Source of the DNA: Vicinamibacterales bacterium
GTDB lineage: Bacteria; Acidobacteriota; Vicinamibacteria; Vicinamibacterales; 2-12-FULL-66-21
Assembly: GCA_035699745.1 (NCBI GenBank)
Contig: DASSPH010000042.1
Span: forward strand, 1-64,000
Direction: 5' to 3'
DNA: 64,000 bases
Program-made: the position numbers and the translations under genes
Part shown: positions 1 through 64,000 of the stretch, one piece after another
How positions within the stretch are numbered: the stretch's first letter is position 1
Layout: each line of letters opens with the position of its first letter
Notes under the pieces: generated by a model
Database searches by the model: none
Told to the model about the DNA's origin: nothing
What the model saw: only the letters and a program-made list of their open reading frames with translations

Positions 1-173
1 GCCGGTAGCCGGTAGCCGGTAGCCGGTAGCCGGTAGCCGGTAGCCAGTAGCCGGTAGCCAGTAGCCGGTAGCCGGTTACCGGCAACTGGCAACTGGCAAC
101 TGGCAACTGGCAACCGGCAACTGGCAACCGGCAACTGGCAACCGGCAACTGGTTACCGGCAACTGGTTACCGG
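1..173. repeat. Heptanucleotide tandem array, two-part (dyad) layout
   Basis: Uninterrupted 7-bp periodicity from the first base. Positions 1-77 are eleven units of type GCCGGTA (variants GCCAGTA, GCCGGTT). From 78 the units become ACTGGCA and ACCGGCA, with two ACTGGTT at 148-154 and 162-168, ending in a partial unit at 169-173. Read on the other strand, the second half resembles the first (GGTAACC, AGTTGCC against GGTAGCC), so the array is roughly two inverted halves. The last units hold the TAA stop (167-169, minus strand) of the neighbouring gene. The array continues beyond the left edge of the window. Confidence 0.95.
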
Positions 174-604
174 ACGACTGCTCCTGTTGCGGTGATCTGG
201 TAATCGGCGGACGCTTTCGCATCGTGCCTGGCGTGTTCGGCCGCGGCGTCCTTCGCATGGGCGTCCTGGGCGCCGATCGCTTCGAACCGGCCTTGCGCGG
301 ACACCTTCCTGCCCTTCGCGGTCATCGGGAACTTGATCGTGCCCTCGTGCTCGACCTTGAGGCGGATCGTCGGCGCGTTCTTCTCGCCGCTCTCCGCGAC
401 CGCCATCCAGCATCCCATGGCCTCGCACACGGCCGTGGCGACACCGTCGATGCGGACGGTCTTGCCGGCGTAGTCCTTCGGTGCCGCGATGATGGCGCTG
501 ATGGGCGTGGCGGTGTCGAGCGTGACGCCGGCGCCGATTTTCTCTTCGGCGGCCGCGGCCGCCGGCAACGCCGCCGCCAGCACGGCGGCGAGTAATACCT
601 TCAT
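167..604 (-). CDS. DUF4920 domain periplasmic protein
   Basis: A 145-residue secreted protein. Residues 1-19 form a signal peptide (MKVLLAAVLAAALPAAAAAE). The body carries the DUF4920 pattern: an ISAIIAAPKDYAGKTVRIDG segment followed by a conserved Cys and GCWM around residues 59-67. The function of this family is unknown; the two close cysteines suggest metal or redox chemistry, which is inference. A His/Ala/Asp-rich linker (about 113-128) precedes the C-terminal strand. The ATG at 604 has a GGAGG ribosome site 4 bases upstream. The gene is divergent from the ABC-F gene with only 30 bp between them. Its stop codon lies inside the heptamer array, so the array reaches the last codon. Confidence 0.8.
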   Translation of the reverse strand: MKVLLAAVLAAALPAAAAAEEKIGAGVTLDTATPISAIIAAPKDYAGKTVRIDGVATAVCEAMGCWMAVAESGEKNAPTIRLKVEHEGTIKFPMTAKGRKVSAQGRFEAIGAQDAHAKDAAAEHARHDAKASADYQITATGAVVR

Positions 605-634
605 CGAACCTCCTGATATTCTGCGACTTACGTC

Positions 635-2581
635 GTGCCCATTCTACATCTGCAGCAGGGATCGCTGGCCTTCGGCCACGTGCCGCTCTTCGAAGACGCC
701 GATCTCCGGATCGAGGCCGGCGACCGCATCGCGCTGATCGGCCGCAACGGGACCGGGAAGTCGAGCCTGCTGAAAGCGCTCGCCGGTGAAGTGCCGCTCG
801 ACGCCGGGACCCTCTGGCGCGCGCCGGGCCTGCGCATCGCGCGGCTCGAGCAGGATGTGCTCGGACGGGAGCCCGCCGGCGGCGCCTCGGCCGCGCCGCG
901 CGGCGACGGCGAATCCGTATTCGACGTCGTGTCCGGCGGCCTGGGTGCGCTCGGCGACCTCGTCGCCCAGTACCATCACGCCGCCGTCGACGTCGCGGAG
1001 CACGCGGGCGACGCGGCGCGGCTCGCGCGCCTGTCGGCGCTTCAACACGCGCTCGAGCTGCAGGACGGCTGGCGTCTCGAACAGCGCGTCGAGCTGGTGA
1101 TCGATCGGCTCGGGCTGCCGGCGGATCGCCCGATCGGCGAGCTGTCGGGCGGGTGGCGCCGCCGCACGCTGCTGGCGCGCGCGCTGGTGTCCGAGCCGGA
1201 TCTGCTGCTCCTCGACGAGCCGACCAATCACCTCGACGTCCAGGCGATCGAGTGGCTCGAGGCGTTCCTGCGCGACTTCCGCGGCGCGGTCCTGTTCGTC
1301 ACGCACGACCGCGCGTTCCTGTCGAGCCTCGCCACCCGGATCGTCGACATGGACCGCGGACGCGTCACATCGTGGCCGGGCTCGTACGCGGCCTATCTCG
1401 AGAAGAAGAGCGCCGCGCTCGACGCCGAAGAACGCGATCTCGATCGCCTGGACAGGAAACTGGCGCAGGAGGAAGCGTGGCTGCGGCGCGGCGTCAAGGC
1501 GCGGCGGACGCGCAACGAGGGACGCGTCAAGGCGCTGCTGGCGCTGCGCGCCGAGCGGGCGGCGCGCCGCGCGCAGGTCGGCAGCGCGCGCATGGTGATC
1601 GACGGGGCCGCCCCGACCGGGAAGATGGTGTTCGAGGCCAAAGGGGTCAGCAAGTCGTACGGCGGCGTCCCGGTCATCCGCGACTACTCGCAGCGGATCC
1701 TCCGCGGCGACCGGGTCGGCCTCATCGGACCGAACGGTTCCGGCAAGTCCACCCTGCTGCGCCTGCTGGTGCAGGAGATCGAACCGGACGCCGGAACGAT
1801 CCGCCACGGCACGCGCCTCGAGATCGCCTATTTCGATCAGCAGCGCGAGCAGCTGGATCCCGATCGGACGGTGGCCGACACGATCAGCGACGGCAACGAT
1901 GTCGTCATCATCAACGGCGAGCCGAAGCACGTGATCGGCTATCTCGGCGACTTCCTCTTCCCGCGGGAACGGGCGCAGTCGCCGGTGCGTTCGCTCTCGG
2001 GAGGGGAGCGCAACCGGCTGCTGCTCGCGCGCCTCTTTGCGCGCCCGGCGAACGTGCTCGTGCTCGACGAGCCGACCAACGATCTCGACATCGAGACGCT
2101 GGAGCTGCTCGAGGAGCTGGTCGGCAGCTTCGACGGCACGGTCCTGCTCGTCAGCCACGATCGCGTGTTCCTCGATCGCGTCGTCACCAGCACGCTCGCG
2201 TTCGAAGGGGAAGGCAGGGTCGTCGAATACGTCGGCGGTTATGGGGATTACCTGCGCCAGCGCCGCGCCGGGGGCGCCGAGCACGCGGCCGCCGCCGACA
2301 CGGCCAAGAGTGCGGCAGGCGGGGAGCGCCGGCGAGAGCGGCCGCGCAAGCTGTCGTTCAAAGAGCAGCGCGAGCTGGACGCGCTCCCCGATCGGATCGC
2401 GGCGCTGGAGGAGGAGCAGCGGCGGCTGAAGGAGGAATCCGCCGCGCCGGAGTTCTATCGCGCCGGCGCGGCGCACATCGACGCGGTGCTCGCGCGCATC
2501 GATGCGGTGCAGCGGGAACTGGATGCGGCGCTGGAGCGATGGATGCAGCTGGAGGCGGTGAAGGAAAGCTCTGCACGCTGA
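635..2581 (+). CDS. uup: ABC-F family ATPase, Uup type
   Basis: A soluble tandem ATPase of 648 residues starting at GTG 635. The first nucleotide-binding domain has Walker A GRNGTGKSS (about 37-45), signature LSGGWRRRT and Walker B LLLLDEPTNHLD. The second has GPNGSGKST (about 368-376), LSGGERNR and LVLDEPTNDLD. A charged linker of ABC-F type separates them. The C-terminus (about 575-645) is a basic stretch then a Glu/Arg-rich coiled coil, as in the Uup DNA-binding tail. There are no membrane segments. Uup proteins act on ribosomes or branched DNA intermediates; which applies here cannot be read from sequence. The EF3/EttA subgroup is less likely because of the coiled-coil tail. Confidence 0.9.
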   Translation: MPILHLQQGSLAFGHVPLFEDADLRIEAGDRIALIGRNGTGKSSLLKALAGEVPLDAGTLWRAPGLRIARLEQDVLGREPAGGASAAPRGDGESVFDVVSGGLGALGDLVAQYHHAAVDVAEHAGDAARLARLSALQHALELQDGWRLEQRVELVIDRLGLPADRPIGELSGGWRRRTLLARALVSEPDLLLLDEPTNHLDVQAIEWLEAFLRDFRGAVLFVTHDRAFLSSLATRIVDMDRGRVTSWPGSYAAYLEKKSAALDAEERDLDRLDRKLAQEEAWLRRGVKARRTRNEGRVKALLALRAERAARRAQVGSARMVIDGAAPTGKMVFEAKGVSKSYGGVPVIRDYSQRILRGDRVGLIGPNGSGKSTLLRLLVQEIEPDAGTIRHGTRLEIAYFDQQREQLDPDRTVADTISDGNDVVIINGEPKHVIGYLGDFLFPRERAQSPVRSLSGGERNRLLLARLFARPANVLVLDEPTNDLDIETLELLEELVGSFDGTVLLVSHDRVFLDRVVTSTLAFEGEGRVVEYVGGYGDYLRQRRAGGAEHAAAADTAKSAAGGERRRERPRKLSFKEQRELDALPDRIAALEEEQRRLKEESAAPEFYRAGAAHIDAVLARIDAVQRELDAALERWMQLEAVKESSAR

Positions 2582-2595
2582 AGCCGCACCGCGAA

Positions 2596-2629
2596 CGACT
2601 GCCCTGACACAGGCTCGTCAGGGCAGTCG
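2596..2629. terminator. Hairpin between convergent genes
   Basis: A perfect 13-bp stem (2596-2608 with 2617-2629) and an 8-base loop lie 14 bases after the uup stop and 9 bases before the end of the next gene on the minus strand. No T-run follows on either strand, so it is terminator-like and could serve both directions, but it is not a textbook intrinsic terminator. Confidence 0.55.
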
Positions 2630-2638
2630 CCTCGGCCA

Positions 2639-4336
2639 TCACTTGGCCAGCAGCGTCTTGGTGAATGACGGTCCGCCGATCACTTTCACCTCGACGACGA
2701 GCTCCTCCGTGTCGTAGAGCGCGCGCCACGCATTCAGCGCCAGCCTCGCCGCATCCACCTTCTCAGAGGTGTGGAGTGACAGCGGATCGTCATCATTGGT
2801 CGGCAGCAGCGCCATCCACCCCTTCGGATCCTGAACCGGGTCGAGCGTCAGGGCGATCCGCATCGTCTTGCCGGGACGAATGGGCGGGATGAAGAACAGC
2901 TCGTCCTTGTAGCGGCCGCTCGGATCGTGGATCCGCAGCGTGTCCGTCATCGACAGATGCTCGCTGCTCGGGTTCGTCAGATTGAGCACGACGATCGGAC
3001 CGTGGAACTGGTAGCTGACGTCGGGAATCAGCTGTTCCGAGCCGTCGCCTCCGGTGAACACACTTGCGACCGCGTTGTCGATCAACTTGGCCGCCTGCTT
3101 CCGCAGCTCCTCCCTGACTGGCTCTGGCACCGGGACACCCTGCGCTTCGGCGTAATTGGCGACGGCATCGACGAGGTACCCTTCACCCATCGCCTTCAGC
3201 TGCTCGACGTCGGGAATTTCCGGCGGCATCCCGGCCGCGGCCATCGCGGTGCTCAAGGCGATCGACGCGCACGTCTCGTTGCAGGGAATGCCGAGATCGG
3301 TCAGAACGCCCGACATCTGCGACGCCGCCTCCGCCTTGATGTCGCTGTAGGTGTCGGCGACCCAGTCGGCGAAGTCGGCGGCGAATTCGAAGAAATCGGC
3401 AAACGCCCCGAACACGTCTTCGAAAATGCTGGAGTCGTCGTCACAAATGTTTGCTGTGGTGCCTTTCTCGATGACACCGCCGAGGTAGGGGACGTCCCTG
3501 CTGTAGATGACATGGCAAGTCCAGTCGAACGTGTAGGGACGCACCGGGTAGTACTCGACAAGGTCGACCCACGGGTGGACGAACACGACGGGGGGCAGCA
3601 CGTTCGTCGGATCCGGTTCGAAGAACTCCAGGATGACGACGTTGCTCGGCGGCCCGCTGGTTTTGCCGTCGGCATCCAGCGGGACGACGCGTGCGTACAG
3701 GGACATCGACTGGGCGATGACCGGATCCGCCTGGACGGCGTAGGCCTGCGCCGATGCGCGCGAATCATCCGGGATGATGGCGCCGGGGAACCGGACGTTG
3801 AGAGCGCCCGATCGCGTGATCCGCGTGGTCGGCGTAATCTCCGTGGGCGGCAAAGCGATTCCGCCCGAAGTGAACGCCCCGGCCAGTCCCTGGAAGGCGA
3901 GCTTCGGGGTCCAGTTCGGCGGCCGCGGCGCCAGCAGATTGAGATCGACGAAGAACAACTGGGTGGACGACGTTCCGGTGAGACCAAAGCCTGGCGCCGG
4001 GACGAAGTCGCCGGCGGCCGGGAACGGGTACTTCGAGAGCTCCCAGCGGACGGATGTGACCGCCGTGGTGTTCGCGCTCCAGAGGAACCGCCAGTCGAGA
4101 TCGGTCCGGTTCCAGTCGATCTGCACCGGCCCGGCGACCAGATTGAACTCGTGATCGGGAAGAAGGTGGCCGTCCCAGGCCCGCAGCGTGACCTGCGGGG
4201 GCGGAGGAGCGAGGAACGAGAACTTCAGGACTTCGGTCGGCAGGCCGGTGCCTTGCGCGAAGGCCGCAGCGGTGGTCAGCCCGATGGTCGCGACCGTCAG
4301 CGCTGCGCGCTGCGAGAGACGGGTACATGGCTGCAT
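2639..4336 (-). CDS. Secreted protein of unknown function
   Basis: A 565-residue protein I do not recognise. Residues 1-28 are a signal peptide ending in AAAFAQ. The first half (about 40-260) is Pro/Trp-rich and looks beta-sandwich-like. The middle (about 300-420) is a run of acidic and aromatic residues with amphipathic helices and two close cysteines (C-N-E-T-C). The C-terminal third reads again like a beta domain with a VVLNLTNPSSEHLSM stretch, perhaps an Ig-like fold. The ATG at 4336 has a GGAGG site 5 bases upstream. It lies between the ABC-F gene (convergent) and the sigma factor (same strand, about 100 bp upstream) and may be a target of that sigma factor, which is speculation. Confidence 0.7.
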   Translation of the reverse strand: MQPCTRLSQRAALTVATIGLTTAAAFAQGTGLPTEVLKFSFLAPPPPQVTLRAWDGHLLPDHEFNLVAGPVQIDWNRTDLDWRFLWSANTTAVTSVRWELSKYPFPAAGDFVPAPGFGLTGTSSTQLFFVDLNLLAPRPPNWTPKLAFQGLAGAFTSGGIALPPTEITPTTRITRSGALNVRFPGAIIPDDSRASAQAYAVQADPVIAQSMSLYARVVPLDADGKTSGPPSNVVILEFFEPDPTNVLPPVVFVHPWVDLVEYYPVRPYTFDWTCHVIYSRDVPYLGGVIEKGTTANICDDDSSIFEDVFGAFADFFEFAADFADWVADTYSDIKAEAASQMSGVLTDLGIPCNETCASIALSTAMAAAGMPPEIPDVEQLKAMGEGYLVDAVANYAEAQGVPVPEPVREELRKQAAKLIDNAVASVFTGGDGSEQLIPDVSYQFHGPIVVLNLTNPSSEHLSMTDTLRIHDPSGRYKDELFFIPPIRPGKTMRIALTLDPVQDPKGWMALLPTNDDDPLSLHTSEKVDAARLALNAWRALYDTEELVVEVKVIGGPSFTKTLLAK

Positions 4337-4440
4337 GAGACCTCCAATGGCGGCGCGTCCGCAGTCGCGCCGTCATCAGGACAAACGCAATCGGCGAGCG
4401 GGACGGGCCACGTGGCCCCGCCGTCTCGTGAAATGCGTTC

Positions 4441-5007
4441 TTACAGGCGGGGGGTCAGTTCGGCGTGGAGCAGCGCGCGCGCCTTGCGCCAGTCTCGTTT
4501 CACCGTGCGCTCGGAACACCCGAGGACAGCGGCGGTTTCTTCCACCGAGAGACCGCCGAAGTAGCGGAGCTCGACGACCCGGCTGAGCCATTCGTCCAGC
4601 TGTGCGAGACGCTCCAGCGCGGCATCCAGTTCGACGATCTGCTCGGCGCGCTCGACGGCCGGCAACTCGACATCGTCAGCCGGCACGAGATGGACGCCGC
4701 CTCCGCGCTTGTTCGCCGCGCGCCGCCGGGCGTAGTCGACGGTGAGCTGGCGCATGGCCCTGGCCGCCAGCGCGAAAAAGTGATGACGATCGTGCACCTG
4801 CAGTTGCGACTGGTCGGCCAGCTTCAGATAGACTTCGTGGACCAGCGCGGTCGTCTGGAGCGTCTGGTCGCGCCCGTCCCGGAATCGACGACGCGCCAGC
4901 GATCGCAGCTCCTCGTAGACGAGCGGCATCAGCCGGTCGATGGCGTCTCGATCGCCATGGCGCCAGGCGGCGAGCAGGCCGGTGATCGTCGTCGCGTCAG
5001 GCGACAT
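4441..5007 (-). CDS. ECF-family RNA polymerase sigma factor (TIGR02999-like)
   Basis: A 188-residue sigma-70-like factor. Region 2 occupies about residues 8-95 (YEELRSLARRRFRDG and the TTALVHEVYLKLAD helix typical of the TIGR02999 group). Region 4 occupies about 130-185, with LRYFGGLSVEETAAVLGCSE followed by RTVKRDWRKARALL as the helix-turn-helix. ECF factors redirect RNA polymerase to specific promoters. No anti-sigma gene is adjacent; instead a Ser/Thr kinase starts 34 bp away on the opposite strand. This pairing is common in Acidobacteriota and suggests control by phosphorylation rather than by a classical anti-sigma factor. The stop is TAA at 4441-4443. Confidence 0.9.
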   Translation of the reverse strand: MSPDATTITGLLAAWRHGDRDAIDRLMPLVYEELRSLARRRFRDGRDQTLQTTALVHEVYLKLADQSQLQVHDRHHFFALAARAMRQLTVDYARRRAANKRGGGVHLVPADDVELPAVERAEQIVELDAALERLAQLDEWLSRVVELRYFGGLSVEETAAVLGCSERTVKRDWRKARALLHAELTPRL

Positions 5008-5041
5008 CTTCTGGACTCTGACAGGATTCTACGGCGGCTTC

Positions 5042-7864
5042 ATGCAGCCTGCTGATGCGGATCGCTGGCGGCGTCTCCAGTCCCTGCTGGACGGGGCTCT
5101 CGATCTGCCCGCCGAGCAGCGGGCCAGCTGGCTCGCGGCCGCCTGTCCGGCCGACCCCTCGGTGCGGGAGGAGGTCGAGCGGATCCTGGCCCAGGACGCG
5201 GCGACCGGCGGCATCCTGGATGTCAGCCCCGACCCGCTCCTCCAATCGGCGCTCGATGAACACAAGCGCGACGATACCGGCGGGGGGCGCTTCATCCCCG
5301 GTGTCGTCCTCGCCGGCCGCTACCGTGTCGTGACGCTGCTCGGCCGCGGCGGCATGGGTGAGATCTACCGCGCCGACGATCTCAAGCTCGGGCAGCCCGT
5401 CGCCCTCAAGTTCCTGCCGTCCCGGCTGACGGACGACGAGCGCCTGCTGGCCGCACTCGTCCGCGAGGCGCGCATCGCGCGGCAAGTGTCGCACCCGAAC
5501 GTCTGCCGGGTGTACGACATCGGCGAGGCCGATCGGCACACCTTCATCACGATGGAGTTCATCGACGGTGAGGACCTCCGATCGCTGCTGAAGCGCATCG
5601 GGCAGCTGCCGGCCGCGAAGGCGCTCGACATCGCGCGGCAGTTGTGTGCGGGGCTGCAGGCCGCGCACGAGCTCGGCGTGCTGCATCGCGATCTCAAGCC
5701 CGCCAACGTGATGCTGGATGCGCGCGGGCGCGTGCGGATTACCGATTTCGGGATCGCCGTCGCCGCCGGCGACCGTGCCGCGGACCGTTTCGCGGGGACG
5801 CCCGCCTACATGGCCCCGGAGCAGCTCGATGGCCGGCCGGCGAGTCAGCGGAGCGACGTCTATGCCCTCGGCCTCGTCATCTACGAGTTGTTCACCGGCG
5901 TGCGCGCGTTCGACGCCGCGAACGTCGATGACGTGCGCCGCCTGCACGAGTCCGCTGCGCCGGCGAAGCCGAGCGCGCTCGTCGCGCATCTCGATCCCCG
6001 GATCGAACGCGCGCTGCTCGCCTGTCTCGAGACGGATCCGGAACTGCGTCCCGCTTCGGCGCGCGCGCTGCTCGCCGCGCTCCCCGGCGGCGATCCCATC
6101 GAGGCGGCGGCGGAAGCCGGCGAAACACCGTCGCCGGAGCTGATCGCGCTGTCCGGTCCGGATGGATCGCTCCGGCCGGCAGTGGCGTTCAGTGTCCTCG
6201 CGGCATTGGTGATGGCGATGGGCGTGTCGTGGCGGCTCGCCGATCGCGCGTCGGTGCTTGGCTGGGTGCAGTTTCCGCGCGGGGCAGAGGTGCTCGAGGA
6301 TCGCGCGCGCGGCATCCTCCAACGATTGGGATACGCCTCGGACCCGCTGGACCGTGTGGGTTTCATCATCGCCGGCATCGATCGCTACCGCCGGTACGTC
6401 CGCGCCCATGACCGGTCGCCGCGGCGCTGGGATCCGCTGCGCGAGCCGGGGCAGTGGGACGTCCTGTTTGGCTATCGCGAGTCACGTGGAACGCTGCTGC
6501 CATGGAATCCCGACGGTCAGGTCAGGGGCGATGATCCCGCGCCGCGCCCGGGGGATGCGCAGGTGCTCACCGATGTGCGCGGCCACCTCGTCGCGCTGCT
6601 CGTGCACTCTGACGCGGCGGACGCGCCGGCGCCGAATCCCGCCGCAGCCGACTGGACACCGCTGTTTCAAGAGGCCGGCCTCGACCCGTCATCGTTCCAG
6701 CCCGCCGCGCCGACGCGAAATCCTGAGGTGTTCGCCGAGACGCGTGCCGCGTGGTCGGGCACCGGCGCCGGCGGGTATCCGATCCGCGTCGAAGCGGCGG
6801 CGCATCGCGGGCGGCCGGTGTATTTCGAGCAGGTGGTTCCCTGGGATGCGTACTGGGATCCGTCGAACCCACTCGAGGGGGCCGCTATTCTCAACCGCCA
6901 ATCGACGCTGATGCATCGCGTGCTGGCGCTCCTGTCACTGATCGCCATGCCGCTGGCGGCGGCGGTGCTCGTGGCGCGGAACTGGCTCAACGGCCGCGGG
7001 GACCGGGCCGGCGCACTCCGGGTCGCCGCGCTCGTGTTCGCGCTGCGGATGACCTCCTGGTTTCTCGGCGCGCACCACGTTCCGAGTGTGCGCGACGAAT
7101 GGATCCTGTTCACCATCGGCCTGGGCAAGGCGCTCGTCGATGCCGCGGCGGGCTGGGCCCTGTATCTGGCAGTCGAGCCGTACGCCCGGCGCCTGCACCC
7201 GCGGTTTCTCGTCTCATGGACGCGGCTCCTGCGCGGCCGCTTTCGGGATCCGCTCGTCGGTCGAGACCTGCTTTGCGGCATCAGCCTGTCGGCGGCGACC
7301 GTGTTGTTGACGGTGCAGCTGCCTGTCGTGCTGCCGCACGCGCTCGGCGCGGAGGCGCCGCCGCCGCCGATGTTCCACCCGATCGGCAACCTGCCCTATC
7401 TCTTCGTGCTGAACGCGCCTCCGCCTCAGGCGCTGCTCGGCGGCCGCCACGCCCTCGCCGCCGTCAGCTCGGTCGGCTTGATCACGCTCGGGATCGCGCT
7501 CGCCTTCCTGGTCGTGCTCCTGGCGCTGAACATCCTGTTGCGGCGGCTCTGGCCGGCGATCGCGGTCTTCGCCGGGCTGTTGATCGCAATCAACCCGATC
7601 GCGGAAGCCTCCGGCTACAGCGCCGTCAGCGTCGCGGCGTCGCTCGCTTCGACCCTGGTCTTCGTGCTGGCCTTGCGTTTCGGGCTCGTCGGTGTCCTCG
7701 CACACTGGTTCGGCGCGATGATGTGGATGAACTTTCCCGTCACGAGCCGAGTCGACGCCCCGTATTTCGCCATCGGCCTGTTCGGCCTCGCGGTCGTTGC
7801 CGCAGCCGGCGCATATGGGGCGGTGATCGCCTCGCGTCTCTCTTCGTCACGACGCGCTGCGTGA
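5042..7864 (+). CDS. Membrane serine/threonine protein kinase with long C-terminal region
   Basis: A 940-residue protein from ATG 5042; an upstream in-frame ATG at 4940 would overlap the sigma gene and adds only arginine-rich shadow sequence. Residues 1-85 are a short helical region often seen in Acidobacteriota kinases. The kinase domain spans about 93-350: glycine loop GRGGMGEIYRADD (101-113), lysine in VALKFLP, catalytic HRDLKPANVM (215-224), DFGIA (235-239), GTPAYMAPEQ (252-261). A membrane segment follows near 385-405. A soluble region of about 200 residues and then many hydrophobic segments (about 630-930) complete it; I do not recognise this part. It probably works with the divergent ECF sigma factor. 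RBS upstream of 5042 is weak. Confidence 0.9.
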   Translation: MQPADADRWRRLQSLLDGALDLPAEQRASWLAAACPADPSVREEVERILAQDAATGGILDVSPDPLLQSALDEHKRDDTGGGRFIPGVVLAGRYRVVTLLGRGGMGEIYRADDLKLGQPVALKFLPSRLTDDERLLAALVREARIARQVSHPNVCRVYDIGEADRHTFITMEFIDGEDLRSLLKRIGQLPAAKALDIARQLCAGLQAAHELGVLHRDLKPANVMLDARGRVRITDFGIAVAAGDRAADRFAGTPAYMAPEQLDGRPASQRSDVYALGLVIYELFTGVRAFDAANVDDVRRLHESAAPAKPSALVAHLDPRIERALLACLETDPELRPASARALLAALPGGDPIEAAAEAGETPSPELIALSGPDGSLRPAVAFSVLAALVMAMGVSWRLADRASVLGWVQFPRGAEVLEDRARGILQRLGYASDPLDRVGFIIAGIDRYRRYVRAHDRSPRRWDPLREPGQWDVLFGYRESRGTLLPWNPDGQVRGDDPAPRPGDAQVLTDVRGHLVALLVHSDAADAPAPNPAAADWTPLFQEAGLDPSSFQPAAPTRNPEVFAETRAAWSGTGAGGYPIRVEAAAHRGRPVYFEQVVPWDAYWDPSNPLEGAAILNRQSTLMHRVLALLSLIAMPLAAAVLVARNWLNGRGDRAGALRVAALVFALRMTSWFLGAHHVPSVRDEWILFTIGLGKALVDAAAGWALYLAVEPYARRLHPRFLVSWTRLLRGRFRDPLVGRDLLCGISLSAATVLLTVQLPVVLPHALGAEAPPPPMFHPIGNLPYLFVLNAPPPQALLGGRHALAAVSSVGLITLGIALAFLVVLLALNILLRRLWPAIAVFAGLLIAINPIAEASGYSAVSVAASLASTLVFVLALRFGLVGVLAHWFGAMMWMNFPVTSRVDAPYFAIGLFGLAVVAAAGAYGAVIASRLSSSRRAA

Positions 7865-7899
7865 ACCGAGAAGGGCGCGCGGGGCAGTAGATACACCCC

Positions 7900-8281
7900 G
7901 TGGCTCAGGTCACCATCGAAAGCCCGATCCTGAATTCCCCCTTCGAGGCGCCCCATACGGCACTTCAAGTTCGATCACGGCGGCATCACGACGGACGTCG
8001 AGATGGACGCTCGATCGGATCAACCCGAACACGGAGATCAACCGCATCCGGGAACGCGTCGATCGCTGGCGGCAGGGTGGATACGTCGACGTGACACCGC
8101 CGACGCGCCGGCTGCTGGCCTGCTGGAACGACCCGGCGAGAGAGCGGAAGCTGTTCTTCTGCCAGCGCGAAGCGGTCGAAACCGCGATCTATCTCTCGGA
8201 GGTCGCTGCGCGCTACGGTGACGCCTGGATCGAGAACTACCTGCGCGACACCGACGCCGAGTACAATGCGTCGACCGAGAA
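7900..8281 (+). pseudogene. Restriction endonuclease N-terminal fragment (BPTD_3080-like), frameshifted
   Basis: Stitched across frames, this stretch reads like the N-terminus of a large type III-like restriction endonuclease. The pieces are VTIESPILNSPFEAP, then RHFKFDHGGITTDVE in a second frame, then INPNTEINRIRERVDRWR, GGYVDVTPPTRRLL and KLFFCQREAVETAIYLSE in a third. At least two frameshifts (near 7958 and 8000) break it. Similarity stops at about 8281 (DAEYN), where unrelated sequence begins, so the helicase core is missing. The family name (BPTD_3080 family restriction endonuclease) is from memory of conserved motifs, not a search. It directly follows the kinase gene. Confidence 0.65.
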
Positions 8282-8371
8282 GCCCTCGGGCCCCTGCGCA
8301 AGCCACTCCGCGATGGCGACCCCGTCGTTTTCTGAACGTCGCCCCAGTGCTCATCGCGCTTTTCGTCGCCG

Positions 8372-8500
8372 TTGCACTGCTGCAGTCCTTACGCCTTCGA
8401 GGGGGCGGCAAGCGAGGCGAACATCCAGCTGCGTTGCCGCGCCCACAACCAGCACGAGGCGCGCGAGGTGTTCGGTCCCTTCGTGCTGCGCGAGCGGGCG
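8372..8500 (+). pseudogene. HNH endonuclease C-terminal remnant
   Basis: In the frame of 8372, the residues YAFEGAASEANIQLRCRAHN then QHEAREVFG match the end of a typical HNH nuclease, in which asparagine and the last histidine of the HNH motif lie in the N-x-x-LRCRAHN helix. The upstream part, with the first His and the zinc cysteines, is absent. There is no credible start codon and the reading frame runs on into unrelated sequence. It lies between the restriction-endonuclease fragment and the Nmad3-like gene. Confidence 0.55.
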
Positions 8501-8577
8501 GCGGAGGGTTACGATGTCGCCAAATCAGGGACGTCCGGCTGGCCCGTAAGCGGCGGGTATGGAGCGAGCGTCGGGCC

Positions 8578-9477
8578 ATGAAATTGATCCTCAGCCGGAA
8601 GGGCTTCGATTCGTCGCCGCAGTACGGCGCCTGCGCGAGTCCGATTCTGCCCGACGGCCGGATGGTCTCGCTGCCAATCCCGCACGCGAGCGGAACGACA
8701 ACGTTTGGCGAGCTGGGCTACGTGCGGCTGGATGTCGGCCAACTCGTTTCAGACCTGACCGGAGGGAAACTGACGGGGGCGGAGCGCGCGCATCTCGACC
8801 CCGATCTCGATCCGGCTGTCCGCCCGAGACGTCGTGGTTGGCGAGCCGCGTTCGGCCAGGCCGGCGCGGCGCAGCGACATCTCGAACGGCAGGGCGTCGG
8901 CGTCGGCGACCTGTTTCTGTTCTTTGGCTGGTTTCGTCGAGTCGAGAAATCCGGCGAGTGCTATCGCTATCGAGATGCGCCCAGCGGTGCGCACGTAATC
9001 TTCGGCTGGCTCCGCGTCGGCCACGTTCTGCGAGTCGGCCTTGACGATCTTCCCGACTGGCTCGGCGACCATCCCCACGCCGGGCGGGATTGGGCGCACA
9101 ATACGATTTACGTGGGGGAGCCCTCCGGCGGTGGTGGTTCGTTCGAACGATTCCACCCCTGCCTGCAGTTGACCGATCCGGCCGCGACGCGCCGATCGAT
9201 CTGGCGGCTCCCTTCTGACTTTCTGCCGGGATCGCGGCCGCCACTGACCTATCACGGCGATGCGAGGCGATGGGTGGACGATGGCGATTCCTGTCGGCTG
9301 CAGAGTGTGGCGAAGGGGCAGGAATTCGTGCTGGACCTGGCCGACTATCCCCGCGTCCGACAATGGGCAGGGGATACCATTCGAGGCGGGAGCAGCAGCT
9401 CGCCGGCGTCGGCGCCGGTCTTTACCGCACGACGAGCCGGCCGTTCGCCGCGCCGGAGTCCGGCAGGATTGCCGTGA
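8578..9477 (+). CDS. Nmad3-like nucleotide-modification-associated protein, run-on C-terminus
   Basis: A 299-residue reading frame from ATG 8578. The N-terminus MKLILSRKGFDSS, SPILPDGRMVSLPIP, the HLDPDLDP stretch and GVGVGDLFLFFGWFRRVEKS match what I remember of the Nmad3 family (nucleotide modification associated domain 3), proteins linked by context to DNA base modification and defence. Homology seems to end near QEFVLDLADYP (about residue 260); the last 35 or so residues are Ser/Ala/Arg-rich and look like run-on after loss of the natural stop. The gene lies between fragments of a restriction endonuclease and an HNH nuclease. It may still be translated, but the context suggests decay. The assignment was not checked by search. 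Confidence 0.5.
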   Translation: MKLILSRKGFDSSPQYGACASPILPDGRMVSLPIPHASGTTTFGELGYVRLDVGQLVSDLTGGKLTGAERAHLDPDLDPAVRPRRRGWRAAFGQAGAAQRHLERQGVGVGDLFLFFGWFRRVEKSGECYRYRDAPSGAHVIFGWLRVGHVLRVGLDDLPDWLGDHPHAGRDWAHNTIYVGEPSGGGGSFERFHPCLQLTDPAATRRSIWRLPSDFLPGSRPPLTYHGDARRWVDDGDSCRLQSVAKGQEFVLDLADYPRVRQWAGDTIRGGSSSSPASAPVFTARRAGRSPRRSPAGLP

Positions 9478-9527
9478 AGGTGATCAACCACTACGGGGAC
9501 GAGGTGCTCAAGGTCTACGACGTCTGA
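9387..9527 (+). pseudogene. C-terminal fragment of a restriction or DNA-modification enzyme
   Basis: In a different frame from the Nmad3-like gene and overlapping its run-on tail, the end of this frame reads FAAPESGRIAVKVINHYGDE then VLKVYDV and a stop at 9525-9527. This highly conserved ending is of the kind seen at the C-terminus of large type III-like restriction enzymes, possibly the same gene whose N-terminus is at 7900. If so, about 2 kb or more of the original gene is gone and other genes lie between its ends. No start of its own is visible. Confidence 0.45.
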
Positions 9528-9544
9528 CACCGGCGGAGCCGTGC

Positions 9545-10090
9545 ATGAGTGAACCGGCCCTCCACACCATCAAGCTCGAACGCCTCGCTGCCGTGCCGCT
9601 CGCCGTCGTCCGGCGGCAGGCGCAGGGCGCCGCCCTCGCGCGCGTCGTGCCGGAGTGCTGCGGACTGGTGTGGAACGCGTTGCGCGCGCAAGGCCTCCGC
9701 GGTGGACGGCACGTCGCGGTCTACCGGGACGACGCGATCACGCTGGATGTCGGCGTCGAGTTCGACGGGCCGTTCGACGGCGCCGGTGAGGTCGTGGCGT
9801 CGGCCACCCCGGCGGGATTGGCCGCTTCGACGATCCACCTCGGCCCGTATGGCGGCCTTGGCGCCGCGCACGACGCGGTCCGCCAGTGGTGCGAGAGCCA
9901 CGGCCATCGGCTCGCGGGTCCTCGGTGGGAGATCTACGGCCACTGGCAGCCCGAGTGGAACGAACATCCGTCGCGCATCCGCACGGATGTCTTCTACCTG
10001 CTGGGCGAGTCGCCGATCGTGAACGCGATCGAGACCACGTCCCGGCCGGAGGCGGGGCGCCACACAACGAGGCTTGCGTCCGGCGCGTAA
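9545..10090 (+). CDS. GyrI-like small-molecule-binding domain protein
   Basis: A 181-residue protein from ATG 9545; upstream in-frame sequence is shadow of the decayed region. It has the layout of a GyrI-like / AraC effector-binding domain with two repeats: VPLAVVRRQ... and a GRHVAVYRDD strand in the first, then ASTIHLGPYGGLGAAHDAVR and GHRLAGPRWEIYGHW in the second. The HxGPYxxL segment and the terminal DVFYLL strand are typical. There is no DNA-binding domain, so it is a stand-alone ligand-binding or hydrolase-type member (SOUL/GyrI superfamily). It ends 31 bp from the convergent SLOG-like gene, and three CGAACCT heptamers fill that gap. Confidence 0.8.
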   Translation: MSEPALHTIKLERLAAVPLAVVRRQAQGAALARVVPECCGLVWNALRAQGLRGGRHVAVYRDDAITLDVGVEFDGPFDGAGEVVASATPAGLAASTIHLGPYGGLGAAHDAVRQWCESHGHRLAGPRWEIYGHWQPEWNEHPSRIRTDVFYLLGESPIVNAIETTSRPEAGRHTTRLASGA

Positions 10091-10096
10091 CCTGCG

Positions 10097-10117
10097 CGAA
10101 CCTCGAACCTCGAACCT
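10097..10117. repeat. Short heptamer array (CGAACCT x3)
   Basis: Three perfect tandem copies of CGAACCT fill the gap between two convergent genes, 6 bases after one stop and 4 bases before the other. The period is the same as in the larger arrays of this window, but the unit sequence differs. Confidence 0.85.
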
Positions 10118-10121
10118 CGCC

Positions 10122-10676
10122 CTACTTGAAGCTGTTCGCGAACAGCGCTTCGATCGCGCCCTTCCCGTTGTCATGAATCTTGCGCGTGCCGGTGCCCGTG
10201 AAATGCGCGTGCGTGATCGTCGGCACCCCCTGCGCTTTCCAATCGCGCCCCGTCCAGCAGAACCAGCTGTCCTTCTCCTCGTCGAACACGCAGAGCGGCT
10301 TGTTGCACAGCTTGGCGAATTCCGCCCCCCAGCCGGTGCCGCCGCGGACCGTGCCGTCTTCGAGGATCACCCCGACCACGTAGACTTCCTGGCCGTTGTT
10401 GACCTGATACCAGATCGACTGCAGCACCTTCCGCAGCGTCGGGCTGTCGGTGTAGCGCCGGTTCATCAACCGCCCGACGTATTCGAGGCTCACATCGCCG
10501 GCCTGCAGTTCCTCGTGGTTGAGGACGCGGATCCCGCGGCGCCGCGCTTCGGCGTGTCCGTCGAACGTGAAATTGACTTCCTCGATGCCGTAGCGCTCGG
10601 CGCAGGCGCCGAACTCCGCTTCCGCGCCCGGCGCCGCGCCGCTGAACAGGATGTAGTCGCTTCTCTGCATGATCAC
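10122..10676 (-). CDS. Conserved protein, possible SLOG/Rossmann-like fold
   Basis: A 184-residue soluble protein. The N-terminus QRSDYILFSGAAPGAEAEFG has the shape of the SLOG (DprA/YpsA-like) nucleotide-binding loop, strand-G-x-A-x-G-A-E-helix. The centre has GQEVYVVGVILEDGTVRGGT then GWGAEFAKL, a second small-residue turn. The C-terminus GTRKIHDNGKGAIEALF is helical. It has no signal peptide or membrane segment. The start is either GTG 10676, overlapping the upstream stop as GTGA, or ATG 10670, two bases after it. Either way it is translationally coupled to the LigD phosphoesterase gene upstream, which suggests a role in nucleic-acid repair or nucleotide sensing. The fold call is inference. 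Confidence 0.65.
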   Translation of the reverse strand: MIMQRSDYILFSGAAPGAEAEFGACAERYGIEEVNFTFDGHAEARRRGIRVLNHEELQAGDVSLEYVGRLMNRRYTDSPTLRKVLQSIWYQVNNGQEVYVVGVILEDGTVRGGTGWGAEFAKLCNKPLCVFDEEKDSWFCWTGRDWKAQGVPTITHAHFTGTGTRKIHDNGKGAIEALFANSFK

Positions 10677-11470
10677 CGCTTCTTCGTGGACTTGGTCGAG
10701 GTCCTGGCCGCGCGCGGACGGGCTGCCGCCTTGCGCCTGGCCGTCTTCGCGGGCGCCGCCGGTTCCGGCGCCGCCCCTTTCATCTCCAGCGCGCGCCGGA
10801 CGATCTTCTCGAACATCGCGCCGGTCTCGCCGCCCTGTGCCGGACGATTCGAGATCCAGATCTCCGGGTCGCCGTCGGCGAGGATGTCGGCGAAATCCCC
10901 GTCGCTCTTCACGCTCTTCGGCGCGAACTCGGTGATGTCGACGTCCCCCGCCCAGTCATCGCGGTGCTTGATCAGCAGCCACGAGCGCGCTCCGTCGCCG
11001 CCGCGCGCGCCGGGGTACCGGCCGCCGGTCCGCACCAGCACCCACGATCCCTTGAGCTTGTAGCCGTCCAGCGTGAACTTCAGATCCCCCTTCTTCAGCG
11101 CCGCATCCACATCGTCGACCTGCGGCGTCCACGTGCCCTGATCCCACAGCATCACGATTCCGGCGCCGTAGCCGGACGGGATCACCCCCTCGAAGGTGCC
11201 GTACTCGATCGGATGATCCTCGACGTGCATCGCGAGCCGCTTCGTCTTCGGATCGAGCGACGGACCCTTCGGCACCGCCCACGAGAGCAGCACGCCCTTG
11301 TATTCGAGGCGGAAGTCGTAGTGCAGATGGCTGGCGAGGTGCTTCTGCACGCAGAAGAACAGCCCCGCCGCCGGCTCGCGTCCGGCACGCTCGGCCGCCA
11401 GCGTCACGTCGCCCGCGGGCTCGGGCGTGGAGGTGAAGTTCCGCTTCTGTTTGTATTTCTCGAGAACCAT
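10673..11470 (-). CDS. Stand-alone DNA ligase D 3'-phosphoesterase domain protein
   Basis: A 265-residue protein. Residues about 30-195 are the LigD 3'-phosphoesterase (PE) domain: FFCVQKHLASHLHYDFRLEY with the metal-binding HLHYDFR motif, LLSWAVPKGPS, HVEDHPIEYGTFEGVIP with the catalytic DHP, then GSWVLVRTGG and SWLLIKHRDDW. It lacks the ligase and polymerase domains of full LigD. The C-terminus (about 225-265) is a Lys/Ala/Arg-rich tail likely to contact DNA. The enzyme removes 3' phosphates or ribonucleotides at breaks, the end-processing step of bacterial non-homologous end joining. No Ku gene is in the window. It is the first gene of a pair with the SLOG-like protein. Confidence 0.88.
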   Translation of the reverse strand: MVLEKYKQKRNFTSTPEPAGDVTLAAERAGREPAAGLFFCVQKHLASHLHYDFRLEYKGVLLSWAVPKGPSLDPKTKRLAMHVEDHPIEYGTFEGVIPSGYGAGIVMLWDQGTWTPQVDDVDAALKKGDLKFTLDGYKLKGSWVLVRTGGRYPGARGGDGARSWLLIKHRDDWAGDVDITEFAPKSVKSDGDFADILADGDPEIWISNRPAQGGETGAMFEKIVRRALEMKGAAPEPAAPAKTARRKAAARPRAARTSTKSTKKR

Positions 11471-11482
11471 GGCGCGCCCGCT

Positions 11483-12988
11483 TCAGTTGACGCGGCCCAT
11501 GAGCCGCTTGATGGGCGGCGTCAGCGCGAACATCACGATGGCGACCGCCAGCCCGAAGCTCGCCACGGCGCCGAACAGCGAGGGCAGCGGAAACGATTCG
11601 TAGAAGCCCGACACCCGCCCGCCGATGTAGTTGCCCACCGAGGTCGCCAGGAACCAGATGCCCATGACGAGGCCGGCAATGCGGACGGGCGCCAGCTTCG
11701 TCATCGCGCTCAATCCGACCGGACTGAGGCAGAGCTCGCCGATCGTGTGCAGGATGTAGGTCGCCGTCAGCCACATCGGGCTGACCTGGATCCCCTGCTG
11801 GGACATCTGCGCCGCAGGGATCAGGATCGCGAACCCGGCTGCCACGAACACCAGCCCGATCGCGAACTTCGCCGGACTGGAAGGTTCCTTGTCGATCGCC
11901 CCGAGGCGAATCCAGATCCAGGCGAAGACGGGCGCGAGAAGCCACAGGAACAGCGAGTTCGCCGACTGGAACCAGCTGCTCGGGAACGGCATCCCGGCGA
12001 ACGAGGTCCGCGTGTTGCGATCCGCGAACAGATTGAGCGTCGAGCCCGCCTGCTCGAACACCGACCAGAACACGCCGGCCGCCAGGAAGAGCGCGGCGAT
12101 CGCGTAGAGCCGCCGGCGTTCCTCCGGCGTCCACTCGCTGGTGCTGAAGAGCCATCCGAAAAAGCCGAGCGTCAGGAACAGCAGGAAGTAGCCCGCCGCA
12201 TCCGAGATCTGCGTGGCGGTCACCGGCAGCGCGCCGGTGTACGTCCCGATCGCGAAGCCGGCCGCGAGCGCCAGCAGGATCGCGCCGAAAATCAGGGCCC
12301 GCGTGCGGAGGCGGGCAGCGGCAGCCGGGCTCTCCGACGGCGCCGGCCTCAGGCCGACGTCTCCGAGGTGCTTGCTGCCGAGCACGTACTGGATCAACCC
12401 CACGGTCATTCCGACGCCCGCCGCGGCGAAGCCGATGTGCCAGCTGATGTTCTGTCCGAGATATCCGCAGATGATCGGCGCGAAGAACGCCCCCATGTTG
12501 ATCCCCATGTAGAAGATCGAGAACCCGGCGTCCCGCCGTTTGTCCTCCGGGGCGTAGAGATAGCCGACGATGACGCTGACGTTCCCCTTCAGCAGACCGG
12601 TGCCGATCACGATGAGGAACAGGCCGAGATAGAACGTGGCCAGCGACGGGAACGCCATGCAGAAATGCCCCGACGCGATGAGGATGCCGCCGTAGAGCAC
12701 GGCGCGTCGCTGCCCGATCAGCCGGTCCGCCACCCACCCTCCGGGCAGCGTCATCATGTAGACCATCGAGGTGTAGAGGCCGTAAATCGCCCCGGCGGTC
12801 GCGGTGTCGAAGCCGAGCCCGCCCGCCGCGAGCGGCGCCGTCATGAACAGGATGAGGAGCGCGCGCATCCCGTAGTAGCTGAAGCGCTCCCACATCTCCG
12901 TGAAGAACAGCGTCGAGAGCCCGCGGGGGTGCCCGAAGAACCGGGTGTCGAGCGCGACGGCCGCGGCATCCTTCACTGGGGTCGGCAT
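11483..12988 (-). CDS. POT-family proton-dependent oligopeptide transporter
   Basis: A 501-residue inner-membrane protein with about 14 hydrophobic segments. The POT/PTR2 signatures are clear: TLFFTEMWERFSYYGMRALL near residues 26-45 (the ExxERFxYYG motif for proton coupling) and GYLYAPEDKRRDAGFSIFY near 144-162. It imports di- and tripeptides with protons, which suits the many secreted peptidases here. The start is ATG 12988, with a TACACT -10 element only 7 bases upstream and no Shine-Dalgarno sequence, suggesting a leaderless mRNA. It is divergent from the hexosaminidase gene, with 24 bp between the starts. Confidence 0.92.
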   Translation of the reverse strand: MPTPVKDAAAVALDTRFFGHPRGLSTLFFTEMWERFSYYGMRALLILFMTAPLAAGGLGFDTATAGAIYGLYTSMVYMMTLPGGWVADRLIGQRRAVLYGGILIASGHFCMAFPSLATFYLGLFLIVIGTGLLKGNVSVIVGYLYAPEDKRRDAGFSIFYMGINMGAFFAPIICGYLGQNISWHIGFAAAGVGMTVGLIQYVLGSKHLGDVGLRPAPSESPAAAARLRTRALIFGAILLALAAGFAIGTYTGALPVTATQISDAAGYFLLFLTLGFFGWLFSTSEWTPEERRRLYAIAALFLAAGVFWSVFEQAGSTLNLFADRNTRTSFAGMPFPSSWFQSANSLFLWLLAPVFAWIWIRLGAIDKEPSSPAKFAIGLVFVAAGFAILIPAAQMSQQGIQVSPMWLTATYILHTIGELCLSPVGLSAMTKLAPVRIAGLVMGIWFLATSVGNYIGGRVSGFYESFPLPSLFGAVASFGLAVAIVMFALTPPIKRLMGRVN

Positions 12989-12995
12989 CCGGGCG

Positions 12996-13005
12996 AGTGT
13001 AACCT
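12996..13005. promoter_or_regulatory. Overlapping divergent -10 elements (POT transporter / hexosaminidase)
   Basis: On the minus strand TACACT (13001-12996) lies 7 bases before the POT start. On the plus strand TAACCT (13000-13005) lies 7 bases before the hexosaminidase ATG 13013. Both fit the TANNNT element of leaderless promoters, and neither gene has a Shine-Dalgarno sequence. The two elements overlap by 2 bp. Confidence 0.5.
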
Positions 13006-13012
13006 ATAGCCA

Positions 13013-14608
13013 ATGGCGATTGACCATCGCACTCTGGCGATCGCGCTGGTCCTTGCACTCGCGGCCGGCGCCTGCGCGCGCGCGCCGCGCCCGAACATGC
13101 CGCGGCCGTCGCCGGTCCGCGAGCCCGCCGCTCCGGCCATGCAGCAGCTCATTCCGCTCCCGAAACAGCTCGACCTCGCCAGTGGCGCCCCCTTCGCGAT
13201 CGGCGCGTCCACCGTCATCGGCGTGACCTCGGCGGATCCCGCGGCCGCGCGCAGCGCGCGCGAGCTCGCCGAATGGATCCGCCGCGCCACCGGACTGCGC
13301 CTCGGATCGCAGGCATCGGCCGGCAACCGGATCGACATCGCGATCGATCCGGCGCGGCAGGCGCTCGGCCCGGAAGGGTACGAACTGACCATCGAGGCGC
13401 AGCGCCTGGCGCTGAGCGCCGCGGCGCCGGCAGGGCTCTTCTACGGCGTTCAGACGCTCCGGCAGCTGCTGCCGCCGTGGGCCGAGCACGAGGCGGTGCT
13501 GTTCCCGCAGCCGCGCACGGTGACGCTGCCGGCGCTCCGCATCGTCGACACGCCGCGGTTCGCCTGGCGGGGCGCGATGCTCGACGTCGCGCGCCATTTC
13601 TTCGCCCCGGACGACGTCAAGCGGTACATCGACCTGCTGGCGCTCCACAAGATGAACCGCCTGCACCTGCACCTCTCGGACGATCAGGGCTGGCGGATCG
13701 AGATCAGGAAGTGGCCGGATCTCACGGCGAAGGGCGGCGCGACCGAGGTCGGCGGCACCCCGGGCGGGTTCTACACGCAGGAGCAGTACAAGGATCTCGT
13801 CGCCTACGCCGCCGAGCGGTTCATCACGATCGTGCCCGAGATCGACATGCCCGGGCACACCAACGCGGCGTTGTCGTCCTATCCGGCGCTCAACTGCAAC
13901 CGCCAGGCGCCGCCGCCGTTCACCGGCACCGACGTCGGGTTCAGCTCGCTGTGTGTCGACAACGAGGACACCTACCGGTTCATCGACGACGTGGTGGGGG
14001 AGATCGCCGCGCTCACGCCTGGTCCGTACTTCCACATGGGCGGCGACGAGGTGAAGACCCTCGAGCCGGAGAAGTACCGCGCGTTCGTGGAGCGGGTGCA
14101 GAGCATCGTGCAGAAGCACGGGCGCGAGATGATCGGCTGGGACGAGATCGCGGCGGCCACGCTGCTGCCGACGACGATCGTGCAGCACTGGCGCCCGGAC
14201 GCGGCGAGGACCGAGCTGGCGCGCGCGCCGCGTCTGATTCTCTCGCCGGCGAACCGCCTGTATCTGGACATGAAGTACGACGCCGACACCGCGCTGGGCC
14301 TGCGGTGGGCGGCGCTGATCCCGGTGGAGGCGGCGTATGGCTGGGATCCGGCGACGCTGCTCCCCGACGTCCCGCCCGGCAGGATTCTCGGCATCGAGGC
14401 GGCGCTCTGGTCCGAAACGCTCGCCACCATCCGCGACGTGGAGTTCATGGCGATGCCGCGGCTCGCCATCGCCGCCGAGAAGGCATGGGCGAGTCCGGTG
14501 GAACAACAGGGGTGGCCGCAGTTCCGCGAGCGCCTCGGCGCGCAGGGCCCGCGCTGGACCGCCATGGGGATCAACTTCTACCGTGCCCCCGGCGTGCCGT
14601 GGAAGTGA
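13013..14608 (+). CDS. Beta-N-acetylhexosaminidase, GH20, lipoprotein
   Basis: A 531-residue secreted enzyme. The signal ends in a lipobox (LALAAGAC), so it is probably membrane-anchored. A small N-terminal GH20b-like domain (about 40-170) precedes the catalytic barrel (about 175-500). Barrel signatures: FAWRGAMLDVARHFF, MNRLHLHLSDDQGWRIEI, VPEIDMPGHTNAAL and FHMGGDEV, whose Asp-Glu pair (about 345-346) is the catalytic dyad of substrate-assisted hydrolysis. Further substrate residues are seen in MIGWDEI and IEAALWSE. It removes terminal N-acetylglucosamine or N-acetylgalactosamine from chitin-type or glycan substrates in the periplasm or outside. The length is normal for the family. Confidence 0.93.
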   Translation: MAIDHRTLAIALVLALAAGACARAPRPNMPRPSPVREPAAPAMQQLIPLPKQLDLASGAPFAIGASTVIGVTSADPAAARSARELAEWIRRATGLRLGSQASAGNRIDIAIDPARQALGPEGYELTIEAQRLALSAAAPAGLFYGVQTLRQLLPPWAEHEAVLFPQPRTVTLPALRIVDTPRFAWRGAMLDVARHFFAPDDVKRYIDLLALHKMNRLHLHLSDDQGWRIEIRKWPDLTAKGGATEVGGTPGGFYTQEQYKDLVAYAAERFITIVPEIDMPGHTNAALSSYPALNCNRQAPPPFTGTDVGFSSLCVDNEDTYRFIDDVVGEIAALTPGPYFHMGGDEVKTLEPEKYRAFVERVQSIVQKHGREMIGWDEIAAATLLPTTIVQHWRPDAARTELARAPRLILSPANRLYLDMKYDADTALGLRWAALIPVEAAYGWDPATLLPDVPPGRILGIEAALWSETLATIRDVEFMAMPRLAIAAEKAWASPVEQQGWPQFRERLGAQGPRWTAMGINFYRAPGVPWK

Positions 14609-14669
14609 CGGTGTCGGCTCCCAGTCGCCAGCGTCCGCGGGACGTGACAGGATCACGAGTGTCACGCGA

Positions 14670-16034
14670 ATGAACGTGGTTCTGATCAGCACCTACGACC
14701 TCGGACGGCAGCCCTTCGGCCTGGCCTCGCCGGCGGCGTTCCTGCGCGGCGCCGGGCACGAGGTGCGGCCCGTCGACGTGACGCGGGAGAAGCTCCGCGA
14801 GGACGACATCCGGCAGGCCGGTGTGGTCGCGTTCTACCTGCCGATGCACACGGCGACCCGCCTCGCGCTGCCGGTGATGGATCGGGTGCGCGCGCTGAAT
14901 CCGTCGGCGCATCTCTGCGCCTACGGGCTGTACGCGCCGCTGAATGCCGACGTCCTGCGCGAGCACGGCGTACACACGATCCTCGGCCCCGAGTTCGAGC
15001 GTGCCCTGGTCGATCTCTGCTCCCCCGGCGGCTTTCGCGTTCAGCCGGACGATCCGCTCCCGCGGATCACGTTCGTCACACCCGATCGCTCCGATCTCCC
15101 GCCGCTCACACGCTATGCCTCGCTGCAGATTGGCGACGAGCGCCGCGTCGCCGGCTACACGGAAGCGACGCGGGGGTGCAAACACCGCTGCCGGCATTGC
15201 CCGATCGTGCCCGTGTACGACGGACGGTTCCGCGCGGTGGACGCCGGCGTGGTCCTCGCCGACGTCCGCGCGCAGGTCGCCGCCGGGGCGCAGCACATCA
15301 CGTTCGGCGACCCGGACTTCTTCAACGGCCCGACGCACGCGCTGCGCATCGTCGAGGCGCTGGCGCGCGAGTGTCCGGGTGTCAGCTACGACGTGACCAT
15401 CAAAGTCGAGCACCTGAAGAACCATGCCGCGGTGCTGCCGCGGCTCCGCGACACGGGCTGCGCGTTCGTGACCTGCGCGGTCGAGTCGTTCGACGACGAG
15501 GTGCTCGAGAAGCTCGAGAAAGGGCACACCCACGCCGATTTCGCCGCCGTGGTCGAGCACTGTCGCGCGATCGGCCTCACGCTGTCGCCGACGTTCGTCG
15601 CGTTCACGCCGTGGACGACGCTCGACGGCTACGCCGCGATGCTGCAGGAGATCGATCGGCTGCACCTGGTGCCGGCGGTCGCCCCGATCCAGTACGCCAT
15701 CCGGCTGCTGATTCCGCAGGGCTCGCGGATGCTGGAGCTGCCGGAGGTGCGTCGGGTGGTGACCGGCTTCAACCCCGCCTCGCTGGCGCATGGCTGGCGC
15801 CATCCCGATCCGCGCGTCGACGCGTTGCAGCAGGAGATAGAGCGGCTGGTCGGGTCGCGCCTGAACGCACCGCGGGACGAGATGTTCGGGCGGGCCTGGG
15901 ATCTCGCGCACGCCGCGGCGGCCTCGGTGCCCCCGGCGCGCGAACCGCTGGTGTCCCGCGCCGCGGTGCCCTACTTGAACGAGCCTTGGTACTGTTGAGC
16001 GGAGCCCAGCACAGAGCAGGTGGCTCTGATATAA
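14670..16034 (+). CDS. Radical SAM selenoprotein with C-terminal CUAEP tail (UGA at 15996 read as Sec)
   Basis: The start is ATG 14670 (MNVVLISTYDLGRQPFGLAS). A B12-binding-like domain (about 1-125) precedes a radical SAM core with the 4Fe-4S motif TRGCKHRCRHCPIVPVYDGR (C-x3-C-x2-C, about residues 170-178). A conventional reading stops after EPWYC at TGA 15996-15998, giving 442 residues. The codons after the TGA read A-E-P-S-T-E-Q-V-A-L-I and then TAA at 16032-16034. C-U-A-E-P is the tail signature of a known radical SAM family that ends in CUAEP (Sec) or CCAEP (Cys), so TGA is very probably selenocysteine and the protein has 454 residues. A hairpin at 16000-16028 fits a SECIS element. The substrate is unknown; an ATP-grasp gene follows. 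Confidence 0.85.
16000..16028 (+). promoter_or_regulatory. Candidate bacterial SECIS hairpin
   Basis: It begins 2 bases after the in-frame TGA at 15996-15998. CGGAGCC (16000-16006) pairs with GGCTCTG (16022-16028) through 7 pairs, one of them G-U. C16007 can pair with G16020 if U16021 is bulged. The loop is centred about 15 bases from the TGA, in the range of bacterial SECIS elements. In E. coli fdhF the bulged U is on the 5' side; here it would be on the 3' side, so the match is to position and size rather than to sequence. Confidence 0.6.
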
Positions 16035-16199
16035 CCAATTGCCGATGGCCGATTGCAGATTGCCGATCGAAAGCTGCCGATTGCAGAGTGCCGATCGACG
16101 GAGTGACGACTGCCGATTGGCCAATCGCCAATCCGTCGATCTTCAATCCCCCAATCTTCAATCCGTCGATCTGCCGTCTGCAATCGTCGATCGGCAATG
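16035..16199. repeat. Degenerate heptamer array with inverted halves
   Basis: The gap between the radical SAM and ATP-grasp genes is filled with degenerate 7-bp units. The left half uses CCGATTG / CAGATTG / CCGATCG types; the right half uses their complements (CAATCC, TTCAATC, GTCGATC). The 12-mer at 16059-16070 is repeated exactly in inverse orientation at 16187-16198, so the region could fold into a long imperfect hairpin. The right end runs into the ATG (16197-16199) of the ATP-grasp gene. Confidence 0.8.
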
Positions 16200-17483
16200 A
16201 CACGAGTTCTCCTCTTCTCTCACACGACCGGATACCAGCTGCGCGCGTTCGACGACGCGGCGGCGCGGCTCGGGATCGAACTGGTGTTTGCGACCGATCG
16301 TTGTCATCGGCTCGATGACCCGTGGCAGGACCGCGCAATTCCGGTGCGGTTCTACGACATCCCGCTGTCGCTGGATCGGATCTTCCGCCGCGCGCGGGAG
16401 TTTCCGGTCGGCGGCATTCTCGCCGTCGGCGACCGTCCCGTCGTCCTCGCCGCGCACGTTGCGCAGGCGCTGGGCATCCGGTGGCACTCCGTCGCCGGCG
16501 CCGAGGCGAGCACCGACAAGTGCCGGTCGAGGGTGCTGCTCGCGACCGCGGGGCTGCCCGCGCCCCGCTTCGCCATCCGCAACCTGCGCGCCGCGCTGAG
16601 AGACCTGCGACCCGGCCTCGGCGATCCGCGGCCGGACGTCAGCTTTCCCGTCGTCTTGAAGCCGGTGGGGCTCTCCGGCAGCCGCGGCGTCATTCGCGCG
16701 AACGACGACGAGGAGTACGCGGAGGCGTTCGACCGGATCAGGGCGCTGCTGGCGCGGCCGGACGTGCGCGCCGCGCGGACCGGCCTCGAAGACGAGATCC
16801 TGGTCGAGCAGTACATCGACGGCGACGAGTTCGCGCTCGAAGGCGTCCTGACCGACGGCGTCCTGCGCGTGTTTGCGCTGTTCGACAAGCCCGATCCGCT
16901 CGTCGGGCCGTTCTTCGAGGAAACGATCTACGTGACGCCGTCGCGCACCGCACCGGAGCTCCAGTCCCGCATCGCGAAGGCGGTGGAGGCGGCGGCCCAC
17001 GCGCTCGGCCTCGGACACGGCCCCGTTCACGCGGAGTGCCGTATGACACCACAGGGTGAGATTTACATACTCGAGGTGGCCGCACGTCCGATTGGCGGAC
17101 TCTGTTCGCGCGTGCTGACGTTCGCGTCCCCCCCGGTTTCGCTCGAGATGGTGCTGCTGCAGCACGCGATAGGGCAGTCGATCGATCGCTACACGCGTGA
17201 ACCGGACGCCGCGGCGGTGATGATGATTCCCATCCCGCGGCGGGGCATCTTCAAGCGGATGAACGGCGTCGAGGCCGCGTCGCGGGTGGCGGGCGTGAGC
17301 GAGATCCGCATCACCGCCAAGGAGGGACAGATGCTCGAACCGCTTCCGGAAGCAGGCAGTTATCTCGGCTTCCTCTTCGCGCGGGGCGGGCGCCCCGAAG
17401 ACGCGGAGCGTGCGGTTCGCGACGCGCACGCGCTGCTCGATCCCGAGATTGCGCCGGCGCTGTTGGCCGACGCGCGGGGGTGA
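16197..17483 (+). CDS. ATP-grasp domain ligase
   Basis: A 428-residue soluble protein. An N-terminal Rossmann-like pre-ATP-grasp part (about 1-105) opens with MTRVLLFSHTTGYQLRAFDD. The ATP-grasp core (about 110-320) shows FPVVLKPVGLSGSRGVIRAN, ILVEQYIDGDEFALEG, and the metal-binding GPVHAECRMTPQGEIYILEV then AARPIGG. Such enzymes join a carboxylate to an amine, thiol or hydroxyl by way of an acyl phosphate. The substrate cannot be told. It directly follows the CUAEP radical SAM gene on the same strand, so the two probably make or modify one small molecule or peptide. Its ATG lies at the right end of the heptamer array, and no Shine-Dalgarno sequence is visible. Confidence 0.87.
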   Translation: MTRVLLFSHTTGYQLRAFDDAAARLGIELVFATDRCHRLDDPWQDRAIPVRFYDIPLSLDRIFRRAREFPVGGILAVGDRPVVLAAHVAQALGIRWHSVAGAEASTDKCRSRVLLATAGLPAPRFAIRNLRAALRDLRPGLGDPRPDVSFPVVLKPVGLSGSRGVIRANDDEEYAEAFDRIRALLARPDVRAARTGLEDEILVEQYIDGDEFALEGVLTDGVLRVFALFDKPDPLVGPFFEETIYVTPSRTAPELQSRIAKAVEAAAHALGLGHGPVHAECRMTPQGEIYILEVAARPIGGLCSRVLTFASPPVSLEMVLLQHAIGQSIDRYTREPDAAAVMMIPIPRRGIFKRMNGVEAASRVAGVSEIRITAKEGQMLEPLPEAGSYLGFLFARGGRPEDAERAVRDAHALLDPEIAPALLADARG

Positions 17484-17518
17484 GTGCGATTCGCCGGGCC
17501 AGGGCAAGCCTGGAGCTG

Positions 17519-17800
17519 CTACTGTTTGCCTTGTTGTGGAACGTATCCGGGCGGGAGCGCCGCGCCTTCGCCGAAGAAGAAATCCTCCATGTGCTTGGCC
17601 ACGAGCTGCTGCGCCTCTTTCTGCCAGGGCATGAGGCGGTACTCGTTCAGGATCATCTTCATCCGCTCTTCCCACATTTTCCACGCGTCCGCGGAAATAT
17701 TCTCGTAGACGCGCTGACCGAGCTCGCCTGGCCAGGGCGGGGTGTCGAGTCCGGGAAGTTCACGCTGCAGTTTCTTGCACATCACGATGCGGGGCGCCAT
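17519..17800 (-). CDS. yggX: Fe(2+)-trafficking / oxidative damage protection protein YggX
   Basis: A 93-residue protein beginning MAPRIVMCKKLQRELPGLD; the ATG at 17800 gives the family's usual length, while ATG 17809 would add three residues (MGG). The single conserved cysteine in V-M-C-K-K, the PPWPGELGQRVYENIS segment and WKMWEERMKMILNEYRL then QKEAQQLVAKHMEDFFFGE are diagnostic. YggX protects iron-sulfur clusters against oxidative damage. It is convergent with the ATP-grasp gene (36 bp apart), so the iron-sulfur radical SAM enzyme and YggX are close, though on opposite strands and probably unrelated in transcription. Confidence 0.92.
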   Translation of the reverse strand: MAPRIVMCKKLQRELPGLDTPPWPGELGQRVYENISADAWKMWEERMKMILNEYRLMPWQKEAQQLVAKHMEDFFFGEGAALPPGYVPQQGKQ

Positions 17801-18002
17801 GCCGCCCATGGTACCCCATCCCGAACCTCATGTATTGCCTTACAGCCGCAGGTGTAGCGATTCGCTCCAGCGTTCAGTCGGCTCCGTACGGGTCGTCCGC
17901 TATCCCCGCGATTTGCTTCGACTTGCGGGAGGCGCAGCCCCTCCGCGCCGGCCTTCGGCTGGCACAGCCTTTGAACTACAGCCCGGCCGGAAGGTTTGTG
18001 TG

Positions 18003-18419
18003 ATGGAGACCAGACAGGGCGGGGACCCGTCGAAGGAACCCCAGGACGCCCCCGAGACGCCCCCGACCGAGCCGGAGCCCGCGCCGGTCCAAGATCCGCC
18101 GGCAGAACCGAACCCCGCTCCGTACGTTGTGCGGGGCACGAACGCAAAGGACCGTATGATGAATAACGGAGAACGCAAGGAACGCCGCGGCTTCGCCTCG
18201 ATGTCCCCGGAGAAGCAGCGCGAGATTGCCAGCAAGGGGGGACGCGCCGCGCACCAGAAGGGAACCGCGCACGAGTGGACGTCCGACGAGGCCCGCAATG
18301 CCGGGCGCAAGGGCGGACAGATCAGCCGCGGCGGCCGCGGCCGCCTCGTCGAGCCGGCTCCGGAGCCCTCGCCGGCACCGGTGAGCATGACCGACGAGAC
18401 GATGCGGAGCGGCGAGTAG
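18003..18419 (+). CDS. KGG-motif stress protein
   Basis: A 138-residue protein from ATG 18003, which has GGAAGG 8 bases upstream. The first 50 residues are an acidic Pro/Glu/Ala-rich tract. The C-terminal part holds two KGG repeats: RRGFASMSPEKQREIASKGG then RAAHQKGTAHEW, and DEARNAGRKGGQISRG. This is the pattern of YciG / Con-10 type small stress-induced proteins of unknown mechanism. A shorter form from ATG 18156 or 18159 (MMNNGERK), with AAAGGA just upstream, is also possible and would be closer to the usual family length of 60-90 residues. It stands alone between YggX and the OmpA-like gene. Confidence 0.8.
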   Translation: METRQGGDPSKEPQDAPETPPTEPEPAPVQDPPAEPNPAPYVVRGTNAKDRMMNNGERKERRGFASMSPEKQREIASKGGRAAHQKGTAHEWTSDEARNAGRKGGQISRGGRGRLVEPAPEPSPAPVSMTDETMRSGE

Positions 18420-18507
18420 TGCGCCGCGGGCCGGAACGCTGATCCGGCCCGTGAACGGGGCCGGCATGGGCCGGCCTGTGCGAGTTTGTTGGGAGGCAGA
18501 TGTGCGC

Positions 18508-20244
18508 ATGTTGAATCGGGTAGCGATCGCCGCCGCGTTGACCGTGGCCGTCGCGTCAAGTGCCGCCGGCCAGAGCACTGCGACGACTCAGAGCGGCACC
18601 ACGGGCGGTACCACCGCCGCGCAGCCGGCCGCGTCCACCACCACGTCGGACAGCGAAACACGTCCGGCGACGACGACGTTCATGGGCGATACCGGCCTGT
18701 GGTACGTGCCCACCGGCGAGGTGCTGCCGCGCAAGAAGTGGTCGCTCAGCGCCTACCGCGTCAACTTCGACGACAACCAGGGCTTCACCGACGTCTCCAA
18801 CTGGCCGCTGACGTTCGGCGTCGGCGTCGGCGATCGGGCGGAGATCTTCGGCTCGTGGGTGCTCGTCTCGCGCATCGATCGCGACATCCGTCCGCTGTTC
18901 CTCTCGTCGATGCCGCGCGCCGGCGGCGTCGTCCCGCAGCATCCGCTGATGAACGACACCTGGAGCGGCAACCAGCTCGGCGATCTCTGGCTGGGCGCGA
19001 AGGTGAACTTCACCTCGCAGTGGCGGCAGCAGCCGGCAGCGTTCGCGCTGCGCGGCATGGTCAAGGTGCCGACCGGTGACAAGGACGGCGGCGTCAGCAC
19101 CGGCAAGGCGGACTTCGCCATCGACGCGATCCTGAGCAAGGAATTCAACCAGCGCGTCGAGTTCTCCGGCTACGGCGGCTACATCGTCCGCGGCAGCCCG
19201 GCCCAAGTCGAGACGACCAACGCCTTCCGCTGGGGCATCGGCGCCGGCATGCCGTCGCGCCGCTCGCTGCGCCTCACCGCCGAACTCGATGGCGAGCTCT
19301 ACGCGGACGACACGCTGCGCACCAAGCAGGTGATGCTCGCGACGGACGGATCGTTCCTCCCCGTCGGCTTCGAGTCGGACGTCAAGAACCCGCTCAACTT
19401 CAATCTCGGGCTGACCTGGCAGGGCAGCAACGGCGTGTTCGCCGGTCTGGGCTGGACCTATCGCTTCACCGTCGACAAGCGCGACGAATACCTCGGGCAG
19501 TACACCAACGGCGCCGGCGATCGCATGGACATCGTCGGGCGCATTGGGTATCACCCCGGCGTGCGCGTCTACGTCCCGCCGCCGCCGCCCCCCCCGCCGC
19601 CCCCGCCCCCGCCGCCGCCCACACACGATCTGTCGGTGCGCGCCAACTGCAATCCGTGCACGGTGGAAGTCGGCAAGACCTCCACGGTGAGCGCGGTGGC
19701 GAACAGCTCGATCGGCTGCACGGTCACCTACGCGTGGACCGCGCCGACCGGCACGTTCACCAACCCGAGCGGCCAGAGCACGCCGTGGACGGCGCCGAAC
19801 CAGGAAGGCCCGGTGCCGGTGACCGTGACGGTGACCTGTCCGAGCGACGGCAAGACGGCGCGCGACACCGTCAACATCCAGGTGGTGCGCCCGGTGGTCC
19901 AGCAGGTCACATTCGAGGACGTGCACTTCGACTTCGACCGCTACAGCCTGCGGCCGGAAGCGGTGCGCGCGCTCGACGAGGCGGTCGCGGTGCTGCAGAA
20001 GAACGCGGACGTCAACGTCGAGATCGAAGGCCACACCTGCAACATCGGCACGGCGGAATACAACCTGGCCCTCGGCGAGCGCCGCGCCAACGCGGTCCGC
20101 GACTACCTGTCGAGCCGCGGCATCGCGGCGAGCCGGTTCCGCACCGTGAGCTACGGTGAGGAGCGGCCGAAGCACGACAACTCCCGCGAGGAGACGCGCC
20201 GGCTGAACCGCCGCGCGGCGCTGGTGGTGAGGCTTACCAAGTAG
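18508..20244 (+). CDS. OmpA-family outer-membrane protein with beta-barrel and Pro-rich hinge
   Basis: A 578-residue protein with a signal peptide ending near SSAAGQ. Residues about 45-355 alternate in beta-barrel style (WYVPTGEVLPRKKWSLSAYR and later strands). A run of prolines (about 357-372) is the hinge. A PKD/Ig-like domain (about 373-465) with paired cysteines follows. The C-terminal OmpA domain (about 470-578) contains VHFDFDRYSLRPEAVRALDE, IEGHTCNIGTAEYNLALGE and RRANAVRDYL, the peptidoglycan-binding signature. It links the outer membrane to the cell wall. GTG 18502, 5 bases after GGAGG, is an alternative start two codons upstream. A strong hairpin built of heptamers follows the stop. 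Confidence 0.9.
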   Translation: MLNRVAIAAALTVAVASSAAGQSTATTQSGTTGGTTAAQPAASTTTSDSETRPATTTFMGDTGLWYVPTGEVLPRKKWSLSAYRVNFDDNQGFTDVSNWPLTFGVGVGDRAEIFGSWVLVSRIDRDIRPLFLSSMPRAGGVVPQHPLMNDTWSGNQLGDLWLGAKVNFTSQWRQQPAAFALRGMVKVPTGDKDGGVSTGKADFAIDAILSKEFNQRVEFSGYGGYIVRGSPAQVETTNAFRWGIGAGMPSRRSLRLTAELDGELYADDTLRTKQVMLATDGSFLPVGFESDVKNPLNFNLGLTWQGSNGVFAGLGWTYRFTVDKRDEYLGQYTNGAGDRMDIVGRIGYHPGVRVYVPPPPPPPPPPPPPPPTHDLSVRANCNPCTVEVGKTSTVSAVANSSIGCTVTYAWTAPTGTFTNPSGQSTPWTAPNQEGPVPVTVTVTCPSDGKTARDTVNIQVVRPVVQQVTFEDVHFDFDRYSLRPEAVRALDEAVAVLQKNADVNVEIEGHTCNIGTAEYNLALGERRANAVRDYLSSRGIAASRFRTVSYGEERPKHDNSREETRRLNRRAALVVRLTK

Positions 20245-20313
20245 GACGCTGGCAACCGGCGGTGGGCGGTCAGCGGTCCGGCGATGGACCGCTGGCCGCC
20301 GGCCGCCGGCGCC
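20245..20313. repeat. Heptamer-derived inverted repeat / hairpin after the OmpA-like gene
   Basis: Period-7 units (GCGGTGG, GCGGTCA, GCGGTCC, then ACCGCTGG, CCGCCGG twice) form two inverted halves. 20265-20279 pairs with 20286-20300 through 15 bp with one G-U pair and a 6-base loop. No T-run follows. It lies between the OmpA-like stop and the small membrane protein, and may act as a processing or attenuation hairpin. Confidence 0.75.
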
Positions 20314-20331
20314 GAACAACCGAGAGGTACC

Positions 20332-20520
20332 ATGCGCTTCATCAACATGTATCTGATCGGGTATTTCATCCTCCTGGGGGGCGCGGTGGCCGCGCTCTGG
20401 TACGGAGGTGTCCTCAGCCAGGTGTCCCCCGTCTGGGTCGTCATCGGCCTCGTGATTGCCGTCGGGCTCGGCATCATGCTCTCGGTCTCGGGCGGAAAGC
20501 CCGAAATTACGCGCGAATAG
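20332..20520 (+). CDS. Small membrane protein
   Basis: A 62-residue protein from ATG 20332, with GAGAGG 5 bases upstream. Two hydrophobic segments (about residues 5-25, MYLIGYFILLGGAVAALWYG, and 30-52, VWVVIGLVIAVGLGIMLSV) are joined by a short loop, followed by a charged tail ending KPEITRE. I do not recognise a family. The intrinsic-terminator-like hairpin at 20560-20598 is well placed to end this transcript, so it may be expressed with the OmpA-like gene or alone. Confidence 0.7.
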   Translation: MRFINMYLIGYFILLGGAVAALWYGGVLSQVSPVWVVIGLVIAVGLGIMLSVSGGKPEITRE

Positions 20521-20559
20521 CCGGCCTGCCCGGGGCAGACCGGAAGGCTCCCCAGCCTT

Positions 20560-20598
20560 GGCACGTGATGTGGTAGCACCCCATCACGTGCCTTTTTT
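20560..20598 (+). terminator. Strong intrinsic terminator overlapping the TamA-like start
   Basis: An 11-bp perfect stem (20560-20570 with 20582-20592) is extended inside by 3 more pairs after one mismatch, and TTTTTT follows at 20593-20598. This is a textbook intrinsic terminator for the small membrane protein gene. The GTG start of the TamA-like gene (20588-20590) lies inside the right arm and the T-run encodes its first phenylalanines, so the hairpin could also act as an attenuator or block initiation. Confidence 0.8.
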
Positions 20599-22501
20599 CT
20601 TTGCCCGCCGCAGCCTCGCGGTTCTCTTTTTCGCGCTGGCGGCGGCCACCGCGGGCTGTGTCGAGGGGGAGCAGGGGGCCGTCAGGGTCAATTCGGTGAA
20701 ATTCACCGGGGTCAAGGCGGTCAAGGAAGGGCAGATCAAGGACGTCCTGGCCACGATCCAGAGCTCGAAGCTCCCCTGGGGAGCCAGGCACTACTTCACC
20801 CGCGAGCAGTTCGAAGCCGATCTGAAGCGCATTGTCGCCTTCTACCGCGATCGCGGCTTCCCCGATGCCAAGGTCGCGTCGTTCGACGTGAAGATGAGCG
20901 ACAAGCAGGATGCCGTCGACGTCACCGTGAACATCGAAGAAGGTGAACCGATCGTCGTCGAGGCGCTCGAATATCAGGGCTTCGAGGTGCTGCCGCCGGG
21001 GGAGCTGGACGAGTTGAAGGGGCGGCTCCCGCTCAAGACCAGCGCGCCGCTCGATCGCGCGCTGGCGCAGGCGTCGCGCGAAACCGCGCTCGACGAGGTG
21101 AAGGATCACGGGTACCCGTATGCGACGGTCCGGTTGACCGAGCGTCCCGGCACCACCGAGCGCGCCCGCGTCGTCACGCTGGCGACCACGCCGGGGACGC
21201 TGGCGCGCTACGGCGAGATCGACGTCGAGGGGAACACGTCGGTGTCCGACAACGTGGTCGTGCGCCAGTTGACGTTCCGCCCGAACCGTCGCTTCCGCCT
21301 GTCGCAGCTGCAGGAGAGTCAGCGCCGCCTCTATTCGCTGGAGACGTTCCAGTTCGCGAACATCGAGCCGGTGATCCGCGAGGGGGAGCAGCCGGAAACG
21401 GTGCCGGTGAAGGTGACGGTCACCGAAGGCAAGCACCGCAAGGTGAATTTCGGCCTCGGCTACGGCAGCGAAGAGAAGGGACGCGCGTCGATCGACTGGC
21501 GCCACGTGAACTTCTTCGGCGGCGCGCGCACCCTGCAGCTCGAAGGCAGCTACTCGGCGCTGAGCAAGGGAGGGCGGGTCAATTTCCGCCAGCCGTACCT
21601 GTTCGGGCCGCGCTACAACATGGTCGCGACCGCGCAGTCGTGGTTCCGCGACGAGCCCGCCTACACGCTCAACACGCGCGGCGGCCGCGTGTCGTTCGAG
21701 CGCACGTTCGCGCGCCGCGGGCCGCTGTCGCAGCGCCAGGGGCAGACTTCGCTGTCGCTGACCTACACGAACGAGTTCCAGAGCTATGACGTCGCGGAGA
21801 TCGCCTTGCGCGATCCGACCGCCCACGATCTGCTGATTTCGCTCGGCCTCGATCCGTTGAACGGGAAGGCGCGCGGGCGGCTGTCGTCGGTGGACCTGGA
21901 CGTCCATCGCAGCACGGCGGACAGCACCGTCAACGCGCGGCGCGGCTACACGCTCGACGCGCACCTCGAACGCGCCGGCAGCCTGCTGCGCGGGGATTAC
22001 GACTTCGCCGAGTTGATCCTCGAGGGGCGCTACTACCTGGCGCTGGGGGATCTCGCGGTGATTGCGGTGAAGGCGCGGGGCGGATCGATCGGCACGCCGC
22101 GGGGCGAGAACCTGCGGGTGCCGTTCTTCCGCCGCTATTTTCTCGGCGGCTCGAGCAGCCTGCGCGGCTGGGGCCGGTTCGAGGTCTCGCCGCTGTACAA
22201 CGGCTTCCCGATCGGCGGCCACACGATGTTCGAGAGTTCCGCCGAGCTGCGCGCGCCGGTGTGGGGGAATCTCAGCGCCGTGCTGTTCGCCGACGCGGGC
22301 AACGTGTGGAACAACGCGTGGGACTTCAACGTGAACCAGCTGCGGTACGACGTCGGCCCGGGGCTGCGCTACATGACGCCGATCGGGCCGATCCGCGCCG
22401 ACCTGGGGTATCAGGTCAATCCGGTTCCGGGACTGCTCATCGACGGCAAGGAGCAGTCACGCCGGTTCCGCTTCCATTTCTCCATCGGCCAGGCGTTCTG
22501 A
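20588..22501 (+). CDS. BamA/TamA-family outer-membrane assembly protein (Omp85)
   Basis: A 637-residue lipoprotein-like Omp85 member. The most likely start is GTG 20588, giving VPFFFARRSLAVLFFALAAA and the lipobox TAGC. GTG 20570 is an in-frame alternative; both lie in the terminator hairpin and neither has a clear Shine-Dalgarno sequence. Three POTRA-type repeats span about 30-290 (VNSVKFTGVKAVKEGQIKDV, VEALEYQGFEV, YGEIDVEGNTSVSDN). The 16-strand barrel (about 300-637) contains FFRRYFLGGSSSLRGWGRFE, the VRGF-like L6 motif of Omp85 proteins, and a final aromatic-rich strand ending GQAF. The tamB-like gene begins 3 bases after its stop, so the pair is probably TamA-TamB, moving autotransporter-like proteins or lipids to the outer membrane. 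Confidence 0.88.
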   Translation: MPFFFARRSLAVLFFALAAATAGCVEGEQGAVRVNSVKFTGVKAVKEGQIKDVLATIQSSKLPWGARHYFTREQFEADLKRIVAFYRDRGFPDAKVASFDVKMSDKQDAVDVTVNIEEGEPIVVEALEYQGFEVLPPGELDELKGRLPLKTSAPLDRALAQASRETALDEVKDHGYPYATVRLTERPGTTERARVVTLATTPGTLARYGEIDVEGNTSVSDNVVVRQLTFRPNRRFRLSQLQESQRRLYSLETFQFANIEPVIREGEQPETVPVKVTVTEGKHRKVNFGLGYGSEEKGRASIDWRHVNFFGGARTLQLEGSYSALSKGGRVNFRQPYLFGPRYNMVATAQSWFRDEPAYTLNTRGGRVSFERTFARRGPLSQRQGQTSLSLTYTNEFQSYDVAEIALRDPTAHDLLISLGLDPLNGKARGRLSSVDLDVHRSTADSTVNARRGYTLDAHLERAGSLLRGDYDFAELILEGRYYLALGDLAVIAVKARGGSIGTPRGENLRVPFFRRYFLGGSSSLRGWGRFEVSPLYNGFPIGGHTMFESSAELRAPVWGNLSAVLFADAGNVWNNAWDFNVNQLRYDVGPGLRYMTPIGPIRADLGYQVNPVPGLLIDGKEQSRRFRFHFSIGQAF

Positions 22502-22504
22502 CCC

Positions 22505-25500
22505 ATGCTGCAACGGCGCATCACTCCGGCGAAGAAATACATGCGGCGCACGCTGCAGATCGTGGCGCTGGTCGGCACGCTGTTCATCGGCATCATCGCC
22601 CTGGCGCTGATCGTGTCGCAGACGCCGTGGTTCCGCGACTGGCTGCGCAAGTACGTCGTCCGCCAGGCGGGGCAGTACGTCAACGGCACCGTGTCGGTCG
22701 GCAGCCTCGGCGGCAATCTCTTCTACGGGGTGCGGCTCGGCGACGTCGCCATCGACGTGGACGGCGAGCGCGTGCTCACGCTGAAGTCCGTCGAGATCAA
22801 GTACAGCGTCGCCGAGCTGGTGTCGCAAGGCGTCACCGTGCGCGAGATCCGGCTCGAGGAGCCCTACGTCCTCGCCCGGCGTGATGCGCGGGGCTGGAAC
22901 CTGGCGCGGCTGCCCAGGAAGCAGGCGCAGGAAGCGGACCGGCAGGGACCGCGGCGCCCGGTCTCGCTGCCGTCGATCGAGATCGTCAACGGCAGGGCGG
23001 TGGTCGACGACCGCGCGCCGTCGCCCTCCTTCCGGATTCCCTCGCGCATCGACGCCCTCAACGTGAAGGCCGGCTTCGAGTACGCGCCGGTGCACTACAG
23101 CGTCACGCTGGATCACCTGTCGTTCAGCGGCAAGGCGCCGGACCTGACGCTGCAGAAGCTCGCCGGACGGGTGGGGACGCGAGACGACGATCTCAACGTC
23201 GAGAAGCTGTTCGTGCAGACGGGGCAAAGCTCGCTGACGGTGGACGGCGTCGTCCGCAACTACCTGAGCGCGCCGTCGCTGCAGATCACCGCCTCGTCGC
23301 CGTCGCTGTCGCTCCCCGAGTTCGGCGGCGTGCTGCCGGTGGTGCAGGGATACGACCTGCACCCCTCGTTCGACGTCAGAGCCGACGGACCGCAGGATGC
23401 GTTGAAGCTCGCGCTGAACGTCAAGTCCGAAGCGGGCGACGTGAGCGGAACCGTGACCGCCGACGTCAAGGCTCCGGACCTCGGCGTCAAAGGACACGTC
23501 ACGACGCAGCACCTGGACCTGGCGCCGCTGCTGAAGAACCCGGCGCAGAAGAGCGACATCACCGGCCGTGCCGAGGTCGATCTCCGCGTCGCCAGCGCCC
23601 CGGCGCAGGCGCCGGCCCTGGATCGGCTGCGCGGACGCGTCGTCTTCGAGGGGCCGCGGGTCGTCGCGGCGGGATACACGGCCAGCGGCGTCCGCGTCAG
23701 GGCGGACCTTGCCGGCCGGCGCATCGGGCTCGACGGCCGGGCCAACGCGTATGGCGGGAGCGCCACCACGAGGGGGTTCATCCTGCTGCCGCCGGCCGCC
23801 GGGCAGCCGCTCCAGTTCGATCTCGCCGGCAGCGCGTCGCGCATCAACCTCGCCGGACTGCCGCGGAACCTCAGCGCGCCGCGCATCGCAACCGACCTGA
23901 ACGCCACGGCCTATCACGTCAAAGGGTCCGCCGGCCGGACGACGGCGATCGAGGGCAGCGCGACGCTGGCCGAGTCTTCGCTCGCCGGTGGAACGATCGT
24001 CAGCGGCACGTCCGCCGAATTCGCGATGACATCCGGGCCGGGGAAGGCGGGATTGCAGTCGCTGGCCTATGCGGCGCGCGGCGAAGTCCGCAACGTCAAC
24101 CTGCGCCGGGTCGGAGAAGCGTTCGAGATCGCGGCCCTGGCGAAACCGGAGTACGACAGCCGTCTCGACACGACATTCGAGGTGAAAGGCGGCGGAGCCG
24201 GACCAGGGCAGGCGCGAATCGATGCGAGCGGCACCGCGACGGACTCCGAAGTGTTCGGCGGTTCCCTGCCGCGCATGCAGTACGAGGCGCACGTCGCCGG
24301 CACCCGCCTCTCCGGCCGCGCGAACGGCGAGTTCCGCGGGTTCGACCCGGGGCGCATCGCCGCCAATCCGCGATACCACGGCAATGTCAGCGGCACCGTC
24401 GACGCCAGCTTCTCCGTCGCCGACACGTCCGCGCCGATCACGCCCGACGCGGTCACCGCGGACGGACGCGTCACGCTGGCGAAGAGCGAGGTCGGCGGCC
24501 TGCAGATCGATACCGCCGACGTCCAGGGGCAGTACGCGAACCGCCGCGGCACGCTGCGTCAGGCGAGCGTCAAGGGGCCCGACATCGAGGTCACCGCGTC
24601 CGGGCCGATCGCGCTCGATCAGAACGGGCAGTCGAATCTCCAGTACCACGTGTCCGCGGCGAATCTCGAGCGGCTCGGCGCCCTCGCCAACCAGAAAGGG
24701 CTCGCCGGATCCGCCGTCCTCGACGGCACCGTCACCGGCAACGCCTCGTCGCTGACGATCGCGGGCACGGTGAACGGGTCGAACGTCGGATACGAGGACA
24801 ACAAGGCGCTCGACCTGAACAGCCGTTACACCGTCACCGTGCCGAACCTCGAGTTCCCGCGCGCCAAGGTGCAGGCCGAGACGAGCGGCACGTTCGTGCA
24901 GCTCGGCAACGTGCAGATCAATACGCTCACCGCGACGACCACGTACGCCGACAGGACGCTCGATTTCACGACTCACGTCGCGCAGGGGCCCTCGGGCGGC
25001 GCCGCGGCGGCCGCGGCAGGCGGCGACGCGAGCGGCACGCGGGAGCTCGACGCGTCCGGCAAGGTCATCTTCCATCCCGATCACCAGGAGCTGCACCTGC
25101 CATCGCTGGCCCTGCGCACGCAGGGAGTCGAATGGCGGACCGCGCCGGGCGCGGAGGCGACGGTCAAGTACGGCGCCAATCGCGTCGAGATGCTCGGCGT
25201 GAAGCTGGTCAACGGCGATCAGTCGCTCGACGTCGACGGCAGTTTCTCGCTCGGCGACAATCCCGAGATTGGCGCCATCAAGGTCCGCGCACAGAACGTC
25301 GACGTCGCGCAGATCGAAAAGCTCGCGCTGCAGAACCGCGGCTTCACCGGCCGGTTGAATGCCGACGCGACGATTGCCGGATCGGCGAACGCGCCGTCGG
25401 TGACCGGGCGCGCCTCGATCCTGGACGGCGCCTTCCAGCGGTTCACGTATCAGTCGCTGACGGTGGACGGCACTTTCCAGAACGATCGCATCGGCGTGGA

Positions 25501-27115
25501 CGCGCGGCTGGTGCAGGGGCCGGGAGTCGAGTTGACCGCGAAGGGCACCGTGCCGATGAGCGCGCTGCGATCGCAGCCCTCCGCGCCCGGCGCCCACGTG
25601 GCGACGGCCCCCGGCGATCAGATCGATCTGCAGGTGCAGTCCTCGCGGATCGATCTCGGCCTGATTCAGGGGTTCACCAATCAGCTCACCGGCGTCACCG
25701 GCACGCTGCAGGCCGACGTCCGCGTCACCGGATCGGGCCGCGACCCGCATCTCAACGGTTACGTCGACATCCAGAACGGCGCGTTCCAGGTGGTGCAGTC
25801 CGGCGTCGGCTTCAGCGGCCTGACGACCCGCGTCGATCTCACCGGCGACCGGGTGCGCGTCGCCAACCTGCGGGTGCTGGACGAGAACGGACACCCGCTG
25901 ACGATCAGCGGCGAGCTCGCCGTGCACGAACGCCAGCCGGGCGCGGTGAACATGTCGATCGACTCGGACGACTTCCAGGTGCTCGACAACGAGCTCGGCG
26001 AGCTGAACGTGCAGACGCGCCTCAAGCTCACCGGCGAAGTGCGGAAGCCGCGCCTCGAAGGGGAGATCCGGACCGATGCGGCGCGCATCGAGCTGGACCG
26101 GGTGCTGCTGCTGTTCAGCAACGCCTACTCCGAGGAGGCGCTGCCCGACGTGGTTTCGGCGCAGGAAACGGTCGTCAGCCACAAGGGGGCCGACGAGGCG
26201 ACGCGCGAGGCGTTCGCGCGCGGCCGCGACATCGGCGCCGGCGCCGCGCCGGCGCAGGAGGCGAGCGCGCCGGCGGTTGCGCCGCAGACCGGCATCTTCT
26301 CGGCGCTGGAGCTGAACCTCCGGGTCATCGCGCCGGACAACTTCATCGTCCGCGGCGACGACATCCGGCCGGGCGGGGCGAATGCGTCGCAGGTCGGCAG
26401 CGTCAACGCGACGATCGGCGCCGACCTGCAGGTCGACAAGCGCGAGAACGGACCGCTGCTGGTGCGCGGCACCGCCAACACGGTCCGCGGCTTCTACGAG
26501 TTCCAGGGGCGGCGCTTCACCATCCAGCGCGGCGGCGAGGTGCGCTTCGACGGCCTGCCGCAGATCAATCCCGACCTGAACCTCACCGCCGAGCGGCTGA
26601 TCCCGAACACCGGCGTCACCGCCCGGATCAACGTCACCGGCACCGCCCGCGCGCCGCAGATCGCGCTGAGCAGCAACCCGCCGCTCGACGAGGCCGACAT
26701 CCTCTCGCTGATCGTCTTCAATCGATCGGTGAACGAGCTGGGCACCGGCGAGCGCGCCTCGCTGGCGGAGACCGCCGGCGGCATCGCCAGCGGTTTCGTC
26801 GCCTCGTCACTGGGCAAGTCGATCGGCCGCGCCCTGGACGTGGACCTCTTCGAGATCACGACGTCGGACCCGGAGACCGGCGAGACGGCGGGCGGCGTGA
26901 CGCTCGGCAAGCAGGTCGGCGATCGCGCCTTCGTCCGCTTCCGGCAGCAGTTCGGTCAGCGCAGCTTCACCGAGTTCATGCTCGAGTACCAGCTCGCGAG
27001 GTTCCTCCGCGCCGAGACCCGCATCTCGCCGGAAACCAGCGGCGTCGCCAACCGGTTGACGCAGCGCCGCGTCGAGCGCGCCGGGATCGATCTGATTTTC
27101 TTCTTCAGCTATTAG
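22505..27115 (+). CDS. tamB: Translocation and assembly module subunit TamB
   Basis: A 1536-residue AsmA-like protein. One N-terminal membrane helix (about 18-42, LQIVALVGTLFIGIIALALI) anchors it in the inner membrane. A very long run of beta strands rich in Asp/Gly/Val repeats (about 60-1100) is the hydrophobic-groove bridge of TamB/YhdP-type proteins. The C-terminal DUF490 domain (about 1180-1536) shows NTVRGFYEFQGRRFTIQRGG, LTAERLIPNTGVTARI, SSNPPLDEADILSLIVFNRS and VNELGTGE. The last residues are a beta signal ending in aromatic FFFSY. With the preceding Omp85 gene it spans the periplasm and delivers phospholipids or outer-membrane proteins. The length is slightly above the E. coli protein (about 1260). 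Confidence 0.93.
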   Translation: MLQRRITPAKKYMRRTLQIVALVGTLFIGIIALALIVSQTPWFRDWLRKYVVRQAGQYVNGTVSVGSLGGNLFYGVRLGDVAIDVDGERVLTLKSVEIKYSVAELVSQGVTVREIRLEEPYVLARRDARGWNLARLPRKQAQEADRQGPRRPVSLPSIEIVNGRAVVDDRAPSPSFRIPSRIDALNVKAGFEYAPVHYSVTLDHLSFSGKAPDLTLQKLAGRVGTRDDDLNVEKLFVQTGQSSLTVDGVVRNYLSAPSLQITASSPSLSLPEFGGVLPVVQGYDLHPSFDVRADGPQDALKLALNVKSEAGDVSGTVTADVKAPDLGVKGHVTTQHLDLAPLLKNPAQKSDITGRAEVDLRVASAPAQAPALDRLRGRVVFEGPRVVAAGYTASGVRVRADLAGRRIGLDGRANAYGGSATTRGFILLPPAAGQPLQFDLAGSASRINLAGLPRNLSAPRIATDLNATAYHVKGSAGRTTAIEGSATLAESSLAGGTIVSGTSAEFAMTSGPGKAGLQSLAYAARGEVRNVNLRRVGEAFEIAALAKPEYDSRLDTTFEVKGGGAGPGQARIDASGTATDSEVFGGSLPRMQYEAHVAGTRLSGRANGEFRGFDPGRIAANPRYHGNVSGTVDASFSVADTSAPITPDAVTADGRVTLAKSEVGGLQIDTADVQGQYANRRGTLRQASVKGPDIEVTASGPIALDQNGQSNLQYHVSAANLERLGALANQKGLAGSAVLDGTVTGNASSLTIAGTVNGSNVGYEDNKALDLNSRYTVTVPNLEFPRAKVQAETSGTFVQLGNVQINTLTATTTYADRTLDFTTHVAQGPSGGAAAAAAGGDASGTRELDASGKVIFHPDHQELHLPSLALRTQGVEWRTAPGAEATVKYGANRVEMLGVKLVNGDQSLDVDGSFSLGDNPEIGAIKVRAQNVDVAQIEKLALQNRGFTGRLNADATIAGSANAPSVTGRASILDGAFQRFTYQSLTVDGTFQNDRIGVDARLVQGPGVELTAKGTVPMSALRSQPSAPGAHVATAPGDQIDLQVQSSRIDLGLIQGFTNQLTGVTGTLQADVRVTGSGRDPHLNGYVDIQNGAFQVVQSGVGFSGLTTRVDLTGDRVRVANLRVLDENGHPLTISGELAVHERQPGAVNMSIDSDDFQVLDNELGELNVQTRLKLTGEVRKPRLEGEIRTDAARIELDRVLLLFSNAYSEEALPDVVSAQETVVSHKGADEATREAFARGRDIGAGAAPAQEASAPAVAPQTGIFSALELNLRVIAPDNFIVRGDDIRPGGANASQVGSVNATIGADLQVDKRENGPLLVRGTANTVRGFYEFQGRRFTIQRGGEVRFDGLPQINPDLNLTAERLIPNTGVTARINVTGTARAPQIALSSNPPLDEADILSLIVFNRSVNELGTGERASLAETAGGIASGFVASSLGKSIGRALDVDLFEITTSDPETGETAGGVTLGKQVGDRAFVRFRQQFGQRSFTEFMLEYQLARFLRAETRISPETSGVANRLTQRRVERAGIDLIFFFSY

Positions 27116-27207
27116 GGAATCGCAGCGCCGTTCGCGGTCGCGACCTGGCCTCGGATCGGTGGCAGTCGTGATCGCGATCGCACTCAGCGCCCGCGCTCAC
27201 GACGTGC

Positions 27208-29232
27208 TCAGTGCCGGCCGAGCAGCGCGACCTGGACGCGGGCGTCGTTGAAACAGGCGCCGCCGCCCAGATCCGTCAGCGTGTCCGGCACCAGCGCGTT
27301 GGACGTCGATCCGTTGTAGGTGTTCTTGCGCCAGACGCCTTTGGAGAAGGCGACCGTGCCGGGGCGCACGTCGGCGGTGATGTTGGCCGGGCAATGCAGC
27401 TCGCCAAGGTGATTGAAGACGCGCACCGCGTCGCTCTGCGAGATGCTGCGCGCCGCCGCGTCCTCCGGGTTCATGTGCAGCACCGCCGCGCGCTCGCGCA
27501 GCTCGCCCAGCGTCGACGAGATCGTCTTCTCGGACGCCGGCGAGATGAGCGCGAGCGGGAAGCGCTCGGTCGCCGGATCGCTCTGATACCCGTACAGCCC
27601 GGCGGGCGCATCCCCGGCGATCGCCTCCGGGAACAGGTGCACCTTGCGATCCGGCGTGAGCGGGAACACGTCGACGAACTGAACCGGCGCGCCGTCGTGC
27701 GGCGGGGTCGCGACGCCGCGCTCCATCAGCTCGCGGCCGGCGGTTCCCATCCGCGACGTGATCCGCAGCAGGGTGTCGATGTCGTCCTCTTCGGTGCCGA
27801 TCCCCAGGCGCTCCGCGATGGCGGAGAACACCTGCGCGTTGGTGCGCGCCTCGCCGCGCGGCTCGATCACCGGCCGCACGAGCTGCAGGCTGATCGGCCC
27901 GTACGATTTGGCGATGTCGTACTGCTCGAGGAACGTCGTCGCGGGCAGGACGACGTCGGCGTAGCGCGTGGTGTCGGTGAACACCTGCTCGAACGCCACG
28001 GTGAAGAGATCCTCGCGCTTCAGCCCCTCCAGCACCCGGTTCTGGTCCGGCATCGTCGCCAGCGGGTTGCAGTTGTAGGCGAACAGCATCTTGACCGGCG
28101 GATCGGAGTACTCGGTCAACGCGCGGCCGAGGTGGTTCATGTTCACGAGCCGCGTGTCCGGCTCCGGGGTGTCGATCCACTGCGCCGCCTTCAGGCCGAA
28201 GGCGAGGGAGTTGCTCATCGAGAAGCCGCCGCCGCGCACGCCGAACTTGCCGCCGACCGCCGGCAGCGCGAGCACCGCCGCGGCTGCGCTGCCGCCGTTG
28301 CGGTTGCGCTCGAGGCCCCAGCCGCAGCGCACCAGCGCGGGCGACGCCGCCACGTACAGGTCGGCGAACCGGCGCAGGACGGCAGGGTCGATGCCCGCCT
28401 CGGCCGCGGCGCGTTCGATCGTCCACGGCGCCGCCGCCGCACGCAGCCGCTCGCCGCCGTCCGTGTGCCGGGCGAGGAACGCCAGGTCGGCGTGCCCCTC
28501 TTCGAACATCACCCGGTGCAGCGCCAGCGCGACGGGCAGATCGGTGCCGGGACGGATCGCGAGGTGCAGATCCGCCTTTTTCGCCAGCGACGTGGTCCGC
28601 GGATCGATGACGACCAGTGTCGCGCCGGCCGCCTGTGCTTCCTTCACGTACGGGACGAGATGGATGCCCGAGGCCGAGGGGTTGACGCCCCATAGCACGA
28701 TCAGCCTGGCGTGCGGATAGTCCTGATAGACGACGCCGGCCATCTTGCCGTACAGCGCCAGATTCGCCGCGCCGGTCGGCGCCGCGCAGACGGTGGTGGC
28801 GAGTCGCGACGTTCCGAAGCGCCGCCACAACTCGGCGTCGTTGGTGTTCTGGGTGAGCGGACCGTTCGAGCCGCCGTAGTAGAACGGGAGGATCGCCTCC
28901 CCGCCGTACTGCGCCTTGATCTCCGTCATCCGCCGCGCGATCAGGTCGAGCGCTTCCTCCCAGGTGACGCGGACGAACGTGCCCTGTCCCTTGGCGTCCT
29001 TGCGGACCGCCGGGTAGAGCACGCGGTCTTCGCCGTAGATGCGGTCGGCGAACCGGCGGACCTTGGCGCAGATGAAATTGCGGGTAACCGGATTGTCGTC
29101 GCCGCCGTCGATCTTGACGATGCGGCCGCGCTCGACGGCGACGTCGAGCGTGCAGGCGTCGGGACAGTCCAGCGGGCAGGCGGTGCGGACGGTGGAGTTG
29201 CCCCAGGTTTCCGGCGGAGCAGTGCGGGCCAT
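27208..29232 (-). CDS. Molybdopterin-dependent oxidoreductase (DMSO reductase superfamily)
   Basis: A 674-residue cytoplasmic-type enzyme without a Tat signal. The N-terminus binds a 4Fe-4S cluster through ACPLDCPDACTLDV and a fourth cysteine in NFICAKVRRF. The molybdopterin domains follow (YYGGSNGPLTQ, VLWGVNPSASG, VVIDPRTTSLAKKADLHLAI, MLFAYNCNPLATMPDQNRV). The dinucleotide-binding domain is at the C-terminus (about 560-674, ending FNDARVQVALL). A cysteine in TTVCAAPTGAANLA is a candidate metal ligand; no in-frame TGA is present. The physiological substrate is unknown; relatives are annotated as formate dehydrogenase- or BisC-like. It has no electron-transfer partner genes adjacent. TATAAT lies 5 bases before the ATG, so the mRNA is probably leaderless. 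Confidence 0.88.
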   Translation of the reverse strand: MARTAPPETWGNSTVRTACPLDCPDACTLDVAVERGRIVKIDGGDDNPVTRNFICAKVRRFADRIYGEDRVLYPAVRKDAKGQGTFVRVTWEEALDLIARRMTEIKAQYGGEAILPFYYGGSNGPLTQNTNDAELWRRFGTSRLATTVCAAPTGAANLALYGKMAGVVYQDYPHARLIVLWGVNPSASGIHLVPYVKEAQAAGATLVVIDPRTTSLAKKADLHLAIRPGTDLPVALALHRVMFEEGHADLAFLARHTDGGERLRAAAAPWTIERAAAEAGIDPAVLRRFADLYVAASPALVRCGWGLERNRNGGSAAAAVLALPAVGGKFGVRGGGFSMSNSLAFGLKAAQWIDTPEPDTRLVNMNHLGRALTEYSDPPVKMLFAYNCNPLATMPDQNRVLEGLKREDLFTVAFEQVFTDTTRYADVVLPATTFLEQYDIAKSYGPISLQLVRPVIEPRGEARTNAQVFSAIAERLGIGTEEDDIDTLLRITSRMGTAGRELMERGVATPPHDGAPVQFVDVFPLTPDRKVHLFPEAIAGDAPAGLYGYQSDPATERFPLALISPASEKTISSTLGELRERAAVLHMNPEDAAARSISQSDAVRVFNHLGELHCPANITADVRPGTVAFSKGVWRKNTYNGSTSNALVPDTLTDLGGGACFNDARVQVALLGRH

Positions 29233-29237
29233 GCCCG

Positions 29238-29243
29238 ATTATA
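29238..29243 (-). promoter_or_regulatory. -10 element TATAAT of a probable leaderless promoter
   Basis: On the minus strand a perfect TATAAT ends 5 bases before the ATG (29232) of the molybdopterin oxidoreductase. There is no Shine-Dalgarno sequence, so transcription probably begins at or next to the start codon. A GCCCGAT/ATCGGGC dyad surrounds the box and could be an operator. Confidence 0.6.
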
Positions 29244-29266
29244 TCGGGCCGGCCCCGCCGTCTCCT

Positions 29267-29506
29267 CTATTCGATGCCGGTACCCTCGCCCCCGCTGCCC
29301 ATGTCGATGCCGGCGGCGCCCCCCTGGCCGCGATCCGGAGTGGTTCCGGACGCGGTCGGCGTCACTTCGTCGGCCCCTTCGTTCATGCGGCGCCGCCGCT
29401 TCGCCTCTTCGCTCGCCAGACCGGTCACGTCGTGCTCGCGGCGCGTCAGATCGTCGTTCGGATTGATCGGGCCGCCGAGCCCGAGGATATCGCCTTCCTG
29501 TGCCAT
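29267..29506 (-). CDS. Small conserved acidic protein of unknown function
   Basis: A 79-residue protein from ATG 29506, chosen because AGGAGGG sits 5 bases upstream; a longer frame from 29533 lacks this. The sequence begins MAQEGDILGLGGPINPNDDL and continues TRREHDVTGLASEEAKRRRR then MNEGADEV. The tail is Gly/Ser/Thr-rich and disordered. It is hydrophilic, with no membrane or secretion signal. I recall similar short proteins in related genomes but know no function. It is divergent from the YIP1 gene (82 bp) and lies 34 bp upstream of the oxidoreductase on the same strand. Confidence 0.6.
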   Translation of the reverse strand: MAQEGDILGLGGPINPNDDLTRREHDVTGLASEEAKRRRRMNEGADEVTPTASGTTPDRGQGGAAGIDMGSGGEGTGIE

Positions 29507-29588
29507 TCGTCCCTCCTGCCCGATCCAGAGCAAATCCCGTGCTCGGAAGAACGGCTGGGTTCATAATGTGGCACCCAAGGAGGGATGG

Positions 29589-30137
29589 ATGGCGGATCTG
29601 ACCGGACGAATGATTGGTGCGATGCAGGCCGACGTGAAGACGTTCAACGAGATCGAAGCCGACCAGAACGCGATGGGGCAGGCGATCACCGTCATCGTGA
29701 TTGCGGGCGTCGCGTCGCTGATCGGCAACATCTTCCGGTCGGGGCCCGTCGCCGGGGTGATCGGCCTGATCGGCTCGCTCTTCGCGTACGCGGTGTTCGC
29801 GTTGATGGTCTTCCTCATCGGCACCAAGGTCATGCCCGAGCCTGCGACCAAGGCCGACTTCAACGAGACCTTCCGCGTCGTCGGGTTCGCGGCATCGCCC
29901 GGCGTGTTCTACGTGCTCGCGATCGTGCCGTATCTCGGTCCGCTGATCTCTCTGCTGGTCGGGTTGTGGAGCCTGGTGATCGGCGTGATTGCCGTGCGCG
30001 AGGTGCTCGACTACTCGAACACGGGGCGGGCGATCATCGTGGCGCTGATCGCCGGCGTCATCTGCATCGTCATCTGGTCGATCGTCATGCTGCCGATTCT
30101 CGGGGCGATGTTCGTGGCGCGCGCGGTCACCGGCTGA
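29589..30137 (+). CDS. YIP1-family membrane protein
   Basis: A 182-residue inner-membrane protein from ATG 29589, preceded by AAGGAGGG. An N-terminal amphipathic stretch (DLTGRMIGAMQADVKTFNEI) is followed by about five hydrophobic segments between residues 30 and 180: VIVIAGVASLIGNIF, VIGLIGSLFAYAVFALMVFL, VVGFAASPGVFYVLAIVPYL, ISLLVGLWSLVIGVIAV, and a last GVICIVIWSIVMLPILG. The F-R-V-V-G-F-A-A-S-P pattern is the YIP1 hallmark. Bacterial members have no settled function. The gene lies upstream of a TonB-like gene on the same strand (51 bp). Confidence 0.82.
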   Translation: MADLTGRMIGAMQADVKTFNEIEADQNAMGQAITVIVIAGVASLIGNIFRSGPVAGVIGLIGSLFAYAVFALMVFLIGTKVMPEPATKADFNETFRVVGFAASPGVFYVLAIVPYLGPLISLLVGLWSLVIGVIAVREVLDYSNTGRAIIVALIAGVICIVIWSIVMLPILGAMFVARAVTG

Positions 30138-30188
30138 CACGGAACCGGCGCGGGCCGCTGGTGTCAAACGTGGGTGAGGGAGGCACCC

Positions 30189-30875
30189 ATGCGAGAAGGG
30201 CTGCGGCGGTACTTGACGGGCAGCGTGCCGATTTCGATCGGTCTGCACCTGCTGGCGCTGTTCCTCGTCTTCGTCATCCCGCTGACGGCGAACATCGTGC
30301 TGCCGATCGTCACCGTGGAGCTGCCCGAGTACGTGCGGATCGCGCCGCTGCCGCCCCCGCCCGAGGTGGCGGCACCGGCGCCGCCGCGGACGGCGGAGGT
30401 TGCGCCGGTGAGCTCGGCGGCGCCGACCTCGGCGCCGCCGACCATCGAGGAGGAACGCCTCAGCCCGCCGTACGTCGCTGCCGGTCCGCCTGATCTCACG
30501 TCGGGCATACCGTCGACCGGTCCGGGGATCGGCACGACGCTGGATGCCCCGCGGGTCATCCTCCCGCCGCCGGTGCAGAAGCCGGCCGGTCCGGTGCGCG
30601 TCGCCGACCTGCCGGTGCCGCCGCGCAAGACCGTGGACGTGCGTCCGATCTATCCCGAGATCGCGCGGCAGGCGAAGAAAGAGGGGACGGTGGTGATCGA
30701 AGCGGTGCTCGATACCACCGGGCGCGTGACCCAGGCGCGCGTCATTCAGTCGGTGCCGCTGCTCGATCAGGCGGCGCTGGATGCCGTCCGTCAGTGGCGC
30801 TACACTCCCACGACACTCGGCGGCCACCCGGTATCGGTGCTGATGACGATCACGATCCGATTCACGCTGCAATGA
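30189..30875 (+). CDS. TonB-family energy transducer
   Basis: A 228-residue protein from ATG 30189, with GGGAGG 5 bases upstream. It has a single N-terminal membrane helix (about 12-35, ISIGLHLLALFLVFVIPLT), a Pro/Ala-rich periplasmic linker (about 50-130) and a C-terminal TonB domain (about 150-228). The domain begins VRPIYPEIARQAKKEGTVVI and contains ARVIQSVPLLDQAALDAVRQ and WRYTPTTL, the classical P-x-Y-P and Y-x-P markers. It transmits the proton-motive force to outer-membrane receptors. No ExbB/ExbD genes are adjacent. Its stop overlaps the start of the TPR-CHAT gene as ATGA. Confidence 0.9.
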   Translation: MREGLRRYLTGSVPISIGLHLLALFLVFVIPLTANIVLPIVTVELPEYVRIAPLPPPPEVAAPAPPRTAEVAPVSSAAPTSAPPTIEEERLSPPYVAAGPPDLTSGIPSTGPGIGTTLDAPRVILPPPVQKPAGPVRVADLPVPPRKTVDVRPIYPEIARQAKKEGTVVIEAVLDTTGRVTQARVIQSVPLLDQAALDAVRQWRYTPTTLGGHPVSVLMTITIRFTLQ

Positions 30876-33800
30876 GCAGTCTGGCAGCCCTGCTCGCGTG
30901 CAGCCTGCTCGCCGGGGGCCAGCTCGCCCAGCCCCCGGCGGAGCCCTCGCCGGAGGAAACCGCGCTGCGCGCGGCGGTCCAGCAGTACTACGACGCGCAG
31001 GCGAGCAAAGACGCCGACGCGGCGCTGGCGTTCTGGAGCGCGTCCGCGAATCCGCGGCCGACCCGCGAGGCGTTCGCCGCCGTGTTCGGCGAAGGCGAGG
31101 ATCAATTCACCGTCAACGTCCAGCGCGTCACGATCCAGGGGGCCGACGCGCGCGTCCGCGTCCTGGCCGTGCGCACGCGCCTGGTCATGCGGGACGGCCG
31201 CGCGGTGACGTCCCGCACATCACTGCAGAACTCGCAGTCGTGGCGGAAGGAAGACGGCGGCTGGAAGCTCCTGCGCGACGCTCCGTTTGCCGCGGAGATC
31301 GCCGACGAGATCATCGCCGCCGCCCCTGGCGACCGTCCCGCGCTGTTCAGCAGGCATCCACGCGCCGATCTCGTGCAGGCGCGGCTCGCGATTTCCGAGC
31401 GCGCGACCATGGCGATCACGCTCCAGCGCGATTACGTGCGCGGCAAGGAGCTGTTCGGGCTGGCGCTCGACGTCTCGCGCGCCGCCGGCGATCGCGTGGG
31501 GGAGACGAATTCGCTGCACAACATCGCGCAGGCCGCGTACTTCCTCGGCGACCGCCGGACCGCAACCGAGTTCTACCAGCAGGAGCTCGCCGTCGGCCGC
31601 GAGGTCGACGATCAGACCGCCATCGCCGCGGCCTCGTTCGGCCTCGCCACCGTCGCCTATTCGCGTGGCGAGTACACGCCGGCCCTCGGTTTCTACCGCG
31701 ATGCGCTGGCGGTGTACGAGAAGCAGGATCACGGCTCGGCGATCGGGCGGGCGGTCGTGAGCATTGGCAACGTCCAGTTCCTGCAGGCCGACTACGATGC
31801 GGCCACGGCGTCGTACCGGCGCGGACTGGCCGTGCTGGTGGAGAGCCAGGACATGCAGGGGGCGTCGCTGGCCCGCAGCGGCCTGGCGCGGGTCTACGCC
31901 GCGCAGGGGGATCTCGCCGCCGCGCTCGACGCCTACCGCCAGGTCCTCGCCGACGCACGCACCCGGCTGAGTCAGGACGCGAGACTCAGGAGCGAGGTGG
32001 CCAACGCGCTCGAGAGCATCGGGGAAATCTATTTCCGTCTCGGCAGCTCCGAGCAGGCGCGTACGAACGTCGAGGAGGCGCGGACGCTGTCGGCGGCGGA
32101 TGCCGTGGCCGTCGGACGGTTGTCGGCGACGCTGGGACTGATCGAACTGTTCGCCGGGCGCTTCGATGCCGCCCTTGCCGCGTACATCGAGAGCCGGACG
32201 CGGTTCGATCAAGCGAAGATGCCGGACGGCGCCGCGCGCGCCTGGGTCGGCATCGGGTTCAGTCACGCGGCGCGGGACCAATGGGGCGACGCCATCGCCG
32301 CTTACCGCACCGCGATCAAGATGTTCGACGAGCAGAAGCTCGACGAGGACGGCGCCCGCGCCTGGCTCGGGCTGTCGATGGCCGAGTCCGGGGCAGGCGA
32401 TCACACCGCGGCGCTGGCCAGCGCACGGACGGTCGGCGCCACCGCGGAGAAGATTCGCAGCGAGGATCTCACCTGGCGTGCCGCCGTCCGCAGCGGCGAG
32501 GCGCTCCGCAAGCTGAGCAGGCTCGACGAGGCTCGCCGTGAATTCCAGCGAGGCATCGCCACGATCGATCGGCTCGCCGCCGAGGCGCCGATCAATCCCG
32601 GCGCCCGCGGTCAGCTCGACGACAGCGCCACCGCCTGGACCGGCCTGGCGATGACCTTCGCTTCGGCGGGGGATCCCCTCGCGGCGCTCGCGGCCGCGGA
32701 AGCGCGCCGCGCGCACGTGCGCCGGGTGCAGCTTGCCGCGTTCCAGCGCGACATCACCCGAGGCATGACGCCCGACGAGCAGAGCGAGGAGCAGACCATC
32801 GTCCGCGAGCTGATCTCGACGAGAGCGCAGGTGCGGGCGGAGCGCGATCAAGGCGGTCCGGACTCGGCGCGTCTCGCGCAGCTGCAGCAGCAGCTTGCGG
32901 CGCTGGTGGCCAGGCGCACCGAGCAGCAGAATCGCCTCTATGCACGCCTGCCCGAGCTGCAGGTCTGGCGCGGACTGCGCGCCGGTGCCGGCGCAGATGA
33001 TCTCGCCGCCCTCGTCCCGGACGACAAACATATCGTCATCGAGTACCTGCTCGGCGACGACGAGCTGCTGATCCTCACGGTCGTGAAAGGAGAATCGACG
33101 CCGGACGTGAAAGCGGCGGTGGTGTCGATCGATCGCCAGAAGCTCGCCGAACAGATCGGTGAGGCGATGAAGCCGGCGTCGCTGCGGGACGCGGCGTCAT
33201 GGAAGGCGCAGGCGGCCCCGCTCGCGGGCTCGCTGTTGACGCCGGTTGCCTCCCGTCTGGCGGGACGGGAGCGGTGCGTGATCGTCGCCGACGATCTGTT
33301 GTGGAAGCTGCCGTTCGAAGCACTGCCCGTCGCCGATGCGCCGCTGGCCGCGGCGCTTCGCGTCAGCTACGCGACCTCGCTGGCGACGCTCGCCGCCCAA
33401 CGGCGGGTCGCCGCCGATCAGCCGGCGCAAGCGTCCGTGAGCGCGGCGATTTTTGCCGCGCCGGTGATCCCGGAGCCGATTCGCGCGCAGATCGCGCTGG
33501 CGCAGCCGTCCTGGAAGGAACCGGATGTGGAGACGGCGCGCGCCGCCGCCGATGCGCTGCGGTCGTTGTATGCGGAGGCCGCGACGTTCCGCGCGGGAGC
33601 CGACGCCACCGAAGCCGCGGCCCGCGCCGCGTTCGAAGCGGCCGACGTTCTTCATACATCCGCCCCGTTTCAGGTGAGCGGCGCGACGCCGCTGTTCTCG
33701 TACGTCGTATTCAGCGGCTCCGGCGACGCGGCCGCGACCGATGGGCGATGGGAAGTCCGGGACTGGTTCGGCGCGACATCCCACGCGCGCGTGCTGATCC

Positions 33801-34078
33801 TGGCCGATGCGACGTCGTTCGCGGCGTCCGGCGCGGGAGGCGCGCTCGACATCATCGCCTGGGCGGCGGCGTCCGCGGGCGTGCCCGCGCTGATCGTGCC
33901 GCGCGCGCCGGCGGACGGATTCGTCCTCGACCCGGTGCTGACTGCCTTCCACGCCGCCATCAGCAAGGGAACCGCGGTACGCGACGCGTGGATGCAAGCC
34001 CTGTCCAGGGCGCGGGACAGTAAAGGCGCGGCGCCGTCCGAGTGGAGCGGCGCCCGGCTGATTGGTGCGGCCCGCTAG
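30872..34078 (+). CDS. TPR-repeat protein with degenerate CHAT domain
   Basis: A 1068-residue protein whose ATG overlaps the tonB stop. A signal-like start (MSSLAALLACSLLAGGQLAQ) leads to a SnoaL/NTF2-like stretch (about 25-140, YYDAQASKDADAALAFW). At least nine TPR repeats cover about 150-560. A coiled linker and a CHAT domain (about 690-1066) follow. CHAT domains are caspase-like proteases with a His-Gly and a Cys as catalytic residues. Here the first histidine is kept (VLHTSAPFQ, about 928) but the usual H-G reads P-F, and the usual Cys position reads ILADATSFAASG with no cysteine. The domain is therefore probably inactive. The gene stops at TAG 34076-34078, directly abutting the next stop. 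Confidence 0.82.
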   Translation: MSSLAALLACSLLAGGQLAQPPAEPSPEETALRAAVQQYYDAQASKDADAALAFWSASANPRPTREAFAAVFGEGEDQFTVNVQRVTIQGADARVRVLAVRTRLVMRDGRAVTSRTSLQNSQSWRKEDGGWKLLRDAPFAAEIADEIIAAAPGDRPALFSRHPRADLVQARLAISERATMAITLQRDYVRGKELFGLALDVSRAAGDRVGETNSLHNIAQAAYFLGDRRTATEFYQQELAVGREVDDQTAIAAASFGLATVAYSRGEYTPALGFYRDALAVYEKQDHGSAIGRAVVSIGNVQFLQADYDAATASYRRGLAVLVESQDMQGASLARSGLARVYAAQGDLAAALDAYRQVLADARTRLSQDARLRSEVANALESIGEIYFRLGSSEQARTNVEEARTLSAADAVAVGRLSATLGLIELFAGRFDAALAAYIESRTRFDQAKMPDGAARAWVGIGFSHAARDQWGDAIAAYRTAIKMFDEQKLDEDGARAWLGLSMAESGAGDHTAALASARTVGATAEKIRSEDLTWRAAVRSGEALRKLSRLDEARREFQRGIATIDRLAAEAPINPGARGQLDDSATAWTGLAMTFASAGDPLAALAAAEARRAHVRRVQLAAFQRDITRGMTPDEQSEEQTIVRELISTRAQVRAERDQGGPDSARLAQLQQQLAALVARRTEQQNRLYARLPELQVWRGLRAGAGADDLAALVPDDKHIVIEYLLGDDELLILTVVKGESTPDVKAAVVSIDRQKLAEQIGEAMKPASLRDAASWKAQAAPLAGSLLTPVASRLAGRERCVIVADDLLWKLPFEALPVADAPLAAALRVSYATSLATLAAQRRVAADQPAQASVSAAIFAAPVIPEPIRAQIALAQPSWKEPDVETARAAADALRSLYAEAATFRAGADATEAAARAAFEAADVLHTSAPFQVSGATPLFSYVVFSGSGDAAATDGRWEVRDWFGATSHARVLILADATSFAASGAGGALDIIAWAAASAGVPALIVPRAPADGFVLDPVLTAFHAAISKGTAVRDAWMQALSRARDSKGAAPSEWSGARLIGAAR

Positions 34079-34345
34079 CTAGCGGCGGCGCGCGGGACGG
34101 CCGACGATTTCCCGATCAGGGAAGAAGTCCCGCCCGCGGACCAGCTCGACCGTGTTCTTCGCCGCGCCCACGAACGGAATCGCATTCAATCCCGTGTCCA
34201 TCATCCCGCCGAAGACGCCCTTGCGCCTCATGGTCGAGACGACCGTCGCCAGCGCGATCGCCCCGCCGATCCACGGCACGCTCCGCGAAAGCCGGCGCGA
34301 CAGCCTTGCTCCTCCCCAGCGCACGAGTCGATCGGTCGTAGCCAT
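34079..34345 (-). CDS. Small conserved basic protein with hydrophobic segments
   Basis: An 88-residue protein from ATG 34345 (MATTDRLVRWGGARLSRRLS); ATG 34354 would add MAG. An Arg-rich N-terminus is followed by a hydrophobic helix (about 24-40, VPWIGGAIALATVVST) and a second one (about 50-66, MMDTGLNAIPFVGAAKNTVE), ending in a basic tail. I know of no function. It is convergent with the CHAT gene with no intergenic base: the two stop codons form the palindrome CCGCTAGCTAGCGG (34072-34085). Upstream it is divergent from the NDH-2 gene. Confidence 0.65.
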   Translation of the reverse strand: MATTDRLVRWGGARLSRRLSRSVPWIGGAIALATVVSTMRRKGVFGGMMDTGLNAIPFVGAAKNTVELVRGRDFFPDREIVGRPARRR

Positions 34346-34378
34346 ACCTGCCATCCTAGCAATCCCCGTTCCTCTTCA

Positions 34379-34384
34379 TATACT
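34379..34384 (+). promoter_or_regulatory. -10 element TATACT of a probable leaderless promoter (NDH-2)
   Basis: TATACT ends 6 bases before ATG 34391 and there is no Shine-Dalgarno sequence between them. This matches the TANNNT spacing seen before several other genes in the window. Confidence 0.55.
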
Positions 34385-34390
34385 GAACTC

Positions 34391-35635
34391 ATGCCGCACG
34401 TGCTCATCGTCGGGGGCGGATTCGGCGGTCTTTATGCGGCGCGGGCGTTCCGCGGTCAGCCCGTCGACGTGACGCTCGTGGACAAGCGGAACCATCACGT
34501 GTTCCAGCCATTGCTCTACCAGGTGGCAATGGCGGCCTTGTCGCCGGGGGATATTGCGTCTCCCATCCGGTGGATCCTGAGGAAGCAGTCGAACGTGCAG
34601 GTGCTGCTCGGCGAGGTCGCGCGCATCGATCCCGCGGCGCGCAAGGCCTGGCTGACCGACGGCGCGACAGTGACGTTCGATTACGCCATCGTCGCGCCGG
34701 GGACGACGCACGCGTATTTCGGGCACGAGGAGTGGCGCCCTCGCGCGCCGGGCCTGAAGACGCTGGAGGATGCGCTGGAGATCCGGCGCCGCGTGCTGCT
34801 GGCGTTCGAGCGCGCCGAGCGCGAGCCGGATCCGGCGCGCCGCGGTCCATTGTTGACGTTCGTGATCATCGGCGGCGGGCCGACCGGGGTCGAGATGGCC
34901 GGCGCGATGGCGGAGATTTCGCGCCACTCGCTGGCGCGCGACTTCCGGCAGTTCGATCCCGGATCGGCAAAGATCATCCTGCTCGAGGGTGGCCCCTGGG
35001 TGCTGGCGAACTTTCCGGAACCGCTCCGCGATGCCGCGCGGCGCGATCTCGAGCGCCTCGGTGTCGAGGTGAGGACCAGCGAAGCGGTGACCGACGTGGC
35101 GGACGGGCGCGTGCGCACGAGCAAGGGGGAGATTGAGTCGGAGACGATCCTCTGGGCCGCCGGAGTGGCGGCGTCCCCGCTCGGCGCGACGCTCGGCGTG
35201 CCGACGGACCGCGCGGGACGGGTGCTCGTCCAGCCCGATCTCACCATTCCAGGCCATCCGCATGTGTTCGTGATTGGCGATCTCGCGTCGCTCACCGGGC
35301 CGAACGGACGTCCGCTGCCGGGCGTGGCACAGGTCGCGATGCAGGGGGGCGTGCACGCCGCGCGCAACATCCTGCGGTCGATTGAAGGGCAGCCGCTGCG
35401 GCCGTTCGTGTACCGCAATCTCGGCGACATGGCGACCATCGGCCGGGCGTCGGCGGTGGGCGACCTGCCGGTGGTTCAACTGAAGGGGCTGTTGGGCTGG
35501 CTGGTCTGGCTCTTCATTCACATCTTCAATCTGATTGGCTTCAGGAACCGGCTGGTCGTGATGGTGCAGTGGGCGTGGTCGTATTTCACCTATCAGCGCG
35601 CCATACGCCTGATCACCGGCGGCCCGGCGACATGA
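34391..35635 (+). CDS. ndh: Type II NADH:quinone oxidoreductase
   Basis: A 414-residue FAD enzyme. The FAD-binding GxGxxG is at the N-terminus (HVLIVGGGFGGLYAARAF). The quinone-site stretch NHHVFQPLLYQVAMAALSPG and the NADH-binding FVIIGGGPTGVEMAGAMAEI (about 158-177) are typical of NDH-2. The second FAD motif is HVFVIGDLASLTG (about 293-305), followed by the AQVAMQGGVHAARNI helix. The C-terminus (about 350-414) has amphipathic and hydrophobic stretches (LLGWLVWLFIHIFNLIGF) that attach it to the membrane. It oxidises NADH and reduces quinone without pumping protons. Its stop overlaps the next start (ATGA). Confidence 0.92.
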   Translation: MPHVLIVGGGFGGLYAARAFRGQPVDVTLVDKRNHHVFQPLLYQVAMAALSPGDIASPIRWILRKQSNVQVLLGEVARIDPAARKAWLTDGATVTFDYAIVAPGTTHAYFGHEEWRPRAPGLKTLEDALEIRRRVLLAFERAEREPDPARRGPLLTFVIIGGGPTGVEMAGAMAEISRHSLARDFRQFDPGSAKIILLEGGPWVLANFPEPLRDAARRDLERLGVEVRTSEAVTDVADGRVRTSKGEIESETILWAAGVAASPLGATLGVPTDRAGRVLVQPDLTIPGHPHVFVIGDLASLTGPNGRPLPGVAQVAMQGGVHAARNILRSIEGQPLRPFVYRNLGDMATIGRASAVGDLPVVQLKGLLGWLVWLFIHIFNLIGFRNRLVVMVQWAWSYFTYQRAIRLITGGPAT

Positions 35636-36645
35636 AGCGGGCCGCCTGGATGGCGGCGTTCGCGATCGCGCTGATCGCGGCGCTGCTGCCGCTGCCCCCT
35701 GCCGCGGTCGAACGATGGTACTCACACGGCATCTTCCCGCCGCTGCAGCGCGTCCTGACCGCCGTTTCGAATCTGGTCCCGTTCGCCCTCTTCGACGTGC
35801 TGTGGATCGGCGGGGCGGCGGCCGCCGGCGTGCTCGTCTACCGCAGCCGCGCATACGGCTGGAAGAAGGGCACGCTGCACGTCGCGACCGTGCTTGCCTG
35901 CGTTGCCGCGGCGAGCTACCTCGCGTTCCTGGCGGCGTGGGGACTCAACTACCGCCGCCTGCCGCTGTCCGACAAGGTGGTCTTCGAGGAGGAGCGCATC
36001 ACGGCGGAGGCGCACGCGGCGCTCGGGGACCGCGCGGTGGCGACGCTGAACGCGGAATACGTGCGGGCGCATGAACGTCCGCTCGATCGGGACCGGCTGC
36101 TCGCGGCGTTCCAGGACGCGCACCGGGTGCTGGGCGGATCGCCGATCGTCCCCGGCGTGCCGAAGCCGACGCTGCTCGGCTGGTATTTCCACAAAGCGTC
36201 GATCGCCGGCATGACCAACCCGTTCCTGCTCGAGACCCTGCTCGCGCCCGACCTGCTCGACGTCGAGCTGCCGTTCGTCATCGCGCACGAATGGGCGCAC
36301 CTGGCCGGCTATGCGGATGAATCCGAAGCCAACTTCGTCGCCTATCTCACCTGCCAGCGTGCCGACGCGGGGGCGCGCTACAGCGCCGCGCTCATGTTGA
36401 TCGGCTACGCGCCGGGCACGCGCCCGCTGAAGGACTCGCTCGACATCGGTCCGAAAATCGACCTCGTCGCCATCCGGACGCGGTACGCGCAGACCAGCGG
36501 CGTCCTGCGCTTCGCGGCGCGGGAGAGCTACGACCGTTACCTCAAGGCGAATCGCGTCGAGAAGGGAATCGAGAGCTACGACGCAGTGGTGCAGCTCATC
36601 CTGGGCACGCCGCTCGATGCCGCCGGAAACCCGCGCCTGCGCTGA
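35632..36645 (+). CDS. DUF3810-family membrane zinc metalloprotease-like protein
   Basis: A 337-residue protein; the ATG overlaps the stop of NDH-2. Three N-terminal hydrophobic segments (about 5-22, 45-72 and 82-104) precede a soluble domain. The zinc-metalloprotease motif is IAHEWAHLAGYADESEANF: HExxH with the first His near residue 219 and a downstream glutamate as third ligand. The WGLNYRRLPL segment after the membrane region is typical of DUF3810. The substrate is unknown. Co-translation with NDH-2 suggests a shared transcript but not necessarily a shared function. Confidence 0.87.
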   Translation: MKRAAWMAAFAIALIAALLPLPPAAVERWYSHGIFPPLQRVLTAVSNLVPFALFDVLWIGGAAAAGVLVYRSRAYGWKKGTLHVATVLACVAAASYLAFLAAWGLNYRRLPLSDKVVFEEERITAEAHAALGDRAVATLNAEYVRAHERPLDRDRLLAAFQDAHRVLGGSPIVPGVPKPTLLGWYFHKASIAGMTNPFLLETLLAPDLLDVELPFVIAHEWAHLAGYADESEANFVAYLTCQRADAGARYSAALMLIGYAPGTRPLKDSLDIGPKIDLVAIRTRYAQTSGVLRFAARESYDRYLKANRVEKGIESYDAVVQLILGTPLDAAGNPRLR

Positions 36646-36677
36646 CGCGGGCCCGCCGCTTGCAGCCGCATCCGGTG

Positions 36678-36920
36678 CTATGCCGGATCGAGCGTATCCA
36701 CGTCCGACGAAGTCACCGGCGCCACACCGCGGCCGGTCCGGAGGTCGTCGGGGCGAACGTCCGGGTTCCTGCTCAGGAACTCGACGTCGCGCCACTTGCG
36801 CCAGCCGCACTCATGACAGCGATACGGCTGCCGATCCGTCAGCTTCTGGCGCAACTGTTCGGCGACGCCGCGAAGCCGTGAGGGGTAGACGCGGGTGGAC
36901 GCGCAACGCGGGCATTTCAT
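36678..36920 (-). CDS. Small zinc-ribbon protein
   Basis: An 80-residue protein from ATG 36920 (MKCPRCASTRVYPSRLR). Two C-x2-C pairs, K-C-P-R-C at the start and YRCHECGWRKW about 35 residues later, form a zinc ribbon. A hydrophilic tail with VRPDDLRTGRG follows. Such proteins are often annotated only as hypothetical zinc ribbon. It is divergent from the topoisomerase gene, whose ATG is 43 bp away. On this strand TAGAAT about 30 bases before the ATG is a possible -10 element. Confidence 0.65.
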   Translation of the reverse strand: MKCPRCASTRVYPSRLRGVAEQLRQKLTDRQPYRCHECGWRKWRDVEFLSRNPDVRPDDLRTGRGVAPVTSSDVDTLDPA

Positions 36921-36963
36921 GGCCGGCCTCAGGGGAGGCCCCGATTCTAACACGGCAGGCGCG

Positions 36964-38058
36964 ATGGCTCGGGCGCTGACGCTTGCCGCGGCAAAGGACC
37001 CGCTCGTCTCCGCACGTGCGGCCGGGCTCGTCTACACGGCCAACGCGCAGCCCGGGATCACGAGGGTGAAGCGCGGCAAGGCCTTCGCGTATCTCGACGC
37101 GCAGCGGCGCGCCGTCCGCGACAAGGAGACGCTCGCGCGCATCCGCTCGCTCGTCATCCCGCCGGCCTGGGCCGACGTGTGGATCTGCACCAATCCCCGC
37201 GGCCACCTGCAGGCGACCGGGCGCGACGCGCGCGGCCGCAAGCAGTACCGCTATCACCCGAAGTGGCGGGAAGTTCGCGACGACACCAAGTACGGACGGA
37301 TGATCGCGTTCGGCCAGGCGCTGCCGGTGATCCGCCGGCGCACCGAGGCCGATCTGCGCCGCGACGGCCTGCCGCGGGAGAAGGTCCTCGCGGCGGTGGT
37401 GCGGCTCCTCGAGAAGACCTTCATCCGGGTGGGGAACGACGAGTACGCGCGCGACAACAAGTCGTTCGGCCTGACCACGATGCGCGACGGCCACGTCAAG
37501 GTGTCGGGGTCGACGGTGCGCTTCATCTTCCGCGGCAAGTCCGGCGTCGAGCACGCGCTCGCGCTCGACGATCGCCGGCTCGCGAAGATCGTCAAGCAGT
37601 GCCGGGATCTGCCTGGCCAGGAGCTGTTTCAGTACAAGGACGACACGGGCGCGGTCGTCGACATCGGGTCGGGCGACGTGAACGCCTACTTGAAGGAGAT
37701 TACCGGCGAGGACTTCACGTCCAAGGACTTCCGCACCTGGGCGGGAACGGTGCTCGCCGCGCAGCTGCTGCGCGCCTACGAGCGCGTCGATTCGCAGGCG
37801 CGCGCCAAGAAGAACGTCGTTGCCGCGATCGAGCACGTGGCGAAGCAGCTGGGGAACACGCGCGCGGTCTGCCGCAAGTGCTACGTGCACCCGGCGGTGA
37901 TCGACGCGTACCTGGACGGCACGATGATGAAGACCGTCGCGCAGCGGGCGCGCGCGGTGCAGGCGGTGGGGAAGCTGACCGCGGCCGAGACCGCGGTCCT
38001 CTCGCTGCTTCAGCGCCGATCGGCGAGCCGCTCGAAGCTCAGCGCGCGGTCAGCGTGA
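36964..38058 (+). CDS. DNA topoisomerase IB (poxvirus/eukaryote type)
   Basis: A 364-residue enzyme from ATG 36964; an upstream in-frame ATG at 36895 would add 23 residues overlapping the zinc-ribbon gene. The N-terminal domain (about 15-75) contains IPPAWADVWICTNPRGHLQA then TGRDARGRKQYRYHPKWREV. The catalytic domain (about 85-330) has the active-site residues: Arg in KTFIRVGNDEYARDNKSFGL, Lys in VKVSGSTVRFIFRGKSG, the TSKDFRTWAG Arg, and the nucleophile in CRKCYVHPAV (Tyr about 307). It relaxes supercoils through a 3'-phosphotyrosine intermediate. Its 3' end overlaps the convergent DUF4097 gene by 20 bp. Confidence 0.93.
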   Translation: MARALTLAAAKDPLVSARAAGLVYTANAQPGITRVKRGKAFAYLDAQRRAVRDKETLARIRSLVIPPAWADVWICTNPRGHLQATGRDARGRKQYRYHPKWREVRDDTKYGRMIAFGQALPVIRRRTEADLRRDGLPREKVLAAVVRLLEKTFIRVGNDEYARDNKSFGLTTMRDGHVKVSGSTVRFIFRGKSGVEHALALDDRRLAKIVKQCRDLPGQELFQYKDDTGAVVDIGSGDVNAYLKEITGEDFTSKDFRTWAGTVLAAQLLRAYERVDSQARAKKNVVAAIEHVAKQLGNTRAVCRKCYVHPAVIDAYLDGTMMKTVAQRARAVQAVGKLTAAETAVLSLLQRRSASRSKLSARSA

Positions 38059-38845
38059 TCCCGCCGTTGACGCCCTCGATCTGAACCCGCGGGCCGCCGC
38101 CGTTCAGCCGCCCTTCCAGGCGCCGGCGGTTCTTCTCGCCAGTGATGTCGATCGGAAGATCGCCGGGGCTGATGCCGCCGTTGGCGATGCTGGCGGAGAT
38201 CGTCGCCCTGGCGTCGCGGGGCAGCCGCACCTTGATGCCGCCGTTGGTGCATTCGAGCTTGACGCCGCCGTCTGCGATCGCCGCCATGTCGATGTCGAGG
38301 CCGCCGTTGGTGCTCGCGGCTTCGAGCTGACCGGTGAGGCCGCGCGCTTCCACCCCGCCGTTGGTGGTCTCCGCGAAGACCCGTCCCTTCAGCCCCGCGA
38401 TCTCGATTCCGCCATTGACCGTCGTCAATCTGACCTCGGCGCCGGCCGGGACCCTCACCGTGTACTCGACCTGCAGGTTGCCGCCGTTCAGGACGATGCC
38501 GGTCATGCGCGCGACCTTGGTCTCGAGCTTGACGCTCCCGGCGGACACGGTTTCGACGATGCTGGCGCGTTCCAGCGACGCCTTGGCCTGCTCCGGCGTC
38601 GCGCCGCGCGCCTTCTTCGTGGCGGTGACGTCGACGGTGTTGCCCGACGACGGTTCGACGCGGATCCTGCCGTTGACGTTGCCGATCTCGACGCGGCCGT
38701 TCGCGTCGAGCGGATAGGACTTCTGCCAGGTGGCGCTTTCCTCCGACCGCAGATCGGCGGTGACGATGTCGCAGCCGCTGCCGAGGATGGCGGCGAGCGC
38801 GATGGCGGCGGCCGGAGCGAGGCGTGTCTTGACCCGTGAAATCAT
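38039..38845 (-). CDS. DUF4097 beta-strand-repeat lipoprotein
   Basis: A 268-residue protein with a lipoprotein signal (AAAIALAAILGSGC). The rest is a right-handed beta-helix-like repeat in which the pattern T-x-N-G-G-x-x recurs: NVNGRIRVEPSSG, TTVNGGIEIAGLKG, ETTNGGVEARGLTG, ASTNGGLDIDM, ECTNGGIKVRLP, SIANGGISPGDLP, GVNGGITLTAR. This is typical of the DUF4097 adhesin-like family, often near anti-sigma systems. Exact function unknown. The start ATG 38845 has GGGAG 6 bases upstream, and TATAGT about 21 bases upstream of the ATG is a plausible -10 element, so this gene has a conventional leader. Confidence 0.85.
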   Translation of the reverse strand: MISRVKTRLAPAAAIALAAILGSGCDIVTADLRSEESATWQKSYPLDANGRVEIGNVNGRIRVEPSSGNTVDVTATKKARGATPEQAKASLERASIVETVSAGSVKLETKVARMTGIVLNGGNLQVEYTVRVPAGAEVRLTTVNGGIEIAGLKGRVFAETTNGGVEARGLTGQLEAASTNGGLDIDMAAIADGGVKLECTNGGIKVRLPRDARATISASIANGGISPGDLPIDITGEKNRRRLEGRLNGGGPRVQIEGVNGGITLTAR

Positions 38846-38917
38846 GGGCGTCTCCCTCAGGCCACTATACGCGCTCGCCGGGCGGGCCGTTCCGCGCTAC
38901 AATCCCCCCCGTTTCCC

Positions 38918-39370
38918 ATGTCTGAGCGCAAGTATCGTCAGCGCGGCTACCAGGACGAGCCGCGCGAGCCGCGGGAGCGCAAGCCCGAGCAGGCCAGGAA
39001 GGAATACGCGCCGCGCGGCCAGCCGCCGATCGCGCCCAAGACCTTCAGCATGCCGGGCTTCCGCGAGGTCGTGAAGTGCGCCCGCTGCGGCGCCGAGCTC
39101 ACCGTCGCCGTCGCCTGGAGCGCCGCCGGCCAGTGCCCGCGCTGCCAGAGCGATCTCCACAGCTGCGCGCAGTGCGCCCACTTCGACACCAGCGCGCCGT
39201 TCGAGTGTCAGCGGCCGATCGCCGCCCGGGTCTCGCCGAAGGACGCGCGCAATACCTGCAGCCACTTCGAGCCGCGCACGACGGTCGAGCGTGAAACGAA
39301 GTCCGCCCCCTCCAGTTCCGGCGGCAGCGCGTCGAGCGCCAAGAAGGCGTTCGACGATTTGTTCAAGTAG
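38918..39370 (+). CDS. Conserved zinc-finger protein of unknown function
   Basis: A 150-residue protein. The N-terminal 45 residues are very charged (Arg/Glu/Lys/Gln-rich). A zinc-binding core (about 52-110) has C-x2-C pairs: VKCARCGAELTV, GQCPRCQSDLHSCAQCAHFD and later FECQRPIAARVSPKDARNTC then SHFEP. The C-terminal tail SSAKKAFDDLFK is a short helix. The cysteine pattern and the DARNTCSHFEP ending are conserved features I associate with uncharacterised proteins from this phylum. TACAAT 16 bases before the ATG is a likely -10 element. It lies 8 bp upstream of the S9 peptidase and may be co-transcribed. Confidence 0.7.
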   Translation: MSERKYRQRGYQDEPREPRERKPEQARKEYAPRGQPPIAPKTFSMPGFREVVKCARCGAELTVAVAWSAAGQCPRCQSDLHSCAQCAHFDTSAPFECQRPIAARVSPKDARNTCSHFEPRTTVERETKSAPSSSGGSASSAKKAFDDLFK

Positions 39371-39378
39371 GACTCGCC

Positions 39379-42207
39379 ATGAAGCTCGCGACCCTGGCGC
39401 TGGGGCTGATGCTCCTCGCGTCCCCCTTTGCGGTCTCGCCGGCGGGACAGGGCGTCCCCGCCGCAGCATCCCCGGCCCGCGCCGCGCTGCTGCCGCCGAA
39501 GCCCGCGGACTTCGGGCAGTGGGAGCGGCTGCAGACGACCGGTGAGCGCGGCGGGCTGTCGGCCGATGGGCGCTGGCTCGTGTACGCGATCAACCGGACG
39601 AACGGCGACAACGAGCTGCGCGTCGCCGCCGTCGCGGACGGCGCGACGAGGACGATCGCGTTCGGCAGCGCGCCGGTGTTCTCGGCCGATTCGCGCTGGC
39701 TGGCCGCCTCGGTCGGCTACTCCGAAGCGCAGCAGGACAAGCTGCGCAAGGAGAAGAAACCGATCCGCCGCAAGCTCGCGCTCATGAATCTCGGTTCCGG
39801 CGCGGTGACGGCGCTCGACAACATCGAGACGTTCGCGTTCAGCGCCGACGGCCGTCACCTCCTGATCCGCCACTACGCACCCGAACGCACCCCGGCGCGC
39901 AGCGGCGAGCCCGATCCCGCCGCGGCACTGGATCCGGACGAGTCGCCCGGCGTCACGGTGATCGTGCGCGATCTCGCCAGCGGCCGCGACACCACGTTCG
40001 GCAACGTCGCCGAGGCCGCGTGGCAGCACAAGGGGCGGCTGCTCGCGCTGTCGATCGCCGCGGAGGATCGCGCCGGCAACGGCGTCCAGATCTTCGATCC
40101 CTCGTCCGGCACCCTGCGCGTGCTGGACTCCGCCCCGGCGCGCTATCTGGCGCTCGTCTGGCGCCGCGACGCGGACGATCTCGCCGCCCTCAGGTCGCAG
40201 ACGGACGACAAGCGCGACGGCGCGAACTATTCCGTGCTGGCGTGGACCGGCGTCGGCGGCGCGGAGAAGCGCCACCAGTACGATCCGGCGGCAGACACCG
40301 CGCTCGGTGCGGCGCGGCGCGTCGTCGCATTCCGCCGGCCGGCCTGGTCCGACGACGGCGCGCGGATCTTCGTGGGGATCGCTCCGTGGCCCGAGAAGGC
40401 GCCGAAGAAAGACAAGGACGCCGACGCGGCCGACGCGCCGACCGTCGACGTCTGGCACCCGCGCGACGTCGACGTGATGCCGAAACAGAAGGTCGGCGCG
40501 GCGCGCGATCGGCAGCGCAGCCTGCTTGCCGCGTGGGCGCTCGACACGCCGTCCGTCGTCGTGCTCGGCAAGGATTATTTCGAGCAGGTGACGCCGCTCA
40601 AGGGGACGGCCCTCGCCTGCGCGGTGAGCTGGACGGCGTCGGCGCTCGATCGCAGCTGGGGGCGGTTCGGCTCGGCCTCCATCGCGCTCGTCGACGTGGC
40701 GACCGGGCAGCGTTCGGTGGTGGTCGAGCGCGCCGACGACCGGTTCGTGCGCGCGAGCCCGGACGGCAAGTACATCCTGTTCTTCCTCGACGGGCATTAC
40801 TCGACGATCGATACGGCCCGGCGGATCGTGACCAACATCACCAGGACGATCGCGACGTCGTTCGCCGATCGCGAGTCGGATTCGACCGACGTGCAGCGTC
40901 CGTGGTTCGGTGTCGCCGGATGGACGACCGGGGACCGCGACGTCCTGCTCTACGACAAGTTCGACGTCTGGCAGGTGGCGGCGAACGGATCGCGGGCGGT
41001 CAAGCTCACCGACGGCGCCGCCGAGCAGATCACGTTCCGCTACGCCGATCTGGATCCGCAGGAGGAGGCGATCGATCTGACGCAGCCGTCGTATCTCGAG
41101 ATGTTCGGCGCGTGGACGAAGAAGTCGGGCTACGCGCTGCTCGCGCCCGGCGCGGCGTCGCCGCAGCGGCTCGCGTGGATGGACAAGCGCGTGACGGCGC
41201 TGGCGAAGGCCAAGGACGCGGACGTGTATCAGTACGTCGTCCAGAGCTACGACGACTCGCCCGATGTCTTCATTGCCGGCCCGCGCCTCGCCGATGCGAG
41301 GCCGGTGACCGCCACCAATCCGTTCCAGGCCAAGTACGCCTGGGGACGCGCCGAGCTGGTCGAGTTCAGGAGCGAGAAGGGGCAGCGGCTGCAGGGCGTG
41401 CTGCGGTATCCGGCGAACTACGAGCGCGGCCGGAAGTATCCGATGATCGTCTACGTGTACGAGAAGGTCTCGGACGGCGTGCACCGCTACATCGCGCCGT
41501 CCGAGCGCGAGTACTACAATGCGACCGCGTTCACCAGCGCGGGCTACTTCGAGTTCGAGCCGGACATCGTGTTCCGTCCGCGCGAACCGGGGCTCTCGGT
41601 GATCGAGTGCGTGCGGCCGGCCGTCGCCGCCGTCGTGCAGATGGGCGTGGTGGATCCGAAGCGGATCGGCATGATCGGGCATTCCTGGGGCGGGTTCGAC
41701 ACCGCGTATCTGGCCACGCATACCGACATCATGGCCGCGGCGGTCGCCGGGGCGCCGATCACGAACCTGGTGAGCAACTACGGCAGCCATCACTTCTCGT
41801 CCGGCATCGCCGAGACCGACCACATCGAGACCGGCCAGCAGCGCATGCAGGTGCCGCTCTGGGAAGATCTCGCCGCCTACACGCGCAACTCGGCGGTCTT
41901 CGGCGTCAGCACGATGACCACGCCGCTCCTGATCGAAGTCGGCGACGCGGACGGCACCGTCTACTGGCATCAGGGGGTCGAGCTGTACAACGCCGCGCGC
42001 CGCGCGAAGAAGGACGTCGTGCTGCTCGTCTACGGCGGCGAGGACCACGGCCTGCGGCAGAAGGCGAACCAAATCGACTATCACCAGCGGATTCTGGCGT
42101 GGTTCGGCCACTACCTGAAGGGAGAGCCGGCGGAAGCGTGGATCAAGGAGGGCGTGAGCTTCCTGGACAGAGACCGGGCGCTGAAGACGTCGGGATCGTC
42201 GGATTGA
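39379..42207 (+). CDS. Secreted S9-family prolyl oligopeptidase-like peptidase
   Basis: A 942-residue secreted enzyme. The signal peptide (MKLATLALGLMLLASPFAVS, cut near residue 22) is followed by a seven-bladed propeller-like N-terminal region (about 40-650) built of WD/TolB-like strands (GRWLVYAINRTNGDNELR). The alpha/beta-hydrolase catalytic domain (about 670-940) has nucleophile elbow IGMIGHSWGGFDTAYL (Ser about 769), Asp in VGDADGTVYWHQG and His in YGGEDHGLRQ. It cleaves short peptides outside the cytoplasm. Relatives in the dipeptidyl/acylaminoacyl group differ in substrate, which cannot be read here. The stop overlaps the TTG start of the next gene. Confidence 0.9.
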   Translation: MKLATLALGLMLLASPFAVSPAGQGVPAAASPARAALLPPKPADFGQWERLQTTGERGGLSADGRWLVYAINRTNGDNELRVAAVADGATRTIAFGSAPVFSADSRWLAASVGYSEAQQDKLRKEKKPIRRKLALMNLGSGAVTALDNIETFAFSADGRHLLIRHYAPERTPARSGEPDPAAALDPDESPGVTVIVRDLASGRDTTFGNVAEAAWQHKGRLLALSIAAEDRAGNGVQIFDPSSGTLRVLDSAPARYLALVWRRDADDLAALRSQTDDKRDGANYSVLAWTGVGGAEKRHQYDPAADTALGAARRVVAFRRPAWSDDGARIFVGIAPWPEKAPKKDKDADAADAPTVDVWHPRDVDVMPKQKVGAARDRQRSLLAAWALDTPSVVVLGKDYFEQVTPLKGTALACAVSWTASALDRSWGRFGSASIALVDVATGQRSVVVERADDRFVRASPDGKYILFFLDGHYSTIDTARRIVTNITRTIATSFADRESDSTDVQRPWFGVAGWTTGDRDVLLYDKFDVWQVAANGSRAVKLTDGAAEQITFRYADLDPQEEAIDLTQPSYLEMFGAWTKKSGYALLAPGAASPQRLAWMDKRVTALAKAKDADVYQYVVQSYDDSPDVFIAGPRLADARPVTATNPFQAKYAWGRAELVEFRSEKGQRLQGVLRYPANYERGRKYPMIVYVYEKVSDGVHRYIAPSEREYYNATAFTSAGYFEFEPDIVFRPREPGLSVIECVRPAVAAVVQMGVVDPKRIGMIGHSWGGFDTAYLATHTDIMAAAVAGAPITNLVSNYGSHHFSSGIAETDHIETGQQRMQVPLWEDLAAYTRNSAVFGVSTMTTPLLIEVGDADGTVYWHQGVELYNAARRAKKDVVLLVYGGEDHGLRQKANQIDYHQRILAWFGHYLKGEPAEAWIKEGVSFLDRDRALKTSGSSD

Positions 42208-42611
42208 GCGCCTACCTCCACCTGGTCGCGCTGGTCGTGCACGAGTACGATCCGGCGATCCGGTTCTTCGTCGACGTGCTCGGGTTCGACCTGGTCGAGG
42301 ACTCGCCGTCGGTGACGTCGGATGGCGCGCCGAAGCGGTGGGTCGTGGTGCGCCCTCCGGGCGCACAGACCGGCCTGCTGCTCGCTCGTGCCGACGGCGC
42401 CAGCCAGTCCGCCGTCGTCGGCCGCCAGCACGCGGGCCGCGTCGGCTTCTTCCTCCGCGTGGACGACTTCGCGTCCGCCTGGCAGCGCCTGACGGCGGCC
42501 GGCGTCGAGTTCCTCCGTCCGCCGACCGACGCGCCCTACGGGCCCGTCGCCGTGTTCCTCGACATCGCCGGGAACCGCTGGGACCTGATCGGCCCGCCGC
42601 CGCCCGCCTAA
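42204..42611 (+). CDS. VOC-superfamily protein (glyoxalase/bleomycin-resistance fold)
   Basis: A 135-residue protein starting at TTG 42204 (TTGA overlapping the S9 stop). The start is supported by the family pattern, L-S-A-Y-L-H-L-V-A-L-V-V-x-x-Y, since no ATG is in range. Two beta-alpha-beta-beta-beta halves are seen: YDPAIRFFVDVLGFDLVED and KRWVVVRPPGAQTGLLLARA, then HAGRVGFFLRVDDFASAWQR and GPVAVFLDIAGNRWDLIGPP. The metal-ligand candidates are the first-half His and the final Glu position, which here is Asp. The substrate is not predictable. The protein is co-translated with the peptidase. Confidence 0.85.
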   Translation: MSAYLHLVALVVHEYDPAIRFFVDVLGFDLVEDSPSVTSDGAPKRWVVVRPPGAQTGLLLARADGASQSAVVGRQHAGRVGFFLRVDDFASAWQRLTAAGVEFLRPPTDAPYGPVAVFLDIAGNRWDLIGPPPPA

Positions 42612-42642
42612 CCCCACCCTCCCCCGCGCACGTCCGCGCGAG

Positions 42643-42675
42643 AGGACAGAAGGGGTCAGACCCGGGTCTGGCTCC
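42643..42675. repeat. REP-like element, left copy
   Basis: A 33-bp element with the core palindrome CAGACCCGGGTCTG (42657-42670) inside an AAGGGGTCAGACCCGGGTCT context. It matches the copy at 43536-43568 in 31 of 33 positions, in the same orientation. Together they bracket the RAYT gene. Confidence 0.85.
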
Positions 42676-42820
42676 TTGTTCGTTTGACGCGTGGCGATTG
42701 CTGCGCGGTGGCGCCGTTTTCACCAGCGCAATGAACGCGTACTTTCTGGGCGGACACCCGCGATTCGCGCCGTTTTCCTAAGGATCTCGCTTGGCTCGAT
42801 TCGTGATCGCGAGGTCGATC

Positions 42821-43528
42821 ATGCCGAGGCCGCTCCGGATCCGAGATGCCGGATTACTGCACCACGTGATGTCACGCGGAACCGGGAGGATGAAGATCTT
42901 CCTCGACGACGGCGACCGTCACATGTTCATGCTGCTGCTGGCGGACGTGGTCACGGAGTATGCGCTCGACTGCTATGACTTCTGCCTGATGAACAACCAT
43001 TTCCATCTGTCGATCCGCAACCGCCGCCGCAATCTCTCCGAAGCGATGCAGAAGCTGAAAGGAGAGTACGCTTCGAGCTGGAACGCAAAACGCGGACGGG
43101 TGGGGCACACGTTCGAAGGGCCATTCAGGGATCAGATCGTCCAGGACCAGCGGTATTTCCGGACGCTGGCGCGATACATCGCTCGCAATCCGGTCCGCGC
43201 TCACCTGGTGCTCAGGCCCGTAGACTGGCGGTGGAGCAGTTACCGGTATCACGCCGGCGTCGAGGCCGCGCCGGAGTTTCTCGCCAGCGCCCGCTTGCTC
43301 GAATCTTTTGCCGCGGGCGATCCTGAGGCGGCACGCCGCGCCTACATCGCACATGTCAACTCGATGTCCGACGGAGAAAAGGACACGGAGTTGTTTCGGG
43401 CACGCCGCCGGATCGTCGGGGATGCGGCGTTCAGGAACGCGATTCGGGCCAAGGAGAAGGCATTACGGGCAGCAGCACGGCCGGCGATGTTCGGCACGGA
43501 CGCGGCGTTCGCCAACCTGCCGGTGTAA
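42821..43528 (+). mobile_element. REP-associated tyrosine transposase (RAYT, IS200-like Y1 family)
   Basis: A 235-residue protein from ATG 42821 (GAGG 6 bases upstream). It opens MPRPLRIRDAGLLHHVMSRG, then contains the HUH motif MNNHFHLSIR (about residues 57-66) for metal binding. The catalytic tyrosine is in the helix FEGPFRDQIVQDQRYFRTLA (about 95-114), followed by RYIARNPVRAHL and a VDWRWSSYRYHAG stretch typical of RAYT proteins. The enzyme nicks single-stranded REP palindromes. Two matching REP-like elements flank it (42643 and 43536), forming a unit of about 926 bp. It seems intact, and no target-site duplication is apparent. Confidence 0.9.
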
Positions 43529-43535
43529 CCGAAAC

Positions 43536-43568
43536 AGGACAAAAGGGGTCAGACCCGGGTCAGGCTCC
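43536..43568. repeat. REP-like element, right copy
   Basis: It differs from the left copy by only two bases. The core palindrome is CAGACCCGGGTC followed by AGG instead of TGG. It ends 4 bases before the stop codon of the threonine dehydratase gene on the opposite strand. Confidence 0.85.
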
Positions 43569-43572
43569 ATTC

Positions 43573-44535
43573 TCAGTTCCACCGCAGGCCTTTCAGCTGA
43601 TCGAGGTTGACGTTGCCGCCGCTGAGGACGCACACCACTTTCGTCTTCGGCGGCGCGCTGATGAGACCTTGCAGGAGCGCCGCGACCGGCGCCGCCGCGG
43701 CCCCCTCGGGGACGACCTTCAGGTGCGACATGATCCAGACGACGCCCTCGAAGATCTGTTCGTCGGGCAGCGTCACCAGATCGTCGACGTACTGCCGGAC
43801 GATCTCGTAGTTCAGCGTCCCGACCCGCTTCACCCGCAGACCGTCGATGATGCAGTCGACGCGCTCCAGCGTGACGAGCCCCCCTTCGCGGACGCTCCGC
43901 GTCATGCCCGGCGCGCCGGACGATTCGACGCCGATGACCTTGATCCCCGGATTGCACGCCTTCAGCGCGGTCGCGACGCCGGCGATCAGTCCGCCGCCGC
44001 CGATCGGGACGATCGCGAGCTCGACGTCCGGCCAGTCCTGGTAGATTTCGAGTCCCACCGTCCCCTGGCCGAGGATCAGCTGTTCGTCGTCGAACGGATG
44101 GATGTAGGTATAGCCCTTCTCCTCGACGAGCTGTTTCGCCTTCTCGTTGGCCTCGTCCCAGATCGTGCCGTGCAGCACCACCTCGGCGCCGTAGGCCCGC
44201 GTGGCCTCCACCTTCGATCGCGTCGCGTTCTCCGCCATGCACACCACGGCCTTGATCCCGTAGTGCGCCGCCGCGAGCGCGACCCCCTGCGCGTGATTGC
44301 CGGCAGACGAGCAGATGACGCCGCGGCGCTTCTGCTCCTCGGTGAGCTGCGCGAACTTGTTCATCGGACCGCGGATCTTGTACGAGCCGCCGCGCTGGAA
44401 CATCTCGGCCTTGACGCGCACCTCGAACCCGGTGCGCTCGCTGAGCAGCCGCGAGGTGAGCAGCGGGGTGTGATAGACGAAATCGCCCATGCGGGCGCGC
44501 GCCTGCTCGAATGCGGCGCGGGGATACCGAGACAT
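43573..44535 (-). CDS. Threonine/serine dehydratase (PLP-dependent)
   Basis: A 320-residue fold type II PLP enzyme. The Schiff-base lysine is in RGGSYKIRGPMNKF (Lys 53), followed by ICSSAGNHAQGVALAA, the serine/threonine substrate loop. The phosphate-binding glycine loop is VPIGGGGLIAGV (about 177-188) and the C-terminal cofactor contact is VLSGGNVNLDQL. It deaminates L-threonine to 2-oxobutanoate or serine to pyruvate. There is no regulatory ACT domain, so it is of the catabolic/short type, not the allosteric biosynthetic enzyme. TATACT lies 6 bases before the ATG with no Shine-Dalgarno sequence, so leaderless expression is likely. It is divergent from the PAS/zinc gene. Confidence 0.9.
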   Translation of the reverse strand: MSRYPRAAFEQARARMGDFVYHTPLLTSRLLSERTGFEVRVKAEMFQRGGSYKIRGPMNKFAQLTEEQKRRGVICSSAGNHAQGVALAAAHYGIKAVVCMAENATRSKVEATRAYGAEVVLHGTIWDEANEKAKQLVEEKGYTYIHPFDDEQLILGQGTVGLEIYQDWPDVELAIVPIGGGGLIAGVATALKACNPGIKVIGVESSGAPGMTRSVREGGLVTLERVDCIIDGLRVKRVGTLNYEIVRQYVDDLVTLPDEQIFEGVVWIMSHLKVVPEGAAAAPVAALLQGLISAPPKTKVVCVLSGGNVNLDQLKGLRWN

Positions 44536-44541
44536 CCGGCG

Positions 44542-44558
44542 AGTATAGCCGCTATAGT
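44542..44558. promoter_or_regulatory. Divergent -10 elements (threonine dehydratase / PAS-zinc gene)
   Basis: On the minus strand TATACT (44547-44542) lies 6 bases before ATG 44535. On the plus strand TATAGT (44553-44558) lies 12 bases before ATG 44571. The two boxes are 5 bp apart, so the two promoters probably compete for RNA polymerase. Confidence 0.55.
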
Positions 44559-44570
44559 GAAGGCGATCCG

Positions 44571-45128
44571 ATGACCGCCGACGTCCTGTGCCGCTACGCC
44601 ACCGACGGCGATGGCCGCCTCGTGTTCGTCGACGAGGCGTGGTGCGCGTTCGCCGCCGCCAACGATGCGCCGGAATACGCCGCTCCCGAGCGGCTCTACG
44701 GCCGCATGCTGCTCTCGTTCATCTCGGAACCGACCACGAAACTCATCTACGTCGCGTTGATGCAGCGGGTAGTCGAGCAGCGCCAGCCGGTAAGCGTCCC
44801 CTTTCGCTGCGACGCGCCGGCGCTCCGCCGCTGGCTCGAGCTGACGATGACCGCGCGTGACGACGGCGGGATCGATTTCGTCAGCCGGCAGCTGCACAGC
44901 GAGCCGCGCGATCCGCCGTTCGACTTCCGCGGCGCGCCGCACGGCGCCTCGACGCTGGTGCGCATGTGCAGCTGGTGCAAGAACGTCGAGCTCTCGCCGG
45001 ACACGTGGGGCACGGCGGAGGAGGCGGTGCGCGCGTTCGGCCTGTTTGGCGCGGCGTCGGTCCCGCAGGTCACCCACGGGATCTGCCCGCCGTGCGTCGC
45101 CCGCTTCGAACTGGACCTGCGGCGGTAG
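44571..45128 (+). CDS. PAS-like domain protein with C-terminal zinc-binding CxxC motifs
   Basis: A 185-residue soluble protein from ATG 44571. Residues about 5-110 resemble a PAS fold (LVFVDEAWCAFAAANDAPEY, YGRMLLSFISEPTTKLIYVA). The C-terminal part (about 130-182) has MCSWCKNVELSPDTWGTAEE and THGICPPCVARFELDL, two C-x2-C pairs of a zinc-binding module I recall at the ends of sensor kinases and PAS proteins, with the THGICPxC pattern. There is no kinase or other output domain, so it is a stand-alone sensor or adaptor. No partner gene is visible. Confidence 0.75.
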   Translation: MTADVLCRYATDGDGRLVFVDEAWCAFAAANDAPEYAAPERLYGRMLLSFISEPTTKLIYVALMQRVVEQRQPVSVPFRCDAPALRRWLELTMTARDDGGIDFVSRQLHSEPRDPPFDFRGAPHGASTLVRMCSWCKNVELSPDTWGTAEEAVRAFGLFGAASVPQVTHGICPPCVARFELDLRR

Positions 45129-45148
45129 CCTCGCGGCCGCCGCAAGGC

Positions 45149-45292
45149 TCACAGCTCGATCCGTTCGCGCGCGCCGCCGCTGTAGAATGCGGTCGTCGCC
45201 GGCTGCCACCTCCAGCCGCGGAGCCGCGCGTGCGCGTCGTCGAGCGCTGCGGCCAGCCGCGCACGCACCGCGGAGATCGAGTACGCCTTCAT
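45149..45292 (-). CDS. Possible small protein (47 residues)
   Basis: A short frame from ATG 45292 reads MKAYSISAVRARLAAALDDA followed by HARLRGWRWQPATTAFYSGG and an ending in RIEL. It would make one amphipathic helix and a short tail. There is no clear Shine-Dalgarno sequence and no family I recognise. It lies between the PAS/zinc gene (convergent) and the ABC ATPase gene (same strand, 57 bp upstream). It may be spurious. Confidence 0.3.
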   Translation of the reverse strand: MKAYSISAVRARLAAALDDAHARLRGWRWQPATTAFYSGGARERIEL

Positions 45293-45349
45293 GACTGAAC
45301 ACCGGCCGGGCGGCAGCGCCTTACGTGCCGAGCGGTGCGCCGCCCGCAA

Positions 45350-46039
45350 TCAGGAGACGGGTTCCGCGACGACGCGGCCGTCGAACAGGTAGATGCGGCG
45401 GCTGGTGCGGGCGATGTGCCGCGGATCGTGCGTCGCCAGGCAGATGGTGGCGCCGCCCGCCCGCAGCTCTTCGAGCATCTGCATCACCGCTTCGCCGGCC
45501 TTCGAATCGAGGTTGCCGGTTGGCTCGTCCGCAAGGACGATCGGCGGCCGTCCGGCGATGGCGCGGGCGATGGCGACGAGCTGCTGGTGGCCGCCGGACA
45601 GCGATCCCGGCCGCTGCTTCCGGCGCGCGGCGAATCCCACGCGGTCGAGCGCCGCCTCGACGCGCGCCTGCCGATCGGCGGCGGCGACGCCTCGCAGCGT
45701 GAGCGGATACTCGACGTTCTCGTACACGGTCATGTCGCCGATCAAGTTGAAGCTCTGGAAGATCAAGCCGACGTCGACGTTGCGCATCCGCGCCTTCTCC
45801 GCGGCGGCGAGCCGATCGACGCGCCGGCCGGCGAACCAGTAGCGTCCGCTGGTGGGGGCGTCGAGCAGCGCCAGAATCGACAACAGGGTCGATTTGCCGC
45901 AGCCCGACGGCCCTGAAATCGAGATGTATTCTCCCCGGTCGATGTCCAGCGTCACGCCGTCGAGCGCCCGCGTGCTGCCGTCGGGACCGTCCTCACCGCC
46001 GAAGATTTTGCCGATGCCGTCGAGCCGGATGAGCGGCAT
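45350..46039 (-). CDS. Orphan ABC transporter ATP-binding protein, MacB/LolD type
   Basis: A 229-residue ATPase from ATG 46039 ([18 protein letters not shown]); longer in-frame starts at 46132 or 46213 would add low-complexity sequence. Walker A is [20 protein letters not shown]-loop [20 protein letters not shown], signature [16 protein letters not shown] (His replaces the usual Gln at the third position), Walker [13 protein letters not shown] and H-loop [10 protein letters not shown]. It belongs to the macrolide-exporter/lipoprotein-release group. No permease is adjacent; the nearest ADOP permease is at 51648-54119, 5.6 kb away, and ADOP permeases are typically orphan too. Confidence 0.88.
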
Positions 46040-46257
46040 GGCCGGATCCGGCGCCGTGGCGTCTTCCTGACTCGATCTGCTGCGTTTCCACCAGCTCACT
46101 GGGCCCTCCGCGAATACCAGTATTGGACGCATGGCGGCCTGCCAACGTTGGCACGATCTGCGGGAACCGGGTAAGCGCGGCCCCCCCGGTCCACGTATTA
46201 CGCGTGATAACATCCCCGTTTTCCCAGGATGACGACGAACCCAGAAAGGGCCTTTCG

Positions 46258-48681
46258 ATGACGCCGCGTCGGTTCCTCCCCGCGCTGCTGCTGCTGTTCG
46301 TCGGCAGCGGCTGCGCGGCCTTGATATATGAAGTGGTCTGGTTCCAGTTGCTGCAACTGGTGATCGGGTCCTCGGCGGTGTCCATGGGAGTGCTGCTCGG
46401 CACGTTCATGGGCGGCATGTGTCTCGGCAGTTTCCTGCTGCCGCGGTATGTCGGCCGCGGCCAGCACCCGTTGAAGGTGTACGCGTTCCTCGAGCTCGGG
46501 ATCGCCGTGTTCGGGCTGGTGATCCTGTTCGGGATGCCGCTCCTGAACAGCGTCTACGTTTCGATTTCCGGCGGCGCCGGCGTGTTCGGCATCCTGATGC
46601 GCGGCATCGCCGCCGGCGTCATTCTGCTGCCGCCGACGCTCCTCATGGGGGCGACGCTGCCGGCGATGTCGCGCTGGGTCGAGTCGACGCCCGAAGGCGT
46701 CTCGTGGCTCGGGTTCTTCTACGGCGGCAACATCGGCGGCGGCGTGCTCGGGTCGCTGCTCGCCGGCTTCTATCTGCTGCGCGTCTACGACCTGTTCGTG
46801 GCCACGTTCGTCGCCGTCGCGCTGAACATCGCCGTCGCCGTGATCGGCCTCGTGATCGCGAAGTCGGCGCCGATGGTCGAGACGCTGCCGTCGGATCGGG
46901 CCGAGCGGCCGGCGAAGCCGGTGTCGGGCGGCTGGGCGATCTATGTCGCCATCGCGCTGTCGGGCGCGACGGCGCTGTCGTCGGAAGTGATCTGGACGCG
47001 TCTGCTGTCGCTGCTGTTCGGCGGCACCGTCTATACCTTTTCCCTGATCCTGGCCGTGTTCCTGCTCGGTCTCGGCATCGGCAGCAGCGCCGGTTCGGCG
47101 ATTGGGCGCGGGTCGGCGCGGCCGCGCGTGCTCTTCGGCTGGTGCCAGATGCTCTTGTGCGGCGCGATCGCGTGGGCCGCCTACATGCTCACCCAATCGA
47201 TGCCGTTCTGGCCGGTGAATCCGTCGATCAGCAGCGATCCGTGGTTCAACTTCCAGCTCGACTTCGTCCGCTGCATGTGGGTGGTGCTGCCCGGTTCGAT
47301 CCTGTGGGGCGCGAGCTTCCCGCTCGCGCTGGCGTCGCTCGCGTCGCGCGGGCAGGATCCGGCACGGCTGGTGGGCGGCGTGTATGCGGCGAACACGGTG
47401 GGCGCGATCGTCGGATCGCTCTGCGGCAGCCTGCTGCTCGTCACGTGGCTCGGCACCCAGCACGCCACGCAGTTGCTCATTCTGCTGTCGGCGCTGTCGG
47501 GATTGCTCGTGCTGTCGACCGGATCGAGCGAGGAGCCGGCGGGGCGCTTCGCCTTTGCCGGCACCATCACGATCATCGTCGCGGCGGCGATCGCCGGGCT
47601 GCTCTCGCGCAGCGTCCAGCCGATTCCCGGCATCTTCGCCGCCTACGGACGTTACGCGGCGACCCGCGTCGGCCAGGCGGACGTCATCTACATGGGTGAG
47701 GGCTGGAACGCGACCGTCGCGGTGACGCGCCTCGGCGGCAACGTGCTCAACTATCACAACGCCGGAAAGGTCCAGGCCTCGAGCGAGCCCCAGGACATGC
47801 GGCTGCAGCGGATGCTCGGTCACTTGACGACGCTGATCCCCAAGCAGGCCAGGAAGGTCGTCGTCATCGGCTGCGGCGCCGGCGTGACCGCAGGCGCCGT
47901 GTCGATCGACCCCGTCGTCGAACACCAGACCATCGCCGAGATCGAGCCGCTGGTGCCGCAAGTCGTCGCGAAGTACTTCGGCGAGCACAATTTCCACGTC
48001 GTCGACAACCCGAAGGTCCACGTCCGGATCGACGACGCGCGGCACTACCTGCTGACGACCGACGAGAAGTTCGACGCGATTACGTCGGATCCGCTCGATC
48101 CCTGGGTGAAGGGGGCGGCGATGCTCTACACCGAGGAGTTCTTCGAACTGGTGAAGTCGAAACTGAACCCGGGCGGCGCGGTCACGCTGTTCGTGCAGCT
48201 CTACGAGAGCAATACCGAGGCGGTGAAGAGCGAGATCGCGACGTTCATGAAGGTGTTCCCCAACGGCATCGTGTGGGGGAACACCAACAACGGCGCCGGC
48301 TACGATCTCGTCCTGCTCGGCCAGGTCGAAGACACCAAGATCGACGTCGACGCCATCCAGGCCAAGCTGCAGCGGCCGGAGTACGCGCCGATGGCGCAGT
48401 CGCTCCGGGAGATCGGCATGAATTCCGCGGTGGATCTGTTCTCGACGTTCGCGGGCCGCGCCAGGGATCTGCAGCCCTGGCTCGCCGACGCGACCATCAA
48501 CCGCGACCGCAACCTGCGCCTGCAGTTCCTCGCCGGCATGGGCCTGAACCTCTATCAGAGCGACGTGATCTACTCCGGGATGCTGGCGCACGCCACGCGG
48601 TTCCCGGACGAGCTGTTCATCGCCTCGCCGGAGACGATGGATGCCCTTCGCGCCGGCATCCGGCGCGAGCAGGGGCGGTAG
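46258..48681 (+). CDS. Membrane-fused spermidine synthase-like protein
   Basis: An 807-residue protein from ATG 46258. The N-terminal 450 residues contain about 12-14 hydrophobic segments (FLPALLLLFVGSGCAALIYE, FQLLQLVIGSSAVSMGVLLG), the pattern of the fused-MFS spermidine synthase family. The C-terminal half (about 480-760) is a methyltransferase-fold aminopropyltransferase domain: VVVIGCGAGVTAGAVS (SAM-type glycine motif), IAEIEPLVPQVV, VHVRIDDARHYLLTTDEKFD and AITSDPLDPW. The gate-keeping Asp motif D-A-R is kept and the usual D-S-T/D-x-x-D variant reads SDPLDPW, so the substrate may not be putrescine. No SAM decarboxylase is nearby. Confidence 0.87.
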   Translation: MTPRRFLPALLLLFVGSGCAALIYEVVWFQLLQLVIGSSAVSMGVLLGTFMGGMCLGSFLLPRYVGRGQHPLKVYAFLELGIAVFGLVILFGMPLLNSVYVSISGGAGVFGILMRGIAAGVILLPPTLLMGATLPAMSRWVESTPEGVSWLGFFYGGNIGGGVLGSLLAGFYLLRVYDLFVATFVAVALNIAVAVIGLVIAKSAPMVETLPSDRAERPAKPVSGGWAIYVAIALSGATALSSEVIWTRLLSLLFGGTVYTFSLILAVFLLGLGIGSSAGSAIGRGSARPRVLFGWCQMLLCGAIAWAAYMLTQSMPFWPVNPSISSDPWFNFQLDFVRCMWVVLPGSILWGASFPLALASLASRGQDPARLVGGVYAANTVGAIVGSLCGSLLLVTWLGTQHATQLLILLSALSGLLVLSTGSSEEPAGRFAFAGTITIIVAAAIAGLLSRSVQPIPGIFAAYGRYAATRVGQADVIYMGEGWNATVAVTRLGGNVLNYHNAGKVQASSEPQDMRLQRMLGHLTTLIPKQARKVVVIGCGAGVTAGAVSIDPVVEHQTIAEIEPLVPQVVAKYFGEHNFHVVDNPKVHVRIDDARHYLLTTDEKFDAITSDPLDPWVKGAAMLYTEEFFELVKSKLNPGGAVTLFVQLYESNTEAVKSEIATFMKVFPNGIVWGNTNNGAGYDLVLLGQVEDTKIDVDAIQAKLQRPEYAPMAQSLREIGMNSAVDLFSTFAGRARDLQPWLADATINRDRNLRLQFLAGMGLNLYQSDVIYSGMLAHATRFPDELFIASPETMDALRAGIRREQGR

Positions 48682-48687
48682 GCGGCG

Positions 48688-48736
48688 GGGTGCCGGGTGC
48701 GGGGTGCTTGGGTACGAGTGCTGGGTGCCGGCTGCG
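48688..48736. repeat. Heptamer array inside the 5' end of the hydrolase gene
   Basis: Seven consecutive 7-bp units: GGGTGCC, GGGTGCG, GGGTGCT, TGGGTAC, GAGTGCT, GGGTGCC, GGCTGCG. The GTG start (48697) of the downstream hydrolase and the first dozen codons of its signal peptide are inside the array. Confidence 0.8.
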
Positions 48737-49644
48737 CAATCGTGGGCGCGCTGACGCCCGCGTTCGCGCAGCCGGCGCCGCGCCCCCCCGGGCCCATCAA
48801 GCACGACGTCGTCGCTGACGACGGCCACCATCTGACCGTCTGGCAGCGCCGGGGGGCGCTGCCGCGGGCGACCAGGATCCTGCTGATTCACGGGCGCACC
48901 TGGAGCAGCCTGCCCAACTTCGACCTGCGCGTTCCGGGGGAAGAGCGATCGTTCATGGAGGCGCTGGGGACCGCCGGCCTGGACGTGTTCGCGCTCGATT
49001 TGCGCGGCTACGGATCCACGCCGCGCGATGCCAGCGGATTCCTCACGCCGGACCGCGCCGTCGCCGACGTTGCCGCGGTCGTCTCGTGGATGCAGCAGCA
49101 GGACGCGCGCAAGGGGGGCACCTACGTGTTCGGGCTGTCGCGCGGCGCCATGATCGCCGCGATGACGGCGCAGAAGCACCCCGAGAAGGTGGCGGGGATC
49201 GTCCTCCTCGGGTTCGGTTTCGATCCGGACGTACGGGCGGCGCCGTCGGATCCCGGCGTGCGTCCCGGCCGGGTGCGCAACACCAGCGACGCGGCGATTT
49301 CCGACTTCATCACCCGCGATGCCTACACCGGCGCGACGATGAGCGCGTTCGTCCGCGCCGCGCTGCAGACCGATCCCGTGCTGGCCGACTGGCGCGACGA
49401 GCAGCAGTTCAATGCGTTCGTGCCGGCGCGGGTCCAGGTGCCGGTGCTGCTGGTGCACGGCGATCGCGATCCCCAGGCGCCGATGTCCATCGGCACGAAG
49501 CTGTTCAACCGCTTCGGTACACCCGACAAGTGGTGGATAATCCTGCCCGGCGCCGACCACGCCGCGCACCTCGAGAAGTCCGCGCCGCTGCTGGTGCGCA
49601 CCGTCGTCAATTTCACCCGGCGCCACGAGACAGGACGTCCGTGA
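48697..49644 (+). CDS. Secreted alpha/beta hydrolase
   Basis: A 315-residue enzyme. The start is probably GTG 48697 or GTG 48718; both lie in the heptamer array and give a signal peptide ending near LTPAFAQ. The core hydrolase (about 40-310) has the oxyanion region LLIHGRTWSSLP, LDVFALDLRGYGSTPRD, nucleophile elbow VFGLSRGAMIAA (Ser), Asp in LLVHGDRDPQAP and His in PGADHAAHLE. The fold fits an esterase, lipase or epoxide-hydrolase-like activity; the exact substrate is unknown. It ends 2 bp before the amidase start. Confidence 0.85.
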   Translation: MRGAWVRVLGAGCAIVGALTPAFAQPAPRPPGPIKHDVVADDGHHLTVWQRRGALPRATRILLIHGRTWSSLPNFDLRVPGEERSFMEALGTAGLDVFALDLRGYGSTPRDASGFLTPDRAVADVAAVVSWMQQQDARKGGTYVFGLSRGAMIAAMTAQKHPEKVAGIVLLGFGFDPDVRAAPSDPGVRPGRVRNTSDAAISDFITRDAYTGATMSAFVRAALQTDPVLADWRDEQQFNAFVPARVQVPVLLVHGDRDPQAPMSIGTKLFNRFGTPDKWWIILPGADHAAHLEKSAPLLVRTVVNFTRRHETGRP

Positions 49645-49646
49645 CC

Positions 49647-51506
49647 ATGATGAACATGCCCCGTATCGCATTGGCCGCCGCCGCGCTGTTGACCGCCGGC
49701 GCGACGCTGCCCGCGCAGCAGACCTCCCGGCCGGCCCGCCCGGCGGCCTTCACCGTGTTCGAGGCCAGCATTCCGGAGATGCAGGCGGCGATGAAAGCCG
49801 GGCGCACGACGTCGCGCGAGATCGTGCAGCAGTACCTCACCCGCATCGCGATGTACGAAGACAAGCTGCGCGCCGCGATCACCGTGAATCCGAAAGCGCT
49901 CGAGGAAGCGGACGCGCGCGATCGCGACCGCGCGCGCGGCCGGATCCTCGGGCCGCTGCACGGTATTCCGATCGCGTTGAAGGACAACATCCATACGACC
50001 GGCCTGCCGACGACGGGAGGCGCGCTCGCCTTCGAGCACCTCGTCCCGCCGTACGAAGCGACGCTGACCAGAAACCTGCGTGACGCCGGCGCGATCATCA
50101 TCGCCAAGACCGGCATGACCGAGCTCGCCAACTACGTGACCGCCGGCATGCCCACCAACTACAACGCCGTGCACGGCTACGGGATGAACCCCTACGATCC
50201 GCGCCGCGATCCGCGGACCAGCGCGGATGGCCGGCCGGTGCTGATGACCGGCGGATCCAGCTCGGGGATCGGCACCGCGGCGAACTTCTGGGCCGGCAAC
50301 GTGGGGACGGAAACGTCGGGGTCGATCCTCAGTCCGTCGAATCAGAACATGCTGGCGGCGGTGAAGCCCACCGTCGGCCGCATCAGCCGCTACGGCGTCA
50401 TTCCGATCACCGCGGATCAGGACACGCCCGGGCCGATGGCGAAGTTCGTCGCCGACGTCGCGATCATGATGGGAGTGCTCGAAGGGGCGAAGCCGGATCC
50501 GAACGATCCGGCCACCAAGGCGTGCACGCCGCCGCCCGGCAACGATTACACGAAGTTCCTGCGCGCCGACGGGCTGAAAGGGGCGCGGATCGGCATCCCG
50601 CGCAAGAACTACTACGAGCCGTTCACGATTCCCGGCACCGAGCGCCCGCGCGGCGGCCTCAACCCTGCGCAGACGAAGGTGATGGACGAGGCGATGGCGG
50701 CGCTGAAGGCGGCCGGCGCGACGCTGATCGACGTCGACATTCCCAGCATCATGAACAAGGAGCCGAAGGAGAACCTGCTGCTGTCGGGCAACTCCGTCGT
50801 GCTCAGCTACGGGATGAAGCGCGACTTCAACGCGTGGCTGGCGTCGCTCGGCGCCGCCGCGCCGGTGAAGAACCTGACCGAGCTGCGCGAGTGGAACAAG
50901 GCGCACGAACGGATGGGGGCGATCAAGTACGGGCAGACGCTCCTCGATGCGTCGGATGCGCTCGATCTCGAGAAGGACAAGGCGCGCTACGAGGAGGATC
51001 GCGCGCGCGACGTCCGCCTGGGCGGCACCAACGGCATCGACGCGGTCGTCAAGGCGCACAACCTCGACGCGCTGCTGTTCCCTGGTCCGAGCTCGGCAGG
51101 GATCGCATCCAAGCCCGGGTACCCGACGGTGCTCGTGCCGTTCGGCATGATTCCGAATACCCCGGGCAATCCCGGCGGACGCGGCGGCGGCGCCGGCCGC
51201 GGGGCCGCTCCTGCGACCCCGCCGGCGGCGCCCGGCACGACCCCGGGGGCCGCGCCTGCACCGTCCGCCCCTGCCACCACGACGGCGCCGACGACTGCCG
51301 CGCCGGCCACGGGCACGACCGCCGCGACGCAGACGTCGAGCACGCCGCCGCCGCCCGCACCGCTCCCGCCCGGCTTCGATCCGAAGCCGCAGCCCTACGG
51401 TGTCGGCTTCACCGGGCCGGCGTGCAGCGAGCCGAAGCTCCTGCAGCTCGCCTACGCATTCGAGCAGGCGACGAAGAAGAGGACGCCGCCGCCCGGACTG
51501 CGCTGA
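49647..51506 (+). CDS. Secreted amidase (amidase signature family) with Pro/Ala/Thr insert
   Basis: A 619-residue protein from ATG 49647, with a signal peptide ending near LPAQQ. The Ser-Ser-Lys catalytic triad is visible: Lys in GIPIALKDNIHTTGLPT (112), cis-Ser in MTGGSSSGIGTAAN (204-206) and nucleophile in VGTETSGSILSPS (226). The second half includes MNKEPKENLLLSGNS and a C-terminal PKLLQLAYAFEQATKKR ending. Just before that tail, about 60 residues (about 510-575) form a Gly/Pro/Ala/Thr-rich stretch unlike the normal fold. It probably hydrolyses amides or peptide bonds outside the cell. It resembles the second amidase at 59795. Confidence 0.88.
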   Translation: MMNMPRIALAAAALLTAGATLPAQQTSRPARPAAFTVFEASIPEMQAAMKAGRTTSREIVQQYLTRIAMYEDKLRAAITVNPKALEEADARDRDRARGRILGPLHGIPIALKDNIHTTGLPTTGGALAFEHLVPPYEATLTRNLRDAGAIIIAKTGMTELANYVTAGMPTNYNAVHGYGMNPYDPRRDPRTSADGRPVLMTGGSSSGIGTAANFWAGNVGTETSGSILSPSNQNMLAAVKPTVGRISRYGVIPITADQDTPGPMAKFVADVAIMMGVLEGAKPDPNDPATKACTPPPGNDYTKFLRADGLKGARIGIPRKNYYEPFTIPGTERPRGGLNPAQTKVMDEAMAALKAAGATLIDVDIPSIMNKEPKENLLLSGNSVVLSYGMKRDFNAWLASLGAAAPVKNLTELREWNKAHERMGAIKYGQTLLDASDALDLEKDKARYEEDRARDVRLGGTNGIDAVVKAHNLDALLFPGPSSAGIASKPGYPTVLVPFGMIPNTPGNPGGRGGGAGRGAAPATPPAAPGTTPGAAPAPSAPATTTAPTTAAPATGTTAATQTSSTPPPPAPLPPGFDPKPQPYGVGFTGPACSEPKLLQLAYAFEQATKKRTPPPGLR

Positions 51507-51647
51507 ACCGCCGATACCGCGCCGGGATTTGCCTGCCCGCTGAGACGCGCCACGGCCGAGGCTGCAAAGATCACAGAGGTCACAACGATAACGAAGAAGA
51601 CCAGTTCCTTGTCGCCCGTCTCAGTCAAGGCGGCGAGCGGCCGCCAC

Positions 51648-54119
51648 TCAGCGGATCGCCGCCAGCGGGTCCACCCGCGTGGCGCGATACGCCGGAATGA
51701 GCGCGGCAACGGCGGCGACCACGGTCAGCAGCAGCGCGACGGCCGCGAAGACTGCCGGATCGTAGGTGCGGACGCCGAACACCAGTGACACCATCACCCG
51801 CGTGAGCACCAGCGCCGCGCCGACGCCGAACACGACTCCCGCCGCCGCCAGCCGCAATCCCTGGACCAGGATCATGTTGCGCACGTCTTCGGGCAGCGCG
51901 CCGAGCGCCATCCGGATGCCGATCTCCTGCGTGCGCTGCTGCACCGAGTACGACATCAGGCCGTAGAATCCGACCGCCGCCAGAATCAGCGCCGCCACGG
52001 CGAACGCCGTCATCAGCGTCACGTGGAACGCGGCGCGGCGCGCCGGGCCTGCCAGAATCTCGTCCATCGTCCGCGTCCGCGCGACCGGCAGCCCTCCGCT
52101 GGCATCGCGCAGCTCGCGTTCGACCGCGGTCCGCAGGAGCCGCGGCTCGATCTCGGTGCGCACCGACCACGTGAGCGGAAACAGCCGGTTGTTCCGCAGC
52201 GTCATCGCGTCGGAGACCTGCCCGAGCGGCACGTACACGGTCGGCTCGGGATTGCGGTTCTGCTCCTCGTCCCGCGGGTCCGCGACGACGCCGATGATCC
52301 GGCGCGGACTGTCGCGGAACTCGGGTCCGGCGCCGGGCCCGATCGTGATCGTCTCGCCGACCGGATCGTTGGTCTGCCAGTAGCGGCGGGCGAGCGCCGC
52401 GTTCACGATCACCACCGGCTCGCCGTCTCGATCGTCGTGATCGACGAACACGCGGCCGCGAAGCAGGGGAATGCGGAACACGTCGAAATAGCCCGGCGAC
52501 ACCCCGCGCCAGGCGACCGTCCCCTCGAAGGGCGCGTTCACCGGACGACGATCGATGACGAACGGCAGCGCGAAGGCCGGCTCCAGGGGCAGCGACCGCG
52601 ATGCCGCAACCGCGGCGATGCCGGGCACCCCCGCGAGGCGCTGACGCGCGTTCCTGAACACGGCGTCCACCGCATCGGCCTGCTGGAGCGGCGTGCCGCT
52701 GAGGGAGGTGTCGAGCACCATCACCTGCCGCGGATCGAACCCGCGATCGACGTCACGCAGCGCCGACAGCGTGCGCACCATCAGTCCGCAGCCGACGAGG
52801 AGCACGATCGCGAGTGCCATCTCGGCCACCACCAGCGCCGACTGCGTTCGGTGACGGCGCCAGCCGCCGCCGCTGGCGATGCCCCCATCCTTGAAGGCGG
52901 AGCTGAGATCGACGCGCGAGGTCGTGAGCGCCGGCAGCACGCCGAAGAGCACGCCGGTCGTGAGCGCGATGCCGGCCGTGAACCAGACGGCCGCCGGATC
53001 GAGGACGATGGCGGCGGCGTCGCGCGCGAGCGACGGGATGGCGTGCGCCCCGGCGCGGACGATCGCGCGCAGCCCGATCGCTCCGGCGGCGAGCCCGAGC
53101 AGTCCGCCGCCGGCCGCGAGCAGCGTGCTTTCGGTGAGCAGCTGCCGGATCACCCGTGAGCGCTGCGCGCCGAGCGCGGTGCGCGTCGCGATCTCGCGCC
53201 GCCGCCGCTGCCCGCGCGCGAGGAGCAGCGTCGCGACATTGGCGCAGCCGATCAGGAGCACGAACGCGACCGCGCCGGTCAGCATCCGCAGCGCCGGCTT
53301 CACATCGCCGATCATCGCGTCGCGAAGCGGCACCGCCCAGAAGTCCTCCCACGGGCCCATCGAGAGCGGGAACTTCACCCGGAACTCTGCCGAGGTGTTC
53401 GCCAGCTGCCCGCCGGCGCGCGCCGCCGTGACGTTGCGGAACATCCTGCCGACGACGCGGACGGAGTTGGCGAAGTCCAGACTGAACGGATCCGCCTGGA
53501 GCGGCAGGTAGACGTCGGCCGGCGGATCGGGCCGGAACGCCGCGCCGAGCACGCCGACGATCTCGTACGACGCGCCGCCCAGCGGCAGGACGCGCCCGAT
53601 CACGCCGGGGTCCCCGCCGAACCGGCGCATCCAGAAGCCGTGGGAGAGCACGGCCACGTGCGGCCCGCGGGGACGATCCTCCTGCCATCGGAAGGTGCGG
53701 CCGAACAGCGGCCGGGCGCCGAACACGCCGAAGTAGTCCTGCGACACGTGCAGCGCCGAGAGATGTTCGGGAGGTCCGGCGCCGATCAGGTTCACGCCGG
53801 GATCGGCCGCTTGGTACGCGGCGAGGTGGCTGAAGATGCGAACGCTCTGCTTCCAGGCGAAGAACTTGGGGATCGAGGTGTCGAGCGTGTAGCTCGCTCG
53901 CGACGGATCGTGCGTGATGACCACCTGCACGATCTGCCCGGCGTCGGGGAAGGGCAGCGGCCGCAGCAGCAGCGCGTTGACCACGGAGAAGACGGCGGTG
54001 TTGGCGCCGATGCACATGGCCAGCACCGCGACCGCGGCGAGCGTGAAGCCGCGCGTCCGCCGCATCAGCCGCCACGCCTGGTGGATGTCGCGGATCACGT
54101 CGTCGAGGAACGTGCGCAT
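51648..54119 (-). CDS. ADOP-type ABC transporter permease (MacB-like)
   Basis: An 823-residue inner-membrane protein of the Acidobacterial duplicated orphan permease type. It has the N-terminal MRTFLDDVIRDIHQAWRLMR, first helix (FTLAAVAVLAMCIGANTAVF), a long periplasmic MacB-PCD domain (about 60-260), three helices near 280-400 (AVAFVLLIGCANVATLLLA, then a second unit), a second periplasmic domain (about 450-640) and the last helices near 700-820 ending YRATRVDPLAAIR. The FtsX-like repeat pattern, duplicated in one chain, supports ADOP. No ATPase is adjacent. Such permeases are very numerous in this phylum and have no known cargo. Confidence 0.92.
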   Translation of the reverse strand: MRTFLDDVIRDIHQAWRLMRRTRGFTLAAVAVLAMCIGANTAVFSVVNALLLRPLPFPDAGQIVQVVITHDPSRASYTLDTSIPKFFAWKQSVRIFSHLAAYQAADPGVNLIGAGPPEHLSALHVSQDYFGVFGARPLFGRTFRWQEDRPRGPHVAVLSHGFWMRRFGGDPGVIGRVLPLGGASYEIVGVLGAAFRPDPPADVYLPLQADPFSLDFANSVRVVGRMFRNVTAARAGGQLANTSAEFRVKFPLSMGPWEDFWAVPLRDAMIGDVKPALRMLTGAVAFVLLIGCANVATLLLARGQRRRREIATRTALGAQRSRVIRQLLTESTLLAAGGGLLGLAAGAIGLRAIVRAGAHAIPSLARDAAAIVLDPAAVWFTAGIALTTGVLFGVLPALTTSRVDLSSAFKDGGIASGGGWRRHRTQSALVVAEMALAIVLLVGCGLMVRTLSALRDVDRGFDPRQVMVLDTSLSGTPLQQADAVDAVFRNARQRLAGVPGIAAVAASRSLPLEPAFALPFVIDRRPVNAPFEGTVAWRGVSPGYFDVFRIPLLRGRVFVDHDDRDGEPVVIVNAALARRYWQTNDPVGETITIGPGAGPEFRDSPRRIIGVVADPRDEEQNRNPEPTVYVPLGQVSDAMTLRNNRLFPLTWSVRTEIEPRLLRTAVERELRDASGGLPVARTRTMDEILAGPARRAAFHVTLMTAFAVAALILAAVGFYGLMSYSVQQRTQEIGIRMALGALPEDVRNMILVQGLRLAAAGVVFGVGAALVLTRVMVSLVFGVRTYDPAVFAAVALLLTVVAAVAALIPAYRATRVDPLAAIR

Positions 54120-54262
54120 CGGGACTTCGCGGTCGCCGGCGGCACCCGGACAGCAAGGGCGGCGCCATCCCGATCACCCGGAAAAGACTGGCGTTGGGCG
54201 CCGCCTGCCCCGCCGGGGTGCGCGCCCGCGGGACGCAGCGTTCCGGATCCGGCCGGCCGGGG

Positions 54263-54268
54263 TAAGAT
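54263..54268 (+). promoter_or_regulatory. -10 element TAAGAT near the beta-lactamase-like gene
   Basis: TAAGAT ends 8 bases before ATG 54277 and no Shine-Dalgarno sequence lies between. The spacing suggests a leaderless transcript. Confidence 0.4.
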
Positions 54269-54276
54269 GCGCGCTC

Positions 54277-55695
54277 ATGAAGCGCACCAACGTCCTGTTC
54301 GCGGCCGCGGTGGCGGTCGCTGCCGGTTCGCTTGCGTTCGGACAGTCCGCCACCAGGCCGGCGTCCGACAGCACGGTCGACGCCGTGTTCGCGCGCTGGA
54401 CGGCCTCGACACCGGGATGCGCGGTTGGCGTGGGCAGAGACGGCCGGGTCGCGCTCGCGCGGGCCTACGGCATGGCGGATCTCGAACGCGACGTGCCGAA
54501 CACGGCAGACACCATCTTCGAGGCGGGGTCGGTGTCGAAGCAGTTCACCGCCGCGGCCGTGCTCCTGCTGGCCAGGGACGGCAAGCTGTCGCTCGACGAT
54601 CCCGTCCGCAAGTACGTGCCGGAACTTCCCGACTACGGCCCGGATCGGACGATCACCATCCGCCACATGCTGACGCACACCAGCGGACTGCGGGACTGGG
54701 GTGAAGTGGCCGGGCTCGCCGGATGGCCGCGCGGCCGCCGCGTGCACACGCACGCCCACGTGCTCGACATCGTGTCGCGGCAGAAGGGGCTCAACTTCGC
54801 GCCCGGCACCAACTGGTCCTACAGCAACACGGGCTACAACCTGGCCGCCATCCTGGTTGCGCGCGTCAGCGGGCAGTCGTTCGCGGAGTTCTCGCGCGAC
54901 CGCATCTTCACGCCGCTCGGCATGACGCGCACGTCGTGGCGCGACGACTACACGCGGATCGTCAGGAACCGCGCCATTGCCTACGCGCCGTCGCCGGCCG
55001 GCTACCGCGAGGACATGCCGTTCGAGAACGTGCACGGCAACGGCGGGCTGCTGACGACGGTCGGGGATCTCCTGCGGTGGAACGAGAACTTCGCGTCGCC
55101 GACGATCGGCGACCTGCGGCTCGTGACCGCGCAGCAGACGCCGGGAACGTTCGCGGACGGCCGCGCGCACGAGTACGCGCTGGGGCTCTACGTCCGCACC
55201 TACCGCGGCGTGCGCGAGGTCAGCCACAGCGGGGCGACTGCCGGGTATCGCGCGTTCCTCGTCCGTTATCCGGATCAACGCCTGTCGATCGCGGTGCTGT
55301 GCAATGCCGGAAGTGCCAACCCGACGCAGTACGCGCACGCCGTCGCCGAGACCTATCTCGGCGCGGCGCTGACCGCGCCGCCCCCTGCGACCGCCTCGAA
55401 CGGCCGCGGCGTTCAGTCCCCACCGTTCAGTCCCGCGAAGCCGGACGTCGACGCCTACGTGGGGCGGTATCGCAGCGACGAGGCGGAAGCGGAGCTGGCC
55501 GTCGCGCTCGACGGCAGCGAGCTGATCATCAAACGCCGGCCCGACACCGTGCTGCGCATGCGGCCCATCGCCAGAGATGTCTTCAGCGTTCCTTCACTGG
55601 GGACAGTCACCTTCCATAGAACGGGAAACGCCGTCACTGACCTCGGGGTGAAGCTCGACCGCGTCTGGGACCTGCGATTCGCGAGAATCCCTTAG
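54277..55695 (+). CDS. Secreted serine hydrolase, class C beta-lactamase family
   Basis: A 472-residue protein from ATG 54277. The signal peptide ends near SLAFGQ. The beta-lactamase fold has the three motifs: SxxK in FEAGSVSKQFTAAA (Ser 85, Lys 88), YxN in NWSYSNTGYN, and the HSG triad in VSHSGATAGYRAF. A C-terminal lipocalin-like extension (about 375-472) follows the catalytic domain (DAYVGRYRSDEAEAELAVAL). The family includes D-aminopeptidases, esterases and cell-wall hydrolases as well as true beta-lactamases; antibiotic resistance is not implied. It is divergent from the ADOP gene. Confidence 0.88.
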   Translation: MKRTNVLFAAAVAVAAGSLAFGQSATRPASDSTVDAVFARWTASTPGCAVGVGRDGRVALARAYGMADLERDVPNTADTIFEAGSVSKQFTAAAVLLLARDGKLSLDDPVRKYVPELPDYGPDRTITIRHMLTHTSGLRDWGEVAGLAGWPRGRRVHTHAHVLDIVSRQKGLNFAPGTNWSYSNTGYNLAAILVARVSGQSFAEFSRDRIFTPLGMTRTSWRDDYTRIVRNRAIAYAPSPAGYREDMPFENVHGNGGLLTTVGDLLRWNENFASPTIGDLRLVTAQQTPGTFADGRAHEYALGLYVRTYRGVREVSHSGATAGYRAFLVRYPDQRLSIAVLCNAGSANPTQYAHAVAETYLGAALTAPPPATASNGRGVQSPPFSPAKPDVDAYVGRYRSDEAEAELAVALDGSELIIKRRPDTVLRMRPIARDVFSVPSLGTVTFHRTGNAVTDLGVKLDRVWDLRFARIP

Positions 55696-55779
55696 CAGAA
55701 CCGCGGCCGGGAAGTTGGTACGATTCCCGCAGTTCAACCCGTGACAGCCGCCAAGGCTGAGTTGGAGGGTCAGACAGTG

Positions 55780-57198
55780 ATGTTGCGATCGCGGTTGAAG
55801 GTTGTCCTCGTCGCGGCGAGCCTGACGGCATGCGCCACGTCCGCCGCGGAAACGCGGACCGCGCCGGACGGCCAGACCGTCATAACGGCGCCGAAGAACA
55901 AGTACAGCCCGAAAGATGACGTGCAGCTCGGACGCGAGGCGGCGCAGCAGGTGGAGAAGGAACTCCCGGTCATGCGCGACGAGCAGGTCAACGCGTACCT
56001 GAACGAGATTGGACGCCGGCTGGTGGCGCGGATTCCGTCCGAGTTCGACCATCCCGAGTTCCAGTACACGTTCCGCGGGGTGAACCTGCGCGAGATCAAC
56101 GCCTTCGCGCTGCCCGGCGGGCCGATGTTCGTCAACCGCGGCATGATCGAGAAGGCGCGGAACGAGGGGGAGGTCGCCGGCGTCATGGCGCACGAGATCA
56201 GCCACGTCGCGCTGCGCCACGGCACCGCGCAGCAGACCAAGGCGACGCCGTTCGCCATCGGCCAGATCGCCGGTCAGATCGCCGGCGCGATCATCGGCGG
56301 CACCGCCGGGCAGGTGATCGCCCAGGGGTCGCAGTTCGGCCTCGGCACGTATTTCCTCAAGTACGGCCGCGAGTACGAAAAGCAGGCGGACCTGCTGGGC
56401 GCGCGGATCATGGCGGCCGCCGGCTACGACCCGCGCGACATGGCGAACGTGTTCCGCACGATTCAGCAGGAGGGCGGGTCCGGCGCGCCGCAGTGGCTCA
56501 GCTCCCATCCGGATCCCGGCAACCGCTACAGCTACATCAACCAGGAAGCCAGCCGCCTGCGCGTGGCGTCGGCGACGCGGGACACCCGCGAGTTCCAGAC
56601 CGTCCGGGCGCATCTGCGCTCGCTCTCGCCGGCGCCGTCGGCGGAGGAGGTGGCGCGCAACAGCCGCGCCGGCCGTACCACGGGCGGCGAGTCGCGTCCG
56701 GTGACGGGCAACGTGGAGCGTCCCGACTCGCGCTACCAGACGTACGACGAAGGGAATCTCTTCCGCATCAGCGTGCCGGCGAACTGGCGCGAGCTCGGGG
56801 ACGCCAACTCGGTGACCTTCGCGCCGGAGGGGGCCTACGGGGCGGTCAACGGCCAGAGCGTGTTCACGCATGGCGTGCAGGTGGGGGTGGCGCGGCAGGA
56901 GACGCACGATCTGCAGACCGCGACCGACGAGCTGATCCAGGGGCTGCAGCAGGGGAATCCGCAGCTGCGCCGGCAGTCGAATTACGCGCGCGGCACGATC
57001 GGCGGACGTCAGGGTCTGCGCACGACGCTGACCAACGTCTCCGAAGCGACCGGCGGCCAGGAGGTCGTCGATCTCTACACGACCCAGCTGAGCGACGGCT
57101 CGCTGTTCTACATCGTCGGCGTGGCGCCGACGCGGGAGTACGACAGCTATCGCAACGTCTTCGGCCGCGTCGTCAGCTCGATCCGCTTCACTCGCTAG
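55780..57198 (+). CDS. M48-family zinc metallopeptidase, lipoprotein
   Basis: A 472-residue protein. ATG 55780 follows GGAGGG by about 10 bases; GTG 55777 is an alternative. The signal has a lipobox (AASLTAC). The zinc site HEISH (about residues 138-142) lies in GVMAHEISHVALRHGTAQQ and the third ligand glutamate in KYGREYEKQADLLGARIM. The M48 domain covers about 40-270 (GRRLVARIPSEFDHPEFQYT). The C-terminal region (about 310-470) is a separate domain with strands LFRISVPANWRELGDANSVT. It resembles BepA/LoiP-type outer-membrane quality-control proteases in the periplasm. The metallophosphoesterase gene begins immediately after its stop. Confidence 0.9.
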   Translation: MLRSRLKVVLVAASLTACATSAAETRTAPDGQTVITAPKNKYSPKDDVQLGREAAQQVEKELPVMRDEQVNAYLNEIGRRLVARIPSEFDHPEFQYTFRGVNLREINAFALPGGPMFVNRGMIEKARNEGEVAGVMAHEISHVALRHGTAQQTKATPFAIGQIAGQIAGAIIGGTAGQVIAQGSQFGLGTYFLKYGREYEKQADLLGARIMAAAGYDPRDMANVFRTIQQEGGSGAPQWLSSHPDPGNRYSYINQEASRLRVASATRDTREFQTVRAHLRSLSPAPSAEEVARNSRAGRTTGGESRPVTGNVERPDSRYQTYDEGNLFRISVPANWRELGDANSVTFAPEGAYGAVNGQSVFTHGVQVGVARQETHDLQTATDELIQGLQQGNPQLRRQSNYARGTIGGRQGLRTTLTNVSEATGGQEVVDLYTTQLSDGSLFYIVGVAPTREYDSYRNVFGRVVSSIRFTR

Positions 57199-58056
57199 GT
57201 GGCCGGACAAGTCGTCATCGCGGTCGGCGACATGTGCGGGCCGGCGCGACGCAACCCGGGGGCCGGCGCGACCGCCGCGCTGGCCCGCCGCATCATCGCG
57301 CAGAACCCGGGGGCGCTGATCCTCGCGCTCGGCGACAACGCCTACAACCGCGGCAAGTTCGACGAGTATCGCGATCACTACACGCCGACGTGGGGTCAGC
57401 CGGATCTGCTCGGCCGCACGTATAGCTGTCCCGGCAATCACGATTACCGCACCGCCGCGGCGACGCCGTACTTCCACTACTTCGGCGAGCTGCGAGCCGG
57501 GACGCCGCAGCGCAGCTACTTCAGCGTGCCGCTGCCTGAAGCCGGATGGCACCTCGTGTCGCTGAACAGCGAAATCGACCAGGACGCGCACTCGCCGCAG
57601 CTGCAGTGGCTCCGGCGCGATCTCGCCGCCCGCCGCTTCCCGCCGATTCTCGCGATCTGGCACCGGCCGCGATGGGGCTCGGGGGCGCACCGCGACAGCA
57701 AGAAGCCGCGCTGGTTCTGGAACGAGATGTACGCCGCGCGGGCCGAGCTGATCCTGAACGGCCATGCGCACCACTACGAGCGCTTCGCGCCGCAGCGTCC
57801 GGATCAGATTCCGGACCCGCACGGTCCGCGGATGTTCATCGTCGGCACCGGCGGACGGCGGCTCGCGGGACGCACCAAGGACACGCCCAACAGCGAGTAC
57901 GCGCGCTTCGACAAGTTCGGCGTGCTGAAGCTGACGCTTCGTCCGGAAAGCTACCGCTGGGAGTTCATCGACGTCGACGATCGCGTGCTCGACACCGGCG
58001 AGACGCCGGTCAATCACAGGGAGATGCCGCATGGAGCTCAATCTCACGCTCAATGA
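57199..58056 (+). CDS. Calcineurin-like metallophosphoesterase
   Basis: A 285-residue protein starting at GTG 57199, directly after the TAG of the M48 gene. The metallophosphoesterase motifs are in order: D-x-C at residues 10-14 in place of D-x-H (VVIAVGDMCGPA), LALGDNAYN, CPGNHDYR, IWHRPRWGSG and NGHAHHYERFAP. It has no signal peptide, so it acts in the cytoplasm unless the start is further upstream. It resembles acid-phosphatase-like members of the superfamily (the GDNxY and GNHDY pattern). The last 26 bases overlap the next gene. Confidence 0.87.
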   Translation: MAGQVVIAVGDMCGPARRNPGAGATAALARRIIAQNPGALILALGDNAYNRGKFDEYRDHYTPTWGQPDLLGRTYSCPGNHDYRTAAATPYFHYFGELRAGTPQRSYFSVPLPEAGWHLVSLNSEIDQDAHSPQLQWLRRDLAARRFPPILAIWHRPRWGSGAHRDSKKPRWFWNEMYAARAELILNGHAHHYERFAPQRPDQIPDPHGPRMFIVGTGGRRLAGRTKDTPNSEYARFDKFGVLKLTLRPESYRWEFIDVDDRVLDTGETPVNHREMPHGAQSHAQ

Positions 58057-58390
58057 CGACGAGCGGCATGCCTGCCGGCGGGCATCGGTGCTGCTCCGCG
58101 CGCTCGGCAGCGGGCTGACCGAGATCGGCACGCGTGCCGAGGGCGACGCCTGCGCCGCGTACGCGGCGACGCTCGACGCCATCGTCGCCAGCGGCGAGTG
58201 CTGCTCGGTCAACAGCGACGGCAAGGTCGACGTCGAGCAGGCGGCGTTCGTGCTGGAAGGAATCCGCGACGGGCTCGACAACGCGGACCTGGACGAGGGG
58301 GCCGGCTTCGTCCAGCGCGACATCGAGCGGCTGAACGACCTGGTGCTGCGCTACAACGGCCTGGCGGCCGAACGGCTCCATTCGAAGTAG
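58031..58390 (+). CDS. Helical protein of unknown function
   Basis: A 119-residue soluble protein from ATG 58031, overlapping the preceding gene by 26 bp. It is helical and acidic: ELNLTLNDDERHACRRASVL, VDVEQAAFVLEGIRDGLDNA, DIERLNDLVLRYNG. Two adjacent cysteines (ASGECCSVNSD) lie mid-protein. I do not recognise a family. Its 3' end overlaps the convergent pnuC gene by 40 bp, a long coding overlap for a tail-to-tail pair. Confidence 0.6.
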   Translation: MELNLTLNDDERHACRRASVLLRALGSGLTEIGTRAEGDACAAYAATLDAIVASGECCSVNSDGKVDVEQAAFVLEGIRDGLDNADLDEGAGFVQRDIERLNDLVLRYNGLAAERLHSK

Positions 58391-58917
58391 CCTTTGACGC
58401 AGAGAATCAGGAAGACGACGTAGAGCCCCGCGGTCCAGTAGAGGCCGCGATTGGTGTACATCGCGACGTAAATGACGTCGGCGACGATCCACAGCGTCCA
58501 GTTGTCCAGGATCTTGCGGGTCAGCAGGAACTGCGCGATGACGCTCAGCGAGGTGGTGAAGGCGTCGGGGTAGGGGAGCGCCGCGTCGGTGAAACGGTCC
58601 ATGAGCGTGCCGAGCGCGGCCGTGCCGGCCATGGCGCCGGCGAGGGTCAGGGTCCAGCCGCGGGCGCGGAGCCGCGTGACCGGCGAGAGCGAGACCGCAT
58701 GCTCGACGGGGCCGCGGGTCCACTGATACCAGCCGTAGAACTGCATGACGAGGAAGAACACGTTCAGGATCGCGTCGGAGTAGAGCCTGGCGTTGTAGAA
58801 GATGTAGATGTACAGCGACACCATCACCGCGCCGAACGCCCACGACCAGATGTTCTGGCGGACGGTGAGATAGATATTGGCGAGGCCGCACGCGACGGCC
58901 ATGTGCTCGAGCGTCAT
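58351..58917 (-). CDS. pnuC: Nicotinamide riboside transporter PnuC
   Basis: A 188-residue inner-membrane protein from ATG 58917 (MTLEHMAVACGLANIYLTV), with seven hydrophobic segments. The PnuC signature is clear: NIWSWAFGAVMVSLYIYIFY, LYSDAILNVFFLVMQFYGWY then QW near the first third, and LTRKILDNWTLWIVADVIYV near the end, with the N-x-x-W pocket residues that contact the riboside. It imports nicotinamide riboside for NAD synthesis. Its ATG overlaps that of the M28 peptidase on the opposite strand. No NadR homologue is adjacent. Confidence 0.9.
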   Translation of the reverse strand: MTLEHMAVACGLANIYLTVRQNIWSWAFGAVMVSLYIYIFYNARLYSDAILNVFFLVMQFYGWYQWTRGPVEHAVSLSPVTRLRARGWTLTLAGAMAGTAALGTLMDRFTDAALPYPDAFTTSLSVIAQFLLTRKILDNWTLWIVADVIYVAMYTNRGLYWTAGLYVVFLILCVKGYFEWSRSAARPL

Positions 58918-59803
58918 GCTTCTGATCCTAAGTATCGTCGGGTTCGTACTCGGCGGCGCCGCGCAGGCGCCGGCGGCCGTCGACGCCGTCAGCCTGATGA
59001 ACGACGTGGAAGCGCTGTCGGCGCCGTCCATGCAGGGACGCCGCACCGGCACGCCAGGGAACCTGCGGGCGCGGGCGTACGTGGCGAGCCGTTTTCGCGA
59101 GCTGGGTCTGCAGCCGCTCGGCAGGAGCTTCGAGCAGCGGTTCACCGCCGGCGGCCGCGCGGCGGCGAACATCGTCGGCGTCGTCCGCGGCACCGCCCGC
59201 CCGGACGAGTTCCTCCTGCTGACGGCGCATTACGATCACCTCGGCGTCAGGAACGGCGTGGTGTACCGCGGCGCGGACGACAACGCCTCGGGTGTCGCGG
59301 CGATGCTCCAGGGCGCCGCGTACGTGGCGCGGCATCCGCTGCGCCATTCGGTCGTGTTCATCGCGTTCGACGGGGAAGAGCAGGGGCTGCGCGGCGCGAA
59401 GCACTTCGTCGCCAGACCGCTGGTGGATCTCGAGCGCATCCGGCTGATGCTCAACCTCGACATGGTGTCACGCAGCGACACCGCGACGATCTTCGCATCC
59501 GGCACCGCGTTTCATCCCGAGCTGATCGAGGTCGTGACGCGAGCCGCCGAAGGGCGCAGGCTGAACGTGCGGTTCGGGCACGACCGCCCCTCGAAGGGAG
59601 CCGGCGGCGCCGAGGACTGGACCCAGCAGTCGGATCAGGGCCCGTTCCACACCGCCGGTGTGCGGACGCTCTATTACGGCGTCGAGGACCACGCGGACTA
59701 TCACAAGCCGACCGACACGGCGGATCGCATTCCGCGCCCCTTCTTCACGGAAGTCGCGGAGCTGGTGATCCGGACGCTGCTCGTCGCGGACGGATCAGCG
59801 TAG
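58916..59803 (+). CDS. M28-family metallopeptidase
   Basis: A 295-residue secreted enzyme from ATG 58916; ATG 58901 would add five residues to the signal peptide. Signal peptide MLLILSIVGFVLGGAAQAPA. The co-catalytic zinc site of M28 aminopeptidases is visible: LLLTAHYDHLGV, YRGADDNASGVAAML, FIAFDGEEQGLRGAKHF, RLMLNLDMVSRS and the last His in VEDHADYHKPTD. It removes N-terminal residues from peptides in the periplasm or outside. The 5' end overlaps the divergent pnuC gene by two bases, and the 3' end overlaps the convergent amidase gene by 9 bp. Confidence 0.9.
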   Translation: MLLILSIVGFVLGGAAQAPAAVDAVSLMNDVEALSAPSMQGRRTGTPGNLRARAYVASRFRELGLQPLGRSFEQRFTAGGRAAANIVGVVRGTARPDEFLLLTAHYDHLGVRNGVVYRGADDNASGVAAMLQGAAYVARHPLRHSVVFIAFDGEEQGLRGAKHFVARPLVDLERIRLMLNLDMVSRSDTATIFASGTAFHPELIEVVTRAAEGRRLNVRFGHDRPSKGAGGAEDWTQQSDQGPFHTAGVRTLYYGVEDHADYHKPTDTADRIPRPFFTEVAELVIRTLLVADGSA

Positions 59804-61354
59804 GGGCGGCGTCGAGGCCGGCGGCCGCCGGTGACGCGTCGCCTGTTCGTACGCGTAGGCGAGCTTGATCAGCGTCGTTTCGCTCCACGCGCGGCCGAAG
59901 AAGGTGATGCCGGCCGGCAGCGTGCCGCGGGTGTATCCCATCGGCACGTTGATCGACGGCCAGCCCGTCGTCGGCGAGAACACCTGGCTGTTGTCGCCGT
60001 GCGGCGTGTTCAGATCGCCGATCAGTCTGGGCGGATTGCTCCAGGTCGGATACACGAACGCATCCAGCTTGTTCGTCTCCATCGTTTTCGCCACCGCCGC
60101 GCGGAAGGCGTCGCGGTATTCCGATTCGGCCCTGCACGCCGGCGTCTCGGGGCCGTTCGCCGCTCCTTCCTCGGCGGAGCGCAGCCGCACTTCCACAGAC
60201 GGATGGAACCGCCGCGAGCGGATGATTTCCTCCAGCGTCTTGACCGGAGCGCGATCGCCGTGGCCGGCGAGATAGCGATTGATGTCGTACTTGAATCCGC
60301 CGCACGAGCCCGCCCCCTGCTGCCGTCGCACCTCGCCGAGCTCGACACGCGCGGGGTCGACGATCGTTGCTCCGGCCCGCTCGAGATCGCCGACGGCGGC
60401 CATGAACACGTCGACGACCTCGGGATCCGTCGTGTCGCGTTCGTAGGCCTGCCGCAGGATGCCGATGCGCGCCCCTTTCAGTCCCTCCCGCTGCAGCGAG
60501 GCGGCATAGTTCGGAATCGTGCGCCCCCGCGCCGCGGCGGTTGCCGGATCGTCCGGATCTTCCCCCGCGATCACCTGCAGCACGGCGACGGCGTCCGCCA
60601 GCGTGCGCGTCATCGGGCCGGCGATGTCGGCGAGCAGGTTGAGCGGCACCACACCGGCGCGGCTCGTCAGCCCCATCGTCGAACGGATGCCCGCCAGCGC
60701 CTGGTGTGCGGCGGGACCGCGAATCGAGTTGCCGGTGTCGCTGCCCAGGCCGATCGCGCCGAGGTTTGCCGCGACCGCGGCCGCCGTGCCGCCGCTCGAC
60801 CCCGCGGTGACGCGATCCAGCGCGTAGGGATTGCGCGAATAGCCAGGCAGAATCGAGTTCACCGTCTCGTACGGACTGAAGGCGAACTCCGCCATGTTGG
60901 ACTTGGCGAGGACGATGGCGCCTGCGTCCCTGATGCGCCTGACCTGGAACGCGTCTTTGGTGGAGACGAAGCCGCGCAGCGACAGCGATCCGGCGGCGCT
61001 CTGCAGCCCGATGGTCTCGAAGTTGTCCTTGACGATCGCGGGGATGCAGTGGAGCGGGCCGCTCAGCCCGCCCTGCGCGAACCGGCGGTCGAGATCGTCC
61101 GCGAGCTTCTGCGCGTCGGGGTTGATCACGACGAGCGCGTTGATCGCCGGCCCGTTCTTGTCGTAGGCGTGAATCCGGCGCAGGTAGGTGTCGACGAGCC
61201 CCCGGCAGGTCAGCCGCCCGGTCTTCATCGCCTCGTGAATCTGCGCGATGGTGGTTTCCTCGACACGGAACGGCGGGGCGGGTCCCTCGGCTCGCTGGCG
61301 GCCTTCGAGGTGACTCACGGCGGCGAGCAGCGCAAGACAGATGGCGTATCGCAT
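59795..61354 (-). CDS. Secreted amidase (amidase signature family)
   Basis: A 519-residue protein with signal peptide MRYAICLALLAAVSHLEGRQ. The triad is visible: Lys in CIPAIVKDNFETIG (109), cis-Ser in VTAGSSGGTAAAVAAN and nucleophile in GLGSDTGNSIRGPAAH, where Asn replaces the usual second Gly of DTGGSIR. The C-terminal tail LIKLAYAYEQATRHRRPP is like that of the amidase at 49647, so the two are probably paralogues. There is no low-complexity insert here. It has TATAAT 8 bases before the ATG and no Shine-Dalgarno sequence. Confidence 0.9.
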   Translation of the reverse strand: MRYAICLALLAAVSHLEGRQRAEGPAPPFRVEETTIAQIHEAMKTGRLTCRGLVDTYLRRIHAYDKNGPAINALVVINPDAQKLADDLDRRFAQGGLSGPLHCIPAIVKDNFETIGLQSAAGSLSLRGFVSTKDAFQVRRIRDAGAIVLAKSNMAEFAFSPYETVNSILPGYSRNPYALDRVTAGSSGGTAAAVAANLGAIGLGSDTGNSIRGPAAHQALAGIRSTMGLTSRAGVVPLNLLADIAGPMTRTLADAVAVLQVIAGEDPDDPATAAARGRTIPNYAASLQREGLKGARIGILRQAYERDTTDPEVVDVFMAAVGDLERAGATIVDPARVELGEVRRQQGAGSCGGFKYDINRYLAGHGDRAPVKTLEEIIRSRRFHPSVEVRLRSAEEGAANGPETPACRAESEYRDAFRAAVAKTMETNKLDAFVYPTWSNPPRLIGDLNTPHGDNSQVFSPTTGWPSINVPMGYTRGTLPAGITFFGRAWSETTLIKLAYAYEQATRHRRPPASTPPLR

Positions 61355-61362
61355 CGACGGGG

Positions 61363-61370
61363 ATTATAGT
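61363..61370. promoter_or_regulatory. Overlapping divergent -10 elements (amidase / recQ)
   Basis: In ATTATAGT, the minus strand reads TATAAT (61368-61363), 8 bases before the amidase ATG. The plus strand reads TATAGT (61365-61370), 15 bases before the recQ GTG. The boxes share 4 bp, so only one promoter can be occupied at a time. Confidence 0.55.
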
Positions 61371-61385
61371 GGTGCTGTTCTGCTC

Positions 61386-63236
61386 GTGACCCTCGACGCC
61401 GTTCTGTCCCGCTACTGGGGCTATACCTCCTTCCGTCCACTGCAGCGAGACGCCATGGATGCGATCCTCGGCGGCCGCGACTCGGTCGTGGTGCTGCCCA
61501 CCGGCGGCGGCAAGTCGCTCTGCTTTCAGGCGCCGGCGCTGGTCAAGGGAGACGCGCGCGCGGAGGGCGCAGGCCTGCCGCACGGTCCGGCGCTGGTCGT
61601 CTCGCCGCTGATCTCGCTGATGAAGGATCAGGTCGACACGCTGGTCGAGAACGGCATCGCGGCGGCGTGTTACAACAGCTCGCTCGCGGCGGACGAGAAG
61701 GCGTCGGTGGCCGCCGGCATTCGCGAAGGGCGCTACGCGCTGGTCTACGTCTCACCCGAGCGGCTGGCGGGCGAGGGCAGCGACGGCTTCGTCCAGATGC
61801 TCGGCAGCATCGCGTATATCGCCATCGACGAGGCGCACTGCATCAGCCAGTGGGGGCACGATTTCCGGCCCGAGTACCGGCAGCTCGGCGCGCTGCGCGC
61901 GCGATATCCGCGCGTCGCCCTGCATGCCTTCACCGCGACCGCGACGGCGCGCGTGCGGCGGGACATCGCCTCGCAGCTGGCGCTGCGCGATCCGGTGGAG
62001 CTCGTCGGATCGTTCGACCGCCCCAACCTGATCTACCGGGTGGTGCCGCGCGCCAGCCTGAAGCGGCAGGTGCAGGACGTGCTCGATCGCCACCGCGGCA
62101 ACGCCGGGATCGTGTACTGCACGTCGCGCCGGGAGGTGGACGCGCTGGCGGCGTGGCTGGCCTCCACCGGCGTGCGCGCCGTGCCGTATCACGCCGGGCT
62201 CGAGGACGGCGAACGGCACCGCAACCAGGATCGCTTCCTCAACGAAGACGCGGACGTGGTCGTCGCCACCGTCGCGTTCGGCATGGGGATCGATCGCTCG
62301 GACGTGCGCTTCGTGCTGCACGCCGGCGCGCCGCAGTCCCTGGAGCACTACCAGCAGGAGTCCGGCCGCGCCGGGCGCGACGGGCTCGCCGCCGAATGCG
62401 TGCTGGTCTACTCCGGCGCCGACTTCCTGAAGTGGCGCGTGATGCTCGAGCGCAACGGCGAGCTGACGGACGCGCGCCGCGCCCTGCTGCGCGACATGGA
62501 GCGCTACGCCTCCGGCGTCGGCTGCCGCCATCGGCATCTGGTGTCGTACTTCGGCGAGCGCTACGCGAAAGCGGACTGCGGTGCGTGCGATTACTGTCTC
62601 GGGGAGCTCGAGGCGGTGGCCGATGCGATTCCCACGGCGCGCAAGATCCTGTCGTGCGTTGCGCGTGTCGGGCAGCGCTTCGGCGCGGCCCACGTCGCCA
62701 ACGTGCTGTGCGGCTCGGAGAGCGAGCAGGTGACCCGGCGCGGGCATCAGGAGCTGAGCACGTTCGGTCTGCTGCGGGATGCCGCCGTGTCGGAGGTACG
62801 CGGATACATCGAGCAGTTGACCGCGGAAGGGCTGCTCCGGCAGATCGACGAGCCGTATCCGGTGCTGGCGCTGACCGATGCCGGGGTGGCGCTGCTCAAG
62901 GACGCCGCCGCCCTGCCCGGGCTCAGCCTGGCGCGCCAGCGCCGCGTCGTGAAGGACCGCGATCGCCGGCCGCTTCGGCCGCGGGCCGGCGGCGAGGCGG
63001 TCACCTACGCCGAACAGGAGCTGTTCGACCGCCTGCGTGCCGTCCGCCTGCGCATCGCGCGCGAGCGCGGCGTGCCGCCGTACGTGATCTTCCACGACAC
63101 CACGCTTCGCGAGCTGGCGCGGCTGAAACCCTCCACCGTCGAGGCGCTCAGCGGGGTCTACGGCATCGGCGCCCGCAAGGCGCAGCTGCTCGGCGAAGCG
63201 TTCGTCGACGACATCCGTGACTGGCTCGCAGCACAG

Positions 63237-63239
<3 letters not shown>
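61386..63239 (+). CDS. recQ: ATP-dependent DNA helicase RecQ
   Basis: A 617-residue helicase from GTG 61386 (VTLDAVLSRYWGYTSFRPLQ). Motif I VVLPTGGGKSLCFQAP (about 35-50), motif II YIAIDEAHCISQWGHDF (DEAH box), motif III LHAFTATAT, and motif VI ESGRAGRDG in the second RecA lobe. The zinc-binding RQC region has CRHRHLVSYFGERY then ADCGACDYCLGE. The winged helix and an HRDC domain (about 538-617) complete it (EQELFDRLRAVRLRIARERG). It unwinds recombination and repair intermediates. The TAG stop is part of the following heptamer array. It is divergent from the amidase. Confidence 0.94.
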
Positions 63240-63290
<51 letters not shown>

Positions 63291-63311
63291 CTATCCGCCC
63301 AGGGAGTATTG

Positions 63312-64000
63312 ATGAGAGTTTCAGCGTGCCGGTGGGCGTGTGTCGCGGCGGCGTGCGCGGGGTTGTCGTTCCCGCTCGCGGCGCAGGACCGCCTGAAGAC
63401 GATGCCCGGGTACGAGCAGTTCGAGAAGATGAGCCGCGAGATTCCCGGCTCGGTGAAGCTCGGCTCGCTTGCGGTGCAGTGGAAGGAGGACGGCTCCGCC
63501 TGCGAATATGCCTGGGACGGCAAGCGGTACCGCTACGACGTCGCCGCGAAGACGGCGACGATCATTGGCGATGCGCCCTCCGCCGCGGGCGGACGCGGCG
63601 GCGCCGGCTTCGGCGGCGCGCAGGGGGGGCGCGGCGGGCGCGGCGGCCAGGGGCAGCCGGCGCGCGGCCGCCAGTTCGAATCGGCGGAGGCGCCGGACAA
63701 GTCGCTGAAGGCGTTCTACAAGGATCGCAATCTGTGGGTGAGCGCGCCGGACGGCACCGGCGCGGTGCAGATCACCACTGACGGCAGCGAGAAGGACCGC
63801 ATCAAGTACGGCACGGCGAGCTGGGTGTACGGCGAGGAGCTGGCGCAGCGGACTGCGATGTGGTGGTCGCCCGACAGCCGCAGGATCGCCTACTACCGCT
63901 TCGACGAGAAGGCCGTCCCCGATTACTACCTGCAGACGAACCAGACGCAGGTCCAGGACACGCTCGACGTCGAGGCGTATCCGAAGCCGGGCAAGCCGAA
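63312..64000 (+). CDS. DPP IV-type S9 peptidase, N-terminal part (cut by window end)
   Basis: A partial gene from ATG 63312 (GGGAG 5 bases upstream) that runs past the window with 229 codons visible. Signal peptide MRVSACRWACVAAACAGLSF, cut near LAAQ. The N-terminal DPP IV beta-propeller follows: QFEKMSREIPGSVKLGSLAV, WKEDGSACEYAWDGKRYRYD, later KYGTASWVYGEELAQRTAMW and WSPDSRRIAYYRFDEKAVP, the typical DPP IV WVYxEE / WSPD pattern. An insert of about 25 residues rich in Gly/Arg/Gln (about 92-120) interrupts the first blades. The catalytic hydrolase domain would lie beyond the window. Confidence 0.85.
   Translation, partial: MRVSACRWACVAAACAGLSFPLAAQDRLKTMPGYEQFEKMSREIPGSVKLGSLAVQWKEDGSACEYAWDGKRYRYDVAAKTATIIGDAPSAAGGRGGAGFGGAQGGRGGRGGQGQPARGRQFESAEAPDKSLKAFYKDRNLWVSAPDGTGAVQITTDGSEKDRIKYGTASWVYGEELAQRTAMWWSPDSRRIAYYRFDEKAVPDYYLQTNQTQVQDTLDVEAYPKPGKP

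What the first reader, a model, noticed from the sequence alone, without database searches (positions are those of the whole stretch)
15930..16034. Radical SAM gene ends in a UGA-encoded selenocysteine (CUAEP tail)
The reading frame ends ...NEPWYC followed by TGA (15996-15998). The next codons give A-E-P and eight more residues before TAA at 16032. The CUAEP/CCAEP tail is a known radical SAM family signature, so TGA is best read as Sec. Standard gene calling would end the protein one residue before its Sec and lose the tail. A hairpin begins 2 bases after the TGA. The tail probably provides a metal- or substrate-binding Cys-Sec pair. Frame, codons and hairpin are seen directly; family membership is from memory.
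Basis: partly seen in the sequence, partly recalled or inferred. Interest (0 to 1): 0.92.

Follow-up and report, generated by a model that had tools for sequence, protein, structure and literature searches.

The report
Radical SAM enzyme with selenocysteine tail
A bacterium reads a stop codon as selenocysteine to finish the tail of a radical enzyme; the enzyme family was already named, but its close pairing with an amino-acid-ligase-like gene, and relatives in which the selenocysteine sits one position earlier or twice, look new.

Summary
Frame 14670-16034 encodes a 454-residue radical SAM protein whose codon 443 is TGA (15996-15998), followed by AEPSTEQVALI and TAA. TGA is almost certainly selenocysteine. 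The protein passes the cut-off of NCBIfam NF040546 'CUAEP/CCAEP-tail radical SAM (seleno)protein' (623.5 bits against 500), so the family is known. The genome holds tRNA-Sec(UCA), SelA, SelB and SelD. A SECIS hairpin at 16012-16028 covaries in Sec-coding relatives (91.9% paired, 0 of 500 shuffles) and is at chance in Cys-coding ones (42.9%). Of 13 surveyed genomes without SelA, 12 carry the Cys form.

Beyond the finding: (1) the next gene (16197-17483) is an ATP-grasp protein of L-amino-acid-ligase type, present in 59 of 60 rSAM-positive against 8 of 336 other genomes of the phylum, and 55 of 58 against 12 of 338 in a second class where the genes are mostly unlinked; (2) one clade there has UU and UC tails. 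The nearest characterised relative is ArsL (C-As bond formation). I infer an unusual amino acid made on an atom held by Cys-Sec, then ligated; chemistry and product are untested.

The parts
14670..16034 (+). CUAEP-tail radical SAM selenoprotein, 454 aa with Sec443, stop TAA
   Evidence: NF040546 623.5 bits (cut-off 500); Pfam Radical_SAM 57.4 bits
15177..15200 (+). CX3CX2C motif (Cys170, Cys174, Cys177), expected ligands of the [4Fe-4S] cluster
   Evidence: invariant in the 36-row alignment; role from established knowledge of radical SAM enzymes
15996..15998 (+). in-frame TGA read as selenocysteine (Sec443), next to Cys442 at 15993-15995
   Evidence: Sec genes in the genome
15999..16031 (+). 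C-terminal tail AEPSTEQVALI after the Sec codon, AEP conserved
16012..16028 (+). SECIS hairpin: stem CAGAGC / GCUCUG with loop AGGUG, 13 nt after the UGA
   Evidence: covariation in 45 Sec-coding relatives, chance level in 10 Cys-coding ones, energies over 170 rows
16197..17483 (+). ATP-grasp protein of L-amino-acid-ligase type (428 aa), genomic partner of the rSAM
   Evidence: Pfam ATP-grasp_4, LAL_C2, ATPgrasp_N over their cut-offs; co-occurrence in two sets of 396 genomes
17519..17809 (-). Fe(2+)-trafficking protein (YggX family), neighbour in part of the family; a role in the pathway is not shown
   Evidence: Pfam Iron_traffic 115.8 bits; homologue in 24 of 61 phylum loci

Best explanation
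This is a genuine selenoprotein. The ribosome, with SelB and tRNA-Sec directed by the hairpin at 16012-16028, inserts selenocysteine at UGA 15996-15998 and reads on to TAA 16032, giving a radical SAM enzyme that ends ...EPWYC-U-AEP... (comparative evidence, no experiment). It belongs to the named family NF040546 (shown). It acts in one pathway with the ATP-grasp L-amino-acid-ligase-type enzyme encoded just downstream (strongly supported by co-occurrence in two bacterial groups, including where the genes lie far apart). The most likely chemistry, inferred from kinship with ArsL: the [4Fe-4S] cluster splits SAM, and a carbon fragment, probably 3-amino-3-carboxypropyl, is transferred to a soft atom held by the Cys442-Sec443 pair (arsenic, another metalloid or a chalcogen), giving an unusual amino acid that the ligase joins to a second amino acid or amine.
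For: Sec decoding: NF040546 above cut-off with and without the tail; tRNA-Sec(tca), SelB, SelA, SelD over cut-off; SECIS stem 91.9% paired in 45 Sec rows (44 distinct), 75 cells changed on both sides, covariation 0.637 against 0.231, each 0 of 500 shuffles, while 10 Cys rows give 42.9%, reached by 169 of 500 shuffles; hairpin energy medians -10.4 kcal/mol (136 CU rows) and -4.45 (28 CC rows), all 142 Sec rows against the CC rows p = 2e-12. SelA in 49 of 49 Sec-form genomes (48, the window's own) and 5 of 10 Cys-form genomes (Fisher p 5e-5); in a second set 16 of 17 Sec-form and 12 of 19 Cys-form. Partner: ligase in 59 of 60 rSAM-positive against 8 of 336 other genomes, and 55 of 58 against 12 of 338 in a second class; domains. 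Chemistry: second-best NCBIfam match is ArsL (259.8 bits; next family 48.9); the CC of the RCCLKC tail aligns with the CU pair; all three RCCLKC-tail plasmid loci viewed carry an ATP-grasp gene, two with an LAL_C2 match under its cut-off. ArsL is reported to form AST-OH by moving the 3-amino-3-carboxypropyl group of SAM to As(III) (PMC8552651, abstract and passages seen).
Against: No experiment shows Se in the protein or any reaction. Two of the five SECIS measures do not exceed shuffles (pairs with a double change 325 of 500; further pair types 69 of 500), and 4 of 28 CC rows also fold at -8 kcal/mol or better while UU and UC rows are weaker than CU (median -7.3). One Sec-form genome, G421 (1.3 Mb), has no SelA match. 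ArsL membership fails (259.8 bits against 450). Arsenic genes are nearly absent beside the CUAEP loci: ArsM-like matches at 1 of 61, 2 of 80 and 0 of 50 loci; no match to the ArsR, ArsN, aquaporin, transporter or GTP-binding queries, so arsenic may not be the substrate. Genomes are related, so the co-occurrence p values overstate independence; 16 of the 59 ligase-positive rSAM genomes of the phylum, the window's included, gave rows to the ligase profile (without these, 43 of 44). Ligase without rSAM: 20 of 674 genomes (3 of them with rSAM fragments under the cut-off); rSAM without ligase: 4 of 118. The plasmid record with the named arsL shows no ATP-grasp gene in the stretch viewed. The tail alignment spans a region missing in the RCCLKC proteins, so CC-to-CU correspondence is suggestive only.
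Confidence: 0.7

Rival explanations
1. The enzyme is a selenoprotein paired with the ligase, but its chemistry is not ArsL-like: it forms an ordinary 5'-deoxyadenosyl radical and the Cys-Sec tail is a redox relay or an auxiliary metal or cluster ligand.
For: The modelled fold is closest to AprD4 and to B12-type radical SAM enzymes such as OxsB and TsrM; arsenic genes are nearly missing nearby; an Nfu-type Fe-S carrier (22 of 61 loci; one member scanned) or a YggX-type gene (24 of 61) sits nearby in part of the family.
Against: The closest sequence relative by far is ArsL (259.8 bits, next family 48.9), and the three RCCLKC-tail loci viewed also carry an ATP-grasp gene.
Confidence: 0.35
2. The tail is itself the substrate or a covalent carrier: Cys or Sec is alkylated or bears the acceptor atom through each turnover.
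For: Conservation of the W-[FY]-C-U-A-E-P motif near the C-terminus and exchange of Cys and Sec at both positions.
Against: No direct evidence; Sec and Cys exchange also fits simple metal or redox binding.
Confidence: 0.1
3. TGA is a true stop and the enzyme ends at EPWYC; the AEP tail is decayed sequence.
For: Annotation that ends at the TGA, as in the Thermomicrobium roseum record.
Against: Motif kept in frame beyond the codon in 59 of 61 phylum loci, a covarying hairpin that is at chance level in Cys forms, Cys at the same codon in relatives, complete Sec machinery.
Confidence: 0.02

Closest known systems
NCBIfam NF040546 rSAM_CUAEP, CUAEP/CCAEP-tail radical SAM (seleno)protein
   Same: Whole-length match over the curated cut-off, CX3CX2C motif, CU-AEP tail with Sec.
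   Different: No difference seen in the window's own protein; some relatives found here have UU or UC tails, which the family name does not mention.
ArsL, arsinothricin biosynthesis radical SAM protein (NCBIfam NF040542, RCCLKC tail)
   Same: Second-best family match over most of the length, a C-terminal CC that aligns with CU, an ATP-grasp gene beside the three RCCLKC-tail genes viewed.
   Different: Below the ArsL cut-off; 28-32% identity to three RCCLKC proteins; no RCCLKC tail; almost no arsenic genes beside the CUAEP loci.
L-amino-acid ligases such as BacD (alanine-anticapsin ligase) and DdaF (dapdiamide A synthase)
   Same: The partner has ATPgrasp_N, ATP-grasp_4 and LAL_C2 domains over their cut-offs.
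   Different: Far below the BacD and DdaF equivalog cut-offs (58.9 against 850; 42.8 against 840); substrates unknown.
Other radical SAM selenoproteins listed in a 2026 review (TIGR04167; TrsS, NF045646; PMC13188914, passages)
   Same: Radical SAM family with Sec.
   Different: Other families; neither is among the families matched by the window's protein, and the review's text does not hold NF0405, rSAM or AEP.

Membership tests
NF040546 CUAEP/CCAEP-tail radical SAM (seleno)protein | score over the curated cut-off of 500 bits | tested here: met
   623.5 bits with the tail, 603.8 without
NF040546 CUAEP/CCAEP-tail radical SAM (seleno)protein | C-terminal C-[U/C]-A-E-P motif | tested here: met
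   CUAEP at residues 442-446
NF040546 CUAEP/CCAEP-tail radical SAM (seleno)protein | CX3CX2C radical SAM motif | tested here: met
   Cys170, 174, 177, invariant in 36 rows
bacterial selenoprotein | Sec machinery (selC, SelA, SelB, SelD) in the same genome | tested here: met
   over cut-off; tRNA-Sec 61.8 bits, where a Ser and a Leu tRNA also pass the cut-off, told apart by ARAGORN's anticodon tca
bacterial selenoprotein | SECIS hairpin just downstream of the UGA | tested here: met
   covariation in Sec rows, chance level in Cys rows; no Rfam family matched at gathering level
bacterial selenoprotein | Cys-containing homologues at the Sec position | tested here: met
   10 of 59 phylum loci with a tail, 22 of 80 named loci (7 of the 80 are the same loci as in the phylum set)
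bacterial selenoprotein | selenium found in the protein | not testable with these tools
   needs mass spectrometry or 75Se labelling
ArsL (NF040542) | score over the curated cut-off of 450 bits | tested here: not met
   259.8 bits
ArsL (NF040542) | RCCLKC C-terminal tail | tested here: not met
   tail is CUAEPSTEQVALI
ArsL (NF040542) | arsenic genes in the neighbourhood | tested here: not met
   ArsM-like matches in 3 of 191 loci (61 + 80 + 50, some genomes in two sets), ArsR and ArsN none
ArsL (NF040542) | transfer of 3-amino-3-carboxypropyl from SAM | not testable with these tools
   needs enzyme assay
L-amino-acid ligase (partner gene) | ATP-grasp_4 and LAL_C2 domains over Pfam cut-offs | tested here: met
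   120 and 59 bits against 27 and 29.4
L-amino-acid ligase (partner gene) | ligation of two amino acids | not testable with these tools
   needs enzyme assay
B12-binding radical SAM enzymes | Pfam B12-binding domain over its cut-off | tested here: not met
   19 bits against 32.1, although the modelled fold is nearest to such enzymes

The most novel reading that the evidence does not exclude
The CUAEP radical SAM enzyme and the ATP-grasp ligase form a widespread, undescribed two-enzyme pathway in which an ArsL-like enzyme uses a C-terminal Cys-Sec pair to hold a metalloid or chalcogen atom, makes a carbon bond to it from SAM, and the ligase turns the resulting amino acid into a dipeptide-like natural product. 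In one Anaerolineae-type lineage the selenocysteine has moved from the second to the first position of the pair through a double-Sec (UU) stage decoded by one SECIS.
Probability: 0.3. Interest if true: 0.85.

Novelty: new member of a known kind. Interest (0 to 1): 0.6.

Why it matters
The window's gene is a clean, testable case of a family that NCBI models name but whose name and accession are in no paper of the searched library. The tight pairing with a ligase, seen also where the genes are unlinked, gives a handle on its function: a small two-gene pathway that could be expressed and its product looked for. If the ArsL-like reading holds, it would add a selenium-dependent route to unusual element-carbon bonds. 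The UU and UC tails show that Cys and Sec can replace each other at both positions of an adjacent pair and suggest that a Sec residue can shift along a protein, which bears on how selenoproteins evolve. Gene callers that stop at the UGA truncate the protein just before its conserved tail.

Tried and rejected
A SECIS family in Rfam: RF00031 gave no match in the genome, nor in any of the 14 control genomes, so that answer is empty; the gathering scan of the window found nothing and the permissive scan of 15950-16100 gave four weak hits to unrelated families. My own SECIS model in the genome: only the window's site scored well (47.7 bits; next 19.0, E 0.12). Arsenic as an evident substrate: not supported by the neighbourhood. 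B12-dependence: domain below cut-off. Phage origin: no match in the phage collection. Distance of the Sec to the cluster in the model (pLDDT 93.1): not measured, because no coordinates were available to me. Literature: searches for CUAEP, NF040546, selenoprotein with radical SAM or PGAP terms, ArsL and arsinothricin with ligase terms, and tandem UGA listed no paper whose title or abstract start names this family; of these papers I opened passages of PMC13188914, PMC9312934, PMC8552651 and PMC12159101 only. The 2024 JACS ArsL paper is not held; I know it from the reference list of PMC12159101.

Rows dropped: four Sec rows (L093, L100, L101, L103) of 49 were left out of the SECIS alignment A2 as divergent. 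In the 53 CU rows of the named set with 36 bases, the fixed seven-pair register forms 7 pairs in 18, 6 in 12, 5 in 12, 4 in 7 and 3 in 4 (22 Cys rows: 6 in 2, 5 in 5, 4 in 1, 3 or fewer in 14), so part of the family uses a shifted stem; the energies do not depend on the register. L060, L106, L094 and L105 were left out of the ligase alignment A5 (16 of 20 rows used). SelA was checked in 36 of the 80 named-locus genomes. Tails were read in 50 loci, one each of 50 of the 58 matched genomes of the second class. The tree used 173 of 185 proteins after removal of near-copies. I recall, without a call, that bacterial SECIS loops usually carry a GU at about this distance from the UGA.

Full report
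WHAT WAS CLAIMED AND WHAT IS THERE. The coordinates and codons are right: the frame from ATG 14670 runs to TGA 15996-15998 and, read through, to TAA 16032-16034, giving 454 residues with Sec443 and the tail C-U-A-E-P-STEQVALI. The protein scores 623.5 bits against NCBIfam NF040546 'CUAEP/CCAEP-tail radical SAM (seleno)protein' (cut-off 500), 603.8 without the tail.

SELENOCYSTEINE MACHINERY. The assembly that holds the window (110 contigs, 6.3 Mb) has SelB (352 bits, cut-off 242), SelA (526.9 bits, cut-off 268), SelD (347 bits, cut-off 125) and a tRNA-Sec (61.8 bits, cut-off 47). Two other tRNAs also pass the Rfam tRNA-Sec cut-off there; ARAGORN calls them tRNA-Ser and tRNA-Leu, and calls the best one tRNA-SeC with anticodon tca. 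In the 14 control genomes, matches over the cut-off were found in 5 (tRNA-Sec), 2 (SelB), 1 (SelA) and 2 (SelD). SelD itself has an in-frame TGA in the motif CAGUASK.

SURVEY OF RELATIVES. In 396 genomes of the phylum, 60 have a match over the NF040546 cut-off. I read 61 loci (60 fetched plus the window): 49 have TGA at the position of Sec443, 10 have a Cys codon, and 2 show no tail, L069 (contig end) and L111. In 80 named loci from a collection of species genomes (the tool kept the best 80 of 561) the pair is CU in 55, CC in 22, UU in 2 and UC in 1; 7 of the 80 are the same loci as in the phylum set. Record titles include Acidobacteria, Anaerolineae and Chloroflexi, Gemmatimonadetes, Methylomirabilota and NC10, Latescibacterota, Verrucomicrobia and others.

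SECIS. Thirty-six bases from the UGA align without gaps in 45 Sec rows (four of the 49 left out as divergent). The stem at columns 16-22 with 28-34 is 91.9% paired, with changes on both sides in 75 cells and a covariation score of 0.637; 0 of 500 shuffles reach each of these, and sliding the partner by 1-3 columns lowers pairing to 37-57%. Two further measures do not stand out: pairs with a double change (5; 325 of 500 shuffles) and further pair types (14; 69 of 500). In the window the stem has six pairs, 16012-16017 with 16023-16028, loop AGGUG. In the 10 Cys rows the same columns pair at 42.9% (169 of 500 shuffles). In the named set, 30 of 53 CU rows form 6 or 7 of these pairs and 23 form 3 to 5 (Cys rows: 2 of 22 form 6), so the register is not the same everywhere. 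Register-free energies over 170 rows: median -10.4 kcal/mol in 136 CU rows (122 at -8 or better), -4.45 in 28 CC rows (4 at -8 or better), -7.3 in 3 UC and in 3 UU rows; all Sec rows against CC rows p = 2e-12.

SELA AND THE FORM OF THE TAIL. Of 60 genomes checked, 55 have SelA; the five without (G317, G088, G269, G367, G293) all carry the Cys form. With the window's own genome, SelA is in 49 of 49 Sec-form and 5 of 10 Cys-form genomes (Fisher p = 5e-5; relatedness not corrected; two genomes without a readable tail, both with SelA, not counted). In 36 of the 80 named-locus genomes, SelA is in 16 of 17 Sec-form and 12 of 19 Cys-form genomes; the Sec-form exception, G421, is a 1.3 Mb bin.

SEC ON THE MOVE. 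In the class of G396, the genome of the Anaerolineaceae-titled locus L140, 58 of 396 genomes match at E <= 1e-60, 56 over the cut-off. Tails read in 50 of these 58: CU 44, UC 4, UU 2, at least two of the loci lying in genomes already seen in the named set. The UU genomes G396 and G397 and the UC genome G398 have SelA. On a FastTree tree of 173 proteins and 3 RCCLKC-tail rows, with the tail cut off, the three UU and three UC rows form one clade (local support 100); the UC rows are a clade (99) that joins one of the UU rows at 84, under the program's 95 mark. CU to UU to UC is the simplest path on this tree, but UU and UC as sister groups are not excluded. The CC label needs 14 changes on the tree, 9 of them forced by well-supported branches. 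The hairpin is kept, if weaker and with a bulge, in UC tails, where the only UGA lies three bases further from it.

THE PARTNER. The gene at 16197-17483 is an ATP-grasp protein with ATP-grasp_4 (120 bits), LAL_C2 (59) and ATPgrasp_N (37.1), all over cut-off. A homologue lies in the fetched stretch in 42 of 61 phylum loci, upstream or downstream and in both orientations, in 54 of 80 named loci and in 6 of 50 loci of the second class. A profile of 16 of these proteins, all from rSAM-positive genomes of the phylum, was then searched in two sets of 396 genomes at E <= 1e-80, a limit that I chose. Phylum: 59 of 60 rSAM-positive genomes have it (43 of 44 without the 16 that gave rows) against 8 of 336 others, of which 3 hold rSAM fragments under the cut-off. 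Second class, with no row in the profile and rSAM-positive meaning E <= 1e-60: 55 of 58 against 12 of 338. Fisher p 3e-60 and 1e-51, without correction for relatedness. Of the 55 pairs in the second class, 44 lie on different contigs, 5 on one contig but more than 90 kb apart, and 6 close together (places), so inheritance as one gene block does not explain the pairing; the two enzymes very probably act in one pathway.

WHAT THE ENZYME MAY DO. The second-best NCBIfam match is ArsL (259.8 bits, cut-off 450; next family 48.9 bits; [quoted passage not shown] Aligned with three RCCLKC-tail proteins, identity is 28-32% and the aligner places the CC of RCCLKC on Cys442-Sec443. All three RCCLKC-tail plasmid loci viewed carry an ATP-grasp gene; the two compared are 24% and 29% identical to the window's over 266 and 219 columns; LAL_C2 is matched in two of the three, below its cut-off. 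The record with a named arsL has arsQ and arsM but no ATP-grasp gene in the stretch. Of the other genes of those clusters, only ArsM-like matches occur near CUAEP loci, at 1 of 61, 2 of 80 and 0 of 50, all at 25-28% identity. The AlphaFold2 model (pLDDT 93.1) is nearest to AprD4 and B12-type radical SAM enzymes, although the B12-binding domain score is under its cut-off. My reading: an ArsL-like enzyme making an unusual amino acid from SAM and an atom held by the Cys-Sec pair, followed by ligation. The genomic pairing is shown; the chemistry and the product are inference.

KNOWN OR NEW. The gene is a new member of a known, named family. No paper in the searched library holds 'CUAEP' or 'NF040546', and a 2026 review of prokaryotic selenoproteins does not hold 'rSAM', 'AEP' or 'NF0405' (text search of PMC13188914). 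The ligase pairing and the UU and UC tails did not show in the listings of my searches, which cover open-licence papers only and which I did not read beyond the passages named above.

Noticed in passing
L140, L142, L233 (UU) and L151, L239, L249, L271 (UC), C-terminal tails: Tandem UGA-UGA (double Sec) and shifted UGA-UGC/UGU tails in one Anaerolineae-type clade of the same radical SAM family (L249 was not among the tree's rows).
   Followed up: yes
L272, 9369-9371 (Thermomicrobium roseum WP_012643191.1): The public record's gene ends at the Sec UGA, so the annotated protein lacks Sec and the AEP tail.
   Followed up: yes
L049 (own genome, contig C71): SelD of the same genome has an in-frame TGA in a CAGUASK motif, so it is itself a probable selenoprotein.
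   Followed up: partly
window 16038-16172: Degenerate short tandem repeats (periods 7, 14 and 15, ATTGCCG-like) fill most of the gap between the radical SAM gene and the ligase gene.
   Followed up: no
phylum loci with the WFC tail, such as L054: A gene whose scanned member has NifU and Nfu_N domains lies near the radical SAM gene in 22 of 61 loci, 19 of them of the WFC type.
   Followed up: partly
window 17519-17809 and 24 of 61 phylum loci: A YggX-type Fe(2+)-trafficking gene follows the ligase in part of the family.
   Followed up: no
L126: A MAG record titled Bifidobacterium breve carries a CCAEP radical SAM gene 58% identical to the window's with the start of the ligase gene beside it; the title is probably wrong.
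   Followed up: no
L101 and L103: Divergent members with a U-S-E-P-L tail that ends right after the motif, with a TAG stop.
   Followed up: no
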